NCBI GenBank assembly: GCA_002706335.1
Contig: PAKZ01000006.1
Location: forward strand, 1-64,000
Reading direction: 5' to 3'
From: Ahrensia sp.
GTDB taxonomy: Bacteria; Pseudomonadota; Alphaproteobacteria; Rhizobiales; Rhizobiaceae
DNA length: 64,000 nt
A program made the translations under genes and the position numbers. Below the pieces are notes generated by a model, which saw only the letters and a list, made by a program, of their open reading frames with translations, did no database searches and was not told the origin of the DNA. How positions within the stretch are numbered: the stretch's first letter is position 1; the number at the start of each line of letters is the position of its first letter. This document shows positions 1-64,000 of this stretch, piece by piece.

Positions 1-89
1 AGCGAGAACAGCATCTCGACGACACGGCTCAGAAGCCGCCTGTGGTGGGCGACGACCGCGTTCCAGTCTATGCCTTGCGCCGAATACAC
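1..89 (-). CDS. Possible 5' end of an unidentified gene running off the left edge
   Basis: On the minus strand an open frame starts with GTG at 87-89 and runs off the window edge. The visible 29 residues (MYSAQGIDWNAVVAHHRR onward) look protein-like, with a Trp and amphipathic helical spacing. An in-frame stop lies upstream and the only start between them is this GTG. A purine-rich stretch about 14 bases upstream is a poor ribosome site. I do not recognise the family. Support is weak because so little is visible. Confidence 0.35.
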   Translation of the reverse strand, partial: MYSAQGIDWNAVVAHHRRLLSRVVEMLFS

Positions 90-354
90 CTTGTCGACCG
101 TCTCTTTCCTGCTCTCACGCTTTCCTCCCGCTCACGGACGGGCCCATAGAGGATAGGGAAGGCTGTGGGGCGGTGGACAGATTTATGCGCCATGCCCGGC
201 GGGCCGGGCCTTTGACGTCCGGATGTCCAACGGATCGCGTCCTGGCGCGGCGTCCGATCTGATTGAAACAATCAGATCGGCAAACTCGCCGCGCCGGCAT
301 TCTTTGCGGACCGGTGATCTTTCCGATCATGATCCATCATGATCGGGAACCGGT

Positions 355-1344
355 CTAGCTTGACCGCGCGATCTGCCATGCGACCAGCCCGGCGAGAACG
401 ATCAGCAGCAGGCCCGAGATGGCGAGGGAAAAGCGGATGGCCTGCTGCACCTTGGCCTGACGGTAGCGCGTGCGCGGTTTCACGCCGCGCAGCAGGAAGA
501 CGATCTGGCCGGAAAACTGGATCGAGGCGAGGTTGACGGCAAGCAGCAACAGCGCATCGCCGGCCATCCACCATTGCGCCTTGCCGAGGAACAGGCCGAT
601 GGCGGTGGCGGGCGGCATCAGCGCGACGGCGACCATGACGCCGACGAGGACCGAGGCCGCGCCGGCGGTGAGCGACAAGGCGGCGGCGACGCCGGAGGCG
701 AGCGCCAGCGCGATCGTCTCGAAGCCGACAGAGGCGCGCGCGGCGAGCTCGTTCGTCGTCACGTCGAAGGGCAGAATGACGCCAAGCGCCGCGCCTATGA
801 GAATGGCGAGGAGATTGCCGGCGATTCCCGCCTTCAGGCCGCGAAAGAGCAGATCCTTCTCGCCGAGCGTCACGCCGAGAATGGCGCCGAGCACCGGGCC
901 GAGCAGAGGGGCGATCACCATTGCGCCGATGATGACGGCGACGTCGCCGTTGATCATGCCCAGCGCGGCGACGACGGCCGAGATCGCGACAAGCACGAGA
1001 TAGGTCGGCGTCAGCGTGGCGTTGCGGGATGTCTGCGACAGCAACTCCTCGCGCGTTTCGGAAATCTCGGCATCGTCTTCCTTTTCCTCGTCCTCATCCT
1101 TCTTCGACACGAGGGCGTCGAGCGGGGAGATGGCGATCCGCCAGTCCTCGGTGTCGTGCAGCTCGCGCTGCAGGTCGTCGAGCAGCTTCTGCTGCGCCTT
1201 GTTGGCAGAGAGAAAGGAGACCGTGCGCACCGGCCCCTTGGGCGCCGAGATCCCGGCCAGCGACACGCCCTCGCATTCGCCGATCTCGATGACCTTGTCG
1301 ACGGCGTCCCTGGGGACAACGACGTGGATATATTGATGGGTCAT
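355..1344 (-). CDS. TIGR00341/DUF389 family integral membrane protein
   Basis: A 329-residue membrane protein of the DUF389 family, whose function is not established. Residues 1 to about 110 form a soluble domain beginning MTHQYIHVVVP and ending in an acidic linker rich in Lys, Asp and Glu. From about residue 115 there are six or so hydrophobic segments carrying the family motifs GAMVIAPLLGPVLG and VAVALMPPATAIG. Length and order match the family. The ATG at 1344 is preceded by a moderate AAGG ribosome site. It stands alone: the gene to its left is only an edge fragment, and the 265 bases between hold nothing I can assign. Confidence 0.9.
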   Translation of the reverse strand: MTHQYIHVVVPRDAVDKVIEIGECEGVSLAGISAPKGPVRTVSFLSANKAQQKLLDDLQRELHDTEDWRIAISPLDALVSKKDEDEEKEDDAEISETREELLSQTSRNATLTPTYLVLVAISAVVAALGMINGDVAVIIGAMVIAPLLGPVLGAILGVTLGEKDLLFRGLKAGIAGNLLAILIGAALGVILPFDVTTNELAARASVGFETIALALASGVAAALSLTAGAASVLVGVMVAVALMPPATAIGLFLGKAQWWMAGDALLLLAVNLASIQFSGQIVFLLRGVKPRTRYRQAKVQQAIRFSLAISGLLLIVLAGLVAWQIARSS

Positions 1345-1430
1345 CGCGGCCTTTGCGCAGGGCTTGGAAAGGCAGCGAGGTTAGCTGCGAGGGGGACGGG
1401 CGGCAAGCATAGCGGAGTATGCGGGGCGGC

Positions 1431-1511
1431 CTATTGCCAGTAGCTCACGGCAACAAGAACGAGAAGGAGCCAAAACGGAAAGCTGAAGAGCCACAAGCCG
1501 ATTGCACGCAT
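1431..1511 (-). CDS. Putative 26-residue single-pass membrane peptide
   Basis: A 26-codon ORF starts with ATG at 1509-1511 after a good GGAAGG ribosome site spaced about six bases. The peptide begins MRAIGLWLF, is almost entirely hydrophobic (FPFWLLLVLVAV core) and ends SYWQ, so it would span the membrane once with one basic residue near the N terminus. It sits 87 bases upstream of the DUF389 gene on the same strand and could be cotranscribed with it. No family is recognised. The ribosome site and composition support it, but ORFs this short occur by chance. Confidence 0.45.
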   Translation of the reverse strand: MRAIGLWLFSFPFWLLLVLVAVSYWQ

Positions 1512-1797
1512 GACGGGTTCCTTCCGGGAATGGCGCGCGGGACGTGACGCGGCCTTCGGGAAATAAACGCGCGAAGGGGTGGCGGGTTCCCCGAGAGATG
1601 GTTGTCTGATTGCGCATGGCGATCAGACTTATGGCGCCGTGGTGACTGTGATCAAAGCTGCTGCATTTCAGTCGCCGAGGAGTGGCGCGAGGTTTTCGTC
1701 ATAGGCTATGTGTTAATCAAGGTATCGAATATTCATTGTGTAGGCTTGAATACAGTGCGAACGTCTTGCCGACCGAAGGTTATGAGGGAGGCCGAAT

Positions 1798-1944
1798 ATG
1801 AGAACTCTTGTTTCTATGATATTTGTTTTGTCGTTCGTATCCACGACTGCGGCTTACGCCCATGGCGGCGGTTGTCGAAAGAGCTCTCCGCCCGGACAGT
1901 GTTGCCACATGGAGAGCAAGACCGGGCAGGTGCACTGCCACTAG
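1798..1944 (+). CDS. Small secreted Cys/His-rich protein (YHYH-like C terminus)
   Basis: A 48-residue ORF with a GGGAGG ribosome site six bases before its ATG. Residues 1-21 are a clear signal peptide (MRTLVSMIFVLSF core, cut near AYA-HG). The mature part has GGGC, PPGQCCH and a final TGQVHCH. This pattern resembles the short YHYH-type domain (HGGG...GCH...KTG.YHCH) of small exported bacterial proteins. With four Cys and several His it may bind metal or form disulfides in the periplasm. That is inference. It is flanked by noncoding DNA and probably transcribed alone. Confidence 0.7.
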   Translation: MRTLVSMIFVLSFVSTTAAYAHGGGCRKSSPPGQCCHMESKTGQVHCH

Positions 1945-2034
1945 TTTTGCAAGGTTGATAGGGAAGCCACCATCCCGACCCCCTCACTTGCCTTTTCTAA
2001 GCACTTAGCCGGGCTGCGCCCGTCTAAATGCATG

Positions 2035-2180
2035 AAAAGGCTTTCTCTCCCACGAGGGGAGAGAGGGCGTGCAACCGCCTGCCGCCACGGCGGTCTTTGG
2101 AGTGCGGCGGGTTCTTGCTTCGTGCCCTTACGGAAGGGCGACATGCGATGTCGCACCCTCCCTCTGATCGGTCGCAAAAA
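2035..2180. repeat. Cluster of short palindromes resembling a mosaic intergenic repeat
   Basis: About 145 bases holding four consecutive hairpins: TCTCTCCC/GGGGAGAGA, CCGCC/GGCGG, GCCCTT/AAGGGC and GCGACAT/ATGTCGC. Tandem imperfect palindromes before a gene are typical of rhizobial intergenic mosaic elements. The first hairpin has the same CTCCCC/GGGGAG core as the copies inside cobN, but the rest differs. It ends about 60 bases before the MttB-family start. No coding sequence is evident here. Confidence 0.5.
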
Positions 2181-2239
2181 GGGGTTTCGCGTTTGTCCAA
2201 AGCGGTCTCATATGGCGCTTCGACGCGCCGGAGGACCGC

Positions 2240-3877
2240 ATGGACAGCGAAGACCCGCCCAAGCCGGAAATGCCCAAGCCCGAGACGCCGACCGATCCGC
2301 TGATCGCGGAGGCGTTGGCCGAGGCGGTTCCGGCGGATGCACCGGCGCGGCTGAGAAAGCGCGGCGGGCGCGCGGCCAATCAGCGGCGCGGCGGCTCGGC
2401 GATCCGGCAGATGCCGTGGACCGATGTCGTCAATATCGACCGGCCGACCGAACCTTTGTCGCCGGAAGGCGTCGACGCTATCCACAATGGCGCTATGCGG
2501 GTGCTGGAGGAAATCGGCATCGAGTTCCTGCATTCCGATGCGGTCGCTATCCTGCGCGACGCGGGCTGCATCGTCGACGGCGAGAATGTGCGCATGGGCC
2601 GCGATCTGGTCATGGAGATGGTCGGCAAGGCGCCGTCCGAATTCACGCTGACGCCGCGCAATCCCGACCGCAAGATCACCATCGGCGGACGGCACATGGT
2701 GTTCGGTAACATCTCGTCGCCGCCGAACTGTTCCGACATCGAGCGCGGGCGGCGGACCGGCAACCGGGCCGACTACCGCGATTTGATGAAGCTGACGCAG
2801 TATTTCAACTGCATCCATTTCGCCGGCGGATACCCGGTGGAGCCGGTCGATATCCACCCGTCGATCCGCCATCTCGACTGCCTGTTCGACAAGCTGACGC
2901 TGACGGACAAGGTGGCGCATGCCTATTCGCTGGGGCCGGAGCGCATCGAGGACGTGATGGAGATGGTGCGCATCGCCGGCGGGCTTTCTCATGCGGATTT
3001 CGACGCGACGCCGCGCATGTACACCAATATCAACTCGACCTCGCCCCTGAAGCATGACTGGCCGATGCTGGACGGGGCGATGCGGCTGGCGAAGCGCGGG
3101 CAGCCGACGATCGTGACGCCGTTCACCCTGGCGGGCGCGATGGCGCTGGTGACGATGGTTGGCGCGGTGACGCAGTCGATCGCGGAAGCCTTGGCGGCGA
3201 TCGTGCTGCTGCAGATCATCCGGCCGGGCGTCGGCTGCGCAATCGGCACCTTTACGTCGAATGTCGACATGAAGACCGGCGCGCCGGCCTTCGGGACGCC
3301 GGACTATGTGCGCGCAACGCAGATGACCGGGCAGCTGGCGCGGTTCTACGGATTGCCGCTCAGGTCGTCCAACACGTGTGCGGCGAACACGCCGGACAAC
3401 CAGGCGACCTGGGAATCGATGATGTCGCTCTGGGCGGCGGTCACGTCGGGCACCAACATGGTCTATCACGCTGCCGGCTGGCTGGAGGGAGGCTTGTGCG
3501 CCTCCTTCGAGAAGTTCGTGATGGATTGCGAGGTGCTGCAGCAGTTCATCGCTTATATGAAGCCGATGACGACGGGGCCCGAGGATGTCGCGGTTGACGC
3601 GATCCGCGAGGTCGGGCCGGGCGGTCATTTCTTCGGCATCCAGCACACGCAGGACCGTTACGAAACAGCCTTCTACACGCCGTTCCTGTCCGACTGGTCG
3701 AACTACGAGAACTGGGAGGACCGTGGCGCGGTGACGACCGTGGAGCGGGCCAACAAGGTCTGCAAGGAGATCCTCGCCGAATATGAAGAGCCGCCGATGG
3801 ACATCGCCATCCGCGATGAGCTGGAAGCCTTCGTGGAGCGCCGCAAGCAAGAGGGCGGCGCGCCGACGGATTTCTGA
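2240..3877 (+). CDS. MttB-family corrinoid-dependent methyltransferase (non-pyrrolysine)
   Basis: A 545-residue protein of the trimethylamine methyltransferase (MttB/COG5598) superfamily. Known members move a methyl group from a quaternary amine to a corrinoid protein. The first 60 residues are a Pro/Glu/Arg-rich extension; the TIM-barrel domain follows, with family-like stretches such as VLEEIGIEF, INSTSPLKHD and EGGLCASFEKFVMD. It contains no in-frame amber codon, so it belongs to the non-pyrrolysine group, some of which use glycine betaine or related betaines. The start is supported by GGAGG just upstream. The next gene overlaps its stop by one base, so the two are cotranscribed. No corrinoid partner protein is encoded nearby. 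The substrate is not determined. Confidence 0.88.
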   Translation: MDSEDPPKPEMPKPETPTDPLIAEALAEAVPADAPARLRKRGGRAANQRRGGSAIRQMPWTDVVNIDRPTEPLSPEGVDAIHNGAMRVLEEIGIEFLHSDAVAILRDAGCIVDGENVRMGRDLVMEMVGKAPSEFTLTPRNPDRKITIGGRHMVFGNISSPPNCSDIERGRRTGNRADYRDLMKLTQYFNCIHFAGGYPVEPVDIHPSIRHLDCLFDKLTLTDKVAHAYSLGPERIEDVMEMVRIAGGLSHADFDATPRMYTNINSTSPLKHDWPMLDGAMRLAKRGQPTIVTPFTLAGAMALVTMVGAVTQSIAEALAAIVLLQIIRPGVGCAIGTFTSNVDMKTGAPAFGTPDYVRATQMTGQLARFYGLPLRSSNTCAANTPDNQATWESMMSLWAAVTSGTNMVYHAAGWLEGGLCASFEKFVMDCEVLQQFIAYMKPMTTGPEDVAVDAIREVGPGGHFFGIQHTQDRYETAFYTPFLSDWSNYENWEDRGAVTTVERANKVCKEILAEYEEPPMDIAIRDELEAFVERRKQEGGAPTDF

Positions 3878-4989
3878 TGAGCATCCCCGAGACCATGCAG
3901 GCGATACTGCTGACGGGCTATGGCGGGCTCGACAGGCTGAAGGTCGTCGACGACCACCCCGTGCCGGTTCCGGATGAGGGCGAGGTGCTGATCGAGGTCG
4001 GCGCGGCGGGCGTCAACAACACGGACATCAACACCCGCACAGGCTGGTACGCGCAATCCGTGACGGGCGGCACCGGCGAGGGCGCGGCGGACGGGTACGG
4101 GGATGTCGACACCGGCAAGTCCAGCTGGTCAGGCGCGGCGCTGACGTTTCCGCGCATTCAGGGCGCCGATGTGTGCGGCCGGATTGTTGCGGCGGGATCG
4201 AAGACCGATGAGGGCCGGATCGGCGAGCGGGGTCTGGTGCAGTCGATGCAGCCGCAGGAGCCGGAAGAGAACGGGCTCGCGATCCTGACCTTCGGCGCGG
4301 ATTTCGACGGTGGCTTCGCCGAATATGCGGTGGCGAAATCGGACATGACGCTGTCGGTCGAGAGTCTACTTAGCGATGTCGAGCTGGCGTCATTTCCCTG
4401 CGCCTATTCGACAGCGGAGAACATGCTCGAGCGGATCGGGTTGGGCGAGGGGGAGACGGTGCTGATCACCGGCGCGTCGGGCGGTGTCGGTTCTGCGGCG
4501 GTGCAACTGGCGAAGCGGCGCGGCGCGCACATCATCGCGGTCGCATCGCGCTCGAAGCACGATTTCGTCACGGGCCTCGGCGCCGACCGGCTCGTCGACC
4601 GCGGCGACGATTTGATCGAGGCTGTCGGCGAGATGGCGGTGGACGTGGTGGTCGATCTGGTCGCGGGCGCGCAATGGCCGTCGCTGATCGCCTGCCTCAG
4701 GCGCGGCGGCCGATATGTGAGCGCCGGGGCGATCGGCGGGCCGATCTGCGAGCTCGACCTGCGTACGCTTTACCTCCATGACCTGACGCTGGCCGGCAGT
4801 ACGTACCAACCCAAAAGCGTCTTCGAGAACCTCGTCGGTTATATCGAGCGCGGGGAAATCAGGCCGGTCGTCTCGAAGGTCTACGGCTTCTCGCAGGTCG
4901 CCGAGGCGCAGACCGATTTCATCGAAAAACACTATCCCGGAAAACTGGTGATGGTGCCGGACCGGCTGGCAGAGGGGGCGGGGTCATGA
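3877..4989 (+). CDS. Zinc-type alcohol dehydrogenase / quinone oxidoreductase family protein
   Basis: A 370-residue medium-chain dehydrogenase/reductase. The N-terminal GroES-like domain has GAAGVNNTDINTR and the later GADVCGRIVAAG. The nucleotide-binding motif GASGGVGSAAVQLAKRRGA lies near residues 200-218. The usual Cys cluster for structural zinc is absent, which places it nearer the quinone oxidoreductase branch than classical zinc alcohol dehydrogenases. Its ATG overlaps the preceding stop (TGATG) and its own stop overlaps the next ATG. It is therefore part of the four-gene osmolyte cluster and probably oxidises or reduces a breakdown product. Substrate unknown. Confidence 0.85.
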   Translation: MSIPETMQAILLTGYGGLDRLKVVDDHPVPVPDEGEVLIEVGAAGVNNTDINTRTGWYAQSVTGGTGEGAADGYGDVDTGKSSWSGAALTFPRIQGADVCGRIVAAGSKTDEGRIGERGLVQSMQPQEPEENGLAILTFGADFDGGFAEYAVAKSDMTLSVESLLSDVELASFPCAYSTAENMLERIGLGEGETVLITGASGGVGSAAVQLAKRRGAHIIAVASRSKHDFVTGLGADRLVDRGDDLIEAVGEMAVDVVVDLVAGAQWPSLIACLRRGGRYVSAGAIGGPICELDLRTLYLHDLTLAGSTYQPKSVFENLVGYIERGEIRPVVSKVYGFSQVAEAQTDFIEKHYPGKLVMVPDRLAEGAGS

Positions 4990-6239
4990 CGATGTTCGAC
5001 TGGCATGCTGAGCGCAGCGATCTGGAAGGGATCGCGCTGCTCGACACGGAGACCACCGACGAGGCGATCGATCTCGTCGCGGTCAGGACCTACCGGCAGG
5101 GGCGGGTGCGGGCGAAGATGGCGGAATTCGGTATCGCCGCGATGGTGCTGAGCGACCCGGTGAATATCCGCTATGCGACCGGCACGCGGAACATGCAAAT
5201 CTTCACCGCGCGCAACCAGCCGTCGCGCTATCTCGTGCTGACGGCGGACCGGTCGATCCTGCACGAATTCACGGGCGCGGAGCATCTGGGCGAGGGATTC
5301 GAGACGGTGGACGAGGTGCGGCCGTCCTTTACCGCGGGCTTCGTCGCGGCGGGCGAGCATATCGCCGAGCGGGAGAAGCTCTGGGGGCAGGCGATGGGTT
5401 CGCTGCTGACCGAGCTTGTCGGCGTGGGCGCGAAGATCGGCATCGAGCGGATCAATGCCGGGGCGGCGGTCGCGCTGGCGGCGGAAGGGTTCGAGATCGT
5501 CGACGCGCAGCAGCCGGTGGAACTGGCGCGGGCGATCAAGTCGGCGGAGGAAATGAAATGCGTCAACGCCTCGCTACGAGCGACCGAGGTGGGCGTGGCG
5601 CGTCTGCGGGCGGCGATCCGGCCGGGGCTGACCGAGAACGAACTGTGGTCGGTGCTGCATCAGGCGGTGATCGCGCAGGACGGCGACTATGTGGAGACGC
5701 GGCTGCTCAATTCCGGCGCGCGGACCAATCCGTGGTTCCAGGAGACGGGTTCCAAGGTGATTGGTGAGAACGAGCTGATCGCGCTCGATACCGATGTGGT
5801 TGGCTGCCACGGTTATTATTCAGACTTCTCGCGGACGTTCCATGCCGGGCCGGGCAAGCCGAGCGCGACGCAGCGCGAACTGTACAAGACGGCCCATGAG
5901 CAGGTGCACCACAATATGGGCATCATCCGGCCGGGCATGACGTTCCGCGACTATGCGGAGGCGGCCTGGGACATTCCGGAGAAATACTATGTCCACCGCT
6001 ACTATCTCTCGGCGCATGGCTGCGGGATGACGGGGGAATATCCCTATCTCTACCATCGCGGAGATTTTGCCGACGCCGGTTATGACGGCGTGATCGAGCC
6101 GGGCATGACGCTGTGCGTCGAGAGCTTCATCGGCGAGGAAGGCAAGGGCGAGGGCGTCAAGCTGGAGCAGCAAATATTGGTGACGGAGACCGGCACGGAG
6201 CTTCTGTCGCGCTTTCCGTTCGAGGAGAGTTTGCTGTAA
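4986..6239 (+). CDS. M24-family metallohydrolase, DddP-like (possible DMSP lyase)
   Basis: A 417-residue protein with the creatinase/aminopeptidase P (M24) fold. The five M24 metal ligands are present: Asp in LDTD and in SDFSRT, His in SAHGCGM, Glu in CVESF and in KLEQQ. Segments ETRLL.SG.RTNPWFQE, NIRYATGTRNMQ and VESFIGEEG closely match what I recall of DddP, the M24-derived enzyme that cleaves dimethylsulfoniopropionate. A creatinase-like or dipeptidase role on another substrate remains possible. It overlaps the dehydrogenase by four bases (ATGA) and ends 99 bases before the FAD/GcvT gene. The M24 assignment is firm; DddP function is a moderate inference. Confidence 0.82.
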   Translation: MTMFDWHAERSDLEGIALLDTETTDEAIDLVAVRTYRQGRVRAKMAEFGIAAMVLSDPVNIRYATGTRNMQIFTARNQPSRYLVLTADRSILHEFTGAEHLGEGFETVDEVRPSFTAGFVAAGEHIAEREKLWGQAMGSLLTELVGVGAKIGIERINAGAAVALAAEGFEIVDAQQPVELARAIKSAEEMKCVNASLRATEVGVARLRAAIRPGLTENELWSVLHQAVIAQDGDYVETRLLNSGARTNPWFQETGSKVIGENELIALDTDVVGCHGYYSDFSRTFHAGPGKPSATQRELYKTAHEQVHHNMGIIRPGMTFRDYAEAAWDIPEKYYVHRYYLSAHGCGMTGEYPYLYHRGDFADAGYDGVIEPGMTLCVESFIGEEGKGEGVKLEQQILVTETGTELLSRFPFEESLL

Positions 6240-6255
6240 GCCGGTCGCGGAGCAT

Positions 6256-6286
6256 TTCCTCGCCCCTACAATGTGAGGGCGAGGAA
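6256..6286. repeat. Intergenic inverted repeat (10-bp arms)
   Basis: Perfect arms TTCCTCGCCC and GGGCGAGGAA flank an 11-base loop between the M24 gene and the FAD/GcvT gene. There is no T-run on either side, so it is not a good intrinsic terminator. It is more likely a small palindromic repeat or an mRNA-processing or stabilising hairpin inside the operon. Confidence 0.5.
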
Positions 6287-6338
6287 GCGGCGGCGGCATC
6301 GCGATTTCGAATTGATGGCATGAAGAGGGTTCGCTGAC

Positions 6339-8912
6339 ATGAAAACCAATACACGTGTGGTCGTCATCGGAGGCGGGGTGGTCGGCTGCTCTGTGCTCTA
6401 TCATCTCGCCAGGGCCGGCTGGACCGACGTCATGCTGATCGAGCGGTCCGAACTGACCTCGGGCTCGACATGGCATGCGGCGGGCGGCTTCCACACGCTG
6501 AACGGCGATCCGAACGTCGCCAAGCTGCAGGCCTACACGATCTCGCTCTACGAGGAGCTCGAGAAGCTGACCGGCCAGTCCTGCTCGCTGCATCTCGTCG
6601 GCGGGTTCCAGATGGCCGACACGCCGGAGCGTATGGACTTCCTGCGACAGGTGCACGCCAAGTGCCGCTATCTCGGCATGGACACCGAACTGGTCACGCC
6701 GTCGGAAGCCAAGGCGATGTTCCCGATCATGGACGAGACGAATTTCGTCGGGGCGCTATGGGACCCGGTGGAAGGCCATCTCGACCCGTCTGGCACCACG
6801 CATGCCTACGCCAAGGCGGCGCGGATGCTGGGCGCGGAGATCGTGCTGCGCAACCCGGTGAAGGAGCTGACTCAGGAGGCCGACGGGACGTGGAATGTCG
6901 TCACCGAGCAGGGCACGGTAAAGGCGGAGCATGTGGTCAATGCCGGCGGGCTGTGGGCGCGGGAGATCGGCCGGATGGTCGGGCTCGAACTGCCGGTGCT
7001 GGCGATGGAGCACATGTATCTCCTGACCGAGGACATGCCGGAGGTCGTGGCGCATAACGAGGCGACGGGGCGCGAGCTTTGCCACGTGATCGACTTCAAG
7101 GGCGAGATCTATACGCGCCAGGAGCGCAAGGGGCTGCTGCTCGGGACTTACGAGAAGGCCTGCGTGCCGTGGTCGCCGGTGAAGACGCCCTGGGATTTCG
7201 GCCACGAATTGCTGCAGCCGGACATCGACCGGATCACGCCGTCGCTGGAGGTCGGGTTCCGGCACTTCCCGGCGCTCGAACAGGCCGGCATCAAGCAGAT
7301 CATCAACGGTCCCTTCACCTTCGCGCCGGACGGAAATCCGCTTGTCGGGCCGGTGCCGGGCCTGACCAATTTCTGGTCGGCCTGCGCGGTGATGGCGGGC
7401 TTTTCGCAGGGCGGCGGCGTCGGGCTGACGCTTGCCAACTGGATGACCGAGGGCGACCCCGGCGCCGATGTCTGGGGCATGGACGTCTCGCGTTTCGGCG
7501 AGTGGGCGACGCTGCGCTACACCAACGCCAAGGTGCGCGAGAACTATTCACGGCGCTTCTCGATCCGCTTCCCGAACGAGGAACTGCCGGCGGCGAGGCC
7601 CGCCCAGACGACGCCGCTCTACGACATGATGGTCGGCCAGAACGCGGTGATGGGCGATTCCTGGGGGCTTGAGACGCCGCTGTGGTTCGCGCCCTCGAAG
7701 GAGGAAGCGCATGACGTCGTTTCCTTCCACCGCTCGAACGATTTCGCCCATGTCGGGGCCGAGGTGAAGGCGGTGCGCGAGCGCGTCGGCGTCACCGAGA
7801 TCGCCAATTTCGCGAAATACGAAGTGAGCGGGCCGGGGGCGGAGGAGTTCCTCAATCGCATCCTGACCAACCGCATGCCGAAGACTGGCCGCATCGTTTT
7901 GTCGCCGATGTTGAACGAATTCGGCAAGCTGATCGGCGACTTCACCATCGCCAAGGCGGGCGACGACCGCTTCATGGTGTGGGGATCGTCGGCGGCGCAG
8001 CGCTACCACATGCGCTGGTTCGAGGCGCAGATGCCGGGCGACGGCTCGGTTGCGATCCATCGCTACGACCAGACGCTGGTCGGCCTTTCCATTGCCGGGC
8101 CGAAGAGCCGGGCGGTGCTGGAAAAGCTCGTCGACGAGGACATCTCGAAGGACGCCTTCCGGTTCATGGATTTCCGCGAGATGGCGGTGGCGGGCGCGCC
8201 GTGCATGGTCAACCGCATCACCTATACCGGCGATCTCGGCTACGAAATCTGGATGGCGCCGGCCTATGAGCGGAAGGTCTATCTCGCCATCAAGGCGGCG
8301 GGGGAGGAATTCGGCATCGCCGATTTCGGCATGCGGGCGCTCTTGTCGATGCGGCTCGAAAAGAACTTCCCGACATGGGGGCACGAGTTGCGGCCGATCT
8401 ACGGGCCGTTCGAGGGGGCTATGGACCGCTTCGTGAAGCTGGAGAAGAACGACTTCGTCGGGCGCGAGGCGGCTGCGAAGGAGAAGGCGGACGGGCCCAA
8501 GCTCAGGCGCGTCTCGATGATCGTCGATGCCGAGGATGCCGACGTGATCGCCGACGAGCCGATCTGGGCGAAGGTCGGCGATACGGATTACGGCACGGTC
8601 GACGCGCCGCACGGCCACGGCCCAACCCGGATGGGACCGGACGGCAAGGACGCCGGACCGTCGGAAGGCGATTATGGCGCGGCGTCGGTGCGGGGCATCG
8701 CGGACGGCGACTGGCGGGTGATCGGCTGGGTCACGTCCGGCGGCTACGCGCATGGCGTCGAAGCGTCGATGGCGCAGGGCTATGTGCCCGCGGCGCTGGC
8801 GGAGCGGGCGGAGGAAGGGCTGTTCGAGATCGAGATCCTGGGCAAAAGGTGTCCCGCACGGATCGCGGTGGAGCCGCCTTTCGATCCGAGCGGGGAGCGG
8901 ATGCGGGGTTAG
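6339..8912 (+). CDS. FAD-dependent dehydrogenase with GcvT domain (dimethylglycine/sarcosine dehydrogenase-like)
   Basis: An 857-residue two-part enzyme. Residues about 5-380 form a DAO-type flavoprotein with the dinucleotide motif VVVIGGGVVGCS near residue 8 and SGSTWHAAGGFH, typical of dimethylglycine and sarcosine dehydrogenases. Residues about 430-857 are an aminomethyltransferase (GcvT/folate-binding) domain, with ANFAKYEVSGPGAEEFLNR and GWVTSGGYAHGV. Such proteins oxidatively demethylate N-methylated glycines and pass the one-carbon unit to tetrahydrofolate. Near residues 740-790 is a Gly/Pro-rich stretch (PHGHGPTRMGPDGKDAG) that looks like a lineage-specific insertion. It closes the osmolyte cluster and fits as a late step after betaine demethylation. 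Exact substrate unproven. Confidence 0.88.
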   Translation: MKTNTRVVVIGGGVVGCSVLYHLARAGWTDVMLIERSELTSGSTWHAAGGFHTLNGDPNVAKLQAYTISLYEELEKLTGQSCSLHLVGGFQMADTPERMDFLRQVHAKCRYLGMDTELVTPSEAKAMFPIMDETNFVGALWDPVEGHLDPSGTTHAYAKAARMLGAEIVLRNPVKELTQEADGTWNVVTEQGTVKAEHVVNAGGLWAREIGRMVGLELPVLAMEHMYLLTEDMPEVVAHNEATGRELCHVIDFKGEIYTRQERKGLLLGTYEKACVPWSPVKTPWDFGHELLQPDIDRITPSLEVGFRHFPALEQAGIKQIINGPFTFAPDGNPLVGPVPGLTNFWSACAVMAGFSQGGGVGLTLANWMTEGDPGADVWGMDVSRFGEWATLRYTNAKVRENYSRRFSIRFPNEELPAARPAQTTPLYDMMVGQNAVMGDSWGLETPLWFAPSKEEAHDVVSFHRSNDFAHVGAEVKAVRERVGVTEIANFAKYEVSGPGAEEFLNRILTNRMPKTGRIVLSPMLNEFGKLIGDFTIAKAGDDRFMVWGSSAAQRYHMRWFEAQMPGDGSVAIHRYDQTLVGLSIAGPKSRAVLEKLVDEDISKDAFRFMDFREMAVAGAPCMVNRITYTGDLGYEIWMAPAYERKVYLAIKAAGEEFGIADFGMRALLSMRLEKNFPTWGHELRPIYGPFEGAMDRFVKLEKNDFVGREAAAKEKADGPKLRRVSMIVDAEDADVIADEPIWAKVGDTDYGTVDAPHGHGPTRMGPDGKDAGPSEGDYGAASVRGIADGDWRVIGWVTSGGYAHGVEASMAQGYVPAALAERAEEGLFEIEILGKRCPARIAVEPPFDPSGERMRG

Positions 8913-8954
8913 GCGCCTTCGGACGATCCGTGCCGTCGAGGCGTCGCGCGCCGT

Positions 8955-9092
8955 TTACTTCTTCTTGGGGGCTGCCGCCGCCTTGCCTGCCGTCATCGGT
9001 GGCATGCCGCCAGCGGTTGCCTCCTCCTTGACGCGTTTTTCCTGCTTGGGTTTGCGAATTTCCTTGTTGCTGCGTTTCTGACCCTTGGCCAT
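8955..9092 (-). CDS. Small basic conserved protein (MAKGQKRSNKE type)
   Basis: A 45-residue, Lys-rich protein starting MAKGQKRSNKEIRKPK and ending APKKK. The N terminus matches a short hypothetical protein family I recall from many alpha- and betaproteobacteria. The ATG at 9090-9092 is chosen because the motif begins there and AAGGA lies about seven bases upstream. Longer in-frame starts would overlap the next gene. It is predicted soluble and nucleic-acid-like in charge; function unknown. It is convergent with the FAD/GcvT gene and lies just after the transglutaminase-like gene on the same strand, so the two may be cotranscribed. Confidence 0.8.
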   Translation of the reverse strand: MAKGQKRSNKEIRKPKQEKRVKEEATAGGMPPMTAGKAAAAPKKK

Positions 9093-9163
9093 GGCCGGTC
9101 CTTTCGGGGTGCGACAGGCAACGCAAATCGTTGCCGAAATCGAGATCGCGCCGCGATTGTGGC

Positions 9164-9994
9164 TTATTCGCGTCCGGCCTCGGCCTGCTCGTCGGTCGCG
9201 TCGTAGGTCCAGACGCGGAAGGCTTTCAGCTCGTGCGGGCCAAAAGAGTTCATCAGCGGCACGTCGGCGGCGTCGCGGCCGCGCGCGACGAGGATGCGGC
9301 CGATGCGGGGGCGGTTGTTGCGCGGATCGAAAGTGTGCCACCGGCCGCCGAGATAGACTTCCATCCATGCGGAGAAATCCATCGGGTTGAGGATCTCCAC
9401 GCCGATGTCGCTCAGATGGCCGTTCACATAGCGGGCCGGGATATTCATGCAGCGGCAGAGCGCGATCGCCAGATGCGCGAAGTCGCGACAGACGCCGACG
9501 CGCTCCTGCCAGGCTTCCAGCGCGGTGCGGGTGGCGCGGGCCTTCATGTAATCGAAGGCGAGGTGGTTGTGGACGAAGTCGCAGATCGCCTGAACGCGGC
9601 TCCAGCCCGGCGGAACATGTTCGAACATGTCCCAGGCGATCTGGCTCAGCTGGTCGGTTTCGCAATAGCGGCTGCCCAGAAGATAGACGAGGCAATCGTC
9701 CGGCAGGTCGGGGACCGGAATTTCTCCGGCGTCGGGAAAGGCAACGTCTTCGGTTCCCGGATCGGCGACGACGCCGTCCGCCCAGATCGAGAAGTCGCCG
9801 GCCGGCGCGGTGAAGCGTCGGCAGACATTGCCGAACAGGTCGACATAGGTGTGTGTCGGAACCTGAGGCGTGGTGACGACCCGCTCGGGCGCAGTCATGT
9901 CCTCCTTGCGCTCGGGGCGGATATCCATCAGGCAGACCATCGGCGTGGGCTGCTCGCAATGAACGGTGATGTCGTAGCCGAAGCGAATGAGCAT
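9164..9994 (-). CDS. Transglutaminase-like superfamily protein
   Basis: A 276-residue cytosolic protein with an N-terminal beta-rich domain and a transglutaminase-like core. The nucleophile motif GVCRDFAH puts Cys near residue 169, followed by NIPARYVNGHL and MDFSAWMEVYLGGRWHTFDPRN. In canonical members the catalytic His lies in an HAW-type motif; here that position is Ser (DFSAW), while His 220 and Asp 223 follow in WHTFDP. The family is common in rhizobia and its substrate is unknown. The ATG is preceded by AGGA. A 9-bp hairpin sits immediately upstream of that site. The protein may be a peptidase or amidase, or have lost classical activity. Confidence 0.85.
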   Translation of the reverse strand: MLIRFGYDITVHCEQPTPMVCLMDIRPERKEDMTAPERVVTTPQVPTHTYVDLFGNVCRRFTAPAGDFSIWADGVVADPGTEDVAFPDAGEIPVPDLPDDCLVYLLGSRYCETDQLSQIAWDMFEHVPPGWSRVQAICDFVHNHLAFDYMKARATRTALEAWQERVGVCRDFAHLAIALCRCMNIPARYVNGHLSDIGVEILNPMDFSAWMEVYLGGRWHTFDPRNNRPRIGRILVARGRDAADVPLMNSFGPHELKAFRVWTYDATDEQAEAGRE

Positions 9995-10001
9995 GAGTGT
10001 C

Positions 10002-10024
10002 CTGTCGGGGTTGTTCCCCGACAG
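10002..10024 (-). promoter_or_regulatory. Hairpin abutting the ribosome site of the transglutaminase-like gene
   Basis: Perfect arms CTGTCGGGG and CCCCGACAG with a 5-base loop. On the minus strand the second arm ends in the CAG of the CAGGA that precedes the ATG at 9994, so a folded leader would partly hide the ribosome site. This suggests translational control, but an incidental inverted repeat cannot be excluded. Confidence 0.4.
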
Positions 10025-10122
10025 AACGTATACGGTTACCGGTCCGTTCCGATAGGGTGGTAGCGCGCCAAATGCGACCTTCTATCGATTGCAGGGGCAA
10101 ACCGGACCGGTCCGGGCCGCGC

Positions 10123-11199
10123 TCACTCCATGTGATAGCCCGGCGTCGACTTCATGATCTCGCGTTCCTCGTCGTCCATGTCCTCGGGGATGCCCTCGAA
10201 GAGAGGCGTCGAGAGATAGCGTTCGCCGGTGTCGGGCAGCATGCACAGGATGACGGAGCCCGGGGCGGCCTTTTCGGCGATCTTCATCGAGACGGCGAAG
10301 GTGGAGCCGCCGGAAATGCCGGTGAGGATGCCTTCTTTTTGGGCGAGTTTCTTCGCCCAGGCGATGCCTTCCGGTCCGGGGATCGGGATCAGCTCGTCGT
10401 AATATTTCTTGTCGAGCGCTTCCTGCAGGACAAGCGGAATGAAGTCCGGTGTCCAGCCCTGGATCGGGTGTGGCTCGAAGGCGGGGTGGCTGGCGGCCGG
10501 CGCGCCGTCCGGGCCGCGCTGCTGCGCGGTGCCGCTGCCGACGAGTGCGGCGTTGGCGGGTTCGGTCAGGATGATCTTGGTCTCGGGGCGTTCCTTGCGC
10601 AGCACGCGGCCGACGCCGGAGACCGTGCCGCCGGTGCCGTAGCCGGAGACGAAATAGTCGAGTTTCTCGCCATCGAAATCGCCGATGATCTCGCGGGCGG
10701 TCGTCGCTTCGTGGATATCGGCATTGGCCGGCGTCTCGAACTGGTGGGCGAGGAACCAGCCGTGTTTCTCGGCCAGTTCGACGGCCTTGTTGTACATGCC
10801 AAGGCCCTTCTGGGCGCGCGGCGTCAGCACGACCTTGGCGCCGAGCATGCGCATCAGGCGGCGGCGTTCGACGGAGAACGAGTCGGCCATGGTGATGACA
10901 AGCGGATAGCCCTTGGCGGCGCAGACCATGGCAAGGCCGATGCCGGTATTGCCCGAGGTCGCCTCGACGACGGTCTGGCCGGGCTTCAGCTTGCCCTCGC
11001 GTTCCGCCGCCTCGATGATGTTGACGGCAAGCCTGTCCTTGACCGACGCACCGGGATTGAAGGCCTCGGCCTTGACGTAGATCGTGACGTTGTCGGGCGC
11101 GAGATTGTTGATACGGATAACCGGCGTATCGCCGATCGTATCCAGCACACTGTCGAAGAGCCGGCCGCGGCCGCTTGTTTTTCTGATTTTTCCGGACAT
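10123..11199 (-). CDS. Cysteine synthase / cystathionine beta-synthase family PLP enzyme
   Basis: A 358-residue fold-type II PLP enzyme. PGASVKDR gives the Schiff-base Lys at about residue 54. EATSGNTGIGLAM, VSGYGTGGTVSG and GISGGSTFA are the substrate- and phosphate-binding loops of O-acetylserine sulfhydrylases. It is longer than CysK (about 310), with an insertion carrying GTAQQRGPDGAPAA and an acidic C-terminal tail, a pattern common in alphaproteobacterial cysteine synthase A paralogues. The start at 11199 (MSGKIRKT) is preferred over an upstream in-frame Met because GGGAGG precedes it and similarity begins there. It is divergent from the SDR gene. Likely makes cysteine from O-acetylserine and sulfide. 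Confidence 0.87.
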   Translation of the reverse strand: MSGKIRKTSGRGRLFDSVLDTIGDTPVIRINNLAPDNVTIYVKAEAFNPGASVKDRLAVNIIEAAEREGKLKPGQTVVEATSGNTGIGLAMVCAAKGYPLVITMADSFSVERRRLMRMLGAKVVLTPRAQKGLGMYNKAVELAEKHGWFLAHQFETPANADIHEATTAREIIGDFDGEKLDYFVSGYGTGGTVSGVGRVLRKERPETKIILTEPANAALVGSGTAQQRGPDGAPAASHPAFEPHPIQGWTPDFIPLVLQEALDKKYYDELIPIPGPEGIAWAKKLAQKEGILTGISGGSTFAVSMKIAEKAAPGSVILCMLPDTGERYLSTPLFEGIPEDMDDEEREIMKSTPGYHME

Positions 11200-11358
11200 G
11201 GGCGCACCGCCTCCCTGCGGGCTTTGTGTTACGGCGGGCATCCTAACAGACAAACCGGCTGCAAGATAATTCCAGTTCCGGTATGTAAGCGCAGGGTGGG
11301 CAGCGCGGAAAAAGGCTGTTCGCCGCCAATTTGCAGATCAGAAACCCGGGAGGAGCGC

Positions 11359-12141
11359 GTGGTGGACTTCAAGAGCGTTAAAATACCCGACCTGGACGGG
11401 AGGAACGTCCTGATCACAGGGGCATCGACCGGGATCGGCGCCGCCTGTGCGAAGGCTTTCGCCGCGCAGGGCGCGCGCGTCGCCGTTCACTACAATTCAA
11501 GCGCCGAGGCCGCCAAGGCGGTGGCGGCGGAGATCGAACAAGCGGGCGGGCACGCGGCACTGGTCAAGGCGGATTTCTCGGTCTCGAGCGAAGTGCGCCG
11601 CGCGGTGGAAGAGGCGGCCGATAGTCTCGGCGGCCTCGACGGGCTGATCAACAATGCCGGCGGCATGGTCAAGCGCGTCAACTACGAGGACGCGACCGAT
11701 GCCGATTATGACGCGATCATGGACCTCAATGCGCGGTCGGTCGTAGCGGCGACACGGGCCGCAATTCCGTACATGAAGGAAAAGGGCGGCTTTATCGTCA
11801 ACACCTCGTCGATCGCGGGGCGCAACGGCGCCAGCGGCGGAGCCGGGCTCTACGGTTCGTCGAAAGCGTTCGTCTCCAATGTCACGCGCGGCATGGCCAA
11901 GGAACTCATCGCCTACAATATTCGCGTCAATGCGGTCGCGCCCGGCGTCATCCTGACACCGTTCCAGGAACGCTACACGAAGCCGGAACAGCTGGACGCG
12001 ATGTTGGCCACGATCCCGCAGGGGCGACACGGGGTCGCCGAGGATTGCGTCGGCGCCTATCTGTTCCTCGCCTCCGGGATGCTGTCCGGTTACATGATCG
12101 GCCAGGTTCTGGAAGTGAATGGCGGACAGCTTATGCCTTAA
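11359..12141 (+). CDS. Short-chain dehydrogenase/reductase (FabG-like)
   Basis: A 260-residue classical SDR. It has the cofactor motif TGASTGIG at residues 20-27, NNAGG near 98, the catalytic Ser in NTSSIAG and YGSSK with Tyr at about residue 165 and Lys 169, then NAVAPGVILTPF. The C-terminal YMIGQVLEVNGGQL is typical of 3-oxoacyl-ACP reductase-like members. The start is a GTG five bases after GGGAGG; the next codon is also GTG, so the true start may be one codon later. The methyltransferase gene follows after 11 bases and is probably cotranscribed. Substrate unknown. Confidence 0.87.
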   Translation: MVDFKSVKIPDLDGRNVLITGASTGIGAACAKAFAAQGARVAVHYNSSAEAAKAVAAEIEQAGGHAALVKADFSVSSEVRRAVEEAADSLGGLDGLINNAGGMVKRVNYEDATDADYDAIMDLNARSVVAATRAAIPYMKEKGGFIVNTSSIAGRNGASGGAGLYGSSKAFVSNVTRGMAKELIAYNIRVNAVAPGVILTPFQERYTKPEQLDAMLATIPQGRHGVAEDCVGAYLFLASGMLSGYMIGQVLEVNGGQLMP

Positions 12142-12152
12142 GGGAGGCCCCG

Positions 12153-12881
12153 ATGGACGGCTTTACCGCATCCACTTTCGGCGAATTGAATGCCGACGAA
12201 TATGACGACCTGCACGACCCGGGGACCACGGAGCAAACGGTTCGGCTGATTTCCGAGATCGCGGGAAACGGGCGTATCCTCGAACTGGCGATCGGAACCG
12301 GACGCATTGCGCTGCCGCTTGCCGCTATGGGCCATGATGTTTCGGGGATCGAGGGATCGCCGGACATGGTCGCCAAGTTGCGGGAGAAGCCGGGGGGCGA
12401 GGCATTGCGCGTGGAAATCGGCGATTTTGCCGATGTCGGCATCGAAGGCCCTTTCGACCACGTCTTCCTTGTCTTCAACACGCTGTTCAACCTGCAGAGC
12501 CAGGAAGACCAGATACGCTGTTTCGCGAATGTCGCGGAGCGGCTGTCTGAGGGCGGCACTTTTCTTGTCGAGACCTTCGTTCCCGACTTTACCGGGTTCT
12601 CTGACGGGCAACGCGTGCAGACGAAGCGGCTCGACCGGGCCTCGGTTTGGATCGAAGCGGCCCTGCACGATCCTGTTCGCCAGCTTTTCGAGTTCCAGCG
12701 CATACGCATAACCCCAGACGGCACGAAGCTCGTGCCGCTGCCGATGCGCTATTCCTGGCCGGCCGAGATCGATTTGATGGCGCGGCTCGCCGGATTGACG
12801 CTGGTCGAGCGCTGGGGCGGCTGGGACCGGCAGCCCTTCGACGGATCGAGCAGGATGCACGTCTCCGTCTACCGCAAGTGA
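12153..12881 (+). CDS. Class I SAM-dependent methyltransferase
   Basis: A 242-residue Rossmann-fold methyltransferase. Motif I is ILELAIGTGRIALPLA near residues 39-54, followed by GIEGSPDMV (motif II) and FDHVFLVFNTLFNL (motif IV region). The remainder, with RYSWPAEIDLMARLAGL, matches the general small-molecule methyltransferase family seen in rhizobia. GGGAGG lies six bases before the ATG and the gene starts 11 bases after the SDR stop. The target is unknown. Pairing with the SDR suggests a joint small-molecule modification, which is only inference. Confidence 0.83.
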   Translation: MDGFTASTFGELNADEYDDLHDPGTTEQTVRLISEIAGNGRILELAIGTGRIALPLAAMGHDVSGIEGSPDMVAKLREKPGGEALRVEIGDFADVGIEGPFDHVFLVFNTLFNLQSQEDQIRCFANVAERLSEGGTFLVETFVPDFTGFSDGQRVQTKRLDRASVWIEAALHDPVRQLFEFQRIRITPDGTKLVPLPMRYSWPAEIDLMARLAGLTLVERWGGWDRQPFDGSSRMHVSVYRK

Positions 12882-12933
12882 TCGACGCCCTGCGATCCGG
12901 TTCTGTGGCGGCCGGGAAGCGGTGACGCTCTGG

Positions 12934-15651
<2,718 letters not shown>

Positions 15652-15843
15652 CCAGGATGGCTCCGGAAAGGGCGTGGCGTCTATTCGGATGCGTTACCAC
15701 ACTAACCGGCGACATTGCACAAATGCTACCTGCGCGGGGGCGTGTCTTCGTGTCGCGGCGGATGCGCGCCGGCGCCGTCATATCCCTGTCACGCGACTCT
15801 GGGATTTGGCGTCCCATGGGACGCAGGCAGTGACGGGCCGGAC

Positions 15844-16662
15844 ATGGAAAAGAAAATCCGCACGATTTTCCTCTCGGACATCCATCTGGGGACGCGCGGC
15901 TGCCGGGCGGACATGCTGCTCGAGTTCCTGCGCGAATACGACGCCGAGCGGATCTATCTCGTCGGCGATATCTTCGACGGCTGGCGGCTGAAGCGGGGCT
16001 GGTACTGGCCGCAATCGCACAACGACGTGGTGCAGAAGCTGTTGCGCAAGGCGCGCAAGGGCACAGAGATCATTTATGTGCCGGGCAACCATGACGAGGT
16101 CATGCGCCACTATCTTGGCACGCATTTCGGCGGGATCGAGGTGCGCAACCGCGACATCCACGAAACGGCAGACGGCCGCAAGCTGCTGGTCATCCATGGC
16201 GACCAGTTCGACATGGTGGTGGTCAACGCCAAGTGGCTCGCCCATGTCGGCGACGTCGCCTACACGGTCGCGCTGGCGGTGAACTTCTGGTTCAACAGGG
16301 TGCGTCGGCTCTGGGGCGGACAATACTGGTCGCTGTCGAAATGGGCGAAGTTGCGGGTCAAACAAGCGGTCAGTTTCATCGGCGCCTATGAGTCGATCCT
16401 GGTCGCCGAAGCGGCGAAGGCCGGCGTCGACGGGGTCGTCTGCGGCCATATCCATCATGCGGCGCTCGAGACGATGAACGGCATCCAGTACGTCAATACG
16501 GGCGACTGGGTGGAAAGCTGCACGGCGATCACCGAGGATTTCGACGGCACGCTGCGGCTGGTCGACTGGTCGGCGGTGACGCGCGAACGTGCGGCGCGCC
16601 ACCTGCCGGCGCTGCCGCAGCCTTCGCCCGCCAATTCGAAAGAACAGAAGACGGCGGCCTGA
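15844..16662 (+). CDS. UDP-2,3-diacylglucosamine diphosphatase-like metallophosphoesterase
   Basis: A 272-residue calcineurin-like phosphoesterase with all metal motifs: LSDIHLG, VGDIFDGW, PGNHDEV, VIHGDQFD and CGHIHHAA. The fold and spacing resemble LpxH-type and related lipid phosphoesterases. It is read together with btaA and btaB (31-base gap to btaA), an arrangement found in several alphaproteobacteria. There it may supply or recycle diacylglycerol for betaine lipid under phosphate limitation; that role is inference. The start ATG at 15844 gives MEKKIRTIFLSDIH. A longer in-frame start exists but adds a Cys/Arg-rich segment unlike the family. Confidence 0.85.
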   Translation: MEKKIRTIFLSDIHLGTRGCRADMLLEFLREYDAERIYLVGDIFDGWRLKRGWYWPQSHNDVVQKLLRKARKGTEIIYVPGNHDEVMRHYLGTHFGGIEVRNRDIHETADGRKLLVIHGDQFDMVVVNAKWLAHVGDVAYTVALAVNFWFNRVRRLWGGQYWSLSKWAKLRVKQAVSFIGAYESILVAEAAKAGVDGVVCGHIHHAALETMNGIQYVNTGDWVESCTAITEDFDGTLRLVDWSAVTRERAARHLPALPQPSPANSKEQKTAA

Positions 16663-16693
16663 GCCGCCAGACGAGGAAAGACACCGCCTGCCC

Positions 16694-17923
16694 ATGAGCG
16701 ATACGCTGACAGTTCAGGAGCAGCTCGGCGCTGCGGTTCACCAGAATTCCGCCCTGTCGAAGACGGGCCTTCTCGAGCGCGTCTTTTCGCGGGCCTTCAA
16801 CGGGCTTGTCTATCCGCAGATCTGGGAAGACCCGGATGTGGATATGGCTGCGCTGGAAATCGGGCCGGACAAGCACCTCGTCTGCATTGCCTCGGGCGGC
16901 TGCAATCTCGCGAGCTATCTGACGAAGGGGCCGGCCTCGATCACGGCGGTGGATCTGTCGCCAGCACACGTTGCGCTCAACCGGATGAAGCTCAAGGCGG
17001 CGCGGCACCTGCCGGATCACGAGAGCTTTTACGGGCTTTTCGGACACGCCAATCTGCGCGGCAATTCGGACCTGTTCGACCGGCACATCGCGCCGCATTG
17101 CGACGATGCGACCCGCGCCTACTGGACCGAGCGGCGCGGCGTCTTCGGCCGTCGCATCGACATGTTCGAGGACGGGTTCTACCGGTCCGGCATGCTCGGC
17201 CGGTTCATCGGCTCGGCGCATGTGCTGGCGCGGCTGCTGGGCGTCGACCTGAAATCCTATCTCTCATGCGCGACGCTGGACGAACAGGCCGCATGGTTCG
17301 AGGCGAATCTCGCGCCGGCGCTGGAGAAGCCGCTGGTCAAGCGGATCGTGCGCAACCGCGCCTCGCTGATCGGGCTCGGTATTCCGCCGCAGCAATATGA
17401 CGAACTGGCGGGTGCCGCCGACGGCGACATGCTGGCGGTGCTGCGCGAGCGGACGCGGGCGTTGTTCTGCGACTTTCCGCTGTCGGAGAATTATTTCGCC
17501 TGGCAGGCGGTCGCGCGGGGCTACAAGCCGGAGGGCGACGGACCGGTTCCGCCCTATCTGAAGGCGGAGAACTTCGAGGCTCTGAAGGCCAATGCCGGGC
17601 GCGCGCAAATCCACAACCGCTCGCTGACCGACCTGCTGGGCGAGATGCCGGCGGCGTCGAAACACGGTTACGTGCTGCTCGACGCGCAGGACTGGATGAC
17701 CGACCGGCAACTGAACGATCTCTGGTCGCAGATCACGAGGACGGCTGCGCCGGGCGCGCGCGTCATTTTCCGAACGGCGGGCGTTCCCTCCATCCTGCCG
17801 GGCCGGGCCGACGATGCGATCCTCGGCCGCTGGACCTATCACGCGGAAAAATCCGCGGCATGGACGCGCGCGGACCGATCGGCGATCTATGGCGGATTCC
17901 ATCTCTACACGCTGGACGGCTAG
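16694..17923 (+). CDS. btaA: BtaA: S-adenosylmethionine:diacylglycerol 3-amino-3-carboxypropyltransferase
   Basis: A 409-residue DUF3419 protein, the family of BtaA. It transfers the aminocarboxypropyl group of AdoMet to diacylglycerol, giving diacylglyceryl-homoserine, the first step of the betaine lipid DGTS. Family-like features are NGLVYPQIWEDP near residue 38, the AdoMet loop CIASGGCNLASYL, ITAVDLSPAHVALN and the C-terminal GYVLLDAQDWM. Length is normal for BtaA. The ATG at 16694 starts MSDTLTVQEQ, the usual BtaA N terminus. btaB begins four bases after its stop, so the two are translationally linked. It probably acts at the inner membrane surface. Confidence 0.93.
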   Translation: MSDTLTVQEQLGAAVHQNSALSKTGLLERVFSRAFNGLVYPQIWEDPDVDMAALEIGPDKHLVCIASGGCNLASYLTKGPASITAVDLSPAHVALNRMKLKAARHLPDHESFYGLFGHANLRGNSDLFDRHIAPHCDDATRAYWTERRGVFGRRIDMFEDGFYRSGMLGRFIGSAHVLARLLGVDLKSYLSCATLDEQAAWFEANLAPALEKPLVKRIVRNRASLIGLGIPPQQYDELAGAADGDMLAVLRERTRALFCDFPLSENYFAWQAVARGYKPEGDGPVPPYLKAENFEALKANAGRAQIHNRSLTDLLGEMPAASKHGYVLLDAQDWMTDRQLNDLWSQITRTAAPGARVIFRTAGVPSILPGRADDAILGRWTYHAEKSAAWTRADRSAIYGGFHLYTLDG

Positions 17924-17927
17924 GCCT

Positions 17928-18608
17928 ATGGTTCAGGTCATGGAGCGCGAGCAGCCGTCACAGTCCGCGGATGCCCATGGCGGGCTGATGGACGCGATCT
18001 ATCGCCATCAGCGGCACTTCTATGACGCGACCCGCAAATATTTCCTGCTTGGCCGCGACCGGCTGATCGCCGATCTCGATGCGGGTCAAGGGATGACGGT
18101 GCTGGAAGCGGCCTGCGGCACCGGGCGCAACCTGATCGTCGCGGCGAGGCGTTACCCGAAAGCGCGCTTCTACGGCTTTGATATTTCGACCGAAATGCTG
18201 AAGCAGGCGTGCCGCAATGTCGACAAGGCCGGGTTGTCCGGGCGGATCGTGCTGGCGCAGGCAGATGCGACGGTTTTCGACCCGCAAGCGCTGTTCGGCG
18301 TCGGGGCTTTCGACCGGATATTTCTCTCCTATGCGGTGTCGATGATCCCGCCATGGCGGGCGGCAATCGAAGAGGCGGTGCGGCATCTGACGCCGGGCGG
18401 CGCGCTGCATGTCGTCGATTTCGGCCAGCAGGACCATTTGCCTGGCTGGTTCCGGGCGGGACTCATCGCCTGGCTGGCGAAATTCCATGTCGAGCCGCGC
18501 GCAGACCTCGAACCGGTGCTCGAGGCGGCGGCGCGGGAGGCGGGTGCATCGCTCGCCTTCTACAGCCTTTATCGCGACTATGCGCGTTACGGTGTCATCC
18601 GCCGCTGA
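17928..18608 (+). CDS. btaB: BtaB: diacylglyceryl-homoserine N-methyltransferase
   Basis: A 226-residue class I methyltransferase with motif I VLEAACGTGRNL near residue 59, FYGFDISTEML and a DRIFLSYAVSMIPPW motif IV. The DAIYRHQRHFYDATRKYFLLGRDRLI segment near the start matches BtaB. The enzyme methylates diacylglyceryl-homoserine three times with AdoMet to form DGTS. It follows btaA after four bases. A second Met four codons in is an alternative start. In other alphaproteobacteria the pair is induced by phosphate starvation through PhoB; I could not identify a clear Pho box here. Confidence 0.92.
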   Translation: MVQVMEREQPSQSADAHGGLMDAIYRHQRHFYDATRKYFLLGRDRLIADLDAGQGMTVLEAACGTGRNLIVAARRYPKARFYGFDISTEMLKQACRNVDKAGLSGRIVLAQADATVFDPQALFGVGAFDRIFLSYAVSMIPPWRAAIEEAVRHLTPGGALHVVDFGQQDHLPGWFRAGLIAWLAKFHVEPRADLEPVLEAAAREAGASLAFYSLYRDYARYGVIRR

Positions 18609-18674
18609 GCCGTTGCGGCGACCCGCGCCGATGTCCTATCAGGGCGGGACACACCAAGCGAGGAGCTTTGCACC

Positions 18675-19343
18675 ATGCCCATGATCACCCTGACAGCATC
18701 CGACGGTTTCGAACTCGGGGCCTATCGCGCCGATCCGGAAGGCGCGCCGAAGGGCGGCATCGTGGTGATCCAGGAAATCTTCGGCGTGAACTCGCATATC
18801 CGCTCGATCTGCGACCGGCTGGCCGCCGACGGCTATGTCGCGATCGCACCGGCGATGTTCGACCGCGTGCAGCCGAATTTCGAATCCGGCTACTCGCCGG
18901 AGGAAGTCGAAAAGGCGCGCGGCTTCATCGCCGATCCGGACTGGGACGCGTTTCTTCGCGACACGGAAGCGGCGGCTGCGGCGCTTGACGGCACCGGCAA
19001 GGTCGGGATCGTCGGCTTCTGCCTCGGCGGGTCGATCGCCTTCCTGGCGGCAACGCGGCTGAAAGGGTTCTCGGCGGCGGTCGGCTTCTATGGCGGCAAG
19101 ATTGCGGCGCATGCGGACGAGGTTCCGCAGTGCCCGGTCCAGTTGCATTATGGCTCGGAGGATCACGGTATTCCGATGAGCAATGTCGACACGGTGAAGG
19201 AAAAGCGGCCGGACGTGGAAATCTTCGTCTATGAAGGCGCGGGCCATGGCTTCAACTGCGACGAAAGGGCGAGTTTCCACCCGGAAGCAGCAAAGCTCGC
19301 GTGGGGCCGGACGCAGGCGTTTCTCGCCGCCAATGTCGACTGA
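18675..19343 (+). CDS. Dienelactone hydrolase family protein
   Basis: A 222-residue alpha/beta hydrolase. The nucleophile is Cys 116 in GFCLGGS, as in dienelactone hydrolases, with a likely acid in GSEDHGIP and the His in EGAGHGFNC. The N-terminal half has IVVIQEIFGVNSHI and APAMFDRV, both typical. Its natural substrate is unclear: such proteins are widespread and only a few belong to chlorocatechol degradation. GAGGAG lies 15 bases before the ATG with a second in-frame ATG at codon 3. It is transcribed downstream of btaB after a 66-base gap and may or may not be part of that transcript. Confidence 0.88.
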   Translation: MPMITLTASDGFELGAYRADPEGAPKGGIVVIQEIFGVNSHIRSICDRLAADGYVAIAPAMFDRVQPNFESGYSPEEVEKARGFIADPDWDAFLRDTEAAAAALDGTGKVGIVGFCLGGSIAFLAATRLKGFSAAVGFYGGKIAAHADEVPQCPVQLHYGSEDHGIPMSNVDTVKEKRPDVEIFVYEGAGHGFNCDERASFHPEAAKLAWGRTQAFLAANVD

Positions 19344-19366
19344 TCTGTTTCCGCAACGGAACTGAA

Positions 19367-19389
19367 ATCCGGCCTTTTTTTGGCCGGAT
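19367..19389. terminator. Inverted repeat with T7 loop after the dienelactone hydrolase gene
   Basis: Arms ATCCGGCC and GGCCGGAT enclose a run of seven T. It lies 24 bases after the stop codon and right after a smaller TTCCG/CGGAA hairpin. The T-run is in the loop, not in the tail, so termination may use the smaller hairpin followed by the T-run. A plausible but unusual terminator. Confidence 0.45.
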
Positions 19390-19451
19390 CGCCGCGCCAA
19401 TCGTCGTCACATGGGCGATAGCGGCAAAGCGGGGCAGGGCGTGCAAATCGG

Positions 19452-20171
19452 ATGACGGACGCCGCGCTTTTTCCCGCACCGCCGGAGGCGTTCTGGCGAG
19501 CGCCGTTTCCGCCACGGGAGCGGTCGCCCCGGCTGGCCGCGGCAGGCTCGATCGCGCTGCACGCGGCGATCTTCGCGGCCGCGATCCTGCTGATCCACGT
19601 TCCGGCCCCCGAGGAGCCGCCCGAGCGTCGCGTCAATGTCGAGATCATTGATGCGGGCCGGTTCGACGAGGCTTTTGCGCCCGAAGCGCCGGAAGCGCCG
19701 GAAGCGCCGGCCGAACCGGACGAGGCGCGCTTCGCCCCTCAACAGGATCTGCCGGAGGTGCGCCCGGACGGGTTGATCGTCGCGCGGACGCTGCGCTCCG
19801 ATTCGGTGCTCGGCGATCCGCGTAGCGCGGACGCGAGGGCCGCGTTGCCGATGATGCAATCCGACGAGCGGTTGCTGCAGCTTTGCGGCATCGAGGCGAT
19901 GGCGCAGGTGGCAGACCTCGGTGACGAATATGCGCCGGACATGATCGTCACCTATGCGATGGACGATGTGCGGATAAAGGGCAGCACCGCGAGGGCCCCG
20001 GGCGCGGCGATGCGCAGCAAGGGCCATTGGTTCAATCTGCGCTTCGAATGTTCCGTGACGCCGGATCTCGAACATGTCGTCGCCTTCGCCTTCAAGCTGG
20101 GCGAGGCCATTCCCGAGGCGGAGTGGGAAGGCCACAATCTCGTCGCGGGCGAGGATCTCGATCACCACTGA
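19452..20171 (+). CDS. DUF930 domain-containing protein
   Basis: A 239-residue protein of the DUF930 family, found in rhizobia and of unknown function. Residues about 28-48 form one membrane helix (AAAGSIALHAAIFAAAILLI), after which comes a Pro/Glu/Ala-rich linker with the short repeat EAP. The conserved C-terminal domain holds SDERLLQLCGIEAMAQVADL and HWFNLRFECSVTPDLEHVVAF. The layout (short inside, one anchor, Pro-rich spacer, periplasmic domain) resembles TonB-like proteins. It stands alone, convergent with the LysR gene 13 bases beyond its stop. Confidence 0.85.
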   Translation: MTDAALFPAPPEAFWRAPFPPRERSPRLAAAGSIALHAAIFAAAILLIHVPAPEEPPERRVNVEIIDAGRFDEAFAPEAPEAPEAPAEPDEARFAPQQDLPEVRPDGLIVARTLRSDSVLGDPRSADARAALPMMQSDERLLQLCGIEAMAQVADLGDEYAPDMIVTYAMDDVRIKGSTARAPGAAMRSKGHWFNLRFECSVTPDLEHVVAFAFKLGEAIPEAEWEGHNLVAGEDLDHH

Positions 20172-20184
20172 AGGCTGGCTGCTT

Positions 20185-21108
20185 CTAGACCGTCGTGCGG
20201 ACGCCCCATTTGCGCCGCGTCGCCGCGTCGAGGTCGATGAGAAATTCCTCGAAGACGCGCAACTTGCGGGGCTTCAGGCGATGTTTCTTGTGCACCACCG
20301 ACAGGCGTACCGCCTGCGGCCGGATCGCTTCGAGGACCGGGACCAGCTTGCCCGAGCGGACCTCGTCATAAACCAGATAGCTCGCCAGTTGCAGGATCCC
20401 GGCGCCGCGCGCCGCTGCGGTGACGGCGGCTTCGGCGGATTCGAAGGCGAGCGGACCCCGGCAGGTATAGTCGACGTCGCGTCCCTCGACGCGGAACCGC
20501 CAGGGCACGCAATGCCCGGTCGCGGTCGAGAGGATCGGGATGCAGCGGTGCTGTTCCAGATCCTCGATCGATGCGGGGGCTTTATGGCTTTGCAGATAGG
20601 AGGGCGAGGCGACGGTGATATGGGGAATGCGGCCGACCGGCCTTGCGACGATGTCGAGAACCGGTACCGGCCCGACGACGACGGCGGCGTCGATCTCGTC
20701 GGCGACGAAATCCGGCGTGTTGTTGCGCGACAGGATCTCCAGTTCAATTTCCGGAAAGGTGGCCATGAAGCGCGGCAATGCGGGTGCGACCACCAGCCGG
20801 GTCAGGCCGGTCGGTATCTGCACGCGCAACCGGCCGCGCGGCTGCCGCTCAGCGCCGCCGACTTCGTCCTCCAGGCTTTCGACATCGGCCAGGATCGAAC
20901 GGGCACGCTCCAGATAGTGGCGGCCGTCATCGGTCAGGCGCAGGCTGCGCGTCGAGCGCTCCAGCAGTTGCACGCCGAGATAGCGCTCCAGGTCGGACAT
21001 GATGGCGCTGGCGGCGCCGCGTGCCAGGCCAAGATCGACGCTGGCCGCCGACAGGCTGCCGCGTTCGGCCACCCGCACAAAGATACGCATCGCACGAAGC
21101 TGATCCAT
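20185..21108 (-). CDS. LysR family transcriptional regulator
   Basis: A 307-residue LysR-type regulator: a winged helix-turn-helix in the first 65 residues (MDQLRAMRIFVRVAERGSLS, with RGAASAIMSDLERYLG as recognition part) followed by a substrate-binding domain that begins GRLRVQIPTGLTRL. The start at 21108 gives the standard MDQL start; longer frames add sequence unlike the family. It belongs to the large CrgA-like subgroup. It is divergent from the hemerythrin gene across 119 bases, so it may control that gene and itself. The ligand is unknown. Confidence 0.88.
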   Translation of the reverse strand: MDQLRAMRIFVRVAERGSLSAASVDLGLARGAASAIMSDLERYLGVQLLERSTRSLRLTDDGRHYLERARSILADVESLEDEVGGAERQPRGRLRVQIPTGLTRLVVAPALPRFMATFPEIELEILSRNNTPDFVADEIDAAVVVGPVPVLDIVARPVGRIPHITVASPSYLQSHKAPASIEDLEQHRCIPILSTATGHCVPWRFRVEGRDVDYTCRGPLAFESAEAAVTAAARGAGILQLASYLVYDEVRSGKLVPVLEAIRPQAVRLSVVHKKHRLKPRKLRVFEEFLIDLDAATRRKWGVRTTV

Positions 21109-21227
21109 CGATTGTCCGAAATTTGCGGAGACTGAATACGAGTTTGCACCGCTTTTTCGGAAAAGGAAATCCGGTATCTGGCGCCTCCATTCGCCGCGGA
21201 CGATCCGCGCCACAGGAGACAGAGACA

Positions 21228-21920
21228 ATGAACGCAGAAACCAAAATAAACACCGAGGCCGAAGCCAAGGAAGATCTCTATTACATGGTCCACAAGGGCG
21301 TCCGGCTCGCCAACGTCCGCATGCTGACGGCGCTTGGCCAGGCTGATGCCGGCGACGACGCCTCGATCGATGCCGTTTTGCAGCAGCTTTACGGTCATCT
21401 GGAGATGAGCCGCAGCCATCTCGACCACGAAAATCGCGAGGTCCATTCCGCCATCGAGGCGCGTTGCCCCGGCGGGAGCGACCATGCCGCCGACGATCAT
21501 GACGACCATCTGGAGTCCTTCTCCGAACTGCGCCGGCTGGCAGAGGATGTCGCCTCGGCGACGGTCGACCGCCCGGCGAAGCTGCGCCGGCTTTATCAGC
21601 GCTTCGCGCTTTTCGTCGCCGACGACTTCCAGCACATGCATGAGGAAGAGACTGTCCTGCAGCCGCTGCTGGAAGCCAATTTCACCAATGCGGAACTGTT
21701 GGATATCAACCAGCGCATCGTGTCCGACATTCCTCCGGCGAAGATGGCGCAGTTCCTGCGCTTCATGCTGGGCGGTGCATCCCGCTCCGAGCGGATCGGC
21801 ATGCTGACTGGCATGCAGATGGGCATGCCGGCAGAGGTGTTTTCCGGCATCATGCATACGGTCGTCGGTTCGCCCTGGCAGATGGGCGACTGGGACGGGC
21901 TGGAGCGCGCGGTATGCTGA
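21228..21920 (+). CDS. Hemerythrin-domain protein
   Basis: A 230-residue protein whose first two thirds form a four-helix hemerythrin-like bundle. Likely iron ligands are the His/Glu pairs in SHLDHENREVH, DDHDDHLESF and FQHMHEEETVL. Such proteins bind a di-iron centre and sense or carry oxygen, NO or iron. The C-terminal third (MLGGASRSERIGMLTGMQMGMP) is a separate helical region. CAGGAG lies about nine bases before the ATG. It is divergent from a LysR gene and overlaps a small Cys-rich ORF at its 3' end. A role in oxygen or nitrosative stress is inference. Confidence 0.85.
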   Translation: MNAETKINTEAEAKEDLYYMVHKGVRLANVRMLTALGQADAGDDASIDAVLQQLYGHLEMSRSHLDHENREVHSAIEARCPGGSDHAADDHDDHLESFSELRRLAEDVASATVDRPAKLRRLYQRFALFVADDFQHMHEEETVLQPLLEANFTNAELLDINQRIVSDIPPAKMAQFLRFMLGGASRSERIGMLTGMQMGMPAEVFSGIMHTVVGSPWQMGDWDGLERAVC

Positions 21921-22033
21921 CGAACCGGCCCAAGCCGAAGGCGTCAGGCCCGGTCACCCCTATCCACATTCCGAAACCGTGCGCGCGCAATTGCCCCGAA
22001 TGCCCCTGCGGGGCGCGGCTCGCGGCACGTTGA
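21914..22033 (+). CDS. 39-residue Cys-rich protein translationally coupled to the hemerythrin gene
   Basis: Its ATG overlaps the hemerythrin stop (ATGCTGA), and its own stop lies seven bases before an intrinsic terminator, so it exactly fills the end of that transcript. The peptide is basic and Pro-rich, with a C-x3-C-x2-C-x-C cluster in CARNCPECPCGARL near the C terminus. That cluster could bind iron, zinc or an Fe-S centre. No known family is recognised. Coupling and the Cys pattern support it, while short length and lack of a separate ribosome site limit certainty. Confidence 0.6.
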   Translation: MLTNRPKPKASGPVTPIHIPKPCARNCPECPCGARLAAR

Positions 22034-22039
22034 GCGGAC

Positions 22040-22070
22040 AAGGGCGCCAATCGGCGCCCTTGTTTGTTTG
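22040..22070 (+). terminator. Rho-independent terminator of the hemerythrin transcript
   Basis: Arms AAGGGCGCC and GGCGCCCTT flank the 4-base loop AATC and are followed by GTTTGTTTG. It lies directly after the 39-residue ORF. Confidence 0.85.
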
Positions 22071-22210
22071 TACGAGGGATATCTCGATTCCGATGCCGCG
22101 TTTCCGGCTGAACCGCTGTCTAATGATCCGTCAAGAAGAGACTGCCACGGCCGTCGATTTCCGATTGGGAGACGGTCGAGATATCTGCCAATTCTTCGGA
22201 ATTGTATCAC

Positions 22211-22296
22211 AAAAAAGCAGCCGAACCTCCCGGGAGGTTCGGCTGCCGACATTGCGGTATCACAAGGGGTTGGGTGTGCGTTCCGCAACGTTAGCA
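22211..22296 (-). ncRNA. Candidate trans-acting small RNA (about 86 nt, two hairpins)
   Basis: On the minus strand a -35/-10 pair is followed by a compact RNA. The 5' hairpin has a 9-bp stem, ACGTTGCGG with CCGCAATGT (one G-U pair), an inner CACA/TGTG helix and a C-rich apical loop CCCAACCCCT. The 3' hairpin is a perfect palindrome (arms GCAGCCGAACCTC and GAGGTTCGGCTGC) followed by six U. No ORF explains this terminator. The design (C-rich loop plus strong terminator) is that of alphaproteobacterial base-pairing sRNAs, with a loop able to pair with G-rich ribosome sites. I cannot assign it to a named family. Confidence 0.7.
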
Positions 22297-22303
22297 TGAC
22301 TAT

Positions 22304-22332
22304 CATATAAAATTTGCTTTGAAAATTGTCAG
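22304..22332 (-). promoter_or_regulatory. Probable sigma-70 promoter for the candidate small RNA
   Basis: On the minus strand CTGACA (22332-22327) is separated by 17 bases from TATATG (22309-22304), overlapping a second possible -10, TATGAT. Transcription would start near 22296-22297, just before the first sRNA stem. Confidence 0.6.
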
Positions 22333-22373
22333 ATTCGACAGGCGAGTTGAGAGGTCATATTTTCCAGTTGAAC

Positions 22374-22405
22374 ACATATAACGATTTCTTTATATCGTTA
22401 TATGT
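22374..22405. promoter_or_regulatory. Perfect 12-bp dyad, probable operator of bmt
   Basis: Arms ACATATAACGAT and ATCGTTATATGT are separated by eight bases and end 19 bases before the bmt ATG. AT-rich dyads of this kind are bound by winged-helix regulators such as the ArsR-type regulators tied to methionine and S-adenosylhomocysteine metabolism. The regulator itself is not in the window. As RNA it would also form a hairpin, but with no U-tail. Confidence 0.6.
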
Positions 22406-22424
22406 CTGACATCAGAGGTGCTCC

Positions 22425-23438
22425 ATGTCCAATCCGCTATCCGATCTCATTGCCGAAAAGGGCGTCCTGCTCGCCGATGGGGCGACGGGGACCAATCTGT
22501 TCGAGATGGGGCTAATGGCCGGTGAAGCACCGGAATTGTGGAACGAGCAGCAACCGGAGAAGATCACCGAACTGCATCGGGGCTTCGTCGACGCTGGGGC
22601 GGATATTATCCTGACCAATTCCTTCGGCGGGACGCGACACAGGCTGAAACTGCACCATGCGCAGGACCGGGTGTTCGACCTTAACAAAAGGGCGGCAGAA
22701 CTGGCGCGTGCGGTTGCCGACAAAGCTGATCACAAGGTCATCGTGGCGGGATCGGTCGGGCCGACCGGGGAATTGCTTATCCCGCTCGGGGCGCTGAGCT
22801 ATGAGGATGCGGTGGAGGCGTTCCGGGAGCAGATCGAAGGCTTGAAGGCCGGCGGTGCGGATATCGCCTGGATCGAGACCATGTCGTCGCCCGACGAGAT
22901 TCGCGCGGCGGCAGAGGGAGCCGCCGCCGCGGGTATGGCTTACGTCTTCACCGGGTCTTTCGACACGGCCGGCAAGACGATGATGGGTCTCGCGCCGAAG
23001 GACATTTTCGACGTGATTCCGGGAGATGCCGGACAGCCACTCGCGCTTGGCGCGAATTGTGGCGTTGGCGCGCCGGATATCCTCTCCTCGCTGCTAGACA
23101 TGAGCGAGGCTAATCCGGATGCAAAGCTGATCGTCAAGGGGAACTGCGGCATTCCGGAATTCCGGGGCGAGACCATCGTCTATTCCGGGACGCCGGATCT
23201 GATGGCCGACTATGTCGACCTGGCGATCGATGCCGGTGCGACGATCATCGGCGGATGCTGCGGCACGTCCTGCGAGCATCTGAAGGCGATGCGTTTCGCG
23301 CTCGACCATCACCAGAAGGGCGGGCGGCCGACCCTGGATGACGTGGTGGCGAAGATCGGGCCGCTCAGGAACAAGTCGGCGGGCGAGGGCGGCGACGCAG
23401 CGCCGCGGCGCGAACGCCGGGGACGGCGCAGGGCCTGA
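22425..23438 (+). CDS. bmt: Betaine--homocysteine S-methyltransferase
   Basis: A 337-residue Pfam S-methyl_trans protein. The N-terminal VLLADGATGTNLFEMGL and DAGADIILTNSFGG are typical of bacterial Bmt. Zinc ligands are the Cys in GANCG near residue 207 and the CC pair in GGCCGTSCEHL near residues 275-276. It moves a methyl group from glycine betaine to homocysteine, giving dimethylglycine and methionine, without cobalamin. The last 30 residues are a basic Arg-rich tail (RRERRGRRRA). The operator-like dyad upstream and a strong terminator downstream suggest a single-gene unit. Its product dimethylglycine is a plausible substrate for the FAD/GcvT enzyme at 6.3-8.9 kb. Confidence 0.92.
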   Translation: MSNPLSDLIAEKGVLLADGATGTNLFEMGLMAGEAPELWNEQQPEKITELHRGFVDAGADIILTNSFGGTRHRLKLHHAQDRVFDLNKRAAELARAVADKADHKVIVAGSVGPTGELLIPLGALSYEDAVEAFREQIEGLKAGGADIAWIETMSSPDEIRAAAEGAAAAGMAYVFTGSFDTAGKTMMGLAPKDIFDVIPGDAGQPLALGANCGVGAPDILSSLLDMSEANPDAKLIVKGNCGIPEFRGETIVYSGTPDLMADYVDLAIDAGATIIGGCCGTSCEHLKAMRFALDHHQKGGRPTLDDVVAKIGPLRNKSAGEGGDAAPRRERRGRRRA

Positions 23439-23675
23439 CAGGCCTTCTCGCAGGCAGTCCGACGCCTTCTCGAAGCTGATCGGGTCGTGAAGGCTCAGGC
23501 AAAAGTGTCCTGACGCCGGGTCTTGAAGATGTTGTTGGCGTCTTCGGAAAAACGGACCTGCCTGCATGGGCAGGATTGCGGATGTCCCAGGGCAGGCGGG
23601 GATCTGAATGATCTTCTCCAGAACAATTGACCGGATGATCTGTCTTGGGATGTCGCATTGCGATGCCGATGGGAA

Positions 23676-23708
23676 CGCCGCGGCCGGGGCGGCCGCGGCG
23701 GTATTTTT
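23676..23708 (+). terminator. Rho-independent terminator downstream of bmt
   Basis: A GC-only stem, CGCCGCGGCC with GGCCGCGGCG, has a 5-base loop and is followed by GTATTTTT. It lies 238 bases after the bmt stop and abuts the convergent permease stop codon. The stretch between bmt and this hairpin holds only a small CCTGCC/GGCAGG hairpin and no convincing ORF. Confidence 0.8.
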
Positions 23709-24661
23709 CAGGCACGGACTTCCTGTCGCTGGAAGACGAAATAGGCGCCGGTGAAGAGCAGCATCATTCCGGCGAAGAGGCCGGAGATCTGGGGCCAGAC
23801 GATCAGGATCGATTGCAGGGTCGGCAAGGGCGCGCCGACCAGCGCTCCCTGCATTTGCGACATGAACAGTGGACCGACCGACCGCGAAGACGGATCGAGC
23901 AGCATCGTCGCCACCTCGCCATAGAGCGTTGCCGGCGAGATGCGGGCGACCGCCAGCCCCGTTTCGTAGGCGTGGACGATGCTGACCGGGTCGTAGGGAT
24001 CGACCGGAGACAGCGCACTGGCGACGAATGGGCTGATCATCGACCAGAAGATGGAGAAGATGAGCCAGACCGACAGTGCGGCGAGCGCCGAGGTGGCCGG
24101 CGCCCGGATCAGCGTGGAGAAGGCCAGCGCCAGAGCCAGCCAGACACCGGTATAGACCAGCGTCGCGGCCAGATATGCGAGGCTTCGCGCCATGTCTCCG
24201 CCCGAAGGCGGCAGGCCGAGCAGCAGGATGCCGAGCCCGAACATCAGGAGCCAAAGGGTCAAAAGCGCTATGCCGATGACCAGCATGCCGCCCAGGAATT
24301 TACCGAACAGGACGGCGTCGCGGTAGATCGGCTGGGCGAGGATGCGGCTCATGGTGCGCCTTCCATATTCGCCGTTGACGCCGTCGAAGCCGAGCGCGAT
24401 CGCCACCAGGGGCAGAAGGAAGCCCATGAAGGAGGCGAAGGAAGGCAGCGGCTGCCGGGCCACGGTGAACAGCTTCAGGAAGAGGAACGGATCTTCCGAG
24501 GTCGTCGCCTTGATCTGGTCGATCGCCGCGTAGACCGCGTCGGCCGCTGTCAGCAGAACGAGGAGCATGATCAGATGCATGCGCGCACTGGTCATATGAT
24601 CCGCGGCTTCCTTGAGAGCTATGGTCATGACGCCCTTGAGCGGTGAACCTTCACGCTTCAT
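23708..24661 (-). CDS. ABC transporter permease (NosY-like, ABC-2 type)
   Basis: A 317-residue membrane protein with about six helices and the COG1277 (NosY-like) layout: N-terminal LKGVMTIALKEAADHM, a periplasmic loop after helix 1, then GFDGVNGEYGRRTMSRILAQPI, the hallmark loop of this group. It is the membrane part of an exporter with the ATPase encoded just upstream; the two genes overlap by 11 bases. The complex probably acts on an exported or envelope protein. The overlap, order and orientation show an operon with the NEW3 protein. Substrate unknown. Confidence 0.88.
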   Translation of the reverse strand: MKREGSPLKGVMTIALKEAADHMTSARMHLIMLLVLLTAADAVYAAIDQIKATTSEDPFLFLKLFTVARQPLPSFASFMGFLLPLVAIALGFDGVNGEYGRRTMSRILAQPIYRDAVLFGKFLGGMLVIGIALLTLWLLMFGLGILLLGLPPSGGDMARSLAYLAATLVYTGVWLALALAFSTLIRAPATSALAALSVWLIFSIFWSMISPFVASALSPVDPYDPVSIVHAYETGLAVARISPATLYGEVATMLLDPSSRSVGPLFMSQMQGALVGAPLPTLQSILIVWPQISGLFAGMMLLFTGAYFVFQRQEVRA

Positions 24662-25589
24662 GACGGGCCTCCTTGAAGAACAAATTGTAGGCCTCGCCGA
24701 GCGACACGTGACGGGCGTCGATATTGGTCAGCGAACCGCCCCTTTCGACCAGCCGCTTGGCGAGTTCCGCGCGGATGTCTCGAGCGGCGGTTATCCGCCA
24801 GGTGTCCTTGCCGGCGGGCCTGATGTCGCTGACGCCGTCGATGCGCTTCGCCGTTTCGGGAACATCGATATTCTCGGCCGTCACCTCGATGTGGAACGCA
24901 CCATCGCCGACCTTGCCCGCCAGTTCCTCGACCGTGCCAACGAAGCCGATGCGCCCCTTGTTGAAGAGGGCGACGCGGCTGCAGATCGACTGGACGATGT
25001 CGAGAAGGTGCGAGGAGACCAGCACCGTGATCCCGTCCTTCGCAAAGGATCGGATGAGATCGAGCAATTCGCTGGTCGATTGCGGGTCGAGGCCCGATGT
25101 CGGTTCGTCGAGAACGGCGATCCGGCTGTCGCGCATCAACAGTTCGGCGAGACCCAGCCGCCGGCGCATGCCGTGCGAATAGGTCGCCACGCGGCGGTCG
25201 GCGACATCGGAGAGACGGACGCGGGCAAGCGCCGTGTCGATCTTCCTGTCGGCCTCGGCGGTGGTAAGACCGCCGAGGCGTGCGGTGTAGCGCAGGTTCT
25301 CGCGCCCCGAGAGGTTGTCGTAGAACCCGACGGAGTCCGGCAGATAGCCGACGTCGCGCTTGACGGCGAGCGGTTCGCGGGCGGGGTCCTTGTCGAGAAC
25401 CCGCACCGTGCCGCCGCTGGTTTCGGTGAGGCCTAGCAGCATGAGGATGGTGGTCGTCTTGCCGGCCCCGTTGGGGCCGAGCAGTCCGAGCACTTCGCCT
25501 TCCTCCACGGCGAGGTCGATCCCGTCGACGACAGGGACCGCGCCGTAACGCTTGGTCAGGCCTTTTGCTTCAATGACGTGCGTGCTCAT
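24651..25589 (-). CDS. ABC transporter ATP-binding protein
   Basis: A 312-residue ATPase of the CcmA/NosF group. Walker A is GPNGAGKTT near residue 40, the signature is YSHGMRRRLGLAELL, Walker B is RIAVLDEPTSGLD and the switch His is in VSSHLLD. The C-terminal 90 residues are an accessory domain with a ferredoxin-like pattern. The ATG at 25589 starts MSTHVIEAKGLTKRYG and overlaps the NEW3 stop by four bases. A longer reading frame exists upstream but lies inside the NEW3 gene. It powers the permease encoded next. Confidence 0.92.
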   Translation of the reverse strand: MSTHVIEAKGLTKRYGAVPVVDGIDLAVEEGEVLGLLGPNGAGKTTTILMLLGLTETSGGTVRVLDKDPAREPLAVKRDVGYLPDSVGFYDNLSGRENLRYTARLGGLTTAEADRKIDTALARVRLSDVADRRVATYSHGMRRRLGLAELLMRDSRIAVLDEPTSGLDPQSTSELLDLIRSFAKDGITVLVSSHLLDIVQSICSRVALFNKGRIGFVGTVEELAGKVGDGAFHIEVTAENIDVPETAKRIDGVSDIRPAGKDTWRITAARDIRAELAKRLVERGGSLTNIDARHVSLGEAYNLFFKEARHEA

Positions 25590-26776
25590 CTGCGGCCATA
25601 CCTCATCACGGCGAGGGCGAGGACGAGGACCGAGATGCCGATGATGCCGAGGCCGACGATACCCCACATGGTCGAGGTTTCGACCGTGGTGCGGAACTGG
25701 GCGCTTTGGGACGTGCCCTCGGCATTGGCGCGCAGTGTCACCATGTAATCGCCGGCGATCGCCTTTTCGGTCGGCTTGATGGTGACGTTGATGTCCTGGC
25801 TGGCGCCGGCCGGTATTTCAGGCACCTGCGCGGGCTGGAAGGAGACGGTCCAGCCATTCGGGTTGGACGCGGCGAGCTTGACCCCCTCGGCAGGGGCGGA
25901 GCCGGTGTTGTCGAGCTTGAAGGCAAAGCTGGATGCTTCGCCCGCGACGGCCTTGCCGGAGAGGCGGCCCTGCGGACCGGTGAGCGCGAGCTCGGGCGAG
26001 CCGGTCACTTCAAGCGCGAGATCGGCGGCGGCCTTCTGGTCGCCCGCGACGGTCGCGACATGGATCGGGTAGTTGCCGGCGGGGACGGCATTGTCGAGCT
26101 TGCCCTCCATGGTGACGTCCTCCGACGCGCCGGCCTTGACCGGAATGCCGGTGATCTCGTCGGAGCCGTAGCCCTTCTTGAACGTCGTCTGGAAACCGGG
26201 CGGCACGTCGGCGTCGAGGTTGAACAGGGCGTCCTCGGCGCCGCCATTGGTCAGCTTCAGCTTGTATTTGAAGGTGGACTTCACGCTGCCGCGCAGCGCG
26301 GGCAATTCTGGTTCCAGGGTCGCCACGTCCATCGGCGCGTCAGAAATGGTCAGGCTGATTGGCAGATCGACCGCGCCGTCGCCATAGTCGGCCTTGAGAT
26401 CGAGTTGATAGGCCTTCGGCGCAGCGTCGGTGGGCGGCGTCAGTTCGAGCGTCAGGTCGCCGGTATCGCGCGGACCGACCATGGCTGCGGCGACTTCATA
26501 TCCATGACCTTTGAGGGCATATGTCCAGCCATCCGGCACGCCGGACAGCGTGAGCGCCGCCCGGTGCGGCGTCTCTGTGTCGTTGATGACGGTGAGCGGA
26601 ATGCTGATCGCCTTGCCTGCTCCGGCGGTGAAGTCCGGGGCAGGTGTGGTGATCCAGAAGCCATGCGGCGGGACGGCCGCCGTCTGCATGGTGTCGGTCT
26701 GCGCAAAGGCAGGGGCGCTCGAAAGCAGGGTGCATGCGACCAGCGCACCCGTGAGCATGCGGGATTTGTCGTACAT
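25586..26776 (-). CDS. NEW3-domain exported membrane protein of the ABC operon
   Basis: A 396-residue protein with a signal peptide (residues 1-25, LVACTLLSSAPAFA-QT). Three or four NEW3/immunoglobulin-like beta domains follow, with repeated patterns such as VPDGWTYAL, VPPGFQTTFKKGY and NPNGWTVSFQP. A single C-terminal membrane helix (IVGLGIIGISVLVLALAV) ends in MRYGRR. NEW3 proteins with this architecture sit beside NosFY-like ABC genes in many alphaproteobacteria and probably form the periplasmic part of the exporter. The ligand is unknown. It is followed without a gap by the ATPase. Confidence 0.88.
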   Translation of the reverse strand: MYDKSRMLTGALVACTLLSSAPAFAQTDTMQTAAVPPHGFWITTPAPDFTAGAGKAISIPLTVINDTETPHRAALTLSGVPDGWTYALKGHGYEVAAAMVGPRDTGDLTLELTPPTDAAPKAYQLDLKADYGDGAVDLPISLTISDAPMDVATLEPELPALRGSVKSTFKYKLKLTNGGAEDALFNLDADVPPGFQTTFKKGYGSDEITGIPVKAGASEDVTMEGKLDNAVPAGNYPIHVATVAGDQKAAADLALEVTGSPELALTGPQGRLSGKAVAGEASSFAFKLDNTGSAPAEGVKLAASNPNGWTVSFQPAQVPEIPAGASQDINVTIKPTEKAIAGDYMVTLRANAEGTSQSAQFRTTVETSTMWGIVGLGIIGISVLVLALAVMRYGRR

Positions 26777-26826
26777 CGTATCCTCGTTTCAAAGATTTTC
26801 GGCGCGAACGGATCGCGCGAGCACAA

Positions 26827-27201
26827 TCAGGAAAACGAGGCGTATGGCGGGGCGCGGACGCGATAGAAGTGCTCGCATCCGCCTGCGAAGGAAATGGCGT
26901 TTGCGAAGACTGCAAAGGAACTGGTTTGTGCCGGCAGCTCGGCCTGGCGCGAATGGGCTAGAAAGTCGCCGGGTTCGGCGGCTCGTTCGAGAATATCGAA
27001 GCGGGGATCGTCGCCCGATAGAATCTGGCCGCTTTCACCGCCCGAGAGCGCGTGGGTAGCCGCGGAGGCGCTTTCGATGCCGTTTTCGTCGGCAAGGGCG
27101 TCGATCGGGGCGAGAGTGAGGAAAATCTGCAACAGCGCGGATGCCAGGCATCCGAGGAAGCCCGCCATCGGGGAAAATGCGTTGTTTCTCTTCGAGCCCA
27201 T
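26827..27201 (-). CDS. Hypothetical protein with N-terminal signal or membrane segment
   Basis: A 124-residue ORF on the operon strand, ending 51 bases before the NEW3 gene. Residues about 12-36 (MAGFLGCLASALLQIFLTLAPIDALA) form a signal peptide or anchor with a likely cut at ALA-D. The remainder is polar with one Cys-Glu-His group (GGCEHFYRVRAPPYASFS) at the C-terminal end. It resembles the small uncharacterised secreted proteins that precede envelope and metal-related operons, but I cannot name a family. No strong ribosome site is visible, so the start is uncertain. Confidence 0.55.
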   Translation of the reverse strand: MGSKRNNAFSPMAGFLGCLASALLQIFLTLAPIDALADENGIESASAATHALSGGESGQILSGDDPRFDILERAAEPGDFLAHSRQAELPAQTSSFAVFANAISFAGGCEHFYRVRAPPYASFS

Positions 27202-27348
27202 CAGGAACGCCTGATCTCAGCAAAGGATGCGACCGTGCCTCACGGTCGGTTGCAATATGTAACCAAGCCCAAAATGGGGCGATTTTGAGATAGCGTGTCT
27301 CAGACCGCCTGGAGGATCGGCACGAGTCCTTGCCGCCCGGAAGCCAGC

Positions 27349-28374
27349 TCAGACGAGATTGTGCTCGACCAGGTAGGCGGCGCCGGCGCGGATCGCCTCG
27401 TCGGCGGGGATGAACTCCATCGCGAACACTTCGCGGGCACGGCCACTGTCGACCGAGACCTTGCGGTCGAGACGCGGGACGGCTTCGCGGGCCTGTTTGT
27501 CGAAAAGAGCGATGATGCGAACGAGCCAGTTCGGCGCGCGGCGCGTGGCGATCTTGCGGTCGGGAAATTGCTCCGCGATGACCTCAGCCATGTCCGGCAT
27601 CCACATGACGCCGGCCGACCCCAAATGGCGGTGCCCTATACTCGCGGGGGCGGACAAGGAGCGGACATGCAGGGCTGCGACGTCGCGGACATCGACAATC
27701 GGCATGCAGATTTGAGGCAAGGCTGGATCCTTCGACCGGACCATGCGCTGCAACAACTGGAGCGAGGATCCGAAATGTCGGTCGAGCGGCGGGCCAAAGA
27801 CCATGCCCGGATTGATAACGGTCAGTTGCAGTTCAGGCGCTTCATCGCGCACGAAATCCCAGGCGGCCTGTTCGGCGAGGGTCTTGGACTTGGAATAGGC
27901 GTCTATTGACGGCGAGCTCGCGTCCGACCAGTCGTCCTCGTTCAATGTCTTGCCGTCCGGCAGGCCTTCGCGCTCCATTACGGATGCGATTGAGGAGGTC
28001 AGGACGACACGGTTCACGCCCGCGGATCTGGCCGCCCTCAGCGCGCGGAGCGTTCCGTCAACCGCCGGCCGGATCAAGTCGTCCTCATTGTCGGGCGCAC
28101 CGATGGGGAAGGGGGACGCTGTGTGCAGCAGGGCGTCTACGCCGTCGAGGGCTTCGTCCCAGCCGTCATCGGAGAGAAGATCGAGTTCCGCGAAAGTCAG
28201 TCTTTCTTCAAGGTCGGCCTGATCGGTCAGATGCGGGCGCACCGCATCGATCACTTCACCGGCACGGTTCATCGATCGCAGCGATCCGCGAACATGGTAG
28301 CCCTCTTCGAGCAACTTCAGGACGATGTGCTTTGCGATAAAACCGGATGCGCCGGTTACAAGAATTCGGGCCAT
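27349..28374 (-). CDS. NAD-dependent epimerase/dehydratase (extended SDR, dihydroflavonol-reductase-like)
   Basis: A 341-residue extended SDR. It has the cofactor motif VTGASGFIAKHI near residue 6, LHTASPF near 83, the catalytic SSIASVM and YSKSKTLAE with Tyr and Lys spaced by three, then NPGMVFGP. The pattern is that of dihydroflavonol-4-reductase/cinnamoyl-CoA reductase-like bacterial proteins that reduce aldehydes or ketones. The start at 28374 gives MARILVTGASG with GAGGAAG upstream. A longer frame adds an unlikely 21 residues. It follows the AraC regulator gene after 78 bases on the same strand and is likely its target. Substrate unknown. Confidence 0.88.
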   Translation of the reverse strand: MARILVTGASGFIAKHIVLKLLEEGYHVRGSLRSMNRAGEVIDAVRPHLTDQADLEERLTFAELDLLSDDGWDEALDGVDALLHTASPFPIGAPDNEDDLIRPAVDGTLRALRAARSAGVNRVVLTSSIASVMEREGLPDGKTLNEDDWSDASSPSIDAYSKSKTLAEQAAWDFVRDEAPELQLTVINPGMVFGPPLDRHFGSSLQLLQRMVRSKDPALPQICMPIVDVRDVAALHVRSLSAPASIGHRHLGSAGVMWMPDMAEVIAEQFPDRKIATRRAPNWLVRIIALFDKQAREAVPRLDRKVSVDSGRAREVFAMEFIPADEAIRAGAAYLVEHNLV

Positions 28375-28452
28375 GTCTGTCTTCCTCGCGTCAGGGGTGT
28401 CAGCAAGGGAGGTGGCGCTCATCTTTCGGATGTTCAAGGAAACGCAGGCGAA

Positions 28453-29505
28453 TCAGGCTGTCTGAAGCGTCTTCTCGCGGAACTGCGACGGGCTCATGCC
28501 GATGCGCTCGCGGAAAGCGCGGTTGAACGGCGCCAGAGAGGAATAGCCGAGATCGAAGGCAATGGAGGTGATCTGTTCGTGAGCGGTTTCGGGTGCGGAC
28601 AATCGACGCTTGGCCTCCTCGATCCGGTGATCGTTGATGAAGGCGGCGAAGTTGCGATAACCGAGTCCCTTGTTGATGAGGCGGCGCAGACGGTGCTCGG
28701 GGATGTTCATGCGATTCGCCAGTTCGCCGATGGTCAGTCCCGGATTGAGATAGACGCCGTCTGCCATCAGTTTTTCCAACCGGGCGAGGTCGAAGCGATC
28801 CGCTGCGGTATTGGCGCCGTTGGGCTGCGGTGCAAGGGCGACGGGCTCCGGAAAGAGCGACTTCCGGATGCCAGCGATGCCGAAGCCGAATGCGACGGAA
28901 ACCACGAATAACACCAGGGCGATGGCCGGCGAGGCGAGCATGCTGCGCAGGTCGAAAAGCTCATAGATCTCGATCACGCCGATGGCGAGGCAAACGAGGG
29001 GCACGAGAAAGGCGACGATGCCCGTGAATTGCCGGCGCGCGGCGACAAGATCGTCGCGCAGATTGCGGTGCGTCATGCGCAGGATGTGGACCATAAGGGC
29101 CAGGACTATGGCGACATGGCCGAGTTTCGACGCCTGTTCGAGAGCGGGCAGCGGAAGGCAGACGAGAAACAGGACGGCGATGGCGGCGGGCGGCCCGGCC
29201 ATCCATGGCCGGAAGGCGAATTCGTCATCGAACAAAGCCATGATGAACAGCCAGAAAAAGGCCGGTGACAGCATGGCGACAAGTTTCAGCGGAATGGCGG
29301 CAGGCCCGAGCGCGGCGTATATCGGAGGGAGCGACGCCACGGCATAGATGCCGGCCCCCAGTGAAAAAAGCGCGCCGAAGACCGCCGTCTCCCGGATCGG
29401 CCGGATCGCCAGCAACAGGCCGGTCATCAGCAGCGTAACGCCGCCCGCTCCACCGCGCAGGACGAAATCGGCAAGAAGTGCGAGTGAGACGGCCTGTTCT
29501 TCCAT
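28453..29505 (-). CDS. AraC-family regulator with N-terminal multi-helix membrane domain
   Basis: A 350-residue protein with about seven hydrophobic segments in residues 1-215 and a C-terminal AraC DNA-binding domain in residues about 245-348. That domain has ELANRMNIPEHRLRRLINKG, ITSIAFDLGYSSLAPFNRAF and GMSPSQFRE. This membrane-AraC design is known in proteobacteria but the signals sensed are mostly unknown. Start at 29505 (MEEQAVSLALL) follows a short purine stretch. It lies directly upstream of the epimerase gene and probably controls it, perhaps in response to a membrane-derived cue. Confidence 0.88.
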   Translation of the reverse strand: MEEQAVSLALLADFVLRGGAGGVTLLMTGLLLAIRPIRETAVFGALFSLGAGIYAVASLPPIYAALGPAAIPLKLVAMLSPAFFWLFIMALFDDEFAFRPWMAGPPAAIAVLFLVCLPLPALEQASKLGHVAIVLALMVHILRMTHRNLRDDLVAARRQFTGIVAFLVPLVCLAIGVIEIYELFDLRSMLASPAIALVLFVVSVAFGFGIAGIRKSLFPEPVALAPQPNGANTAADRFDLARLEKLMADGVYLNPGLTIGELANRMNIPEHRLRRLINKGLGYRNFAAFINDHRIEEAKRRLSAPETAHEQITSIAFDLGYSSLAPFNRAFRERIGMSPSQFREKTLQTA

Positions 29506-29727
29506 GCGCCGAAAGATAGTCGTTCCGAGAGTTCGGGAAAAGAAGCATCCGAACATTATCCGCGGTTCCCGGCAGGGCATTTTTGAAGCCCAGACGTTTT
29601 GTTGGAACCGTCAGACCATCGACATTCTCGGCCGTTTGAAGGGAAGCTGCCGGACTGACGGATCTGCCGGTCAATGGGGCGCCAGAACAGTGGCGGCAAA
29701 GGCCAAGGTTGCGTGGTCGATATGACG

Positions 29728-29748
29728 TCGCCGGGCATTGCCCGGCGA
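29728..29748. terminator. Hairpin between the 90-aa gene and the AraC gene
   Basis: Perfect 9-bp arms TCGCCGGGC and GCCCGGCGA have a 3-base loop and are followed on the plus strand by TGTCTTTATTT. It lies 19 bases beyond the stop of the minus-strand 90-aa gene. The T-rich tail faces plus, but the position fits termination of the minus-strand gene, so it may be bidirectional. Confidence 0.55.
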
Positions 29749-29766
29749 TGTCTTTATTTGGCGCGA

Positions 29767-30039
29767 TCAGAAACCGAAGGCGGGGTTGGACGGCGCGGAG
29801 GGGAAATGCGGATCCTGCTCGCCGCGGGTGACGCGGCAGACGATGTCTGCGTTCGGATTGTTCGGGTCGCAAGTCCGGCCGGCCGACGCAATCGAGCCGG
29901 TGGTGCGGGTGTCGACCAGGGCTTGCTGCTGCGGCTGTTTCACTTCCCTGGCGAAGGCGGGCTGGAATGCGGCGGTCGCGATGCCGAGGCCGAGAAGGGC
30001 GGCGGTTGCAAAACGCATCGTGCGGGCGGTCGTGGTCAT
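29767..30039 (-). CDS. Small exported hypothetical protein
   Basis: A 90-residue protein. Residues 1-30 are a typical signal peptide (MRFATAALLGLGIATAAFQPAFA, cut before REVKQ). The mature part is about 60 residues, polar, with two Cys in RTCDPNNPNADIVCRVTRGE that could form a disulfide. It resembles small periplasmic proteins of rhizobia with no assigned function. It is a single-gene unit with a hairpin after the stop and a long upstream region shared divergently with the aminotransferase. Confidence 0.72.
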   Translation of the reverse strand: MTTTARTMRFATAALLGLGIATAAFQPAFAREVKQPQQQALVDTRTTGSIASAGRTCDPNNPNADIVCRVTRGEQDPHFPSAPSNPAFGF

Positions 30040-30252
30040 ATCAAAATCCTTTCATCCGAAGGCCGCCGGGAGGCGAGCGGCCGTGTCCAGCAGATGGGTC
30101 ATTTGCGGCGGGGTCGCCGCGCCGATTTCGGAATCGCGGTGCGATTTCCGGAAACGATCAGAGGTTTTCGAAATCGAGCAGCCGGCGCAGAACCAAAAAC
30201 GCCGATCGGTCGGCGCAAAGCGCCCGCGGGGGACCACGCAAGCGAAAAAGCC

Positions 30253-30380
30253 GGCTTGCAAGGCGTCAAAGGCCTGCTAGTTTTCCTGCCATGAAGCTGA
30301 AATCGAACCCGCGCACCCTTCACAGCGATCTGCTGCTGCTGTGCGCCCGCATCGGCTATTCGCCCCACGGCAACTCCTGA
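30253..30380 (+). CDS. Possible leaderless leader peptide (29 aa, Leu run) with its promoter
   Basis: TTGCAA (30257-30262) and TAGTTT (30279-30284) form a promoter-like pair with 16-base spacing. An ATG follows at 30291, about seven bases after the -10, so the transcript could start at the AUG without a leader. The 29-codon ORF (30291-30380) begins MKLKSNPRTLHSD, then has four consecutive CTG Leu codons, LLLLCARIGY, and ends in a stop 51 bases before the aminotransferase ATG. A GGCGC/GCGCC hairpin follows the stop. This resembles an attenuation leader. No ribosome site supports it, so it remains a candidate. The rest of 30040-30252 holds nothing I can assign. Confidence 0.4.
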
Positions 30381-30431
30381 CCGCGACTCCGGCGCGGCAG
30401 CGCCTCAATTCGTCTTCATCAGGAGGTTTCC

Positions 30432-31805
30432 ATGACTTACCAGAACTATTCCCTTGAACAGTTGCGCGCCATCGACAACGCGCATCACCTTCATCCCTTC
30501 ACCGACCACAAGGATCTGCGAGAGGCGGGCACGCGCGTGATCGTGCGGGCCGACGGGCCGTTCGTCTATGACAGCGAGGGCCATGAGATCCTCGACGGGA
30601 TGGCGGGGCTGTGGTGCGTCAATGTCGGCTATGGCCGCGACGAACTCGCCGACGTGGCGTCCGAGCAGATGCGCGAGCTGCCCTATTACAACAACTTCTT
30701 CCGCTGCACGACGCCGACGCCGGCTCTTCTGGCGCAGAAGCTTGCCGAAATCGCGCCGCCGAATGTCAACCAGGTTTTCTTCGGTTCGTCCGGGTCGGAA
30801 TCGAACGACACCGCGCTTCGGATGGTGCGCCATTACTGGGCGCTGGAGGGCAAGCCGGAGAAGAACATCATCATCTCGCGCGATTCGGCCTATCACGGCT
30901 CTACCGTCGCCGGCGTCTCGCTTGGCGGCATGTCGGCGATGCGCGAGCAGCTTTACGGCGAGGTGCCGAATATTCGCCACGTCATGTGCCCCTATGCCTA
31001 TGGGCTGGCGGAGCCGGGCGAAAGTGACCATGATTTCGGCCTGCGCGCGGCCAAAGCCGTCGAGGATGAGATCCTTGCGGCGGGACCGGAGAATGTCGCC
31101 GCCTTCATCGGCGAGCCGATCCAGGGCGCCGGTGGCGTGAAGATACCGCCGGCAAGCTACTGGCCGGAAATCCAGCGCATCTGCGACAAATACGACGTGC
31201 TGCTGATGCTTGACGAGGTAATCACCGGCTATGGGCGGACCGGCGCCTGGTTTGCGGCCCAGTCGATGGGCATCAAGCCGGACACTATGACGACGGCAAA
31301 GGGGCTGACATCGGGCTACCAGCCGCTGTCGGCGCTGCTGGTCGGCGACCGCATAGCCTCGACCCTGGTCGAGAAGGGCGGCGAGTTCTATCACGGCTAT
31401 ACCTATTCCGGTCACCCCGTGGCCTGCGCGGTCGCGCTGAGGAACCTCGAGATTATCGAACGTGAAGGGCTGATCGACCGAGTCCGCAACGAGACAGGAC
31501 CCTATCTCGGCGAGGCGCTGAAGGCCGGTCTCGGCGACCATCCGCTGGTTGGCGAAATCCGCTCGTTCGGCATGCTGGCGGCGATCGAGGTGGTGAAGGA
31601 CAAGGGAACGCGGGAACGCTTCCAGCCGGGCGGAACGGCGACGGAGGTCGTTCGCGACCACGCCATCGCCAGCGGCATGATGATGCGCGCCGTAGGCGAC
31701 ACGATGATAATGTCGCCGCCTCTGATCTGGACGAAGGAAACGATCGACTTGGCGGTCGAGCGCGTGCGCAAGGGCTTCGACCTTGCCGCCAGGGACCTTC
31801 TGTAA
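30432..31805 (+). CDS. Class III PLP aminotransferase (omega-amine:pyruvate type)
   Basis: A 457-residue class III aminotransferase. It carries GMAGLWCVNVGYG near residue 57, FFGSSGSESNDTALRM for phosphate binding, SYHGST-type SAYHGSTVAG, LDEVITGYGRTG and the Schiff-base Lys in TTAKGLTSGYQP near residue 290. It ends in a typical SPPLIWTKETID. This group includes putrescine, beta-alanine, taurine and other omega-amino-acid:pyruvate transaminases; polyamine use is the most common, but sequence cannot settle the donor. AGGAGG lies close before the ATG. It is a single gene, with a possible leader peptide upstream. Confidence 0.9.
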   Translation: MTYQNYSLEQLRAIDNAHHLHPFTDHKDLREAGTRVIVRADGPFVYDSEGHEILDGMAGLWCVNVGYGRDELADVASEQMRELPYYNNFFRCTTPTPALLAQKLAEIAPPNVNQVFFGSSGSESNDTALRMVRHYWALEGKPEKNIIISRDSAYHGSTVAGVSLGGMSAMREQLYGEVPNIRHVMCPYAYGLAEPGESDHDFGLRAAKAVEDEILAAGPENVAAFIGEPIQGAGGVKIPPASYWPEIQRICDKYDVLLMLDEVITGYGRTGAWFAAQSMGIKPDTMTTAKGLTSGYQPLSALLVGDRIASTLVEKGGEFYHGYTYSGHPVACAVALRNLEIIEREGLIDRVRNETGPYLGEALKAGLGDHPLVGEIRSFGMLAAIEVVKDKGTRERFQPGGTATEVVRDHAIASGMMMRAVGDTMIMSPPLIWTKETIDLAVERVRKGFDLAARDLL

Positions 31806-31811
31806 AGACAT

Positions 31812-31844
31812 GAAAGCAAAGGGCCCCGCCGGTTTCGGCGAGGC
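31812..31844 (-). terminator. Terminator after the DUF922 gene
   Basis: On the minus strand a stem GCCTCGCCG with CGGCGGGGC (one mismatch) is followed by CCTTTGCTTT. It lies 33 bases past the DUF922 stop and also just after the convergent aminotransferase stop. Confidence 0.65.
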
Positions 31845-31876
31845 TCTGCAATCGTCTCGAATGTGCAGCGCGGACG

Positions 31877-32446
31877 TCAGTCGAATAGCGCGGAAAGCCG
31901 TTTCTGTTCCGCGGCGTCGAAGGCGAGTTGCTCGCGATTGTGGTCGCGCTTGTTCTTCTGGAGGACTCGCTGCGCCGATTTGTCCAGCGCGTCGCAGGTC
32001 GATTTCGCCGGTAACGCCATCAATTCCTTGCCGATCTTCGCGGCATATTTCTCCGCGATCGCGATGTGGTGCTCCTCATGCTGGCGGGCGTAATCGGAGA
32101 GGTTCCTCCAGGCGATGCGCAAATCCGGATCGTTGCTCTGGCGGTGTTCCTGCCAGCGCGGCAGGGTCATTTCGGCCTCGATGCGGAATTTCGCCTCGCG
32201 GTAGGAGCATTTCCCGCCCGATTCTTCATAGGAGACGGCGGCGGGCACGAATTTTATCGCCGCGGACGCCAAAGCGTGGCCTTTCAATGGGCCCTTGGCC
32301 GCGATTTCTCGGTCGAGATCCTCGCCCGAAACGCCCCGGATCGTATAGTAGGTGGTCGTTACCCGCGATTGGGTGGAGGTGCACGCGGCGATTTCCAATG
32401 CCGCTGCCGCAATCAGCCCGATCCGTGCGAAATGCCTTTTATCCAT
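31877..32446 (-). CDS. DUF922 family secreted Zn-dependent protease-like lipoprotein
   Basis: A 189-residue protein. Residues 1-22 are a lipoprotein signal (IAAAALEIAAC, with the modified Cys in AAC-TST). The mature part matches DUF922: TTTYYTIRGVSGEDLDREI at its start, then AEMTLPRW, and the metal motif HEEHH, an HExxH zincin signature, in ARQHEEHHIAIAEKYA. Such proteins are predicted secreted zinc proteases with unknown targets. The start at 32446 (MDKRHFARIG) is chosen because the signal peptide begins there. It is divergent from cobQ across 459 bases. Confidence 0.85.
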   Translation of the reverse strand: MDKRHFARIGLIAAAALEIAACTSTQSRVTTTYYTIRGVSGEDLDREIAAKGPLKGHALASAAIKFVPAAVSYEESGGKCSYREAKFRIEAEMTLPRWQEHRQSNDPDLRIAWRNLSDYARQHEEHHIAIAEKYAAKIGKELMALPAKSTCDALDKSAQRVLQKNKRDHNREQLAFDAAEQKRLSALFD

Positions 32447-32700
32447 CTGAATCCGATTCCAGCCCCTTTTGCGCCGAACTTTAGCCGATATCGCAGCAGT
32501 GGCCATCCTCTTGCAGGCAAAAAACGTCCGGCGTCGCCGCGACAAATGGCTTGCCCGGCTTAAGCATTTGGCAGGCTTGTTCTGGATGGCACGAGACGGG
32601 CGCGAAAAAGTTGGCTTGTTAATTGAAAAAACTGCCCGATTTAGGTTTGCTTAAGGTCTCAATAACCTCGTGGTAACCCTGTTGGCCCTAATGTCCGGGT

Positions 32701-32802
32701 CGAGGCGAACGTTCTCGCCTCGATCTCCGGAGAAGGTACTGCGTACCGGAGCTTTGTTTCTTCCGCCGCGTATTTTGGCGGACTCCTCACCGGTTTGCCG
32801 GT
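32701..32802 (+). ncRNA. Structured leader or small RNA upstream of cobQ
   Basis: Four hairpins follow one another: CGAGGCGA/TCGCCTCG (32701-32722), CTCCGG/CCGGAG (32725-32751) followed by CTTTGTTTCTT, CCGCC/GGCGG (32763-32781) and ACCGG/CCGGT (32789-32802). The second looks like an intrinsic terminator. The region lies in the 459-base gap before cobQ. The cobalamin riboswitch boxes are absent. It may be an attenuated leader for cobQ or an independent sRNA. I could not match it to a known class. The rest of the gap shows no ORF. Confidence 0.45.
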
Positions 32803-32905
32803 AACCGCATGCGACGCCCGCGTTGCCTGCGGTTTTGGTGATTGAGGCGCGAACTGACGCCGATCTCTCTTTAATCCCCGCTGAAGTTCCGATACCGGAT
32901 GGCGC

Positions 32906-34360
32906 ATGACGCGCACTATCATGTTCCAGGGAACGGGTTCGGATGTCGGCAAGACCGTACTGGTCGCCGGCCTGTGTCGGCTGTTTGCCAATCGCGGCAT
33001 GGCGGTTCGTCCGTTCAAGCCGCAGAACATGTCGAACAATGCGGCCGTCGCCGACGATGGCGGCGAAATCGGTCGGGCGCAATGGCTGCAGGCTCTGGCC
33101 TGCCGGACGCCGCCTTCCGTCCATATGAACCCGGTGCTGCTGAAACCGCAAAGCGACCATGGCAGCCAGATCGTCGTGCAGGGCAGGGTCCATGGCGAAG
33201 CGAAGGGGCGCGATTACCAGAGGCTCAAGCCCGAATTGCTTGGGAGTGTTCTCGACAGCTACGAGGTACTGCGCGGACAGGCCGATATCGTTCTTGTGGA
33301 GGGGGCCGGTTCGCCGGCCGAGATCAATCTACGGGCCGGCGATATTGCAAATATGGGTTTTGCAACGGCCGCGAATGTCCCGGTCGTGCTCGTCGGCGAT
33401 ATCGACCGGGGCGGGGTGATCGCCTCGCTGGTCGGAACGCATGCTATCCTGACGGAGCAGGACCGGGCGATGATCCGCGGTTTCCTGATCAACAAATTCC
33501 GCGGCGACGTGACCCTGTTCGATGACGGGCTGGCAGCGATCACCGACCATACGGGCTGGCGTTCGTTCGGGGTGTTGCCCTGGCTGAAGGACGCGGCGCG
33601 GCTGCCGGCGGAGGATTCCGTCGCGCTGGAGCGGATGACGCGCGGCGCGGGCGGCGGTGTGACCATCGCCGTGCCCGTGCTCGACCGGGTCGCCAATTTC
33701 GACGATCTCGATCCGCTCGCCGGCGAACCGGGTGTCGACGTGGTCTTCGTTCGGTCGGGCGAGCGATTGCCCGCCGGGGCGGCGGCGGTGATCATACCGG
33801 GGTCGAAATCGACCATTTCCGACCTGATCCGCTTTCGAGAAAATGGCTGGGACCGGGACATCGCCGCCCATGTGGCGCGGGGCGGCCATCTCGTCGGGAT
33901 TTGCGGCGGCTATCAGATGCTCGGGCGTGTGGTGCGCGATCCGCTTGGCGTAGAGGGCGCAACGCCGGAAGCCGAAGGTCTCGGCCTGCTCGATGTCGAG
34001 ACCGAGATGGCGCCGGAAAAACGCGTCGAAAATGTTCGGGCGATCGCGCCTGCCCTCGGCGTTGAGCTTACCGGCTACGAAATCCATCTGGGGATCACGG
34101 CCGGAGCGGATTGTGCGCGCCCGGCCCTCGTCATCGCCGGGCGGCCCGATGGCGCAGTGTCGGGGGATGGCCGGGTTTTCGGCACCTATCTGCACGGTCT
34201 GTTCGACAATGGCGCGTTTCGTGCTGCATGGCTCGAAAGCCTCGGAGTATCCTCGGCGGGCGGCGATCACCGCGGAACGGTGGAGGCGGCGCTGGACGCC
34301 ATTGCGATCGAGATGGAGCGCCATCTCGATGTCGAGGCCTTGCTCGCGGCGGCCGGGTAG
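32906..34360 (+). CDS. cobQ: Cobyric acid synthase
   Basis: A 484-residue enzyme that amidates the b, d, e and g side chains of adenosylcobyrinic acid a,c-diamide using glutamine and ATP. The N-terminal dethiobiotin-synthase-like domain has [13 protein letters not shown] and [11 protein letters not shown] near residues 7-47, [12 protein letters not shown] and VGDIDRGGV. The C-terminal class I glutaminase domain has the nucleophile Cys in [10 protein letters not shown] near residue 334 and His in TYLHGLF. Length is normal. It ends three bases before the convergent GGDEF gene. With cobU and cobO it forms the late cobalamin block. Confidence 0.95.
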
Positions 34361-34363
34361 CGA

Positions 34364-35197
34364 TCAGGCTGCGTCGGAATCGTCGACCGCTTCGGGGTTC
34401 TTCTGGGATTGCCAGATCGAAGGCAGGCCGTTGAATTCGCACTGGTTTCGACCGCTGCGCTTGGCCCTGTAAAGGGCGAAATCCGCTCCCTGAAAAATCG
34501 TGCTGTAGGATGCTTTCTGCGGGAACAGCGCGCCGCCAAGCGAGGCGGTGACCCGGATTATGTTGCCCTCATAATAGGTCTTGTTGTCTTCCAGTGCGGC
34601 GCGGATGCGCTCGGCGGCGTTGACCGCGCCGGTCGCGCCAGCGCCGAGAAGATAGACCGCGAATTCCTCGCCGCCGATGCGGGCGACGTGATCGCGTTCG
34701 AAGACGTTGCCGGCGATCGAGACCGCCACCATGCGCAGGACGTGGTCGCCGGCGGCGTGCCCATGGGTGTCGTTGATGGCCTTGAAATGATCGATGTCGA
34801 TGAGGATGAGGGCGTCTTCCTCTTCGTCTTCATGGCGGATTTCGTTTGCGCGATTGCGGATGGTGTCCTGCAGCGCGGTGCGATTGAGAAGTCCGGTCAG
34901 GCCATCGCGGCGCGCCATTTCCTTCAATTGCAGGTTGAACGCTCGCATGCGCAACATGACGACCGAAAACAGGCCGACAAACGGCACGGAAATCGCCAGG
35001 GTCAGCAGAAAGGCGAATATCCGCAGCTGCGTCCCGTACTCTGCCATGATGTCGGGCATGAATACTTCATACATGGCCTGTGTCGCCACGACCGCGACGA
35101 CGGCGATTATCAGAGACCAAAGCAGCGTCTTGCGAAGCGCGGTATGCATATCGCGAACTGTAAATATGCGGTCGATCATCCGGGACATTAGATTCAT
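34364..35197 (-). CDS. GGDEF-domain diguanylate cyclase, membrane-anchored
   Basis: A 277-residue protein with two membrane helices in residues about 20-90 (LLWSLIIAVVAVVATQA and IFAFLLTLAISVPFVGLFSVV) flanking a short periplasmic loop, then a GGDEF domain. The active motif is GGEEF (RIGGEEFAVYLL), with DGLTGLLNRTAL and DIDHFKAINDTHGHAAGD for metal and nucleotide binding. It should make cyclic di-GMP. The RxxD inhibitory site normally five residues before the GGEEF is absent, so product feedback may be missing. Start at 35197. It is convergent with cobQ and divergent from the riboswitch operon. Confidence 0.9.
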   Translation of the reverse strand: MNLMSRMIDRIFTVRDMHTALRKTLLWSLIIAVVAVVATQAMYEVFMPDIMAEYGTQLRIFAFLLTLAISVPFVGLFSVVMLRMRAFNLQLKEMARRDGLTGLLNRTALQDTIRNRANEIRHEDEEEDALILIDIDHFKAINDTHGHAAGDHVLRMVAVSIAGNVFERDHVARIGGEEFAVYLLGAGATGAVNAAERIRAALEDNKTYYEGNIIRVTASLGGALFPQKASYSTIFQGADFALYRAKRSGRNQCEFNGLPSIWQSQKNPEAVDDSDAA

Positions 35198-35339
35198 GAG
35201 GCGAATATGGAGCCTGTTTAGACGCGTTAGGTTAATGCGCGAAGCCGCCTTGTTCTTATCCCGGCAAATCGTAACGGAAGCGGTTAACAAGCAGTGAAGG
35301 GGTTTGGCGCATTGTGTGCCCGCGCCGTCGCAAACGCGA

Positions 35340-35369
35340 TTGACACCCTGCCGCAACGACGCCTATTGC
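35340..35369 (+). promoter_or_regulatory. Promoter of the cobalamin-riboswitch operon
   Basis: Consensus TTGACA (35340-35345) is followed after 18 bases by TATTGC (35364-35369). Transcription would begin near 35376, exactly where the riboswitch fold begins. The preceding 35198-35339 stretch shows no ORF. Confidence 0.65.
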
Positions 35370-35374
35370 TGGAG

Positions 35375-35576
35375 ATACATGGTTCCCGCGATGCCGAGCG
35401 CGAAGCGGGATGAAAAGGGAATGTGACGGGCGGACCCAATCAGGGCGTCCACATCACAGCCGACCCCGCGACTGTAGAATGGCGCGGCGCCAATCTCCCG
35501 CAAATGGGAGCGCCACTGGAAATATCCGGGAAGGCGATGGCGTCGAAAGAACCGCCAAGAGCCAGGAGACCTGCCA
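35375..35576 (+). ncRNA. Cobalamin (AdoCbl) riboswitch
   Basis: The hallmark boxes occur in order: GGTTCCC near 35381, GATGAAAAGGGAA near 35409, CCCGCGACTGTAGA near 35465, GCCACTG near 35512, and the B12 box AGCCAGGAGACCTGCC at 35560-35575. It lies 58 bases before cbtB. In rhizobia this RNA represses the downstream genes when adenosylcobalamin is abundant. It probably controls the whole cbtB-cbtA-cobU-cobW-cobN chain. Confidence 0.95.
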
Positions 35577-35633
35577 TGTATCCGGACGGCAATCGCCGTC
35601 TTAACGACAGGCCTGAGCAACACGGAGGTTGTC

Positions 35634-35816
35634 ATGCTCGCAACACAATCACTGCCGGCAACGCTGCCGGTCTCGACATCGACCCGGTTGGCAACAGCAG
35701 TTTTCGCAGGCGCGTTCGGCGCCATGCTCCTGTATTTTGCGGCTTTTGCCCACGCGGACATTCTGCATAACGGTACTCACGACACGCGCCACGCGATCGT
35801 CGCGCCCTGCCACTAG
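35634..35816 (+). CDS. cbtB: CbtB: cobalt transporter subunit
   Basis: A 60-residue membrane protein, the usual CbtB size, with one helix (residues about 20-42, ATAVFAGAFGAMLLYFAAFAH) and a C-terminal metal-binding tail carrying HADILHNGTHDTRH. CbtA and CbtB together form a cobalt importer that is generally controlled by cobalamin riboswitches. GGAGG lies six bases before the ATG. It follows the riboswitch directly and cbtA starts 10 bases after its stop. Confidence 0.92.
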   Translation: MLATQSLPATLPVSTSTRLATAVFAGAFGAMLLYFAAFAHADILHNGTHDTRHAIVAPCH

Positions 35817-35826
35817 AGCAGACAAC

Positions 35827-36519
35827 ATGTTGAGCAGGATCGTTCTTGCCGCTTTGGCGGCAGGGCTGCTGGCTGGCGCGTTCGCCACGGCGGCTCAAAC
35901 CGTGCGTGTCATCCCGCTTATCCTCGCGGCGGAAGCCTATGAGGACGAGGGCGCTCATTCCCATGAGGCGCATGCGGAGCACGCAGAGGCGTGGGCTCCC
36001 AGCGACGGGTGGCAGCGTACTTTCTTCACGTTCATTTCCAATCTCGTGGTCGGCGTGGCGTTTTCTTTGCTGCTGACCGCCGCGATCATGCTTCTCAACC
36101 AGCCGGTTTCGATGACGACCGGGCTGCTATGGGGCGCGGGCGGTTTCGCGGTCTTCGTTCTGGCGCCGAATTTCGGCTTGCCGCCGGAACTGCCCGGCAT
36201 GGCTGCCGGCGATCTCGTCGCCCGGCAGATCTGGTGGTTCGCGACGGTCGCAATGACTGCGGCGGGGCTTCTGATCTTCGCCTTCAGGCGTTCGATCGCC
36301 TGGATGCTGGCCGGACTGGCGCTCATTGTCGCGCCGCATGTCTATGGCGCGCCGAGACCTGCTTCGCATGAATCGGCGGTGCCGGCCGGTCTCGCCGCGG
36401 ACTTCGTGATGGCGACGATCGTGACATCGGCTCTGTTCTGGCTGGTGCTTGGCGGATTGCTGGGACACTTCCTTTCGCGTGCGACCCGGGCCGAAGAGGC
36501 TTTGGGGAAGAATGGGTGA
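35827..36519 (+). CDS. cbtA: CbtA: cobalt transporter subunit
   Basis: A 230-residue membrane protein with about five to six helices. An early His/Glu-rich loop ([18 protein letters not shown]) in residues about 38-57 would bind cobalt. The family segments [37 protein letters not shown] and [13 protein letters not shown] are all present. It starts 10 bases after cbtB. cobU overlaps its 3' end by eight bases, so cobalt import is translationally linked to cobalamin assembly. Confidence 0.92.
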
Positions 36520-37033
36520 CCTGCAAAACGTAACGCTTGTCCTCGGCGGCGCGCGTTCGGGCAAATCGGCCTTCGGCGAAAAGCTGGTTGCAGAGAGCGG
36601 GCTTGCGCCGGTCTATCTTGCGACCAGCGAGCCGCGCGACGACGAGATGGCGACCCGGATCGCGCATCACCGCGCGCGGCGCGGGCCCGAGTGGACGACC
36701 CTTGAAGAACCGGACGATCTGGAAGGGGCGCTTCAACGCACAGCGCAATCGGGGCGTGTGATACTGGTCGACTGCCTGACACTGTGGATCACGAATCTGA
36801 TGATGGCGGAAGCCGACATCGCGGCCCGTAGCGCGGCGCTCTGTTCGGTACTTGCAGGCATTGGCGGCCCGGTGGTCCTGATTTCCAACGAGGTCGGCCT
36901 CGGCATCGTGCCGGACAACCGCATGGCGCGCGAATTTCGCGACCATGCCGGGCGTCTGCACCAGGATGTCGCCGCGATTGCCGACACGGTCTATTTTGTC
37001 GCGGCGGGCCTGCCGCTGAAAATGAAGGGATAA
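36512..37033 (+). CDS. cobU: Bifunctional adenosylcobinamide kinase / adenosylcobinamide-phosphate guanylyltransferase
   Basis: A 173-residue CobU/CobP enzyme that phosphorylates adenosylcobinamide and then transfers GMP to it. The P-loop [12 protein letters not shown] lies near residue 12, and [23 protein letters not shown] and [21 protein letters not shown] follow in the usual order. Start at 36512 ([13 protein letters not shown]) overlaps cbtA by eight bases. Longer starts are out of pattern. cobW begins four bases after the stop. In rhizobia the gene is often called cobP. Confidence 0.94.
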
Positions 37034-37037
37034 CAAG

Positions 37038-38093
37038 ATGCAGTCCAAGATACCGGCTACGGTGATCACCGGGTTCCTCGGCGCGGGCAAGACGACGATG
37101 ATCCGCAACCTGCTGGAAAATGCCGGTGGGCGGAAGATCGCACTGATCATCAACGAGTTCGGCGATCTCGGCGTCGATGGCGAGGTGCTGAAGGGCTGCG
37201 GTATCGAGACCTGCGGCGAGGACGATATCGTCGAGCTGAACAATGGCTGCATCTGCTGCACGGTGGCGGACGATTTCATCCCGACCATGGCGAAGCTGCT
37301 GGAGCGCGAGAACCGTCCGGACCATATCGTTATCGAGACATCGGGGCTGGCGCTGCCGCAGCCGCTGGTTGCCGCCTTCAATTGGCCGGACATCAAGACG
37401 GCCGTGACGGTGGACGGTGTTATAACCGTGGTCGACGCCGCCGCCGTTTCCGAAGGCCGGTTTGCCGACGACCACGACAGGCTGGAGGCGCAGCGCGCAG
37501 CCGACGAGGCGCTGGATCACGAAAGCCCGCTCGAAGAACTGTTCGAGGACCAGATACGCGCCGCCGACATGGTGGTTCTGAACAAGGCCGACCTGATCGA
37601 CGCCGGCCGCCTGGAAGCGGTGCGGTCCAATGTGGCCGGTCAGACCGACCGGGCGCTGAAGATCGTGCATGCGACGCAGGGAAAATTGCCGGCCGAGGTG
37701 CTTCTCGGGCTGGATTCGGCGACCGAGGACCAGATCGCGCTGAGAAAGTCGCATCACGAGATGGAGCATGAGGACGGCGTCGATCATGACCATGATCACG
37801 ACGAATTCGAGAGCTTCGTCGCCGAGACGGGCGCAATTTCGGATCCGAACGCTTTCGTCGCGGGGCTGAAGGAGATCATCGCGCGCCATGACGTATTGCG
37901 CCTGAAGGGCTTTATCGACGTGCCGGGCAAGCCGATGCGCCTCGTCGTGCAGGCGGTCGGCCAGCGCATCGAGACCTATTTCGACCGGCCGTGGCGGTCG
38001 GGTGAGGGCCGCTCGACGAAGCTGGTGGTGATCGGCTTGCATGACATCGACCAGAAAGCGATTGGCGAGGCCATTGCCGCCGCGGCGGGCTGA
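37038..38093 (+). CDS. cobW: CobW: GTP-dependent metallochaperone for cobalt chelation
   Basis: A 351-residue COG0523 GTPase. The P-loop GFLGAGKTT lies at residues 10-18, the metal-binding CxCC in NNGCICCTV near residues 72-75, and the base-recognition NKAD near residue 183. A His/Asp-rich stretch (HHEMEHEDGVDHDHDHDEF) near residues 238-256 probably binds metal. CobW is thought to deliver Co(II) to the CobNST chelatase. The stop overlaps the cobN ATG by one base. It belongs to the riboswitch operon. Confidence 0.95.
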   Translation: MQSKIPATVITGFLGAGKTTMIRNLLENAGGRKIALIINEFGDLGVDGEVLKGCGIETCGEDDIVELNNGCICCTVADDFIPTMAKLLERENRPDHIVIETSGLALPQPLVAAFNWPDIKTAVTVDGVITVVDAAAVSEGRFADDHDRLEAQRAADEALDHESPLEELFEDQIRAADMVVLNKADLIDAGRLEAVRSNVAGQTDRALKIVHATQGKLPAEVLLGLDSATEDQIALRKSHHEMEHEDGVDHDHDHDEFESFVAETGAISDPNAFVAGLKEIIARHDVLRLKGFIDVPGKPMRLVVQAVGQRIETYFDRPWRSGEGRSTKLVVIGLHDIDQKAIGEAIAAAAG

Positions 38094-38629
38094 TGCATCT
38101 CCTCCTCGCGCAGAAGGGTACGCTGTCGGACGGCGACGGAGAGGCGGTCGATCTCGGCCAGACGCCGGGCGATCTCTGCTTCCTGTCGGCAGCCGATACG
38201 GAGCTGGCGAGCCTCGCCAATGCGCATGGCGGCGAGGAGCCGACGCTTCGGCTAGTCAACCTTCTGCAGCTGAAACATCCGATGTCCGTCGACACATGGG
38301 TCGAGCGGACGGGCCGGCATGCGAAGCTGATCGTGATCCGTATCCTCGGCGGGGCGGGCTACTGGCCCTATGGGCTGGAGGCGATCCATGCGGCGGCGGT
38401 CGATCACGGGATCAAGCTCGCGGTGCTGCCGGGCGATGACAAGCCTGACCCGGGGCTTACGCGGTTCTGCACGCTTCCCGCCGAGGCCTGCGAGACGCTG
38501 TGGCGATTCCTGATCGAGGGCGGGGCGGAGAATGCGCGCGGTTTCCTCGATGCCTGCGGCGACGTTCTGGCGGGGAACGAGATCGAGGGCGAAGCGGCGC
38601 CGCTGCTGAAGGCGGGGGTGTTCGGTTTA

Positions 38630-38685
38630 CCCCCCTCTGCCCCTGACGGGACATCTCCCCCACAAAGGGGGAGAGTGGCGGGTGG
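38630..38685. repeat. Palindromic repeat copy A inserted in frame in cobN
   Basis: A 55-base element, CCCCCTCTGCCC...ACATCTCCCCC...GGGGGAGAGTGG, nearly identical to the copy at 40328. It encodes a Pro/Gly/Ser/Arg-rich stretch (PPSAPDGTSPPQRGRV) without shifting the frame. It belongs to the class of rhizobial intergenic palindromes but here lies within a gene. Confidence 0.8.
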
Positions 38686-40327
38686 AACCGTCGCCATCGT
38701 CTTCTACCGGGCGCTGGTGCAGTCCGGGCAGACAGCGCCGATCGAGGCGCTGGCTAAGGCGCTTTCCGTGCGAGGGTTGGCGGTTTTGCCGGTATATGTC
38801 TCCAGCCTGAAGGACCCGGTATCGGCGGCGACGGTGGAGGCGGTGTTCGATACGCACCGGCCGGATGTTGTGGTGAACGCTACCGGCTTCGCTGTGTCCG
38901 CGCCGGGGGCGGACCGGATGCCGACCGTACTGGAGCGAGACGGAGCGCCGGTAATCCAGGTGGTGCTGTCCGGCTCGCCGAAAGAGGTCTGGGAGGCATC
39001 GCCGCAGGGGCTGAATGCACGCGATCTCGCCATGAATGTTGCGCTGCCGGAAGTGGATGGGCGGGTTTTGTCGCGCGCGGTGTCGTTCAAGAGCGCGAGC
39101 TCGTGGGACACGGCGACGGAGTGCAATATCGTCACGCATGAGCCGGTGGCGGACCGGGTCGCGTTCGTCGCGGATCTGGCGGCGCGCTGGGTGCGGCTGC
39201 GGCGCAGACCTGTCGAGGAAAAGCGCGTTGCCATCGTGCTGGCCAATTATCCGAACCGGGACGGGCGGCTCGCCAACGGCGTCGGGCTGGACACGCCGGC
39301 CGGGACAATCGAAGCACTGAAGGCGATGGCCGAGGCAGGCTTTCCGGTCGGCGATATCCCGGCGGATGGCGACGCGTTGATCGACCATTTGAAGAAGGGG
39401 CCGACCAACGCCGTGAGCGAGGCGCGGGAGATCCGCGAGACGATTTCGCTGAATCAATACAAAGGCTTCTTCGGCGGGCTTCCGAGAGCGATTCAAGCTC
39501 AGGTGACTTAGCGTTGGGGCGAGCCGCAGAGCGATCCGTTTTTCCGGGACGACGTCTTCGCGCTGCCGTTGGCGCGGTACGGCGAGACCTTGGTCGGCAT
39601 CCAGCCGGCGCGCGGCTACAACATCGATCCGAAGGAGACCTACCATTCGCCGGATCTCGTGCCGCCGCATGGCTATCTCGCCTTTTACGCCTATCTGCGC
39701 GGGATCTACGGCGCGGACGCGGTCGTCCATATGGGCAAGCACGGCAATCTGGAATGGCTTCCCGGCAAGGCGCTGGCGCTCTCGGAGACGTGCTGGCCGG
39801 AAGCCGTTTTCGGGCCGCTGCCGCATGTCTATCCATTCATCGTCAACGATCCGGGCGAGGGCACGCAGGCCAAGCGGCGGACATCGGCGGTCATCATCGA
39901 CCACCTGACGCCGCCGCTGACGCGCGCCGAGAGCTACGGGCCGCTGAAGGATCTGGAGGCGCTGGTCGACGAATATTACGAGGCGGCGGGCGGCGATCCG
40001 CGGCGTCTCAAGGGTCTGAAGGTTCGCATTCTCGATCTGGTCCGCGATATCGGTCTCGACCACGACGCCGGGATTGCCGATGGCGATGAAACCGATGCGG
40101 CGCTGGAGAAGCTGGACGCCTATCTCTGCGATCTGAAGGAGATGCAGATCCGCGACGGGCTGCATATTTTCGGACGCGCGCCGGAGGGGCGTCTGTTGAC
40201 CGATCTGGTGACCGCGCTGGCGCGGGTGCCGCGGGGATTGGGCGAGCGAGCTGACCAGAGCCTGCAGCGGGCGATTGCGGGGGATGTTTTTGGTCCAGAA
40301 GCCCTTTCTGCGGGCATCGGCGCCGGA

Positions 40328-40489
40328 CCCCCCTCTGCCCATGACGGGGCATCTCCCCCACAAGGGGGGAGAGTGGAGGCTGGGGGCGACTCCTCCGCTC
40401 AAAACGGGAAAATCGGGAAGCCGGCGTTGCTGTCACCTCCACTCTCCCCCCTTGCGAGGGAGATGTCGGCGCGGTCGCCAGAGGGGAGG
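40328..40489. repeat. Composite palindromic repeat (copy B, two inverted units) inserted in frame in cobN
   Basis: The first unit (40328-40379) repeats copy A. The second (40436-40489) is the same sequence inverted, so the two form arms of about 50 bases around a 56-base centre. The whole block is read in frame and gives a low-complexity Pro/Ser/Gly/Arg insert of about 60 residues (PPQGGRVEAGG ... LLSPPLSPLAREM). It looks like a complete mobile mosaic element. Confidence 0.82.
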
Positions 40490-42036
40490 ACGCCGAAGGC
40501 GAGGGAGGACGGGCTCTTCGACCCCCTCGACTGCGATATGGGCTCACCCTGGACCGGGCCAAGGCCGGACATCCTAGAAGCGGTTTCCGACGATCCCTGG
40601 CGCACCAATGGCGATACGGTGGAGCGGATCGAACTGTTGGCTGCGGGCCTCGTCGGTGGCGAGATCGAATGCCCGCCGGATTGGGCGAGGACGCAAACAG
40701 TGCTCGACGGGATCGACAAGCGGCTCAGGCCGTCGGTGGAAGCTTGCGGAAGGTCCGAGATCGACGGGCTGATGGCGGCGCTTGGCGGGCGGTTCGTCGA
40801 ACCGGGGCTGTCGGGGGCGCCAACGCGGGGGCGGCCGGACGTGTTGCCGACGGGGCGCAATTTCTATTCCGTCGACAGCCGCGCCGTGCCAACCGAGACG
40901 GCGTGGGAACTGGGCAGGAAATCCGCCGAATTGCTGGTGACGCGCTATACGCAGGACCATGGCGAATGGCCGGTCTCGTTCGGGCTGACGGCGTGGGGCA
41001 CGTCGAACATGCGCACCGGCGGCGACGATATCGCCCAGGCGATGGCGCTGATCGGTGCGAAACCCGTCTGGGACGGCATCTCGCGGCGGGTGACCGGGTT
41101 CGAGATCATACCTGTCGCCAAGCTCGGTCGCCCGAGGGTGGATGTGACGCTTCGCATCTCCGGCTTCTTCCGCGATGCATTTCCGGACCAGATCGCGCTG
41201 TTCGACAAGGCGGTGCGAGCGGTCGGGACGCTGGAAGAGGATGAGGGTGACAACCCTGTCGCGGCGCGGATGCGCGCCGAGGCCGCGCGGCTGGTGCAAG
41301 AGGGCGAAGACGCGGAGACCGCGGCACGACGGGCCGGCTACCGGGTGTTCGGCTCGAAGCCCGGTTCCTATGGCGCGGGGTTGCAGGCGCTGATCGACGA
41401 GAAGGGATGGGCCGGCAAGGCGGATCTCGCCGAGGCCTATCTCGTCTGGGGCGGCTACGCCTATGGCGCGCAGGCCGAGGGCAGCGCCGAGCGCGGGCTG
41501 TTCGAGGAACGGCTCAAGGGGATGCAGGCCGTTGTGCAGAACCAGGACAATCGCGAGCACGATCTGCTCGATTCCGACGATTATTACCAGTTCGAAGGCG
41601 GCATGACGGCGGCGGTGGAAACGCTGAAGGGCGAAGCGCCGACGGTCTATCACAACGACCATTCGCGACCCGAACGGCCGGTGGTTCGCACGCTGGAGGA
41701 GGAGATCGGCCGGGTGGTGCGGGCGCGCGTCGTCAATCCGAAATGGATCGCCGGGGTGATGCGACACGGCTACAAGGGCGCTTTCGAGATGGCGGCGACC
41801 GTCGACTACATGTTCGCCTTCGCGGCGACGACCGGTGCGGTGCGCGACCATCATTTCGAGGCCGTCTACCAAGCCTATCTGATGGACGAGACAGTGCGGG
41901 ACTTCATTGCGGACAAGAACCCCGATGCGCTGCGCGAGATGGCGGAGCGGCTGCGTGAAGCGATTGATCGCGGGCTGTGGACCCCGAAAAGCAATTCGGC
42001 GATGTTTGCGCTGAAAGAAATGAGCGGCAGGACTTT

Positions 42037-42468
42037 ATGAGCGGTATTGAAATCACTGTCCTTGACGGCGCGTCGAAAGACCTCGACGATCAGCTTGTCG
42101 ACCTACTCGAAACGCATTCGGAAGAGGCCGGCAGTCCGTTCGTGGAAACCGACGTCAGCATAAAGGCGACCGAAGCGGGAAAGCTGCTCGGCGGTTTGAC
42201 CGGCAAGGCTCATCTCGGTTGGCTCTATGTGAAGCTATTGGCGATGGCGCCCGAGGCGCGGGGTCATGGCGTCGGCGCGAAGTTGATGCGGCGCGGCGAG
42301 GAAGTCGCCCGCGAGATGGGACTCGTCGGCGTCTATCTCGACACTTATGACTTTCAGGCGCCGGGCTTCTACGAAAGGATCGGCTACACCGAGATCGGCC
42401 GGCTGGCGGCCGCTGGCGGTCATCCGCAGCGGATATGGTTCCGGAAACTGTTTTTGGCGGCGGCATGA
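42037..42468 (+). CDS. GNAT family N-acetyltransferase (copy 1)
   Basis: A 143-residue GNAT acetyltransferase. The acetyl-CoA loop is in EARGHGVGAKLMRRGEEVAREMG near residues 72-95, preceded by the strand HLGWLYVKLLAMAP and followed by YLDTYDFQAPGFYERIGY. Its ATG overlaps the cobN stop (ATGA), placing it in the riboswitch transcript. The downstream gene is a clear paralogue. Substrate unknown; such genes are often passengers in cob operons rather than pathway enzymes. Confidence 0.87.
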   Translation: MSGIEITVLDGASKDLDDQLVDLLETHSEEAGSPFVETDVSIKATEAGKLLGGLTGKAHLGWLYVKLLAMAPEARGHGVGAKLMRRGEEVAREMGLVGVYLDTYDFQAPGFYERIGYTEIGRLAAAGGHPQRIWFRKLFLAAA

Positions 42469-42914
42469 CCTCGGTGGATAGCGGCGCGACAAGCATGATC
42501 GAGATTTCGAAATTCGACGGTGAGGACGAGCGGTTCGAAAAGCAGCTCGACGATTTGCTCGACGATCATGCGGAGGCGAATGGCACGCCTTTCGATCCTC
42601 AGACGGTCGGGTTCGTCGCTCGCGACGACGGAGGAGCAATCGTCGGCGGGCTCTATGGATGGGCGCAACTTGGCTGGTTCTTCGTCAAGCTTCTGGCTCT
42701 TGCGCCCGAAGCGCGGAAGACGGGAGCGGGTGGCAGGCTGCTGGCGGAAGCAGAAGATCATGCGCGCAGCGAAGGCCTCGCCGGCGTCTATCTCGACACA
42801 TACGAGTTTCAGGCGCCCGGATTCTACGAGAAGAACGGGTATCGGGAATTCGGCCGGCTGCCGGCGGCGGGCGGGCATCCGCAGCGTATCTGGTACTCCA
42901 AGATTTTCGGCTGA
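42465..42914 (+). CDS. GNAT family N-acetyltransferase (copy 2)
   Basis: A 149-residue paralogue of the preceding GNAT protein. Shared signature: LGW.(F/Y)VKLLA.APEAR, then YLDTY.FQAPGFYE..GY.E.GRL.AAGGHPQRIW. The acetyl-CoA loop is ARKTGAGGRLLAEAE. The start at 42465 overlaps the previous stop (ATGA). A second Met ten codons later (MIEISKF) aligns better with copy 1 and may be the true start. A tandem duplication is the simplest origin. Ends the riboswitch-driven series. Confidence 0.86.
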   Translation: MTSVDSGATSMIEISKFDGEDERFEKQLDDLLDDHAEANGTPFDPQTVGFVARDDGGAIVGGLYGWAQLGWFFVKLLALAPEARKTGAGGRLLAEAEDHARSEGLAGVYLDTYEFQAPGFYEKNGYREFGRLPAAGGHPQRIWYSKIFG

Positions 42915-42922
42915 TTGCCTGC

Positions 42923-43867
42923 TCAGGCCGCCTGGACGGCAGGACGCGAGCGCGCTGCGATGATGCCGGCCGTCGCGATCATCGCCATACCGGTCACTGT
43001 CAGCAGGTCAGGCATCTCCGCGAAGAACAGCAATCCCCAGATCGCGCTGAATGCGAGGTAGGAATAGTCGAAGGCCGACACCGTCGACGCGGCCCCGGTC
43101 TGATATGCGATCGCTGCAAAGACGCTGCCGACGAGCATGGCAGCGCCGAGAATGGCCAGCGCCGCCCATGACATCCCGCCGAGGTCTGTCCAGCCGCCGA
43201 ACAGAAACGGGTTTACGGCGACGCGGTCGGCTGACAGGTCCATTTGCAACAGGACCAGCGAAGCGATCCCGCCAACCAAGATGAAGGCGATGTTCAGCGC
43301 CATCGAGAGGATCAGCGGGTCCTCGTCTCGGCATCGCGTGCGTGTCAGGATCATTGCGAGGGCGTAGCAGACCGCTGCGGCAACGGGCAGAAGCGCCCAC
43401 GCATCGAAACCCTGCGCGTCGGGGCGCAGCATCACGACAACGCCGGCAAAGCCGAGCGCGATCGCGAACCATCGCCGCGCGCCGACACGCTCTCCGGCCA
43501 AACCGGCCGAAAACAGGGTAATGAACAAGGGCGAGGTGTAGTAGGCGGCTGCGGCGAGGGACAATTGCAGGTGCGGCAGCGACGCGTAATAAGCCACCCA
43601 CATGGCGACCAGCAACAGGCTGCGCAGTGCCGTCCACAAAGCCTTTCGGGGGATGAGGCGGACGGTTCCGGCCTTAAGCCCGACCATCGCGGCCAGCACC
43701 GGAAGGACGAAGAGCGAGCGAAGGACGTAGAGTTGCCAGAGCGGAATGTCGACGCTTATCGCCTTGATGATCGCGTCGCCGAGCGACAGCGCAGCGACGG
43801 AAAACAGGATCGCGGCGACCGCGGCTGCGGTGTTGTCCATACGGGGAATTTTCGGCGGGACGCTCAT
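42923..43867 (-). CDS. EamA-family DMT transporter
   Basis: A 314-residue protein with ten hydrophobic segments in two EamA repeats (residues about 14-145 and 160-300). Typical pieces are LSLAAAAYYTSPLFITLFSA in the first half and AIAYQTGAASTVSAFDYSYLAFSAIWGLLFF in the second. DMT transporters export amino acids, purines or other metabolites; the cargo is not readable. The start at 43867 (MSVPPKIPRMDN) is the first Met in family register. A later Met at codon 10 is possible. It is convergent with GNAT copy 2 and divergent from cobO. Confidence 0.87.
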   Translation of the reverse strand: MSVPPKIPRMDNTAAAVAAILFSVAALSLGDAIIKAISVDIPLWQLYVLRSLFVLPVLAAMVGLKAGTVRLIPRKALWTALRSLLLVAMWVAYYASLPHLQLSLAAAAYYTSPLFITLFSAGLAGERVGARRWFAIALGFAGVVVMLRPDAQGFDAWALLPVAAAVCYALAMILTRTRCRDEDPLILSMALNIAFILVGGIASLVLLQMDLSADRVAVNPFLFGGWTDLGGMSWAALAILGAAMLVGSVFAAIAYQTGAASTVSAFDYSYLAFSAIWGLLFFAEMPDLLTVTGMAMIATAGIIAARSRPAVQAA

Positions 43868-44107
43868 AGTGCCCTTATGCGGGCCTGGATTGGACGTGCC
43901 AATGCGTAACAGCAAGCCTCCTGCCATCGCATGTCAGGACGGGTGGATATGGGCGCCGGCATTGTCGCTACGGCGATTCATCTTCGTGCCCTAAGCCTTC
44001 ATTTTTACGGTGAAATTTGCACCCGGACGGCATCGTGTCTGGAACAAGCATGCCGAATGGAATAGCGTCTCGGAAGGCTTGCAGAAGAACGAGAATCGAG
44101 GGACGCC

Positions 44108-44722
44108 ATGAGCGCTGAAAACGATAGCGAACGCCACGCCACCAAGATGGCGAAGAAGAAAGCGGCGCGCGACAAGATCATGGCCACCAAGACCGACGAG
44201 AAGGGTCTGGTCATCGTCCACACGGGCAAGGGCAAGGGCAAGTCGACGGCCGCCTTCGGGATGATCTTCCGGCATATCGCCCACGGCCGCAAATGCGCCG
44301 TGGTGCAGTTCATAAAGGGCGGGATGGCAACCGGCGAGCGCAACCTGATCCAGGAACGCTTCTCGGATATCTGCTCGTTTTACACGATGGGCGAGGGCTT
44401 CACATGGGAAACCCAGAACAAGGAGCGCGACATCGAGATGGCGAAGGCCGCCTGGGAGAAGGCGAAGGAACTGATCCGTGACGAGACGAACACGATGGTG
44501 CTGCTCGACGAGATAAATATCGCGATCCGCTACGACTATGTCGACGCGCATGAGGTCGTGGAGTTCCTCAAGGCGGAAAAGCCGGAGATGACGCATGTGG
44601 TCTTGACGGGGCGCAACGCCTCGGAGGACCTGATCGAGGCGGCGGACCTTGTCACGGAGATGGAACTGGTCAAACATCCCTTTCGTTCGGGGATCAAGGC
44701 ACAGATCGGCGTGGAATATTGA
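44108..44722 (+). CDS. cobO: Cob(I)yrinic acid a,c-diamide adenosyltransferase
   Basis: A 204-residue CobO/CobA-type enzyme that adenosylates the reduced corrinoid with ATP. The P-loop GKGKGKSTAAFGM lies near residues 40-52; VQFIKGG, FTMGEGFTW-like FYTMGEGFTW, LLDEINIAIRYDYVD and VVLTGRNASEDLIEAADLVTEM complete the family signature. The lysine-rich N terminus is normal. It has its own 240-base upstream region, in which I see no riboswitch, and no ORF. It is followed by an oxidase gene after one base, so the two are cotranscribed. Confidence 0.95.
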   Translation: MSAENDSERHATKMAKKKAARDKIMATKTDEKGLVIVHTGKGKGKSTAAFGMIFRHIAHGRKCAVVQFIKGGMATGERNLIQERFSDICSFYTMGEGFTWETQNKERDIEMAKAAWEKAKELIRDETNTMVLLDEINIAIRYDYVDAHEVVEFLKAEKPEMTHVVLTGRNASEDLIEAADLVTEMELVKHPFRSGIKAQIGVEY

Positions 44723-44723
44723 G

Positions 44724-45980
44724 ATGACGACCTATGACGCGGTGGTTCTGGGCGCTGGCATTGTCGGCGTCGCGACAGCAATCCAGCTGCGCAAGCGCGG
44801 GCTGTCGGTCGCGCTGGTCGACCGGCGCGGTCCGGGCGAGGAGACGAGCCACGGCAATGCAGGGTTGATCCAGCGCGAGGGCGTTCATCCCTATGTCTTT
44901 CCGCGCGATCCGCGCACGATTATCGGCGTCGCGCTGAAGCGTCGCACCGATGCCGACTACCATCTTTCCTCGCTGCCGTCCGTCGCACCCTTCCTGATGC
45001 GCTATTTCGCGGCGTCGACCCCGGAGCGCGCACGAAAGACTTTCGAGGCCAATATCCCGCTGTTCGCGCGCTGCCTCGAGGCGCATGAAGCGCTGATGAT
45101 GGAGGCGGGCTCGCAGGATCTCGTGCGCAAGACCGGCTGGATCAAGCTGTTCCGCAAACAGGCAAGCGCCGAGGAGGCGGATGTGCAGGCGCGCGAATTG
45201 CGCGAGATCGGCCTCGCCGCGTCGATGCTCGACAACGAGGCGCTGAATGCGCTGGAGCCGGATATCGACACGTCCAGACTGGCCGGCGGACTGCATTACG
45301 GCGACCCCTGGTGCTGCAGCAATCCGGGTGCCTTGGTGAAATCCTATGCGGCGCTTTACGAGAAGCTTGGCGGCGAGACCGTGACGGCCGAGATCGCCGG
45401 TGTCCAACGGCGCGACGGCCAATGGGCGGTGACGACGAACGGGCCGGATATCGCGGGCGAGCAACTGGTGGTTACGCTGGGACCGTGGTCGAAGCGGCTG
45501 CTGGATGCAGTCGGCGTTACCCTGCCGATGGGTGTCAAGCGCGGCTATCACCGGCATTACAAGCCGGAGGGCGAGGCGAAACTGAACCGGCCGGTGCTGG
45601 ACGGCGATGTCGGCTATGTGATGGCGCCGATGGCGCGCGGCGTCCGGCTGACGTCCGGCGCCGAATTCGCCCGGCAGGACGCGCCCGCGACGCCGCGGCA
45701 ATTGCAGCGCGTTTTGCCCAAGGCGCGAGAGGTATTTCCACTGGGCGAAAGCGTCGACGAGCGTGCCTGGCTCGGCGCACGGCCGGTCTTGCCAGACATG
45801 CTGCCGGTGATCGGGGCCGCGCCGAAGAATCCCGGCCTCTGGCTGCATTTCGGCCACGCTCATCACGGTTTCACGCTGGGGCCGGCGACAGCGGAACTCG
45901 TCTCTCAGCTGATTACGGGCGAGACGCCTTATTGCGACCCCGCGCCCTACAGCCCCCAGCGTTTCACCCGGGCTCGATAG
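44724..45980 (+). CDS. FAD-dependent amino acid oxidase (DadA-like)
   Basis: A 418-residue DAO-family flavoprotein. The FAD motif VVLGAGIVGVATAIQL lies near residue 8; GEETSHGNAGLIQREG and HFGHAHHGFTLGPATAELV are typical of D-amino-acid dehydrogenase/DadA-like members. It starts one base after the cobO stop. The 3' end overlaps the convergent methyltransferase gene by 34 bases. The substrate may be a D-amino acid or a related imino acid; the link to cobO is positional only. Confidence 0.87.
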   Translation: MTTYDAVVLGAGIVGVATAIQLRKRGLSVALVDRRGPGEETSHGNAGLIQREGVHPYVFPRDPRTIIGVALKRRTDADYHLSSLPSVAPFLMRYFAASTPERARKTFEANIPLFARCLEAHEALMMEAGSQDLVRKTGWIKLFRKQASAEEADVQARELREIGLAASMLDNEALNALEPDIDTSRLAGGLHYGDPWCCSNPGALVKSYAALYEKLGGETVTAEIAGVQRRDGQWAVTTNGPDIAGEQLVVTLGPWSKRLLDAVGVTLPMGVKRGYHRHYKPEGEAKLNRPVLDGDVGYVMAPMARGVRLTSGAEFARQDAPATPRQLQRVLPKAREVFPLGESVDERAWLGARPVLPDMLPVIGAAPKNPGLWLHFGHAHHGFTLGPATAELVSQLITGETPYCDPAPYSPQRFTRAR

Positions 45981-46507
45981 GCGGACCAGGCTTCGCCATA
46001 AGTGCGGGCAAGCCATCGCTCCTCAAAGGGAACTGCAAAGACATAGAGCGCCGCGAGCGCGCCGGCGGAGATCGCCACGGGCCACGATGCCGCAAGCAGT
46101 ATCCAGCCGAGACAGAGTGCGATGTTGGCAGTGTAAGTCGGGTTGCGGGTACCGGCGAATATGCCGCCGGTCACGAGGCGGCGGTCGGCGCCCATCGACT
46201 GGTCGAGACCGAGTTGCATGATCGCGAAAGAACTGGCTGAACTGGCGACGGAAGCGAGCGGAAAGCCGATAAACCAGCGGATGCCGTCCGGCCAGCCCCA
46301 GGCGTTCCAACTTGTCTGTCCCGCGTAATAGGCCGCGCCTATCGCGATGGCGGTTACGCTCCAGGTGGCGACCCGCGCCGGCCAGCCGAAATGCAGCGGC
46401 GGCCAGATCGGGCGAGCCGGGTTTTTGTCCGACCACGCAATGATCGCGGCTACGAAGAGGCACGCGGCGACTGTGATCGATGCAAAGACCATTCCCATGG
46501 ATATCAA
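45947..46507 (-). CDS. Isoprenylcysteine-carboxylmethyltransferase/phospholipid-methyltransferase-like membrane protein
   Basis: A 186-residue protein with about five hydrophobic segments and the ICMT/PEMT-type motif GGIFAGTRNPTYTANIALCLGW followed by EERWLARTYGEAWSAYRARVKRW, which forms the AdoMet-binding helix pair of this family. It probably methylates a lipid or a small molecule, though many members are uncharacterised. The start shown is a TTG four bases after GGAG. The ATG three codons later (46498) is the alternative. It overlaps the oxidase gene tail to tail. Confidence 0.82.
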   Translation of the reverse strand: MISMGMVFASITVAACLFVAAIIAWSDKNPARPIWPPLHFGWPARVATWSVTAIAIGAAYYAGQTSWNAWGWPDGIRWFIGFPLASVASSASSFAIMQLGLDQSMGADRRLVTGGIFAGTRNPTYTANIALCLGWILLAASWPVAISAGALAALYVFAVPFEERWLARTYGEAWSAYRARVKRWGL

Positions 46508-46690
46508 ACAGCTCCGTGTGCGTTTGCCGGTGAGTTAGGCGGGGCGTGTGCGCCGCCAAGTGACAAAAACGCAGAATCTTAGCGAAAATAGCAAAATTGC
46601 AGGCATCGCCTTAACCATCCGGTCATCCTGCTCGCTTAGCTTGGAACGGCAAGGGCCTATGACCGGCAGGGGCACGGGACGGGAGCGGAT

Positions 46691-47674
46691 ATGAACTTTG
46701 TCGCCCAAATGAAAAGATCCGGCCTGGAAACAGCCACCGAAAGCAGCCTTCTTTATGAAGATCTGCCACAGCTGGACGCGAGTGAATTCGTCGCGCGGCT
46801 GGAGCAGGCGATCGGCACCAATGCGGCCATTGCCGACCTCGAAGACCAGGCAGCCGGCGCTGCGCATTACATTTCGCTTACCGCCGGGGGCTGCAGGATC
46901 GCTGTCGAAGTCAGCAAGAACACGCGGCCGCCACCCGTCTATTTCGAGGCGCTCGACTGGCCGATGCTCCATCGCAATTTTCCCGAAGCCGAAGAGATCG
47001 TGCGTGGTCATCACGCGCTGATCCATATTTCGGTCGAGGCCGAGTACGACGCCGTCGCCAATGCGCTCGGGATGCGGTCTGTCAACACGCCCTTCACCCG
47101 CAACCTGCTGGCCGCGCGTGCTGCTGCGGCGGTGTGCCGGATCGCAATGCCTTCCGCTATCCACTGGAAGGGCTGCGAGATGCTCTACAAGCCGGGTCCG
47201 TTCCTGCGCGAGCTGGACACGGAGCCCGTCGAACTCTTCGTCAAGGTAACGCCTTTCTCGAGCAACCGGCAGATCGCCGGCGTGCGCGCCGTGGGCGGGT
47301 CCACGCGCGGTGCCTATGAATTGCTCGGCCGCGAAATCGTGATGGAGGAAGCCCCGGTTCCGGTCGACTGGGTCATCCGGGCGCTGCATGCATTCGTCGC
47401 ACGTTGTCAGGCCAATGGCGGGCTGATGCCGCATCTGACGACGTTCGCGCCGAGCAGGGGCGACATCCTGATCGTTCGGCACCTGGAATCGACTCCTGAA
47501 ATCCAGGAGCCGCATATTTCGCTGGAAGTGCGGCGAGCCGACGAAGTCGGTTTCGATGCGACCCATGTCGACGATATTGCGCTGGCGACCGTGACCAAGC
47601 CCAAATGGGACGGTAGTGAACGTCGTGCTCGGCCCAAAAACGCCAAGCCGTTCGGCCGTCGGGGTCTCGCCTGA
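46691..47674 (+). CDS. Hypothetical protein (DUF4261-like)
   Basis: A 327-residue cytosolic protein that I do not recognise with certainty. It may resemble DUF4261 proteins. Residues about 60-230 form a mixed alpha/beta region with VSKNTRPPPVYFEALDWPML and FRELDTEP-like LRELDTEPVELFVKVTP. The C-terminal 70 residues are basic and end in RARPKNAKPFGRRGLA. No signal peptide, no membrane segment. It is isolated, convergent with the efflux transporter, whose stop lies seven bases away. Confidence 0.7.
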   Translation: MNFVAQMKRSGLETATESSLLYEDLPQLDASEFVARLEQAIGTNAAIADLEDQAAGAAHYISLTAGGCRIAVEVSKNTRPPPVYFEALDWPMLHRNFPEAEEIVRGHHALIHISVEAEYDAVANALGMRSVNTPFTRNLLAARAAAAVCRIAMPSAIHWKGCEMLYKPGPFLRELDTEPVELFVKVTPFSSNRQIAGVRAVGGSTRGAYELLGREIVMEEAPVPVDWVIRALHAFVARCQANGGLMPHLTTFAPSRGDILIVRHLESTPEIQEPHISLEVRRADEVGFDATHVDDIALATVTKPKWDGSERRARPKNAKPFGRRGLA

Positions 47675-47681
47675 TCGTCTG

Positions 47682-49259
47682 TCAGTGACCGGCCGGCGCC
47701 TCGCCGGCCTGCGGCTTCTTCATCAAAAGCGCGCCAAGGGCAAGGCCGGCGAAGAGCACGGCCAAAATCCACGAAACATCGGCGAAAGCCATAACCCATG
47801 CTTGCTGCCTGGCCATTCCGGCGAGCTGGCTTAGTGCTGCCGCGTCGCCGGAAATCCCGCTTGCCGCATAGTTGGCGGAAAGTTGCTCAAGGAAGCCGAC
47901 AGCTGTGTGGTTTGCCGAAGTCACGGTTTCGGCAATGCGGTCGTAGTGGAGGTCCGAGCGGTCGCTCAGGAGCGTCGTGATGGCTGCGAGACCGACCGCG
48001 CCACCGAGATTACGAGTCAGGTTGAAGAGGCCCGATGCGGCTTTCAGCCGTTCGACGGGCAGGGTACCGAGCGCCAGATTGGTGATCGTTACCATGCAGA
48101 ACATCAGCGATGCGCCTCGGATGATCTGCGGCAGGAAGAGTTCCCAATAATCCCAGTCGGACGTGATGCCGGTCAGCATCCAGGTGGAGTAGGCGAAACC
48201 GAGGAAGCCCAGCAGCAGCATCAGACGCGGATCGACCTTGTTCGAGAGGGCGCCGGAAAGAGGTGCGCACAGGAACATGGCGACGCCGGTGATGAAGACC
48301 GTCTCGCCGATCATCAGCGAATCGTAGCCCCGGATCCGCCCGAGATAGAGGGGATAGAGATAGACGAGACCGTAGAGGCCGATGCCCATGACGAACGAAA
48401 ACACCGAGCCGAAGGCGAAGTTGATATTGCGGAATGCAGTCAGATCGACCACGGGGAATTTGGCTGTAAAGGCGCGATAGAAGAAGACGAATGCTCCAAT
48501 CGTCATCGCGATCGCGAAGAAAAGGATCGTCTCGTCGTTCAGCCAGTCATTGGCCGGACCTTCTTCCAATACGAATTCAAGCGCGCCGAGGAATATGGCC
48601 ATGCCGAAAAAGCCGAGCCAGTCGAAAGACCTGGCAAGGTTGAACTCAGGCTTGTCGAAATCGATCATCGTCCAGGCAACGGTGGCGACCACGAGGCCGG
48701 GGCCAACATTGATCAGGAACAGCCAGTGCCATGACAGGTTGCTCGACAGATAGCCGCCGACGGTTGGGCCGATCGTCGGGGCGAGCGTCGCGACGAGGCC
48801 GATGATCGGTGCGATGATGGCCTGCTTGGAGCGCGGGAAGATCGTATAGGCCGCCGCGAAGACCGAAGGGATCATGCCGCCGCCGATGAAGCCCTGAATG
48901 GCGCGGTAGACGATCATCTGGTCGATATTGGTGGCGGTGGCGGCGAGTACGCTCGCGGCGGTGAATCCGGCGGCCGAAAAGGAAAACAGTATCCTCGTCG
49001 ACAGGATTCGCGCCAATGTGCCGGAAAGCGGGATCATGATCACTTCGGCGATCAAATAGCTCGTCTGAACCCAGGAAATCTCGTCGGCTCCCGCGTTCAG
49101 GCCGGCCTGGATCTCGGCAAGCGAGGCGGAAACGATCTGGATGTCGAGGATCGCCATGAACATGCCGAAGACCATCGCAAGGAAGGCGATCAGCCGGCGC
49201 GGATCGATGCGTTCCTCGGCGGGGGCGCCCGCGACATCGCTATAGGTCGTGTCGGCCAT
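47682..49259 (-). CDS. DHA2-family MFS efflux transporter (EmrB/QacA type)
   Basis: A 525-residue, 14-helix drug:H+ antiporter. Early helices have MAILDIQIVSASLAEI and SWVQTSYLIAEVIMIPL. Motif C, PTIGPTVGGYLS, lies near residue 155, typical of proton-driven exporters. It forms the inner-membrane half of an EmrAB-like tripartite pump with the HlyD-type protein encoded 24 bases upstream. Both are expressed from the divergent promoter with TetR-type operators. It should export hydrophobic drugs, bile-like compounds or uncouplers. Confidence 0.93.
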   Translation of the reverse strand: MADTTYSDVAGAPAEERIDPRRLIAFLAMVFGMFMAILDIQIVSASLAEIQAGLNAGADEISWVQTSYLIAEVIMIPLSGTLARILSTRILFSFSAAGFTAASVLAATATNIDQMIVYRAIQGFIGGGMIPSVFAAAYTIFPRSKQAIIAPIIGLVATLAPTIGPTVGGYLSSNLSWHWLFLINVGPGLVVATVAWTMIDFDKPEFNLARSFDWLGFFGMAIFLGALEFVLEEGPANDWLNDETILFFAIAMTIGAFVFFYRAFTAKFPVVDLTAFRNINFAFGSVFSFVMGIGLYGLVYLYPLYLGRIRGYDSLMIGETVFITGVAMFLCAPLSGALSNKVDPRLMLLLGFLGFAYSTWMLTGITSDWDYWELFLPQIIRGASLMFCMVTITNLALGTLPVERLKAASGLFNLTRNLGGAVGLAAITTLLSDRSDLHYDRIAETVTSANHTAVGFLEQLSANYAASGISGDAAALSQLAGMARQQAWVMAFADVSWILAVLFAGLALGALLMKKPQAGEAPAGH

Positions 49260-49283
49260 GACCGGTATCCGTTCGCCTGCGAC

Positions 49284-50513
49284 TTACTCAGCCGCAGCCG
49301 TTTCGACGGTATCGCCACCGGTGCGGGTGTCGATGTCGACGACGACGCTGAGGCCCGCCCTCAGCCGGCCATCCTCGACCGCCTTTGCGGGCAGGGCGAT
49401 GCGTACGGGCACGCGCTGCACGACCTTCGTGAAGTTGCCTGTCGCATTGTTTGCCGGCAGCAGCGAGAAGACCGAGCCGGTCGCGGGCGAAATCGACATG
49501 ACGGTGCCCTCGATGGGCTCGTCCTCATAAGCGTCGACATGAATGGCGACTTTTTCGCCCGGCCGGATACCGGCTAGCTGCGTTTCCTTGAAATTGGCAT
49601 CGATATAGAGACGGTCGGACGGAACCAGCGCGGCGAGGCGCCGACCCGCGCTGACGAGGTCGCCTTCCTGCATGTCAAGATTGCCGATGACGCCGTCATA
49701 GGGCGCGTGCAACACGGTGAAGGAAAGATCGCGGTCCGCCTTGTCGGCGGCGAGTTGCATGGAGGTCAATGTGCTCTCGGCTTCGGCCCTTTGGGCGCGA
49801 AGCACCGCGATATTGGCGTCTGCGGCCTGGATGCCCGCCGCTGCGCCGGAAAGATTGGCCTTTGCCTGTTCCCAGGCGGCTTCGGCGGCGTCCAGCGTCG
49901 CGCCGGAGGCATGGCCGTCTCCGTTCAGCGTCTTGGCGCGTTTCAACGTGGCCTTTGCGTTGACTTCGGCGGCGGCGAGCGCTTCCCGCTGGGCCTTCGC
50001 CTGGGCGAGGGCGGCCTCAGCGCCGCCGATCTGGGCGTCGATGCGCTTCAAGGTCAGTTCCTGGGTCGCGATCTGCGCCTTCGCCTGGTCGGCGGCGATG
50101 CGGTAGTCGCCATCGTCGAGCGTGGCGAGCGGATCGCCGGCCTTGACGTGCTGGTTGTTCGAAACGAGCACCTTGTCGATATAGCCGGAGACCTTCGGTG
50201 AGATCGTCGCGATATCGGCTTCCACATAGGCGTTGTCGGTAGAAACCATAAAGCGGCCGACGGTCCACCATTCATGTCCGTACCAGCCAGCACCAGCCAG
50301 CAGCAAGAGGGCGATGCCGGCAAGGATCGCGCGGCGCCGGCCGGGGCGATTCGGTTCCGCGGATACCGGTGTGGTCTCCACTGTCGCGGCGGTGTCCGGC
50401 TTGCGCGAGGTCTCGTCGGTACGGGGGAAGGATTTCAGCTCGGCGGTCTGCGTCGTCTCGGATGCGTCGTTCGACATGGCTTCGTGGTCGGTGGCGGATT
50501 TTGCTGCGGACAT
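49284..50513 (-). CDS. HlyD/EmrA-family membrane fusion protein
   Basis: A 409-residue adaptor. A cytosolic Thr/Asp/Pro-rich N-terminal part (about 60 residues) is followed by one membrane helix (RRAILAGIALLLLAGAGWYG), a biotinyl-lipoyl-like domain with DNAYVEADIATISPKVSGYI, a long coiled-coil hairpin (residues about 140-245, rich in Ala, Gln, Lys, Glu) and a beta-barrel domain. It bridges the DHA2 pump to an outer-membrane channel. The start at 50513 (MSAAKSATDHEA) is preferred; a further upstream frame would run through the promoter. First gene of the efflux operon. Confidence 0.92.
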   Translation of the reverse strand: MSAAKSATDHEAMSNDASETTQTAELKSFPRTDETSRKPDTAATVETTPVSAEPNRPGRRRAILAGIALLLLAGAGWYGHEWWTVGRFMVSTDNAYVEADIATISPKVSGYIDKVLVSNNQHVKAGDPLATLDDGDYRIAADQAKAQIATQELTLKRIDAQIGGAEAALAQAKAQREALAAAEVNAKATLKRAKTLNGDGHASGATLDAAEAAWEQAKANLSGAAAGIQAADANIAVLRAQRAEAESTLTSMQLAADKADRDLSFTVLHAPYDGVIGNLDMQEGDLVSAGRRLAALVPSDRLYIDANFKETQLAGIRPGEKVAIHVDAYEDEPIEGTVMSISPATGSVFSLLPANNATGNFTKVVQRVPVRIALPAKAVEDGRLRAGLSVVVDIDTRTGGDTVETAAAE

Positions 50514-50542
50514 GGCTGCGAACTCGCTAAATAAATAGAACT

Positions 50543-50615
50543 GAACCGTTCGGTTCGAATTGACATAGATGTATCGACGGGCCATATCAAGAGGAAATCG
50601 AACCGGGCGGTTCGA
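50543..50615. promoter_or_regulatory. Divergent promoter with two TetR-type operators
   Basis: GAACCGTTCGGTTC (50543-50556) and TCGAACCGGGCGGTTCGA (50598-50615) are palindromes sharing the core GAACCGnnCGGTTC. A consensus TTGACA (50560-50565) lies just after the first. The sites flank the region between the efflux operon and the TetR gene, so the repressor could shut both at once. Confidence 0.85.
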
Positions 50616-50645
50616 TTCATAAAAAGAATTACAAGAGGTCGGGAA

Positions 50646-51338
50646 ATGCCCGTTTCGTCCAAGAGGGACCAAAGCCTGAAGAAAGCCATCGAGGTGGCGG
50701 ACACTGCTCCCAACCGCCGGGTGGCCGGACAGGATCCCGTCAAGCGCCAGCAGATACTGGACGGCGCGAAGCGCGTGTTTCTGGGCGTCGGCTTTGACGC
50801 TGCTTCGATGAACGACATAACCCGCGAGGCGGGCGTTTCGAAGGGCACGATCTATGTCTATTTCGGCAGCAAGGAAGAGCTATTCGGCGCGTTGATCGAT
50901 CGCGAGCGCACTGCAATTTTCGCATCTTTGGCGGAAACACTGGAAGAGGGCGGGAGCATCAAGGAAACATTGACGCGGTTTGGCATCTTGCTCGCGACCC
51001 GAATGACCTCCGTTCAGGTCGTACGCGCGCAACGCATGGTGATTGGCGTGAGCGAGCGGATGCCCGAACTCGGATGCCGGTTCTATGATACCGGACCGGA
51101 TTCCGCGAAGGGCATGCTTTCGGCCTACTTCCAGCGCAAGACGGCAGAAGGCCTGCTCGATATTCCGGACACGGCGATCGCGTCGAGGCAGATCTTCGAC
51201 CTCTGCGCCGGCGGGCTGACACGCGCCTGCATCTTCGGTGTCCTGGAAGCGCCGCCTCCGGAGGCGCTGATTTCCGAGACCGTGGAGAGCGGCATCCAGA
51301 TGTTCCTGGCGCGTTACGGGACGCAAACGACGGACTGA
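50646..51338 (+). CDS. TetR/AcrR family transcriptional regulator
   Basis: A 230-residue regulator. The helix-turn-helix domain spans residues about 33-80 (RQQILDGAKRVFLGVGFDAAS, then ITREAGVSKGTIYVYFGSKEELF). The remaining alpha-helical part is a ligand-binding domain that resembles the TetR_C family with a short insertion. An N-terminal extension of about 30 residues is unusual but common in rhizobial relatives. It is divergent from the EmrAB-like operon with the two palindromes between them, so it is most likely its repressor, released by a drug ligand. Confidence 0.92.
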   Translation: MPVSSKRDQSLKKAIEVADTAPNRRVAGQDPVKRQQILDGAKRVFLGVGFDAASMNDITREAGVSKGTIYVYFGSKEELFGALIDRERTAIFASLAETLEEGGSIKETLTRFGILLATRMTSVQVVRAQRMVIGVSERMPELGCRFYDTGPDSAKGMLSAYFQRKTAEGLLDIPDTAIASRQIFDLCAGGLTRACIFGVLEAPPPEALISETVESGIQMFLARYGTQTTD

Positions 51339-51339
51339 T

Positions 51340-51744
51340 TCAATCATCGGCCCTCGGCCAATAGGTTCCGAAGCACCAGATGTTACCCTCCGGATCGCGA
51401 CAGATGAACTCGCGACTGCCGTAGTCACGGTCGATCAGACCCTGCTCGATGGCCGCGCCCGAAGCCTTAACGCGTTCGAACAGCGCGTCGACATCATCCA
51501 CGGCTATGTAGAGCGACTTGCCGCCGTTTGAGCCGGGGCCGCCGACTATCTTGCCATAGTCATCGTCGCGCGTCGCGCCGAGCATGATCATGGCGGATCC
51601 GAAGGCGAGTTCGGCATGGGCGATCTCGTCGGTTTCCGGGTAACGGGCCTTGACGGTGAAACCGATGGTTTCACACAGCCATTCGACCATTGCCGCCGGA
51701 TCCATATAGCGGAATGTGGCAAAGATTCTGGGTGCTTCCGACAT
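51340..51744 (-). CDS. VOC-family (glyoxalase/bleomycin-resistance-like) protein
   Basis: A 134-residue protein with two beta-alpha-beta-beta-beta units: FATFRYMDPAAMVEWLCETIGF at the start and SLYIAVDDVDALFERVKASGA in the middle, then REFICRDPEGNIWCFGTY. This resembles the Glyoxalase_6/PhnB-like subset. Ligand and metal use are unknown. The start at 51744 is supported by GGAGAGGG just upstream; a Met three codons earlier is possible. It follows the AraC regulator gene after 36 bases on the same strand, suggesting control by it. Confidence 0.85.
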   Translation of the reverse strand: MSEAPRIFATFRYMDPAAMVEWLCETIGFTVKARYPETDEIAHAELAFGSAMIMLGATRDDDYGKIVGGPGSNGGKSLYIAVDDVDALFERVKASGAAIEQGLIDRDYGSREFICRDPEGNIWCFGTYWPRADD

Positions 51745-51780
51745 GTCCCTCTCCATTCGATCCAGGTCGATGGAGGAAAT

Positions 51781-52644
51781 CTACCCGGCGCGGAAATCGG
51801 GTTCTTGAAGAAATGTTCCGGTCTCGCGCAGGCCGATTTCGCGCTGCCAGCGGCGCGGCGGAGCGCCCGAGAATTCGACGAACTCCCGCGTCATATGGGC
51901 CTGGTCGGCGTAGCCGCATGCCGCGGCGACTTCCGCCCATCCGCCGATATTCGGAGACATGGCGAGTTCGGACGCGTGGCCGAAGCGCACGATGCGGGCG
52001 AACAGTTTCGGCGACAGGCCGATATCGTCGCGAAATGCCGATACGAGGCGCTTTCGGCTCCAGCCAAGGTCGCGGGCGATGTTGGCGACGCGCTGGTCGC
52101 CCCGGCTGTCCGCGATCATGCGACAGGCGTGAAGGATTTCCGGCTTGACGGCTCGTGGAGCCCCGGCGATGCGGCCGATCACATAGCGCTCGGCCAAACG
52201 AATGCGTTCAGGCCAGCCAAGGGTGTCCGCGAGCCGGTCTCCCAGTTCTCGAATTCCGGCATCTGCGAGATCGTCGAGGGAAATCATACGGCTTGCCAGC
52301 TCGGGAGGAGAGGGCTCGAAGAAAAGGCGCGCGCCGATCGGCGTGAAGTCAATCTGCAGGCATTCCGCATCGCCGCGGGAGTCCATGCGGACATGGCCAG
52401 GATGCAGCCCGGCCGCAAAGCTGTGGAAGCGGTCGTCAGCGCGGGGGCGGCGGGCCAGCGCGAGATCGAATGAGCCTTCGAACACGAAGATCAGCGGCAC
52501 GACCAGCGACGCGGCTTCGACGCCGTCTTGCATTGCCTCGCCGCGTTCCTCATAGGCGGAAATGGCGTGAACGAGGCCTTTCAGAGGACCCTGCGGGATG
52601 CGCCGGATCAGCAGGCTTTTCGTGTCGGGCGCGGCGGTATCCAT
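51781..52644 (-). CDS. AraC-family transcriptional regulator with N-terminal ligand domain
   Basis: A 287-residue regulator. Residues about 1-150 form an unassigned N-terminal sensor resembling DUF6597, with FEGSFDLALARRPRADDRF and AECLQIDFTPIGARLFF. The AraC DNA-binding domain occupies residues about 175-270 (VANIARDLGWSRKRLVSAFRDDIGLSPK and EVAAACGYADQAHMTREFVEFSG). The start at 52644 (MDTAAPDTKSLLIRR) is chosen because longer frames overlap the next gene without family similarity. Likely controls the adjacent VOC gene. Confidence 0.87.
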   Translation of the reverse strand: MDTAAPDTKSLLIRRIPQGPLKGLVHAISAYEERGEAMQDGVEAASLVVPLIFVFEGSFDLALARRPRADDRFHSFAAGLHPGHVRMDSRGDAECLQIDFTPIGARLFFEPSPPELASRMISLDDLADAGIRELGDRLADTLGWPERIRLAERYVIGRIAGAPRAVKPEILHACRMIADSRGDQRVANIARDLGWSRKRLVSAFRDDIGLSPKLFARIVRFGHASELAMSPNIGGWAEVAAACGYADQAHMTREFVEFSGAPPRRWQREIGLRETGTFLQEPDFRAG

Positions 52645-52664
52645 CGCGCGCAGCCTAGCATGAT

Positions 52665-53450
52665 TTAGAAACCTAGCCAGATGCGCAGCGGATGCGCGGG
52701 ATCGCTGACGAGCTTTATCGCCAGCGCGAGACAGACAATCACCAGCAGTGGCTTGATGATGCGGGCGCCGCCCTTCATGGCAAGGCGGGAGCCGACCTGA
52801 GCGCCGGCAATCTGCGCCGCGCCCATGATGAGGCCGATCTTCCACAACACCGCGCCGGCGAAGGCGAACAAGACGAGGCCGCCGACATTCGAGGCCAGGT
52901 TCAAGAGCTTGGTGTGCGCCGTTGCCTTCAGGACGCCGAAGCCGGCAAGGCCGACGAAAGCGAGCATGAAGAAGGAACCCGTACCGGGGCCGAACAGGCC
53001 GTCATAGAAACCGATGAGCGGCGGGATAGTCACGCCGAAGAGGAACGGGTTGATCCGTTGCGCCCGGTCGATGTCGTCGAGGCCCGGCCGGAGCAGGAAA
53101 TAGACCGCGATGGCGACCAGCAGAAGCGGCAGGACCGCGCCGAAGAGATCGCCCGGCATCACCGTCGCCGTCAACGCGCCGAGAACGGATCCGGCAAAGG
53201 CGAGGAGGGCGGACAGCAACTGTGGCCGGAGGCTGACATGGCCGTGGCGCTGATAGCTCCATGTCGCGGAAGCCGCTCCGAACATGCCCTGCAGCTTGTT
53301 GGTGCCGAGCGCATGCACCGGGGCGGCGCCGGCGAGAAGGAGCGCCGGGATGGTAATCAGCCCGCCGCCGCCGGCAATCGAATCGACAAAACCGGCGGCA
53401 AAGGCCGCGGCGACGAGCAGAACGACGATATCGGGGGCGAATTCGAACAT
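52665..53450 (-). CDS. TSUP-family permease (TauE/SafE-like)
   Basis: A 261-residue membrane protein with about eight helices. It carries the TSUP family signatures FVDSIAGGGGLITIPALLLAG near residue 22 and GTNKLQGMFGAASA, then a second half with GFYDGLFGPGTGSFFMLAFV and KLLNLASNVGGLVLF. Family members carry sulfite, sulfonates, thiosulfate or other small anions across the inner membrane. Substrate unknown. The start at 53450 places the first helix correctly; a Met six codons earlier is possible. Confidence 0.92.
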   Translation of the reverse strand: MFEFAPDIVVLLVAAAFAAGFVDSIAGGGGLITIPALLLAGAAPVHALGTNKLQGMFGAASATWSYQRHGHVSLRPQLLSALLAFAGSVLGALTATVMPGDLFGAVLPLLLVAIAVYFLLRPGLDDIDRAQRINPFLFGVTIPPLIGFYDGLFGPGTGSFFMLAFVGLAGFGVLKATAHTKLLNLASNVGGLVLFAFAGAVLWKIGLIMGAAQIAGAQVGSRLAMKGGARIIKPLLVIVCLALAIKLVSDPAHPLRIWLGF

Positions 53451-53537
53451 GACGTTTCGCCAGATCACAGGCGAAAGATTTGCGCAAGCGGCGACTTAGG
53501 CTAGTCTCGGTGCTCACGAAAATGCGGAGAAACCCCG

Positions 53538-53957
53538 ATGGGTTGGCTGGATGCGCTTAAAACGAGGCTCGAACGGGAAAAGGTCGTCCGACTGGTTGCC
53601 AACGACCCGGCCCTGACGGCCGAATTGCTGCTCTTGTTCAAAGTCATTCTCGCCGATGGCGAGGTGAAGACGGCTGAGCTGGAGACGTTCAGACGCATCT
53701 GTCGAGAGAGTTTCGGCCTCGATCCGGACGTGATGGATGGCGTCTATGAGTATCTGAACGATTTCGCATATGAGACAACCCCGGCACAGGCCGCAGCGGT
53801 GTTCGCGGATCTGCCGATGGAACGACGCCAGCGGCTGCTCGATCACATGATCGCAATCGCCGAGGCCGACAGCGATATCGACCGCCACGAAGAGCGCTTC
53901 CTGGCGCGCATCGCCGACATGCTGGATTTCGACATCACCGAAATCCGCGGCGGCTGA
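53538..53957 (+). CDS. TerB-family tellurite-resistance-like protein
   Basis: A 139-residue acidic protein with the TerB-like helical fold: LLLLFKVILADGEVKTAELETFRRI, ERRQRLLDHMIAIAEADSDIDRHEERFLARIADML. The paired Asp/Glu clusters (ADGEV and ADSDIDRHEE) probably bind a divalent metal, as in TerB and COG4103 proteins. It is a cytosolic stand-alone member; true tellurite resistance is doubtful. The ATG is placed at MGWLDALKTRLER. It precedes the cobalamin block with its own promoter. Confidence 0.87.
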   Translation: MGWLDALKTRLEREKVVRLVANDPALTAELLLLFKVILADGEVKTAELETFRRICRESFGLDPDVMDGVYEYLNDFAYETTPAQAAAVFADLPMERRQRLLDHMIAIAEADSDIDRHEERFLARIADMLDFDITEIRGG

Positions 53958-53999
53958 ACGCCGCCGTCGCAATTATCCCTTTCCAAGTCGCGCATCGAA

Positions 54000-54177
54000 T
54001 TGACCCCGCCAGGCGGCACGCCTAGGGTGCGGCCCGTTATCGGCAGTGCCCCGAACCGTTGCGGGGCCGAGAGGTGTCCGTTGCAGCCGACCCAAACAGG
54101 GGGTGTCGCGACAGAGCTGCCGCAAGGTCCGGGCGTTCGCCGGCTGCAAGCCGGAAGCCGTGCATTTGGCGATAACG
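54000..54177 (+). promoter_or_regulatory. Promoter and long structured leader of the cbiX operon
   Basis: TTGACC (54000-54005) and TAGGGT (54023-54028) with 17-base spacing form a promoter; the start would be near 54035. From there an 8-bp closing helix, CGTTATCG (54035-54042) with CGATAACG (54170-54177), would enclose a 143-nt domain that includes a GCCCCG/CGGGGC hairpin. The usual cobalamin-riboswitch boxes are not seen. It may be a divergent or unrelated regulatory RNA. Confidence 0.45.
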
Positions 54178-54203
54178 AATTGCGGACCCAAGGATCAACA
54201 GCC

Positions 54204-54269
54204 ATGACATATTCGCCGCGCCGCGTTGCGCCATTCGTCGCCACCGACGCACTGACGGGAAAGGCGTAA
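54204..54269 (+). CDS. 21-residue upstream ORF before cbiX
   Basis: A 21-codon ORF beginning MTYSPRRVAPF starts eight bases after AAGGA and ends two bases before the cbiX ATG. The tight placement suggests translational coupling with cbiX, as for a leader peptide or a short conserved ORF. Nothing is known of such a peptide and no family is recognised. The ribosome site supports it, the length does not. Confidence 0.4.
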   Translation: MTYSPRRVAPFVATDALTGKA

Positions 54270-54271
54270 CC

Positions 54272-55402
54272 ATGCTCAAAGGAATCAAGGCCGGGCCGAG
54301 CCACGGGATCATGGTTTGCGGTCATGGCAGCCGCAACCAGAACGCCGTGGGCGAATTCTCCAAGCTGGCGATCCGGCTGCGCGAGCGCTTTCCGCAATGG
54401 CCTGTCGATTATGGCTATCTCGAATTCGCCAATCCGGTTTTGCACAAGGGGCTGGACGCGCTGAAGGAGAAGGGCGTCGACCATATCCTCGCCGTGCCCG
54501 GCATGCTGTTTGCCGCAGGCCACGCGAAGAACGATCTGCCGTCGGTCTTGAACAGCTACCAGGCGAAAAATCCCGATGTCAGAATCGATTACGGGCGCGA
54601 GCTCGGTATCGACCTGAAGATGATCCGCGCCGCCGGGGCGCGTGTGCAGGAGGCGCTCGACGCCTGCGACAGCGAGGTGCCGATGGAGGAGACCATGCTG
54701 GTCGTCGTCGGCCGCGGCGCTTCCGATCCCGACGCCAATTCCAACGTCGCCAAGGTGATGCGCATGCTTTGGGAGGGCATGGGTTTCGGCTGGGGCGAGA
54801 CCGCCTATTCGGGCGTGACCTTCCCGCTGGTGAAGCCGGCGCTGCAGCATGCAGCCAAGCTCGGCTACCGGCGCATCGTGGTCTTTCCCTATTTCCTGTT
54901 CACCGGCGTGCTGGTGAAGCGCATCTATTCGCAGACCGACGAGGTGGCTGCCGAGCATCCGGAGATCGAGTTCGTCAAGGCGCCCTATCTGAACGACCAC
55001 GATCTGGTGATCGAGACATTCGTCGACCGCGTGCGCGAAATCCTCGACGGCGTGAACAACATGAACTGCCAGATGTGCAAATATCGCGAGCAGGTTCTGG
55101 GCTTCGAGGCCGAGGTCGGTCAGGCGCAGGAGAGCCATCACCATCACGTCGAAGGCGTCGGCGGTGCGCCGGCAAACTGCCCCTGCAACGGCGATTGCGA
55201 CGGGCGCTGTCGCGACGAGGCGTTCTGCCGGGAACACGGGATCGAGTGGACGCCGGTGCATGCACATGATCACGGCCACGATCATGAGCATGACCACCAT
55301 CACGGTCACGATCATTCCCACGACCATGGCCATGATCACCATCCCTATCCGCATGCCGATCACCCGCTCGGGCCGAAGAGCATGGAAAAGGCGAAGGGCT
55401 GA
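54272..55402 (+). CDS. cbiX: CbiX-family sirohydrochlorin cobaltochelatase with C-terminal His-rich tail
   Basis: A 376-residue two-domain CbiX. The first half has GIMVCGHGSRNQNAVGEF (catalytic His 18) and HILAVPGMLFAAGHAKNDLPS; the second has VVVGRGASDPDANSNV and VVFPYFLFTGVLVKRI. A Cys-rich segment with MNCQMCKYREQ near residue 265 and CPCNGDCDGRC follows, then a tail near residues 330-362 with about 18 His alternating with Asp (HAHDHGHDHEHDHHHGHDH). Such M-x-C-x-x-C/His tails occur in long CbiX proteins and may hold an Fe-S centre and store cobalt. It inserts cobalt early into sirohydrochlorin, or acts as a cobalt chaperone. First gene of the corrin-ring operon; cobH follows after six bases. 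Confidence 0.92.
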   Translation: MLKGIKAGPSHGIMVCGHGSRNQNAVGEFSKLAIRLRERFPQWPVDYGYLEFANPVLHKGLDALKEKGVDHILAVPGMLFAAGHAKNDLPSVLNSYQAKNPDVRIDYGRELGIDLKMIRAAGARVQEALDACDSEVPMEETMLVVVGRGASDPDANSNVAKVMRMLWEGMGFGWGETAYSGVTFPLVKPALQHAAKLGYRRIVVFPYFLFTGVLVKRIYSQTDEVAAEHPEIEFVKAPYLNDHDLVIETFVDRVREILDGVNNMNCQMCKYREQVLGFEAEVGQAQESHHHHVEGVGGAPANCPCNGDCDGRCRDEAFCREHGIEWTPVHAHDHGHDHEHDHHHGHDHSHDHGHDHHPYPHADHPLGPKSMEKAKG

Positions 55403-55408
55403 GGCCGG

Positions 55409-56041
55409 ATGATGATGGACTATGTCCGCGAGCCGGAATCGATCTACAAGCAGTCGTTCGAGATGATATCGCGGGTCGAGCAGCTGCAGGCGCTTCCCGA
55501 AGCGATCCGACCGGTGGCGACGCGTATCGTGCATGCCTGCGGGATGCCGGAGATCCTCGGCGACCTGCGGTTTTCGGATGATATCGCGGAGGCCGTGCCG
55601 GACGCGCTGGCGGCGGGGGCGGACATTTATTGCGACGTGGAGACGCTGCGCTACGGGGTGATGAAGCATCTGCTGCCGGAGGGCTGCGCGCTGCATTGCC
55701 GGATTTCCGCGCCGGACGTGGCGAGCCATGCGAAAGCCAACCGCATGACGCGAGCGTCGGCGCAGATCGATCTCTGGGGCGAGCGCCTTGGCGGCCAGAT
55801 CGTCGCCATCGGCAATGCTCCGACGGCCTTGTTCCGGCTGCTCGAATGGATCGACGCGGGCGGCGCAAAACCGGCGGCGATAATCGCCTTGCCGGTCGGA
55901 TTCGTCGGCGCGGCCGAATCGAAGGCGGAACTGGCGCGCGATCCGCGCGGCGTACCCTTCATCACGCTTCTCGGCCAGAAGGGCGGGGTCGGGATGACGC
56001 AGGCTGCCGTCAACGGTCTGGCCGGGGGGCTGAACACATGA
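55409..56041 (+). CDS. cobH: Precorrin-8X methylmutase
   Basis: A 210-residue CobH/CbiC that moves the C-11 methyl of precorrin-8X to C-12, giving hydrogenobyrinic acid. The catalytic His lies in RIVHACGM (residue 42), and DVETLRYGV, IGNAPTALFRLLE and VGFVGAAESKAEL match the family. Three ATG codons in a row make the start uncertain by one or two residues. It overlaps cobL by four bases, in the tightly coupled cobHLIJM chain. Confidence 0.94.
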   Translation: MMMDYVREPESIYKQSFEMISRVEQLQALPEAIRPVATRIVHACGMPEILGDLRFSDDIAEAVPDALAAGADIYCDVETLRYGVMKHLLPEGCALHCRISAPDVASHAKANRMTRASAQIDLWGERLGGQIVAIGNAPTALFRLLEWIDAGGAKPAAIIALPVGFVGAAESKAELARDPRGVPFITLLGQKGGVGMTQAAVNGLAGGLNT

Positions 56042-57240
56042 GCGCGCCATGGCTGCATATCGTCGGCATCGGCGAGGACGGTATGGACGGGCTGTCGGCG
56101 CAAGCACAGAAGCTGGTCGGCGAAGCGGAAGTGATCGTCGGGGGCGACCGCCACCATACGCTTGCTCCGAATGTCACGGCCAAGCGCATTGCCTGGCCGT
56201 CGCCCTTCGACGCGATGATCGAGGAGATCAAAAGTCACAAGGGACGGCGCGTCGTCGTGCTGGTGACGGGCGATCCGCTGTGGTTTTCGGTTGGCTCACG
56301 CATCATCCGAGGTATTCCCAAAGAGGAAGTCGTCTTCCATCCGCAATTGTCGGCCTTCCAGTTCGCCTCATGCCGGATGGGATGGTCTTTGGCCGATGTT
56401 GAAACACTGACAGTGCATGGCCGCGCCGCCGAACAGATCATCCCCTGGTTCGCGCCCGATCAGCGGATACTGTTGCTGACCAAGGACGCGAGTTCTCCGG
56501 GCACGGTGGCGCGATTGTTGACCGAGCGCGGCTACGGTCCGTCGAAGCTCACCGTGCTGGCGGCGCTGGGCGGGCCGAACGAGGCGCGGTTCGACGGGGT
56601 GGCCGAAGACTGGGATCGGACGGTTCCGGATTTCCATGTTCTGGCGGTCGAGATTATCGCCGGTCCGGATGCGCAGGTGCTGCCACGCACCGGCCTGCCG
56701 GACGACGTGTTCACCCATGACGGCAAGATCACCAAACGCACGGCACGGGCGTTGGCGTTGGCGAAGCTGGTGCCGGTGCGCGACGGCATGCTTTTGGATG
56801 TCGGCTGCGGTTGCGGTTCCATCGCCATCGAATGGATGCGCGGCGCGCCGGAAGCCCGGGCTATCGGCATCGAACCGCAGGAAAAGCGCCGTGTCATGGC
56901 GGAAGAGAACGCGGTGAAACTCGGTGCGCCGAAATTTCAGCTGGTCAACGGCACCGCGCCTGAGGCACTTGCCGGATTGCCCGTGCCTGATGCCGTCTTC
57001 ATTGGCGGCGGCATTTCACGAGCGACGATCGAGGCCTGCATGGATGCGCTTAAGCCGCACGGCAGGCTTGTGGCGCACGCCGTGACGCTGGAGAGCGAGG
57101 CGGTGCTGCTTGAGACATTCAACGCGCATGGCGGCGAGTTGCAGCGAATGTCCACCGAGACGGCGGAGCCTGTCGGACCGTTTCATGGCTGGAAGCCCTC
57201 CATGACGGTGACGCAATGGGCATGGGCGAAGAAGCCATGA
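56038..57240 (+). CDS. cobL: Precorrin-6Y C5,15-methyltransferase (decarboxylating)
   Basis: A 400-residue bifunctional enzyme. The N-terminal half is a CbiE-type tetrapyrrole methylase (WLHIVGIGEDGMDGL, VLVTGDPLWFSVG). The C-terminal half (residues about 235-395) is a CbiT-type methyltransferase/decarboxylase with LLDVGCGCGSIAIEWM and FIGGGISRATIEACMDAL. It methylates C-5 and C-15 and removes the C-12 acetate carboxyl. It overlaps cobH and cobI by four bases each (ATGA junctions). Length is typical of fused CobL. Confidence 0.95.
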   Translation: MSAPWLHIVGIGEDGMDGLSAQAQKLVGEAEVIVGGDRHHTLAPNVTAKRIAWPSPFDAMIEEIKSHKGRRVVVLVTGDPLWFSVGSRIIRGIPKEEVVFHPQLSAFQFASCRMGWSLADVETLTVHGRAAEQIIPWFAPDQRILLLTKDASSPGTVARLLTERGYGPSKLTVLAALGGPNEARFDGVAEDWDRTVPDFHVLAVEIIAGPDAQVLPRTGLPDDVFTHDGKITKRTARALALAKLVPVRDGMLLDVGCGCGSIAIEWMRGAPEARAIGIEPQEKRRVMAEENAVKLGAPKFQLVNGTAPEALAGLPVPDAVFIGGGISRATIEACMDALKPHGRLVAHAVTLESEAVLLETFNAHGGELQRMSTETAEPVGPFHGWKPSMTVTQWAWAKKP

Positions 57241-57977
57241 CCGGAACGCTTTACGGGCTGGGCGTTGGGCCGGGCGATCCGGAACTGCTGACGCTGAAGG
57301 CGCACCGCATCCTCAAGGCGTGCCCGGTGGTCGCCTATCCGGCGCCCGATACGGGCGAGAGCTTCGCACGGTCGATCGTGGCGGAGTTCCTGTCGCCCTA
57401 TCAGGTCGAAATTCCGATCGTGGTGCCGATGCGCACGGAGCGCTTTCCGGCGGCGGAGGTCTATGACAAGGCGGCCGACGAAATCGCGGCGCAGCTGGAT
57501 GCCGGCCGTGATGTGGCCGTGCTGTGCGAGGGCGATCCGTTCTTCTACGGCTCCTTCATGTATGTGTTCGAGCGGCTGGGCGGGCGGTATTCGACGGAGA
57601 TCGTGCCCGGCGTGTCGTCGATCATGGCGTCAGCGGCGGCGGCCAAACGCCCGCTGGCGGCTCGCAATGACGTGCTGACGGTTCTGCCCGGACCGCTTGA
57701 CGACGACGAGTTGCAGGCGCGGATCATGATCTCGGATGCGGTCGCGATCATGAAGGTCGGCCGGCACCTGCCGCGCATTCGCGCGCTGATCGCCCGGCTC
57801 GGCCTGACAGGCGCTGCGGCCTATTGCGAGCGGGTCAGCCTGGGGGAAGAGAAAATCGTGCCGCTGGAATCGCTTGGTGCGGAAACCGCACCCTATTTCT
57901 CGATGATCCTGATCTATCGCGGCGGCGAGGAGTGGATCCGAACGCTTGCCGCCGGCGGAGCTTCCGATGCGGCCTGA
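57237..57977 (+). CDS. cobI: Precorrin-2 C20-methyltransferase
   Basis: A 246-residue tetrapyrrole methylase. LYGLGVGPGDPELLTLKAHRIL at the start, VAVLCEGDPFFYGSFMYVFERL and IVPGVSSIMASAA are diagnostic of CobI. It methylates precorrin-2 at C-20. The start at 57237 (MTGTLYGLGVG) overlaps the cobL stop by four bases; an earlier in-frame Met is not in family register. The next gene overlaps its 3' end by 11 bases. Confidence 0.95.
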   Translation: MTGTLYGLGVGPGDPELLTLKAHRILKACPVVAYPAPDTGESFARSIVAEFLSPYQVEIPIVVPMRTERFPAAEVYDKAADEIAAQLDAGRDVAVLCEGDPFFYGSFMYVFERLGGRYSTEIVPGVSSIMASAAAAKRPLAARNDVLTVLPGPLDDDELQARIMISDAVAIMKVGRHLPRIRALIARLGLTGAAAYCERVSLGEEKIVPLESLGAETAPYFSMILIYRGGEEWIRTLAAGGASDAA

Positions 57978-59802
57978 CAACAAGACACCCGCCATCGTCA
58001 TTTTGAGCGATGCGGCGATGCCGGTTGCCGAAAAGGTCCGCGACGCGATTGGCGGGACGGTGCATGGCGCGGCGAAGCGTGTTTCGCCTTCGCAAGGCGT
58101 CGTGCTTTTCAATGAGACCAAGGGGCAATTGCAGGCGCTGTTTCGCGACGGCGCGCCGATCGTTGCCGTGATGGCGTCGGGAGCGGTGATCCGCATGCTC
58201 GCGCCGCTGCTGGCGGACAAGCAGGACGAGCCGGCGGTTATCGCGGTGGCGGAAGACGGTACTGCCGTGGTGCCGCTGCTCGGCGGCCATCATGGCGCGA
58301 ACGAGCTGGCGCGAGATATCGCAGCGGCGCTCGACGCAGAGGCGGCCATCACGACGGCCGGCGATCTGCGGTTCGGTGTGGCGCTGGATGCGCCGCCGGA
58401 GGGTTATGTGCTGGCAAATCCGGAAAATGCGAAGGCAGTCATGGCGGATTTGTTGGCCGGGGCCGGTGTCGTGGTGAAAGGCGTGGCGCCCTGGCTGGAG
58501 GAAAGCGGGCTCGGTTTTGCGGATGACGGCGAGGTCATTCTTGCGGTCACCGACCAGGTTGTGGAGCCGGCATCGAACGAGCTTGTCTATCATCCGAAGA
58601 CGCTGGCGCTCGGTCTCGGCTGCGAACGCGGCTGCGATCCCGAAGAAGCATGGGCCCTGGCGCGCGATACGCTTGCCAAGGCCGGGCTGGCGGAGGGGGC
58701 GGTGGGTGTCGTCTGCTCGCTCGATGTGAAGGCCGATGAAGCGGCGGTGCATCACGTTGCCAGGAAGCTCGGCGTGCCGGCTCGGTTCTTCGATGCGGCC
58801 ACATTGGAAGCCGAGACGCCGCGATTGAAGAATCCCTCCGACATCGTCTTCGCCGAGGTAGCTTGCCATGGCGTTGCAGAGGGGGCCGCGCTGGCGGCTG
58901 TCGGGTCGGCGGGCGAACTGGTCGCCGAGAAACGCAAATCGGCGCGCGCGACCTGCGCCATAGCTCGTGCACCGCAGCCATTCACGGAAGCCTTATTGCC
59001 GGGCCGGGCGCGGGGCACGCTTTATGTCGTAGGCATCGGGCCGGGTTCGGAGGGGTGGCGGTCGCCGGAGGTCAGTCGCATGGTGGCAGCGTCGACCGAT
59101 CTCGTCGGCTATTCGCTCTATCTCGACCTGCTCGGACCGCTGGCCACAGGCAAGACCCGGCACGATTTCGATCTCGGCAAGGAAGAGGATCGCGTGCGCC
59201 ATGCGATGGAACTGGCGGGCGAGGGGCGCGACGTCGCGCTCGTCTGCTCGGGCGACGCCGGGATCTACGCCATGGCGACGCTGGTGTTCGAACTGATCGA
59301 CAGGAAAGGCGTGTCGGATGCGGCGCGGCGGATCGAGATCGCGGTCTCGCCCGGCATATCCGCGCTGCAAGCTGCTGCCGCGCGGGCCGGTGCGCCGTTG
59401 GGCCATGATTTCTGCACCATCTCGCTCTCGGATCTGCTGACGCCCTGGGAGGATATCCAGCGGCGGGTGCGCGCGGCGGGCGAGGGGGATTTTGTCGTCG
59501 CCTTCTACAATCCGGTATCGAAGAAGCGGCGGATGCAACTTGCTTGGGCGCGCGATGAACTCTTGAAACACCGCCCGGCCGAAACGCCGGTGATCCTCGC
59601 GACCAATCTCGGCCGCGACCGCGAAGCGGTGCGCGTGGTGCCGCTCGGCGAATTGAACGTCGACGATGTGGATATGCTGACCGTTGTCGTCGTCGGGTCG
59701 TCTGACAGCCGGACGGTCGAGACCGGCGACGGGAAGAACTGGGTCTATACCCCGCGCGGCTATTCCGGAAAGGCCGGAACGCAGATGGAGAAAGCCGGAT
59801 GA
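57967..59802 (+). CDS. cobJ: CbiG-CobJ fusion: cobalt-precorrin 5A hydrolase / precorrin-3B C17-methyltransferase
   Basis: A 611-residue fusion. Residues about 1-330 are a CbiG domain (VVLFNETKGQLQALF, ASGAVIRMLAPLLADK, LGLGCERGCDPEEAWALA), which opens the lactone ring in the anaerobic pathway. Residues about 350-600 are a CobJ methylase (LYVVGIGPGSEGWRSPEV, VALVCSGDAGIYAMATLVFEL, TISLSDLLTPWEDIQRR, FVVAFYNPVSKKRR). The linkage is Ala/Arg-rich. CbiG fused to CobJ beside CobL, CobM and CbiX shows a hybrid pathway. Starts at 57967 after CGGAG and overlaps cobI. cobM follows with an ATGA overlap. Confidence 0.93.
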   Translation: MRPDNKTPAIVILSDAAMPVAEKVRDAIGGTVHGAAKRVSPSQGVVLFNETKGQLQALFRDGAPIVAVMASGAVIRMLAPLLADKQDEPAVIAVAEDGTAVVPLLGGHHGANELARDIAAALDAEAAITTAGDLRFGVALDAPPEGYVLANPENAKAVMADLLAGAGVVVKGVAPWLEESGLGFADDGEVILAVTDQVVEPASNELVYHPKTLALGLGCERGCDPEEAWALARDTLAKAGLAEGAVGVVCSLDVKADEAAVHHVARKLGVPARFFDAATLEAETPRLKNPSDIVFAEVACHGVAEGAALAAVGSAGELVAEKRKSARATCAIARAPQPFTEALLPGRARGTLYVVGIGPGSEGWRSPEVSRMVAASTDLVGYSLYLDLLGPLATGKTRHDFDLGKEEDRVRHAMELAGEGRDVALVCSGDAGIYAMATLVFELIDRKGVSDAARRIEIAVSPGISALQAAAARAGAPLGHDFCTISLSDLLTPWEDIQRRVRAAGEGDFVVAFYNPVSKKRRMQLAWARDELLKHRPAETPVILATNLGRDREAVRVVPLGELNVDDVDMLTVVVVGSSDSRTVETGDGKNWVYTPRGYSGKAGTQMEKAG

Positions 59803-60581
59803 CAGTCTATTTCATCGGAGCCGGACCAGGCGCACCGGACCTGATCACCGTGCGCGGACTGCGCCTGATCGAGCGTTGCCCGGTGTGCCTCTATGCCGGT
59901 TCGCTGGTGCCCGAGGAGATCGTGCAGGCCGCGCCGTCGGATGCACTGGTGATGGATACCGCGCCGATGCATCTCCACCAGATCGTCGAGGAAATGGCGA
60001 AGGCGCATGAGGCCGGGCAGGACGTCGCGCGGGTGCATTCCGGCGACCCGTCGATCTATGGCGCGGTGGCCGAGCAGATGCGGCGGCTCGATGCGATGGG
60101 GATCGACTATGAGGTCGTGCCGGGCGTGCCCGCTTTTGCCGGAGCGGCGGCGAAGCTGAAGACCGAACTGACGCTGCCTGAAATCGCGCAGACGATCATC
60201 GTGACCCGCACCGGCATGAAGGCGTCCTCGATGCCGGAAGGCGAGCAACTGGAAGTGCTCGGCCAGTCGGGCGCGACACTTGCGATCCATTTGTCGATCC
60301 GCAATCTGGATTACGTCCGGCGCGCGCTGGAGCCCTATTATGGCGCGGACTGCCCGGTGGTGATCGCCTATCGCGCGACATGGCCGGACGAACTCTATAT
60401 CCGCACGACGCTGGCCGAGATGCGCGACCATGTGCGCGAGGCCAAGATCACCCGCACGGCGCTGATCTTCGTCGGCAAGGTGTTCGGCGCGGTGGAGTTC
60501 CGCGATTCCGATCTCTACAACTCGGATTTCTCGCACGTGCTGCGCAATCGCGGGAAGAAGAAGGCGATTAGCGCCGATTGA
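59799..60581 (+). CDS. cobM: Precorrin-4 C11-methyltransferase
   Basis: A 260-residue tetrapyrrole methylase. YFIGAGPGAPDLITVRGLRLIE opens it, followed by CLYAGSLVPEEIV, RVHSGDPSIYGAVAEQMRRL and PGVPAFAGAAAKLKTEL, all diagnostic of CobM/CbiF. It methylates C-11 of precorrin-4. Start and overlap with cobJ (ATGA) are clear. It is the last gene of the chain. CobK, CobG, CobF and CobB are not in this window. Confidence 0.95.
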   Translation: MTVYFIGAGPGAPDLITVRGLRLIERCPVCLYAGSLVPEEIVQAAPSDALVMDTAPMHLHQIVEEMAKAHEAGQDVARVHSGDPSIYGAVAEQMRRLDAMGIDYEVVPGVPAFAGAAAKLKTELTLPEIAQTIIVTRTGMKASSMPEGEQLEVLGQSGATLAIHLSIRNLDYVRRALEPYYGADCPVVIAYRATWPDELYIRTTLAEMRDHVREAKITRTALIFVGKVFGAVEFRDSDLYNSDFSHVLRNRGKKKAISAD

Positions 60582-60661
60582 CGTCCGTCATCGCGAATTG
60601 TGGCGGGACCCTGACATCTTCGATCCTTATTTCACTGTCCCAATCGTTGGAGGTGACGGCA

Positions 60662-61021
60662 ATGATCGAATTCATGGACGAAAGTACCGATAAATATCTG
60701 GGCGTCAGGATCAGCGGCAAGCTGACGGACGAGGACTACAAGAACGTCCTGGTGCCCAGGCTGGAAGAAGCGTTCAAGAACTACGGCAAGCTCGACTTCC
60801 TCGTCCATATGGACGGTTTCGAGGGCTGGGATGCGCATGCTGCCTGGGACGATATGAGCTTCGGTCTCCAGCATGCCGGCGATTTCGACAAGTTGGCGGT
60901 CGTCGGCGGGCCGAAATGGGTCGAATGGGCCGTCAAGGCATTCCGCTTCATGTTCAAGGGCGAGGTGCGAACCTATCAGGATGATCAGCTCGAAAAGGCC
61001 TGGGAATGGGTCGCCGGCTGA
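60662..61021 (+). CDS. STAS/SpoIIAA-like protein (DUF3478)
   Basis: A 119-residue small soluble protein of the SpoIIAA-like (STAS/SEC14-type) family. The fold pattern is YLGVRISGKLTDEDYKNVLVPRLEEAF, LDFLVHMDGFEGWDAHAAWDDMSFGLQHAGDFDKLAVVGGP and FMFKGEVRTYQDDQLEKAWEWV. Members often respond to stress; partners are unknown. The start at 60662 is preceded by GGAGG; longer frames add 28 residues out of pattern. The next small gene starts 26 bases after its stop and is probably cotranscribed. Confidence 0.87.
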   Translation: MIEFMDESTDKYLGVRISGKLTDEDYKNVLVPRLEEAFKNYGKLDFLVHMDGFEGWDAHAAWDDMSFGLQHAGDFDKLAVVGGPKWVEWAVKAFRFMFKGEVRTYQDDQLEKAWEWVAG

Positions 61022-61047
61022 CGGCCGATAACAAAGGAGAAAAGACA

Positions 61048-61341
61048 ATGACGATCAAGGAAAGTCTGTCGGAACTGCGCGGCCGTATCGACGACCTGCA
61101 GAAACGCCTCGGTGACAAGGAGTCCGAGTTCAGCAAGGATGAGCGCGTGCCGGCGGAGCACCGCGCCAAGGTCGACGCCATGCAGGCGCAGGCTGAGGCG
61201 GTGAAGGAGAAACTGCCGACAGAAGAGAATTCCGTCTGGGACGCGGTCAAGCACGAAGTCCAGCGTGATATGGATGCGCTCGCCCAGGATTTCGAGCACA
61301 CCGTCTCCTATATCGACGCCCATTTCCGCGAGCAGAAATAG
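61048..61341 (+). CDS. Small coiled-coil hypothetical protein
   Basis: A 97-residue, charged, helical protein without Cys or membrane segment. It begins MTIKESLSELRGRIDDLQKRLGD, with heptad-like Leu/Ile/Met spacing through the first 70 residues, and ends in SYIDAHFREQK. AAAGGAGAAA lies before the ATG. It appears cotranscribed with the STAS gene. No named family is recognised; it resembles small proteobacterial stress-type proteins. Confidence 0.72.
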   Translation: MTIKESLSELRGRIDDLQKRLGDKESEFSKDERVPAEHRAKVDAMQAQAEAVKEKLPTEENSVWDAVKHEVQRDMDALAQDFEHTVSYIDAHFREQK

Positions 61342-61347
61342 GGCGTT

Positions 61348-62241
61348 TCAGGCTGCGAAGATCAGGCTCGATCCGAGGATGACGAGCCCCGCGCCCAGCC
61401 ATGCGAAGGCGGCGGGACGTTCGCCGGTCTTGATCCAGATGAGCGGCAGGATCCATGCCGGCGTCGCGGCCGAGAGGGTCGCGACGATGCCGACCTTGCC
61501 GCCCGACAGCGCAAACAGGATCAGCGTCATGCCGATACCCATCGCGGATATGCCGGACAGGCCGACGATACTTGCTGTCTTCAGCGTCAGTTTCGCCCTC
61601 GGCTGAACCGCCCTGATGCCGGTCGCCATCAGGGCCGTCAGGCAGACCACCGAGACGAACACGCGCAGCGTCGATGCCGTTGCGGGATCGACGCCGGTTT
61701 CCATGACCGGCCGGGCGATCAGCGAGCCGATTGATTGGCAAAGCGCTGCTCCCATGCCCAGGGCTATGCCGAGCCACATCGGTCCCTTGACCGCTTCCCA
61801 TGTGCTCAGTTGCGAGCGGCGTTTGCCGAATACGATCGCCAAAACCACGCCGGCAAAGACGATTGCGATGCCGAGGATCTTCTGGCCGACAATGGTCTCT
61901 CCGAGGAAAAGCCAACCGAGCACGGCGGAGATCGGTGCGTTGGTGGAAAACAGGATATTGGAGCGGCGCGGGCCCAACCTGTTCATCGTGAGGAACAGAC
62001 AGGTGTCGCCGAGAAAGATGCCGATGAAGCCCGACAGGACCAGCGGAAAGATATGCGCGGTTTCGAGCGTCCGCCAGCCGCCGGTAAGTGCGACGAAGAC
62101 CGCCAGGACGACCAGGACGATCCCCATGCGCAGCCGGTTGAAGGCGATCGCGCCGAGTTCAGCGGAGGGTCCCGCGGCGATGACGGCCGAGAAAGCCCAG
62201 GTCATCGCTGCGGCGACAGCGGCGAGTTCGAATATGCTCAT
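61348..62241 (-). CDS. EamA-family DMT transporter
   Basis: A 297-residue, ten-helix transporter with two EamA repeats. The first has LSGFIGIFLGDTCLFLTMNRLGPRRSNILFST near residues 72-105, the second ends in ATPAWILPLIWIKTGERPAAFAWLGAGLVILG. It differs clearly from the other DMT gene at 43 kb. Cargo unknown. It follows the Bcr/CflA gene after 16 bases on the same strand and may be cotranscribed, with its stop convergent to the coiled-coil gene. Confidence 0.87.
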   Translation of the reverse strand: MSIFELAAVAAAMTWAFSAVIAAGPSAELGAIAFNRLRMGIVLVVLAVFVALTGGWRTLETAHIFPLVLSGFIGIFLGDTCLFLTMNRLGPRRSNILFSTNAPISAVLGWLFLGETIVGQKILGIAIVFAGVVLAIVFGKRRSQLSTWEAVKGPMWLGIALGMGAALCQSIGSLIARPVMETGVDPATASTLRVFVSVVCLTALMATGIRAVQPRAKLTLKTASIVGLSGISAMGIGMTLILFALSGGKVGIVATLSAATPAWILPLIWIKTGERPAAFAWLGAGLVILGSSLIFAA

Positions 62242-62257
62242 GGGCCGCTAGAGCCTG

Positions 62258-63457
62258 TCAGGCGGCCGCGCCGGTTTGCGGCGCGGTGCGCAGTGTGATG
62301 ACCGCGAAGCCGAAAGCCATCGTCGCGCAGAAGGCGATGGCTGTCACCATGGGCAGCGTCGTCCCGTCGAAGAAGGGAGCGGTGATGACGATCATCACGC
62401 CGCCCGCCACCATCTGCAACGTGCCGCCAAGCGACGAGGCAAGGCCGGCCTTGTCGCCATGGTCGTCCAGCGCCATGACCATGACCGGCGCCATGACGAG
62501 GCCGAAAAAGGCGTAGCCGATGAACAGCAGCGTGATCAGGACCCCAAGCGTGTTGAAGCCGGAAAGGGTCAGGGCAAGGAGTATGACCATGGTGACGAAG
62601 AAGCCGAAGGTGGCGATCAGCACCATGCGGGCCATGCCGTAGCGCTCGCCGAGCGTCGGGGCGACCTGCGAAGCGCCGAAGAAACCGATGGCGTTGACCG
62701 CGAAGGCGAGGCTGAACTCGACCGAAGAAAGCCCGTACTGGCCGGTGTAAACGAAGGACGCGGTCGACAGGAAGACGAAGAAGCTCGCCATGCCGAAGCC
62801 GCCGATAAGCGTCAGGCCGATGAATTTTGCGTCGGTTATCAAGCTGCGCATGCCGGCCAGCAACACGCGTGGCCGGATCGGCACGCGGTTTTCGACCGGC
62901 AGCGTCTCGGGAAGCTGCGTTGCCGTCAGCACGACTGAAAGGACGGCCGCGCCGGCCAGAACCTCGAATATCAGCCGCCAGCCGCCAAGCGCGATCAGGC
63001 CGGAGCCCGCGAGCGGCGCCAGCATGGGCGAGACTGAGATGACGAGCATGATCAGAGCCATCATCCGCGTGGCCTGGCCGCCCGTATAGAGGTCGCGCAC
63101 GATGGCGCGCGGCACGACCATGACGGGCGCCGCACCCATCGCCTGGACGAAACGCCCCGCTGCGAGCCAGCCAATGGATGGCGCCCATGCGGAGGCGAGC
63201 GAGCCGACGATGAAGATCGCCAGTCCGATATAGATCGGCTGCTTGCGGCCGATCCAGTCGGCCAGAGGGCCGTAGACGAGCTGGGCCACGCCGAAGGCGA
63301 TGAAATAGGCCGTCAGCGTCGTCTGGGTCGCCGCGATGGTCGTCTGAAGGTCGTCGGCGATTGTCGGCAATGCCGGCAGATACATGTCGATCGCAAAGGG
63401 GCCGACCAGTGCGAGTAAGCCGAGCGTAATCGCCGAACGCAGAAATCCGGGCTGCAT
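62258..63457 (-). CDS. Bcr/CflA-family multidrug efflux MFS transporter
   Basis: A 399-residue, 12-helix transporter. MYLPALPTIADDL near residue 25, QLVYGPLADWIGRKQPIYIGL (motif A) and ATRMMALIMLVISVSPMLAPLAGSGLI (motif C region) match the Bcr/CflA drug-resistance family. It should export drugs such as chloramphenicol or bicyclomycin-like compounds, or cysteine-type metabolites, using protons. The start at 63457 (MQPGFLRSAITLG) follows GGAGG closely. Confidence 0.92.
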   Translation of the reverse strand: MQPGFLRSAITLGLLALVGPFAIDMYLPALPTIADDLQTTIAATQTTLTAYFIAFGVAQLVYGPLADWIGRKQPIYIGLAIFIVGSLASAWAPSIGWLAAGRFVQAMGAAPVMVVPRAIVRDLYTGGQATRMMALIMLVISVSPMLAPLAGSGLIALGGWRLIFEVLAGAAVLSVVLTATQLPETLPVENRVPIRPRVLLAGMRSLITDAKFIGLTLIGGFGMASFFVFLSTASFVYTGQYGLSSVEFSLAFAVNAIGFFGASQVAPTLGERYGMARMVLIATFGFFVTMVILLALTLSGFNTLGVLITLLFIGYAFFGLVMAPVMVMALDDHGDKAGLASSLGGTLQMVAGGVMIVITAPFFDGTTLPMVTAIAFCATMAFGFAVITLRTAPQTGAAA

Positions 63458-63490
63458 GGAAGCCTCCGATTGACCGGTAATTTTACGGAA

Positions 63491-63518
63491 TAAACGAAAA
63501 CGGGCCGAAATGGCCCGC
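63491..63518 (-). terminator. Terminator of the 56-aa gene
   Basis: On the minus strand the stem CGGGCC/GGCCCG with a 5-base loop is followed by TTTTCGTTTA. It lies about 86 bases past the stop of the small upstream ORF, with two further hairpins between: CCTGCTGAC/GTCAGCAGG, which overlaps that ORF's stop codon, and GGTCTC/GAGACC. Confidence 0.7.
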
Positions 63519-63603
63519 TCGTCGTCCTCTATACCGGTCTCGAACCGGAGACCAGACCTCCCAGGCAGCCTGCTGACATTTCAGCGCCGGTGTTGCCTTT
63601 TCG

Positions 63604-63774
63604 TCAGCAGGGCCTGTGCTCATGCATCGAGGAAAAGGGCAGGTCCGCAAGCTCGTCAGCGTCCATTGCCCGGATGACAGGATGTGACAGCGGATCGGTG
63701 TCGCAAACTGCATTGGAGGGGGCGGGTAACGGCTTCAGCCATTTGAGTATTGTGTAGATCAGCTTTATCATCAT
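63604..63774 (-). CDS. Small hypothetical protein of 56 residues
   Basis: A 56-residue ORF with protein-like composition. It begins MMIKLIYTILKWLKPL, an amphipathic basic helix, then has CDTDPLSHPVIRAMDADELADLPF, which reads like short rhizobial proteins with a DPLSHP...M...ELADLP core. A terminator follows. No strong ribosome site is visible; the second ATG (63771) may be the true start. It is likely a real gene missed by length cut-offs. Function unknown. Confidence 0.6.
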   Translation of the reverse strand: MMIKLIYTILKWLKPLPAPSNAVCDTDPLSHPVIRAMDADELADLPFSSMHEHRPC

Positions 63775-63845
63775 GATGGCGTTAAACGCCTGTTGCGCGC
63801 GAAGATAAATCGACTTCTTGTGATTTATGTTTTAGAAAAACTGAA

Positions 63846-64000
63846 ATGAGAAATCTTAACAGGGTGCATCTCTCGGGTTTGCGTGCTGTCGAGGCGGTGG
63901 GCCGGCTCGGCAGTCTCGCGGTGGCTGCGGACGAACTCGGCGTGACCGCCGGTGCGGTCAGCCAGCAGTTGCAGCGGACCGAAGAGGCCTTGGGGAAGGC
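63846..64000 (+). CDS. LysR/GcvA-type regulator, N-terminal part only
   Basis: The first 51 residues of a LysR regulator continuing past the right edge. It begins MRNLNRVHLSGLRAVEAVGRLGSL and contains the helix-turn-helix AADELGVTAGAVSQQLQRTEEALG, in the style of the GcvA subgroup. The upstream 71 bases are AT-rich and shared with the divergent 56-aa gene. Effector domain not visible. Confidence 0.88.
   Translation, partial: MRNLNRVHLSGLRAVEAVGRLGSLAVAADELGVTAGAVSQQLQRTEEALGK

Follow-up and report, generated by a model that had tools for sequence, protein, structure and literature searches.

A probable, very recent nonsense allele of a single-copy cobN in a draft alphaproteobacterial genome

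Introduction

The closest described counterpart of the gene analyzed here is CobN, the large subunit of cobaltochelatase (TIGR02257; solved chains 9uk9 and 7c6o). The window (the whole stretch of DNA that was analyzed, 64,000 nucleotides long) carries a cobN gene that resembles it in its full-length match, with cobW adjoining upstream and cobS and cobT located elsewhere in the genome. It differs by a TAG past residue 472 and by short in-frame inserts derived from a repeat.

Two further kinds of system invite comparison. Recoding is known for chlD, the gene of a related chelatase subunit in the chelatase family; chlD has a conserved frameshift signal (PMC9227772), whereas cobN has an in-frame stop in one genome. 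The other kind is the recent bacterial nonsense allele, which shares with our locus a single stop, intact flanks, relatives without the stop and an unchanged dN/dS, with no notable difference between them. The cobN TAG looks like an ordinary finding of this type or like a base-calling error, and not like a novel form of decoding. On cobN in connection with pseudogenes and premature stop codons, the literature search listed one paper, which concerns M. tuberculosis (PMC12713380).

The cobN frame and its interruption

The features around the stop are the following (window coordinates, all on the plus strand):

35363..35592, +, cobalamin riboswitch upstream of cbtA-cobP-cobW-cobN (RF00174, 94.9 bits)
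36449..37033, +, cobU/cobP (NF004469, 215.8 bits)
37038..38093, +, cobW, upstream neighbor of cobN (TIGR02475, 555.6 bits)
38093..39508, +, cobN before the stop, 472 aa (TIGR02257 positions 1-469, 487.2 bits)
39509..39511, +, in-frame TAG within cobN, sharing its phase with the ATG at 38093
39512..42040, +, cobN after the stop, 842 aa with a TGA end (TIGR02257 positions 472-1220, 1196.7 bits)

The gene run cbtA-cobP-cobW-cobN sits behind the riboswitch, and the final base of cobW is the first base of cobN (38093). The frame from 38093 to 42040 comprises 1316 codons, counting the internal TAG and the final TGA (42038-42040). Read across the stop, it matches TIGR02257 (1226 model positions) end to end with 1705.6 bits. 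The curated whole-protein cut-off of this model, 822.05 bits, is reached by the full frame and by the C-terminal part (1196.7 bits), while the N-terminal part alone (487.2 bits) falls below it; against the solved chain 9uk9_A the C-terminal part scores 1333.5 bits and the N-terminal part 648.7 bits. Because the halves cover model positions 1-469 and then 472-1220, the junction involves neither loss nor duplication. The original prediction of a single TAG in an otherwise intact cobN is borne out, since both halves jointly span the CobN model. Judged by these alignments, cobN is one gene with one stop, the halves of which continue one family gaplessly and beyond chance.

PF02514 has a single match in the source genome (G000), a draft of 5.1 Mb in 46 contigs, which rules out a second intact cobN copy in this assembly. 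The TAG lies 39.5 kb inside a 188-kb contig, counted from its start. CobS (664.4 bits) and CobT (1053 bits) are both encoded elsewhere in the genome by stop-free genes.

Homologues at the stop site

None of the 109 homologous loci, all of which cover the site, has a stop there (with four identical pairs among them, they amount to 105 distinct sequences), so that the change is absent from relatives, as is characteristic of a nonsense pseudogene. The TAG had been described as lying within a conserved stretch, which holds for the stretch but not for the residue column itself. The latter is variable, with A in 49 loci, E in 28, D in 13, G in seven, S in four, T and Q in three each, and N and K in one each. 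All five congeners have Glu at this position, encoded by GAG in two and by GAA in three. By the codon usage of the stretches read, no single-step route to a stop is commoner than GAG to TAG (0.12), and routes to TAG make up 0.538 of all one-step routes. A single substitution in a Glu codon, as originally proposed, is hence the simplest account.

Over the order, 253 of 297 genomes have a CobN match at E <=1e-100. An internal stop was found in one of 79 among the CobN matches listed, namely that of G000. Among 150 matches listed from a larger number, those of G000 and G221 were flagged for a stop; in G221, the TGA turned out to be the natural gene end and no interruption.

By kinship, G000 is congeneric with G004, the cobN coding sequence of which is identical to that of the Oricola sp. 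HH_bin22 record, and we infer that G000 is an Oricola-type bacterium. For an Oricola bin, B12 synthesis genes have been described, along with B12 proteins in the proteomes of the bin and of a Synechococcus; the main text of that study does not mention CobN (PMC7029141).

Selection on cobN and the age of the stop

The dN/dS of cobN is 0.08-0.12 between G000 and its congeners and 0.10-0.15 in the other ten congener pairs, with purifying selection acting alike on the N- and C-terminal parts on either side of the TAG. The gene counts 12 amino-acid singletons in G000 versus 14 in the sister genome (branch support 0.83), and 33 versus 25 synonymous singletons. Relaxed selection since inactivation was thus not seen in the dN/dS of G000 against its five congeners, and a nonsense pseudogene would be at most very recent; an old pseudogene is ruled out by the same test. 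Unchanged purifying selection on both sides implies that the stop is either very recent or not real: cobN is a gene that was fully selected until very recently, or still is.

We consider it fairly probable that the TAG is a very recent nonsense allele of the sole cobN, truly present in the cells that were sequenced. A single base change, most simply from a Glu codon, would have created the TAG in the only cobN of this genome, and translation would stop past 472 residues, ahead of the larger C-terminal part. As the C-terminal part would not be made, CobNST would be left without a working large subunit. Cobalt would still be inserted early through a CbiX-L type enzyme (see below), or B12 would be taken up, and the change would be too recent for other decay to show.

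Second comes an error in the consensus or assembly, behind which the genome would encode an uninterrupted CobN with a sense codon at the site; this strikes us as less likely, though it deserves serious weight. It predicts what is seen in cobN, i.e., no other decay and unchanged selection, and a single-base miscall would look alike, the TAG having been seen in a single draft (46 contigs). The assembly also seems to miss some genes, since no tRNA-Ile was found in it. On the other hand, a G-to-T excess is lacking among the cobN singletons (14 of 72 in G000 versus 15 of 63 in the sister genome), which also disposes of a mutator or oxidative G-to-T signature. The remaining arguments come from other stops in the assembly.

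A second interrupted gene and scans for further stops

A second in-frame TAG is located in ntrY (contig C9:31754, plus strand; locus L157:11754). The NtrY_N profile matches with positions 6-197 ahead of this TAG and with positions 211-290 past it. The gene was matched in 20 of 21 genomes, and the best match in each of the 19 others is stop-free, with Pro at the site in nine, Ala in two and other residues in eight; four of the five congeners have Pro. The G000 assembly thus shows more than one nonsense allele. A Pro codon is two steps away from TAG, and the ntrY stop is therefore not a one-base miscall of the commonest codon of its relatives, which weakly favors real mutations over isolated miscalls in this genome. 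That both stops are TAG is not striking, because the expectation for this is about 0.29 (0.538 squared).

A reference-free scan of 464 kb for stops inside genes flagged 13 of 753 stops. Five of these were singly examined: those in cobN and ntrY are real interruptions and three separate genes from each other. With changed thresholds, a scan of 1,663,445 bases flagged 65 of 4518 stops, one of them being that in cobN. The checks covered 18 further pairs out of these 65 and found no family spanning the stop; three of them are the separate genes of the smaller scan, and among the other 15 the downstream piece lacks a family in 14, which leaves the separateness of these 14 unproven. The larger scan missed ntrY and is hence non-exhaustive, and it addresses in-frame stops only. 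Within the stretches read, the proven stops inside families are two, and the assembly accordingly does not look error-ridden, which speaks against a consensus error in cobN.

Readthrough and gene fission

Functional readthrough or recoding, in which the TAG would be decoded as a residue of full-length CobN, would agree with a frame that is intact and selected on both sides of the stop and with the occurrence of an amber codon in two conserved genes of one genome. The original prediction offered dependence on readthrough as one outcome and suggested a search for an amber-suppressor tRNA. That search, which addressed ordinary tRNAs rather than unusual ones such as pyrrolysine tRNA, came out negative: a CUA anticodon occurs in none of the 45 tRNA places that Rfam matched and ARAGORN rescanned, nor did a direct scan of 1,663,445 bases (20 tRNAs) reveal one. 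Release factor 1 is present (493.1 bits), TAG terminates 184 of 785 open reading frames of at least 300 aa, and the conservation of the stop expected of programmed readthrough is absent from all 109 loci. The tRNA set, the release factor and the terminator usage, together with the unconserved stop, led us to reject recoding; dependence on readthrough is not supported, and we regard functional readthrough as very improbable. More improbable still is a variant in which natural UAG readthrough without a dedicated suppressor tRNA would yield some full-length CobN and NtrY, a low level of CobN sufficing while CbiX makes cobalamin by the early route.

The tRNA list of G000 includes no tRNA-Ile. It is therefore incomplete, and some genes seem to be absent from the assembly, perhaps together with an rRNA operon.

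Gene fission, in which the N- and C-terminal parts are made separately and work together, appears to us the least probable reading. The sequence is kept in both halves, as it would predict, but the cut falls inside a continuous stretch, and stops are absent from every aligned piece of the 109 loci. The nearest in-frame starts past the TAG are TTG at 39569 (19 codons on), TTG at 39590 and GTG at 39659, followed by ATG at 39731 (73 codons on), and inspection by eye revealed no clear ribosome-binding site at any of these four. Without a start bearing such a site, fission was rejected, and the recent nonsense allele stays our preferred explanation.

CbiX and the corrin cluster

The effect of such an allele would depend on other routes of cobalt insertion. 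Two genes of a corrin cluster downstream of cobN are relevant here:

54272..55402, +, early chelatase of the CbiX-L type, bearing an MXCXXC motif and a His-rich tail (PF01903, 178.8 bits, two stretches)
57946..59802, +, CbiG-CobJ fusion in the same corrin cluster as CbiX (PF11760, PF01890, PF00590; TIGR01466, 282.4 bits)

An early chelatase, CbiX, had been predicted about 15 kb away from the stop, and the PF01903 match indeed lies at 14.8 kb. CbiX-L proteins belong to the CbiX family and have a His pair in the N-terminal half, an MXCXXC motif and a His-rich tail (PMC7689651). The protein encoded here has H18 in GHGSRN, H84 in GHAKND, MNCQMC at 264 and a His-rich tail from residue 330; no NCBIfam model matched it at 1e-20. 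It shows all of these CbiX-L traits and, going by sequence, fits a predicted cobalt enzyme. An alphaproteobacterial CbiX is known as a siroheme ferrochelatase (PMC4063343), and insertion of cobalt rather than iron is accordingly a prediction here.

The other genes of the cluster encode CobH/CbiC, CobI, CbiG-CobJ, CobM, CbiD, CobK, CobB, CobD, CbiB and CobA, and a further gene with two domains is probably CobL-like, a name derived from these domains. No CobG above the cut-off was found in G000 (best match 142.4 versus 234.8 bits), and no CobZ either (84.6 versus 372.55 bits, with 31 of 54 candidates scored). The weaker CobG matches are presumably related reductases. In a set of 41 genomes, 17 carry this CbiX, G000 among them, and 14 have a CobG over the cut-off, no genome having both; a match to the CobZ model over its cut-off occurs in two of the 17 (G001 and G002). 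The region 54272-61341 of the window thus combines CbiX-L with CbiD and CbiG-CobJ, CobG not being over the cut-off, yet CobN, CobS and CobT are also encoded in the genome.

The original prediction supposed that CbiX might make a loss of CobN tolerable. A cobalt-type CbiX, as its sequence traits suggest, may buffer such a loss. PF02514 is present in 16 of the 17 CbiX genomes; setting G000 aside, 15 of the 16 others keep CobN, and among the congeners its gene is under purifying selection. CobN is thus probably useful in these bacteria, and losing it may carry a cost, which is a point against a real nonsense allele. The wider puzzle of which chelatase works, weightier than the allele itself, lies with these relatives, where a cobalt-type CbiX coexists with CobN and CobG over the cut-off was not found.

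The nonsense allele as such carries little weight beyond annotation: a check is called for before G000 is counted among the genomes with an active CobNST. A real TAG would make the strain a natural cobN mutant in which to test the roles of both chelatases.

Palindromic repeats in cobN

Copies of a G+C-rich palindromic repeat, in frame and translated, are located within cobN at window positions 38629-38685, 40327-40383 and 40436-40467. Three of the five places at which this repeat was found in 464 kb fall in cobN.
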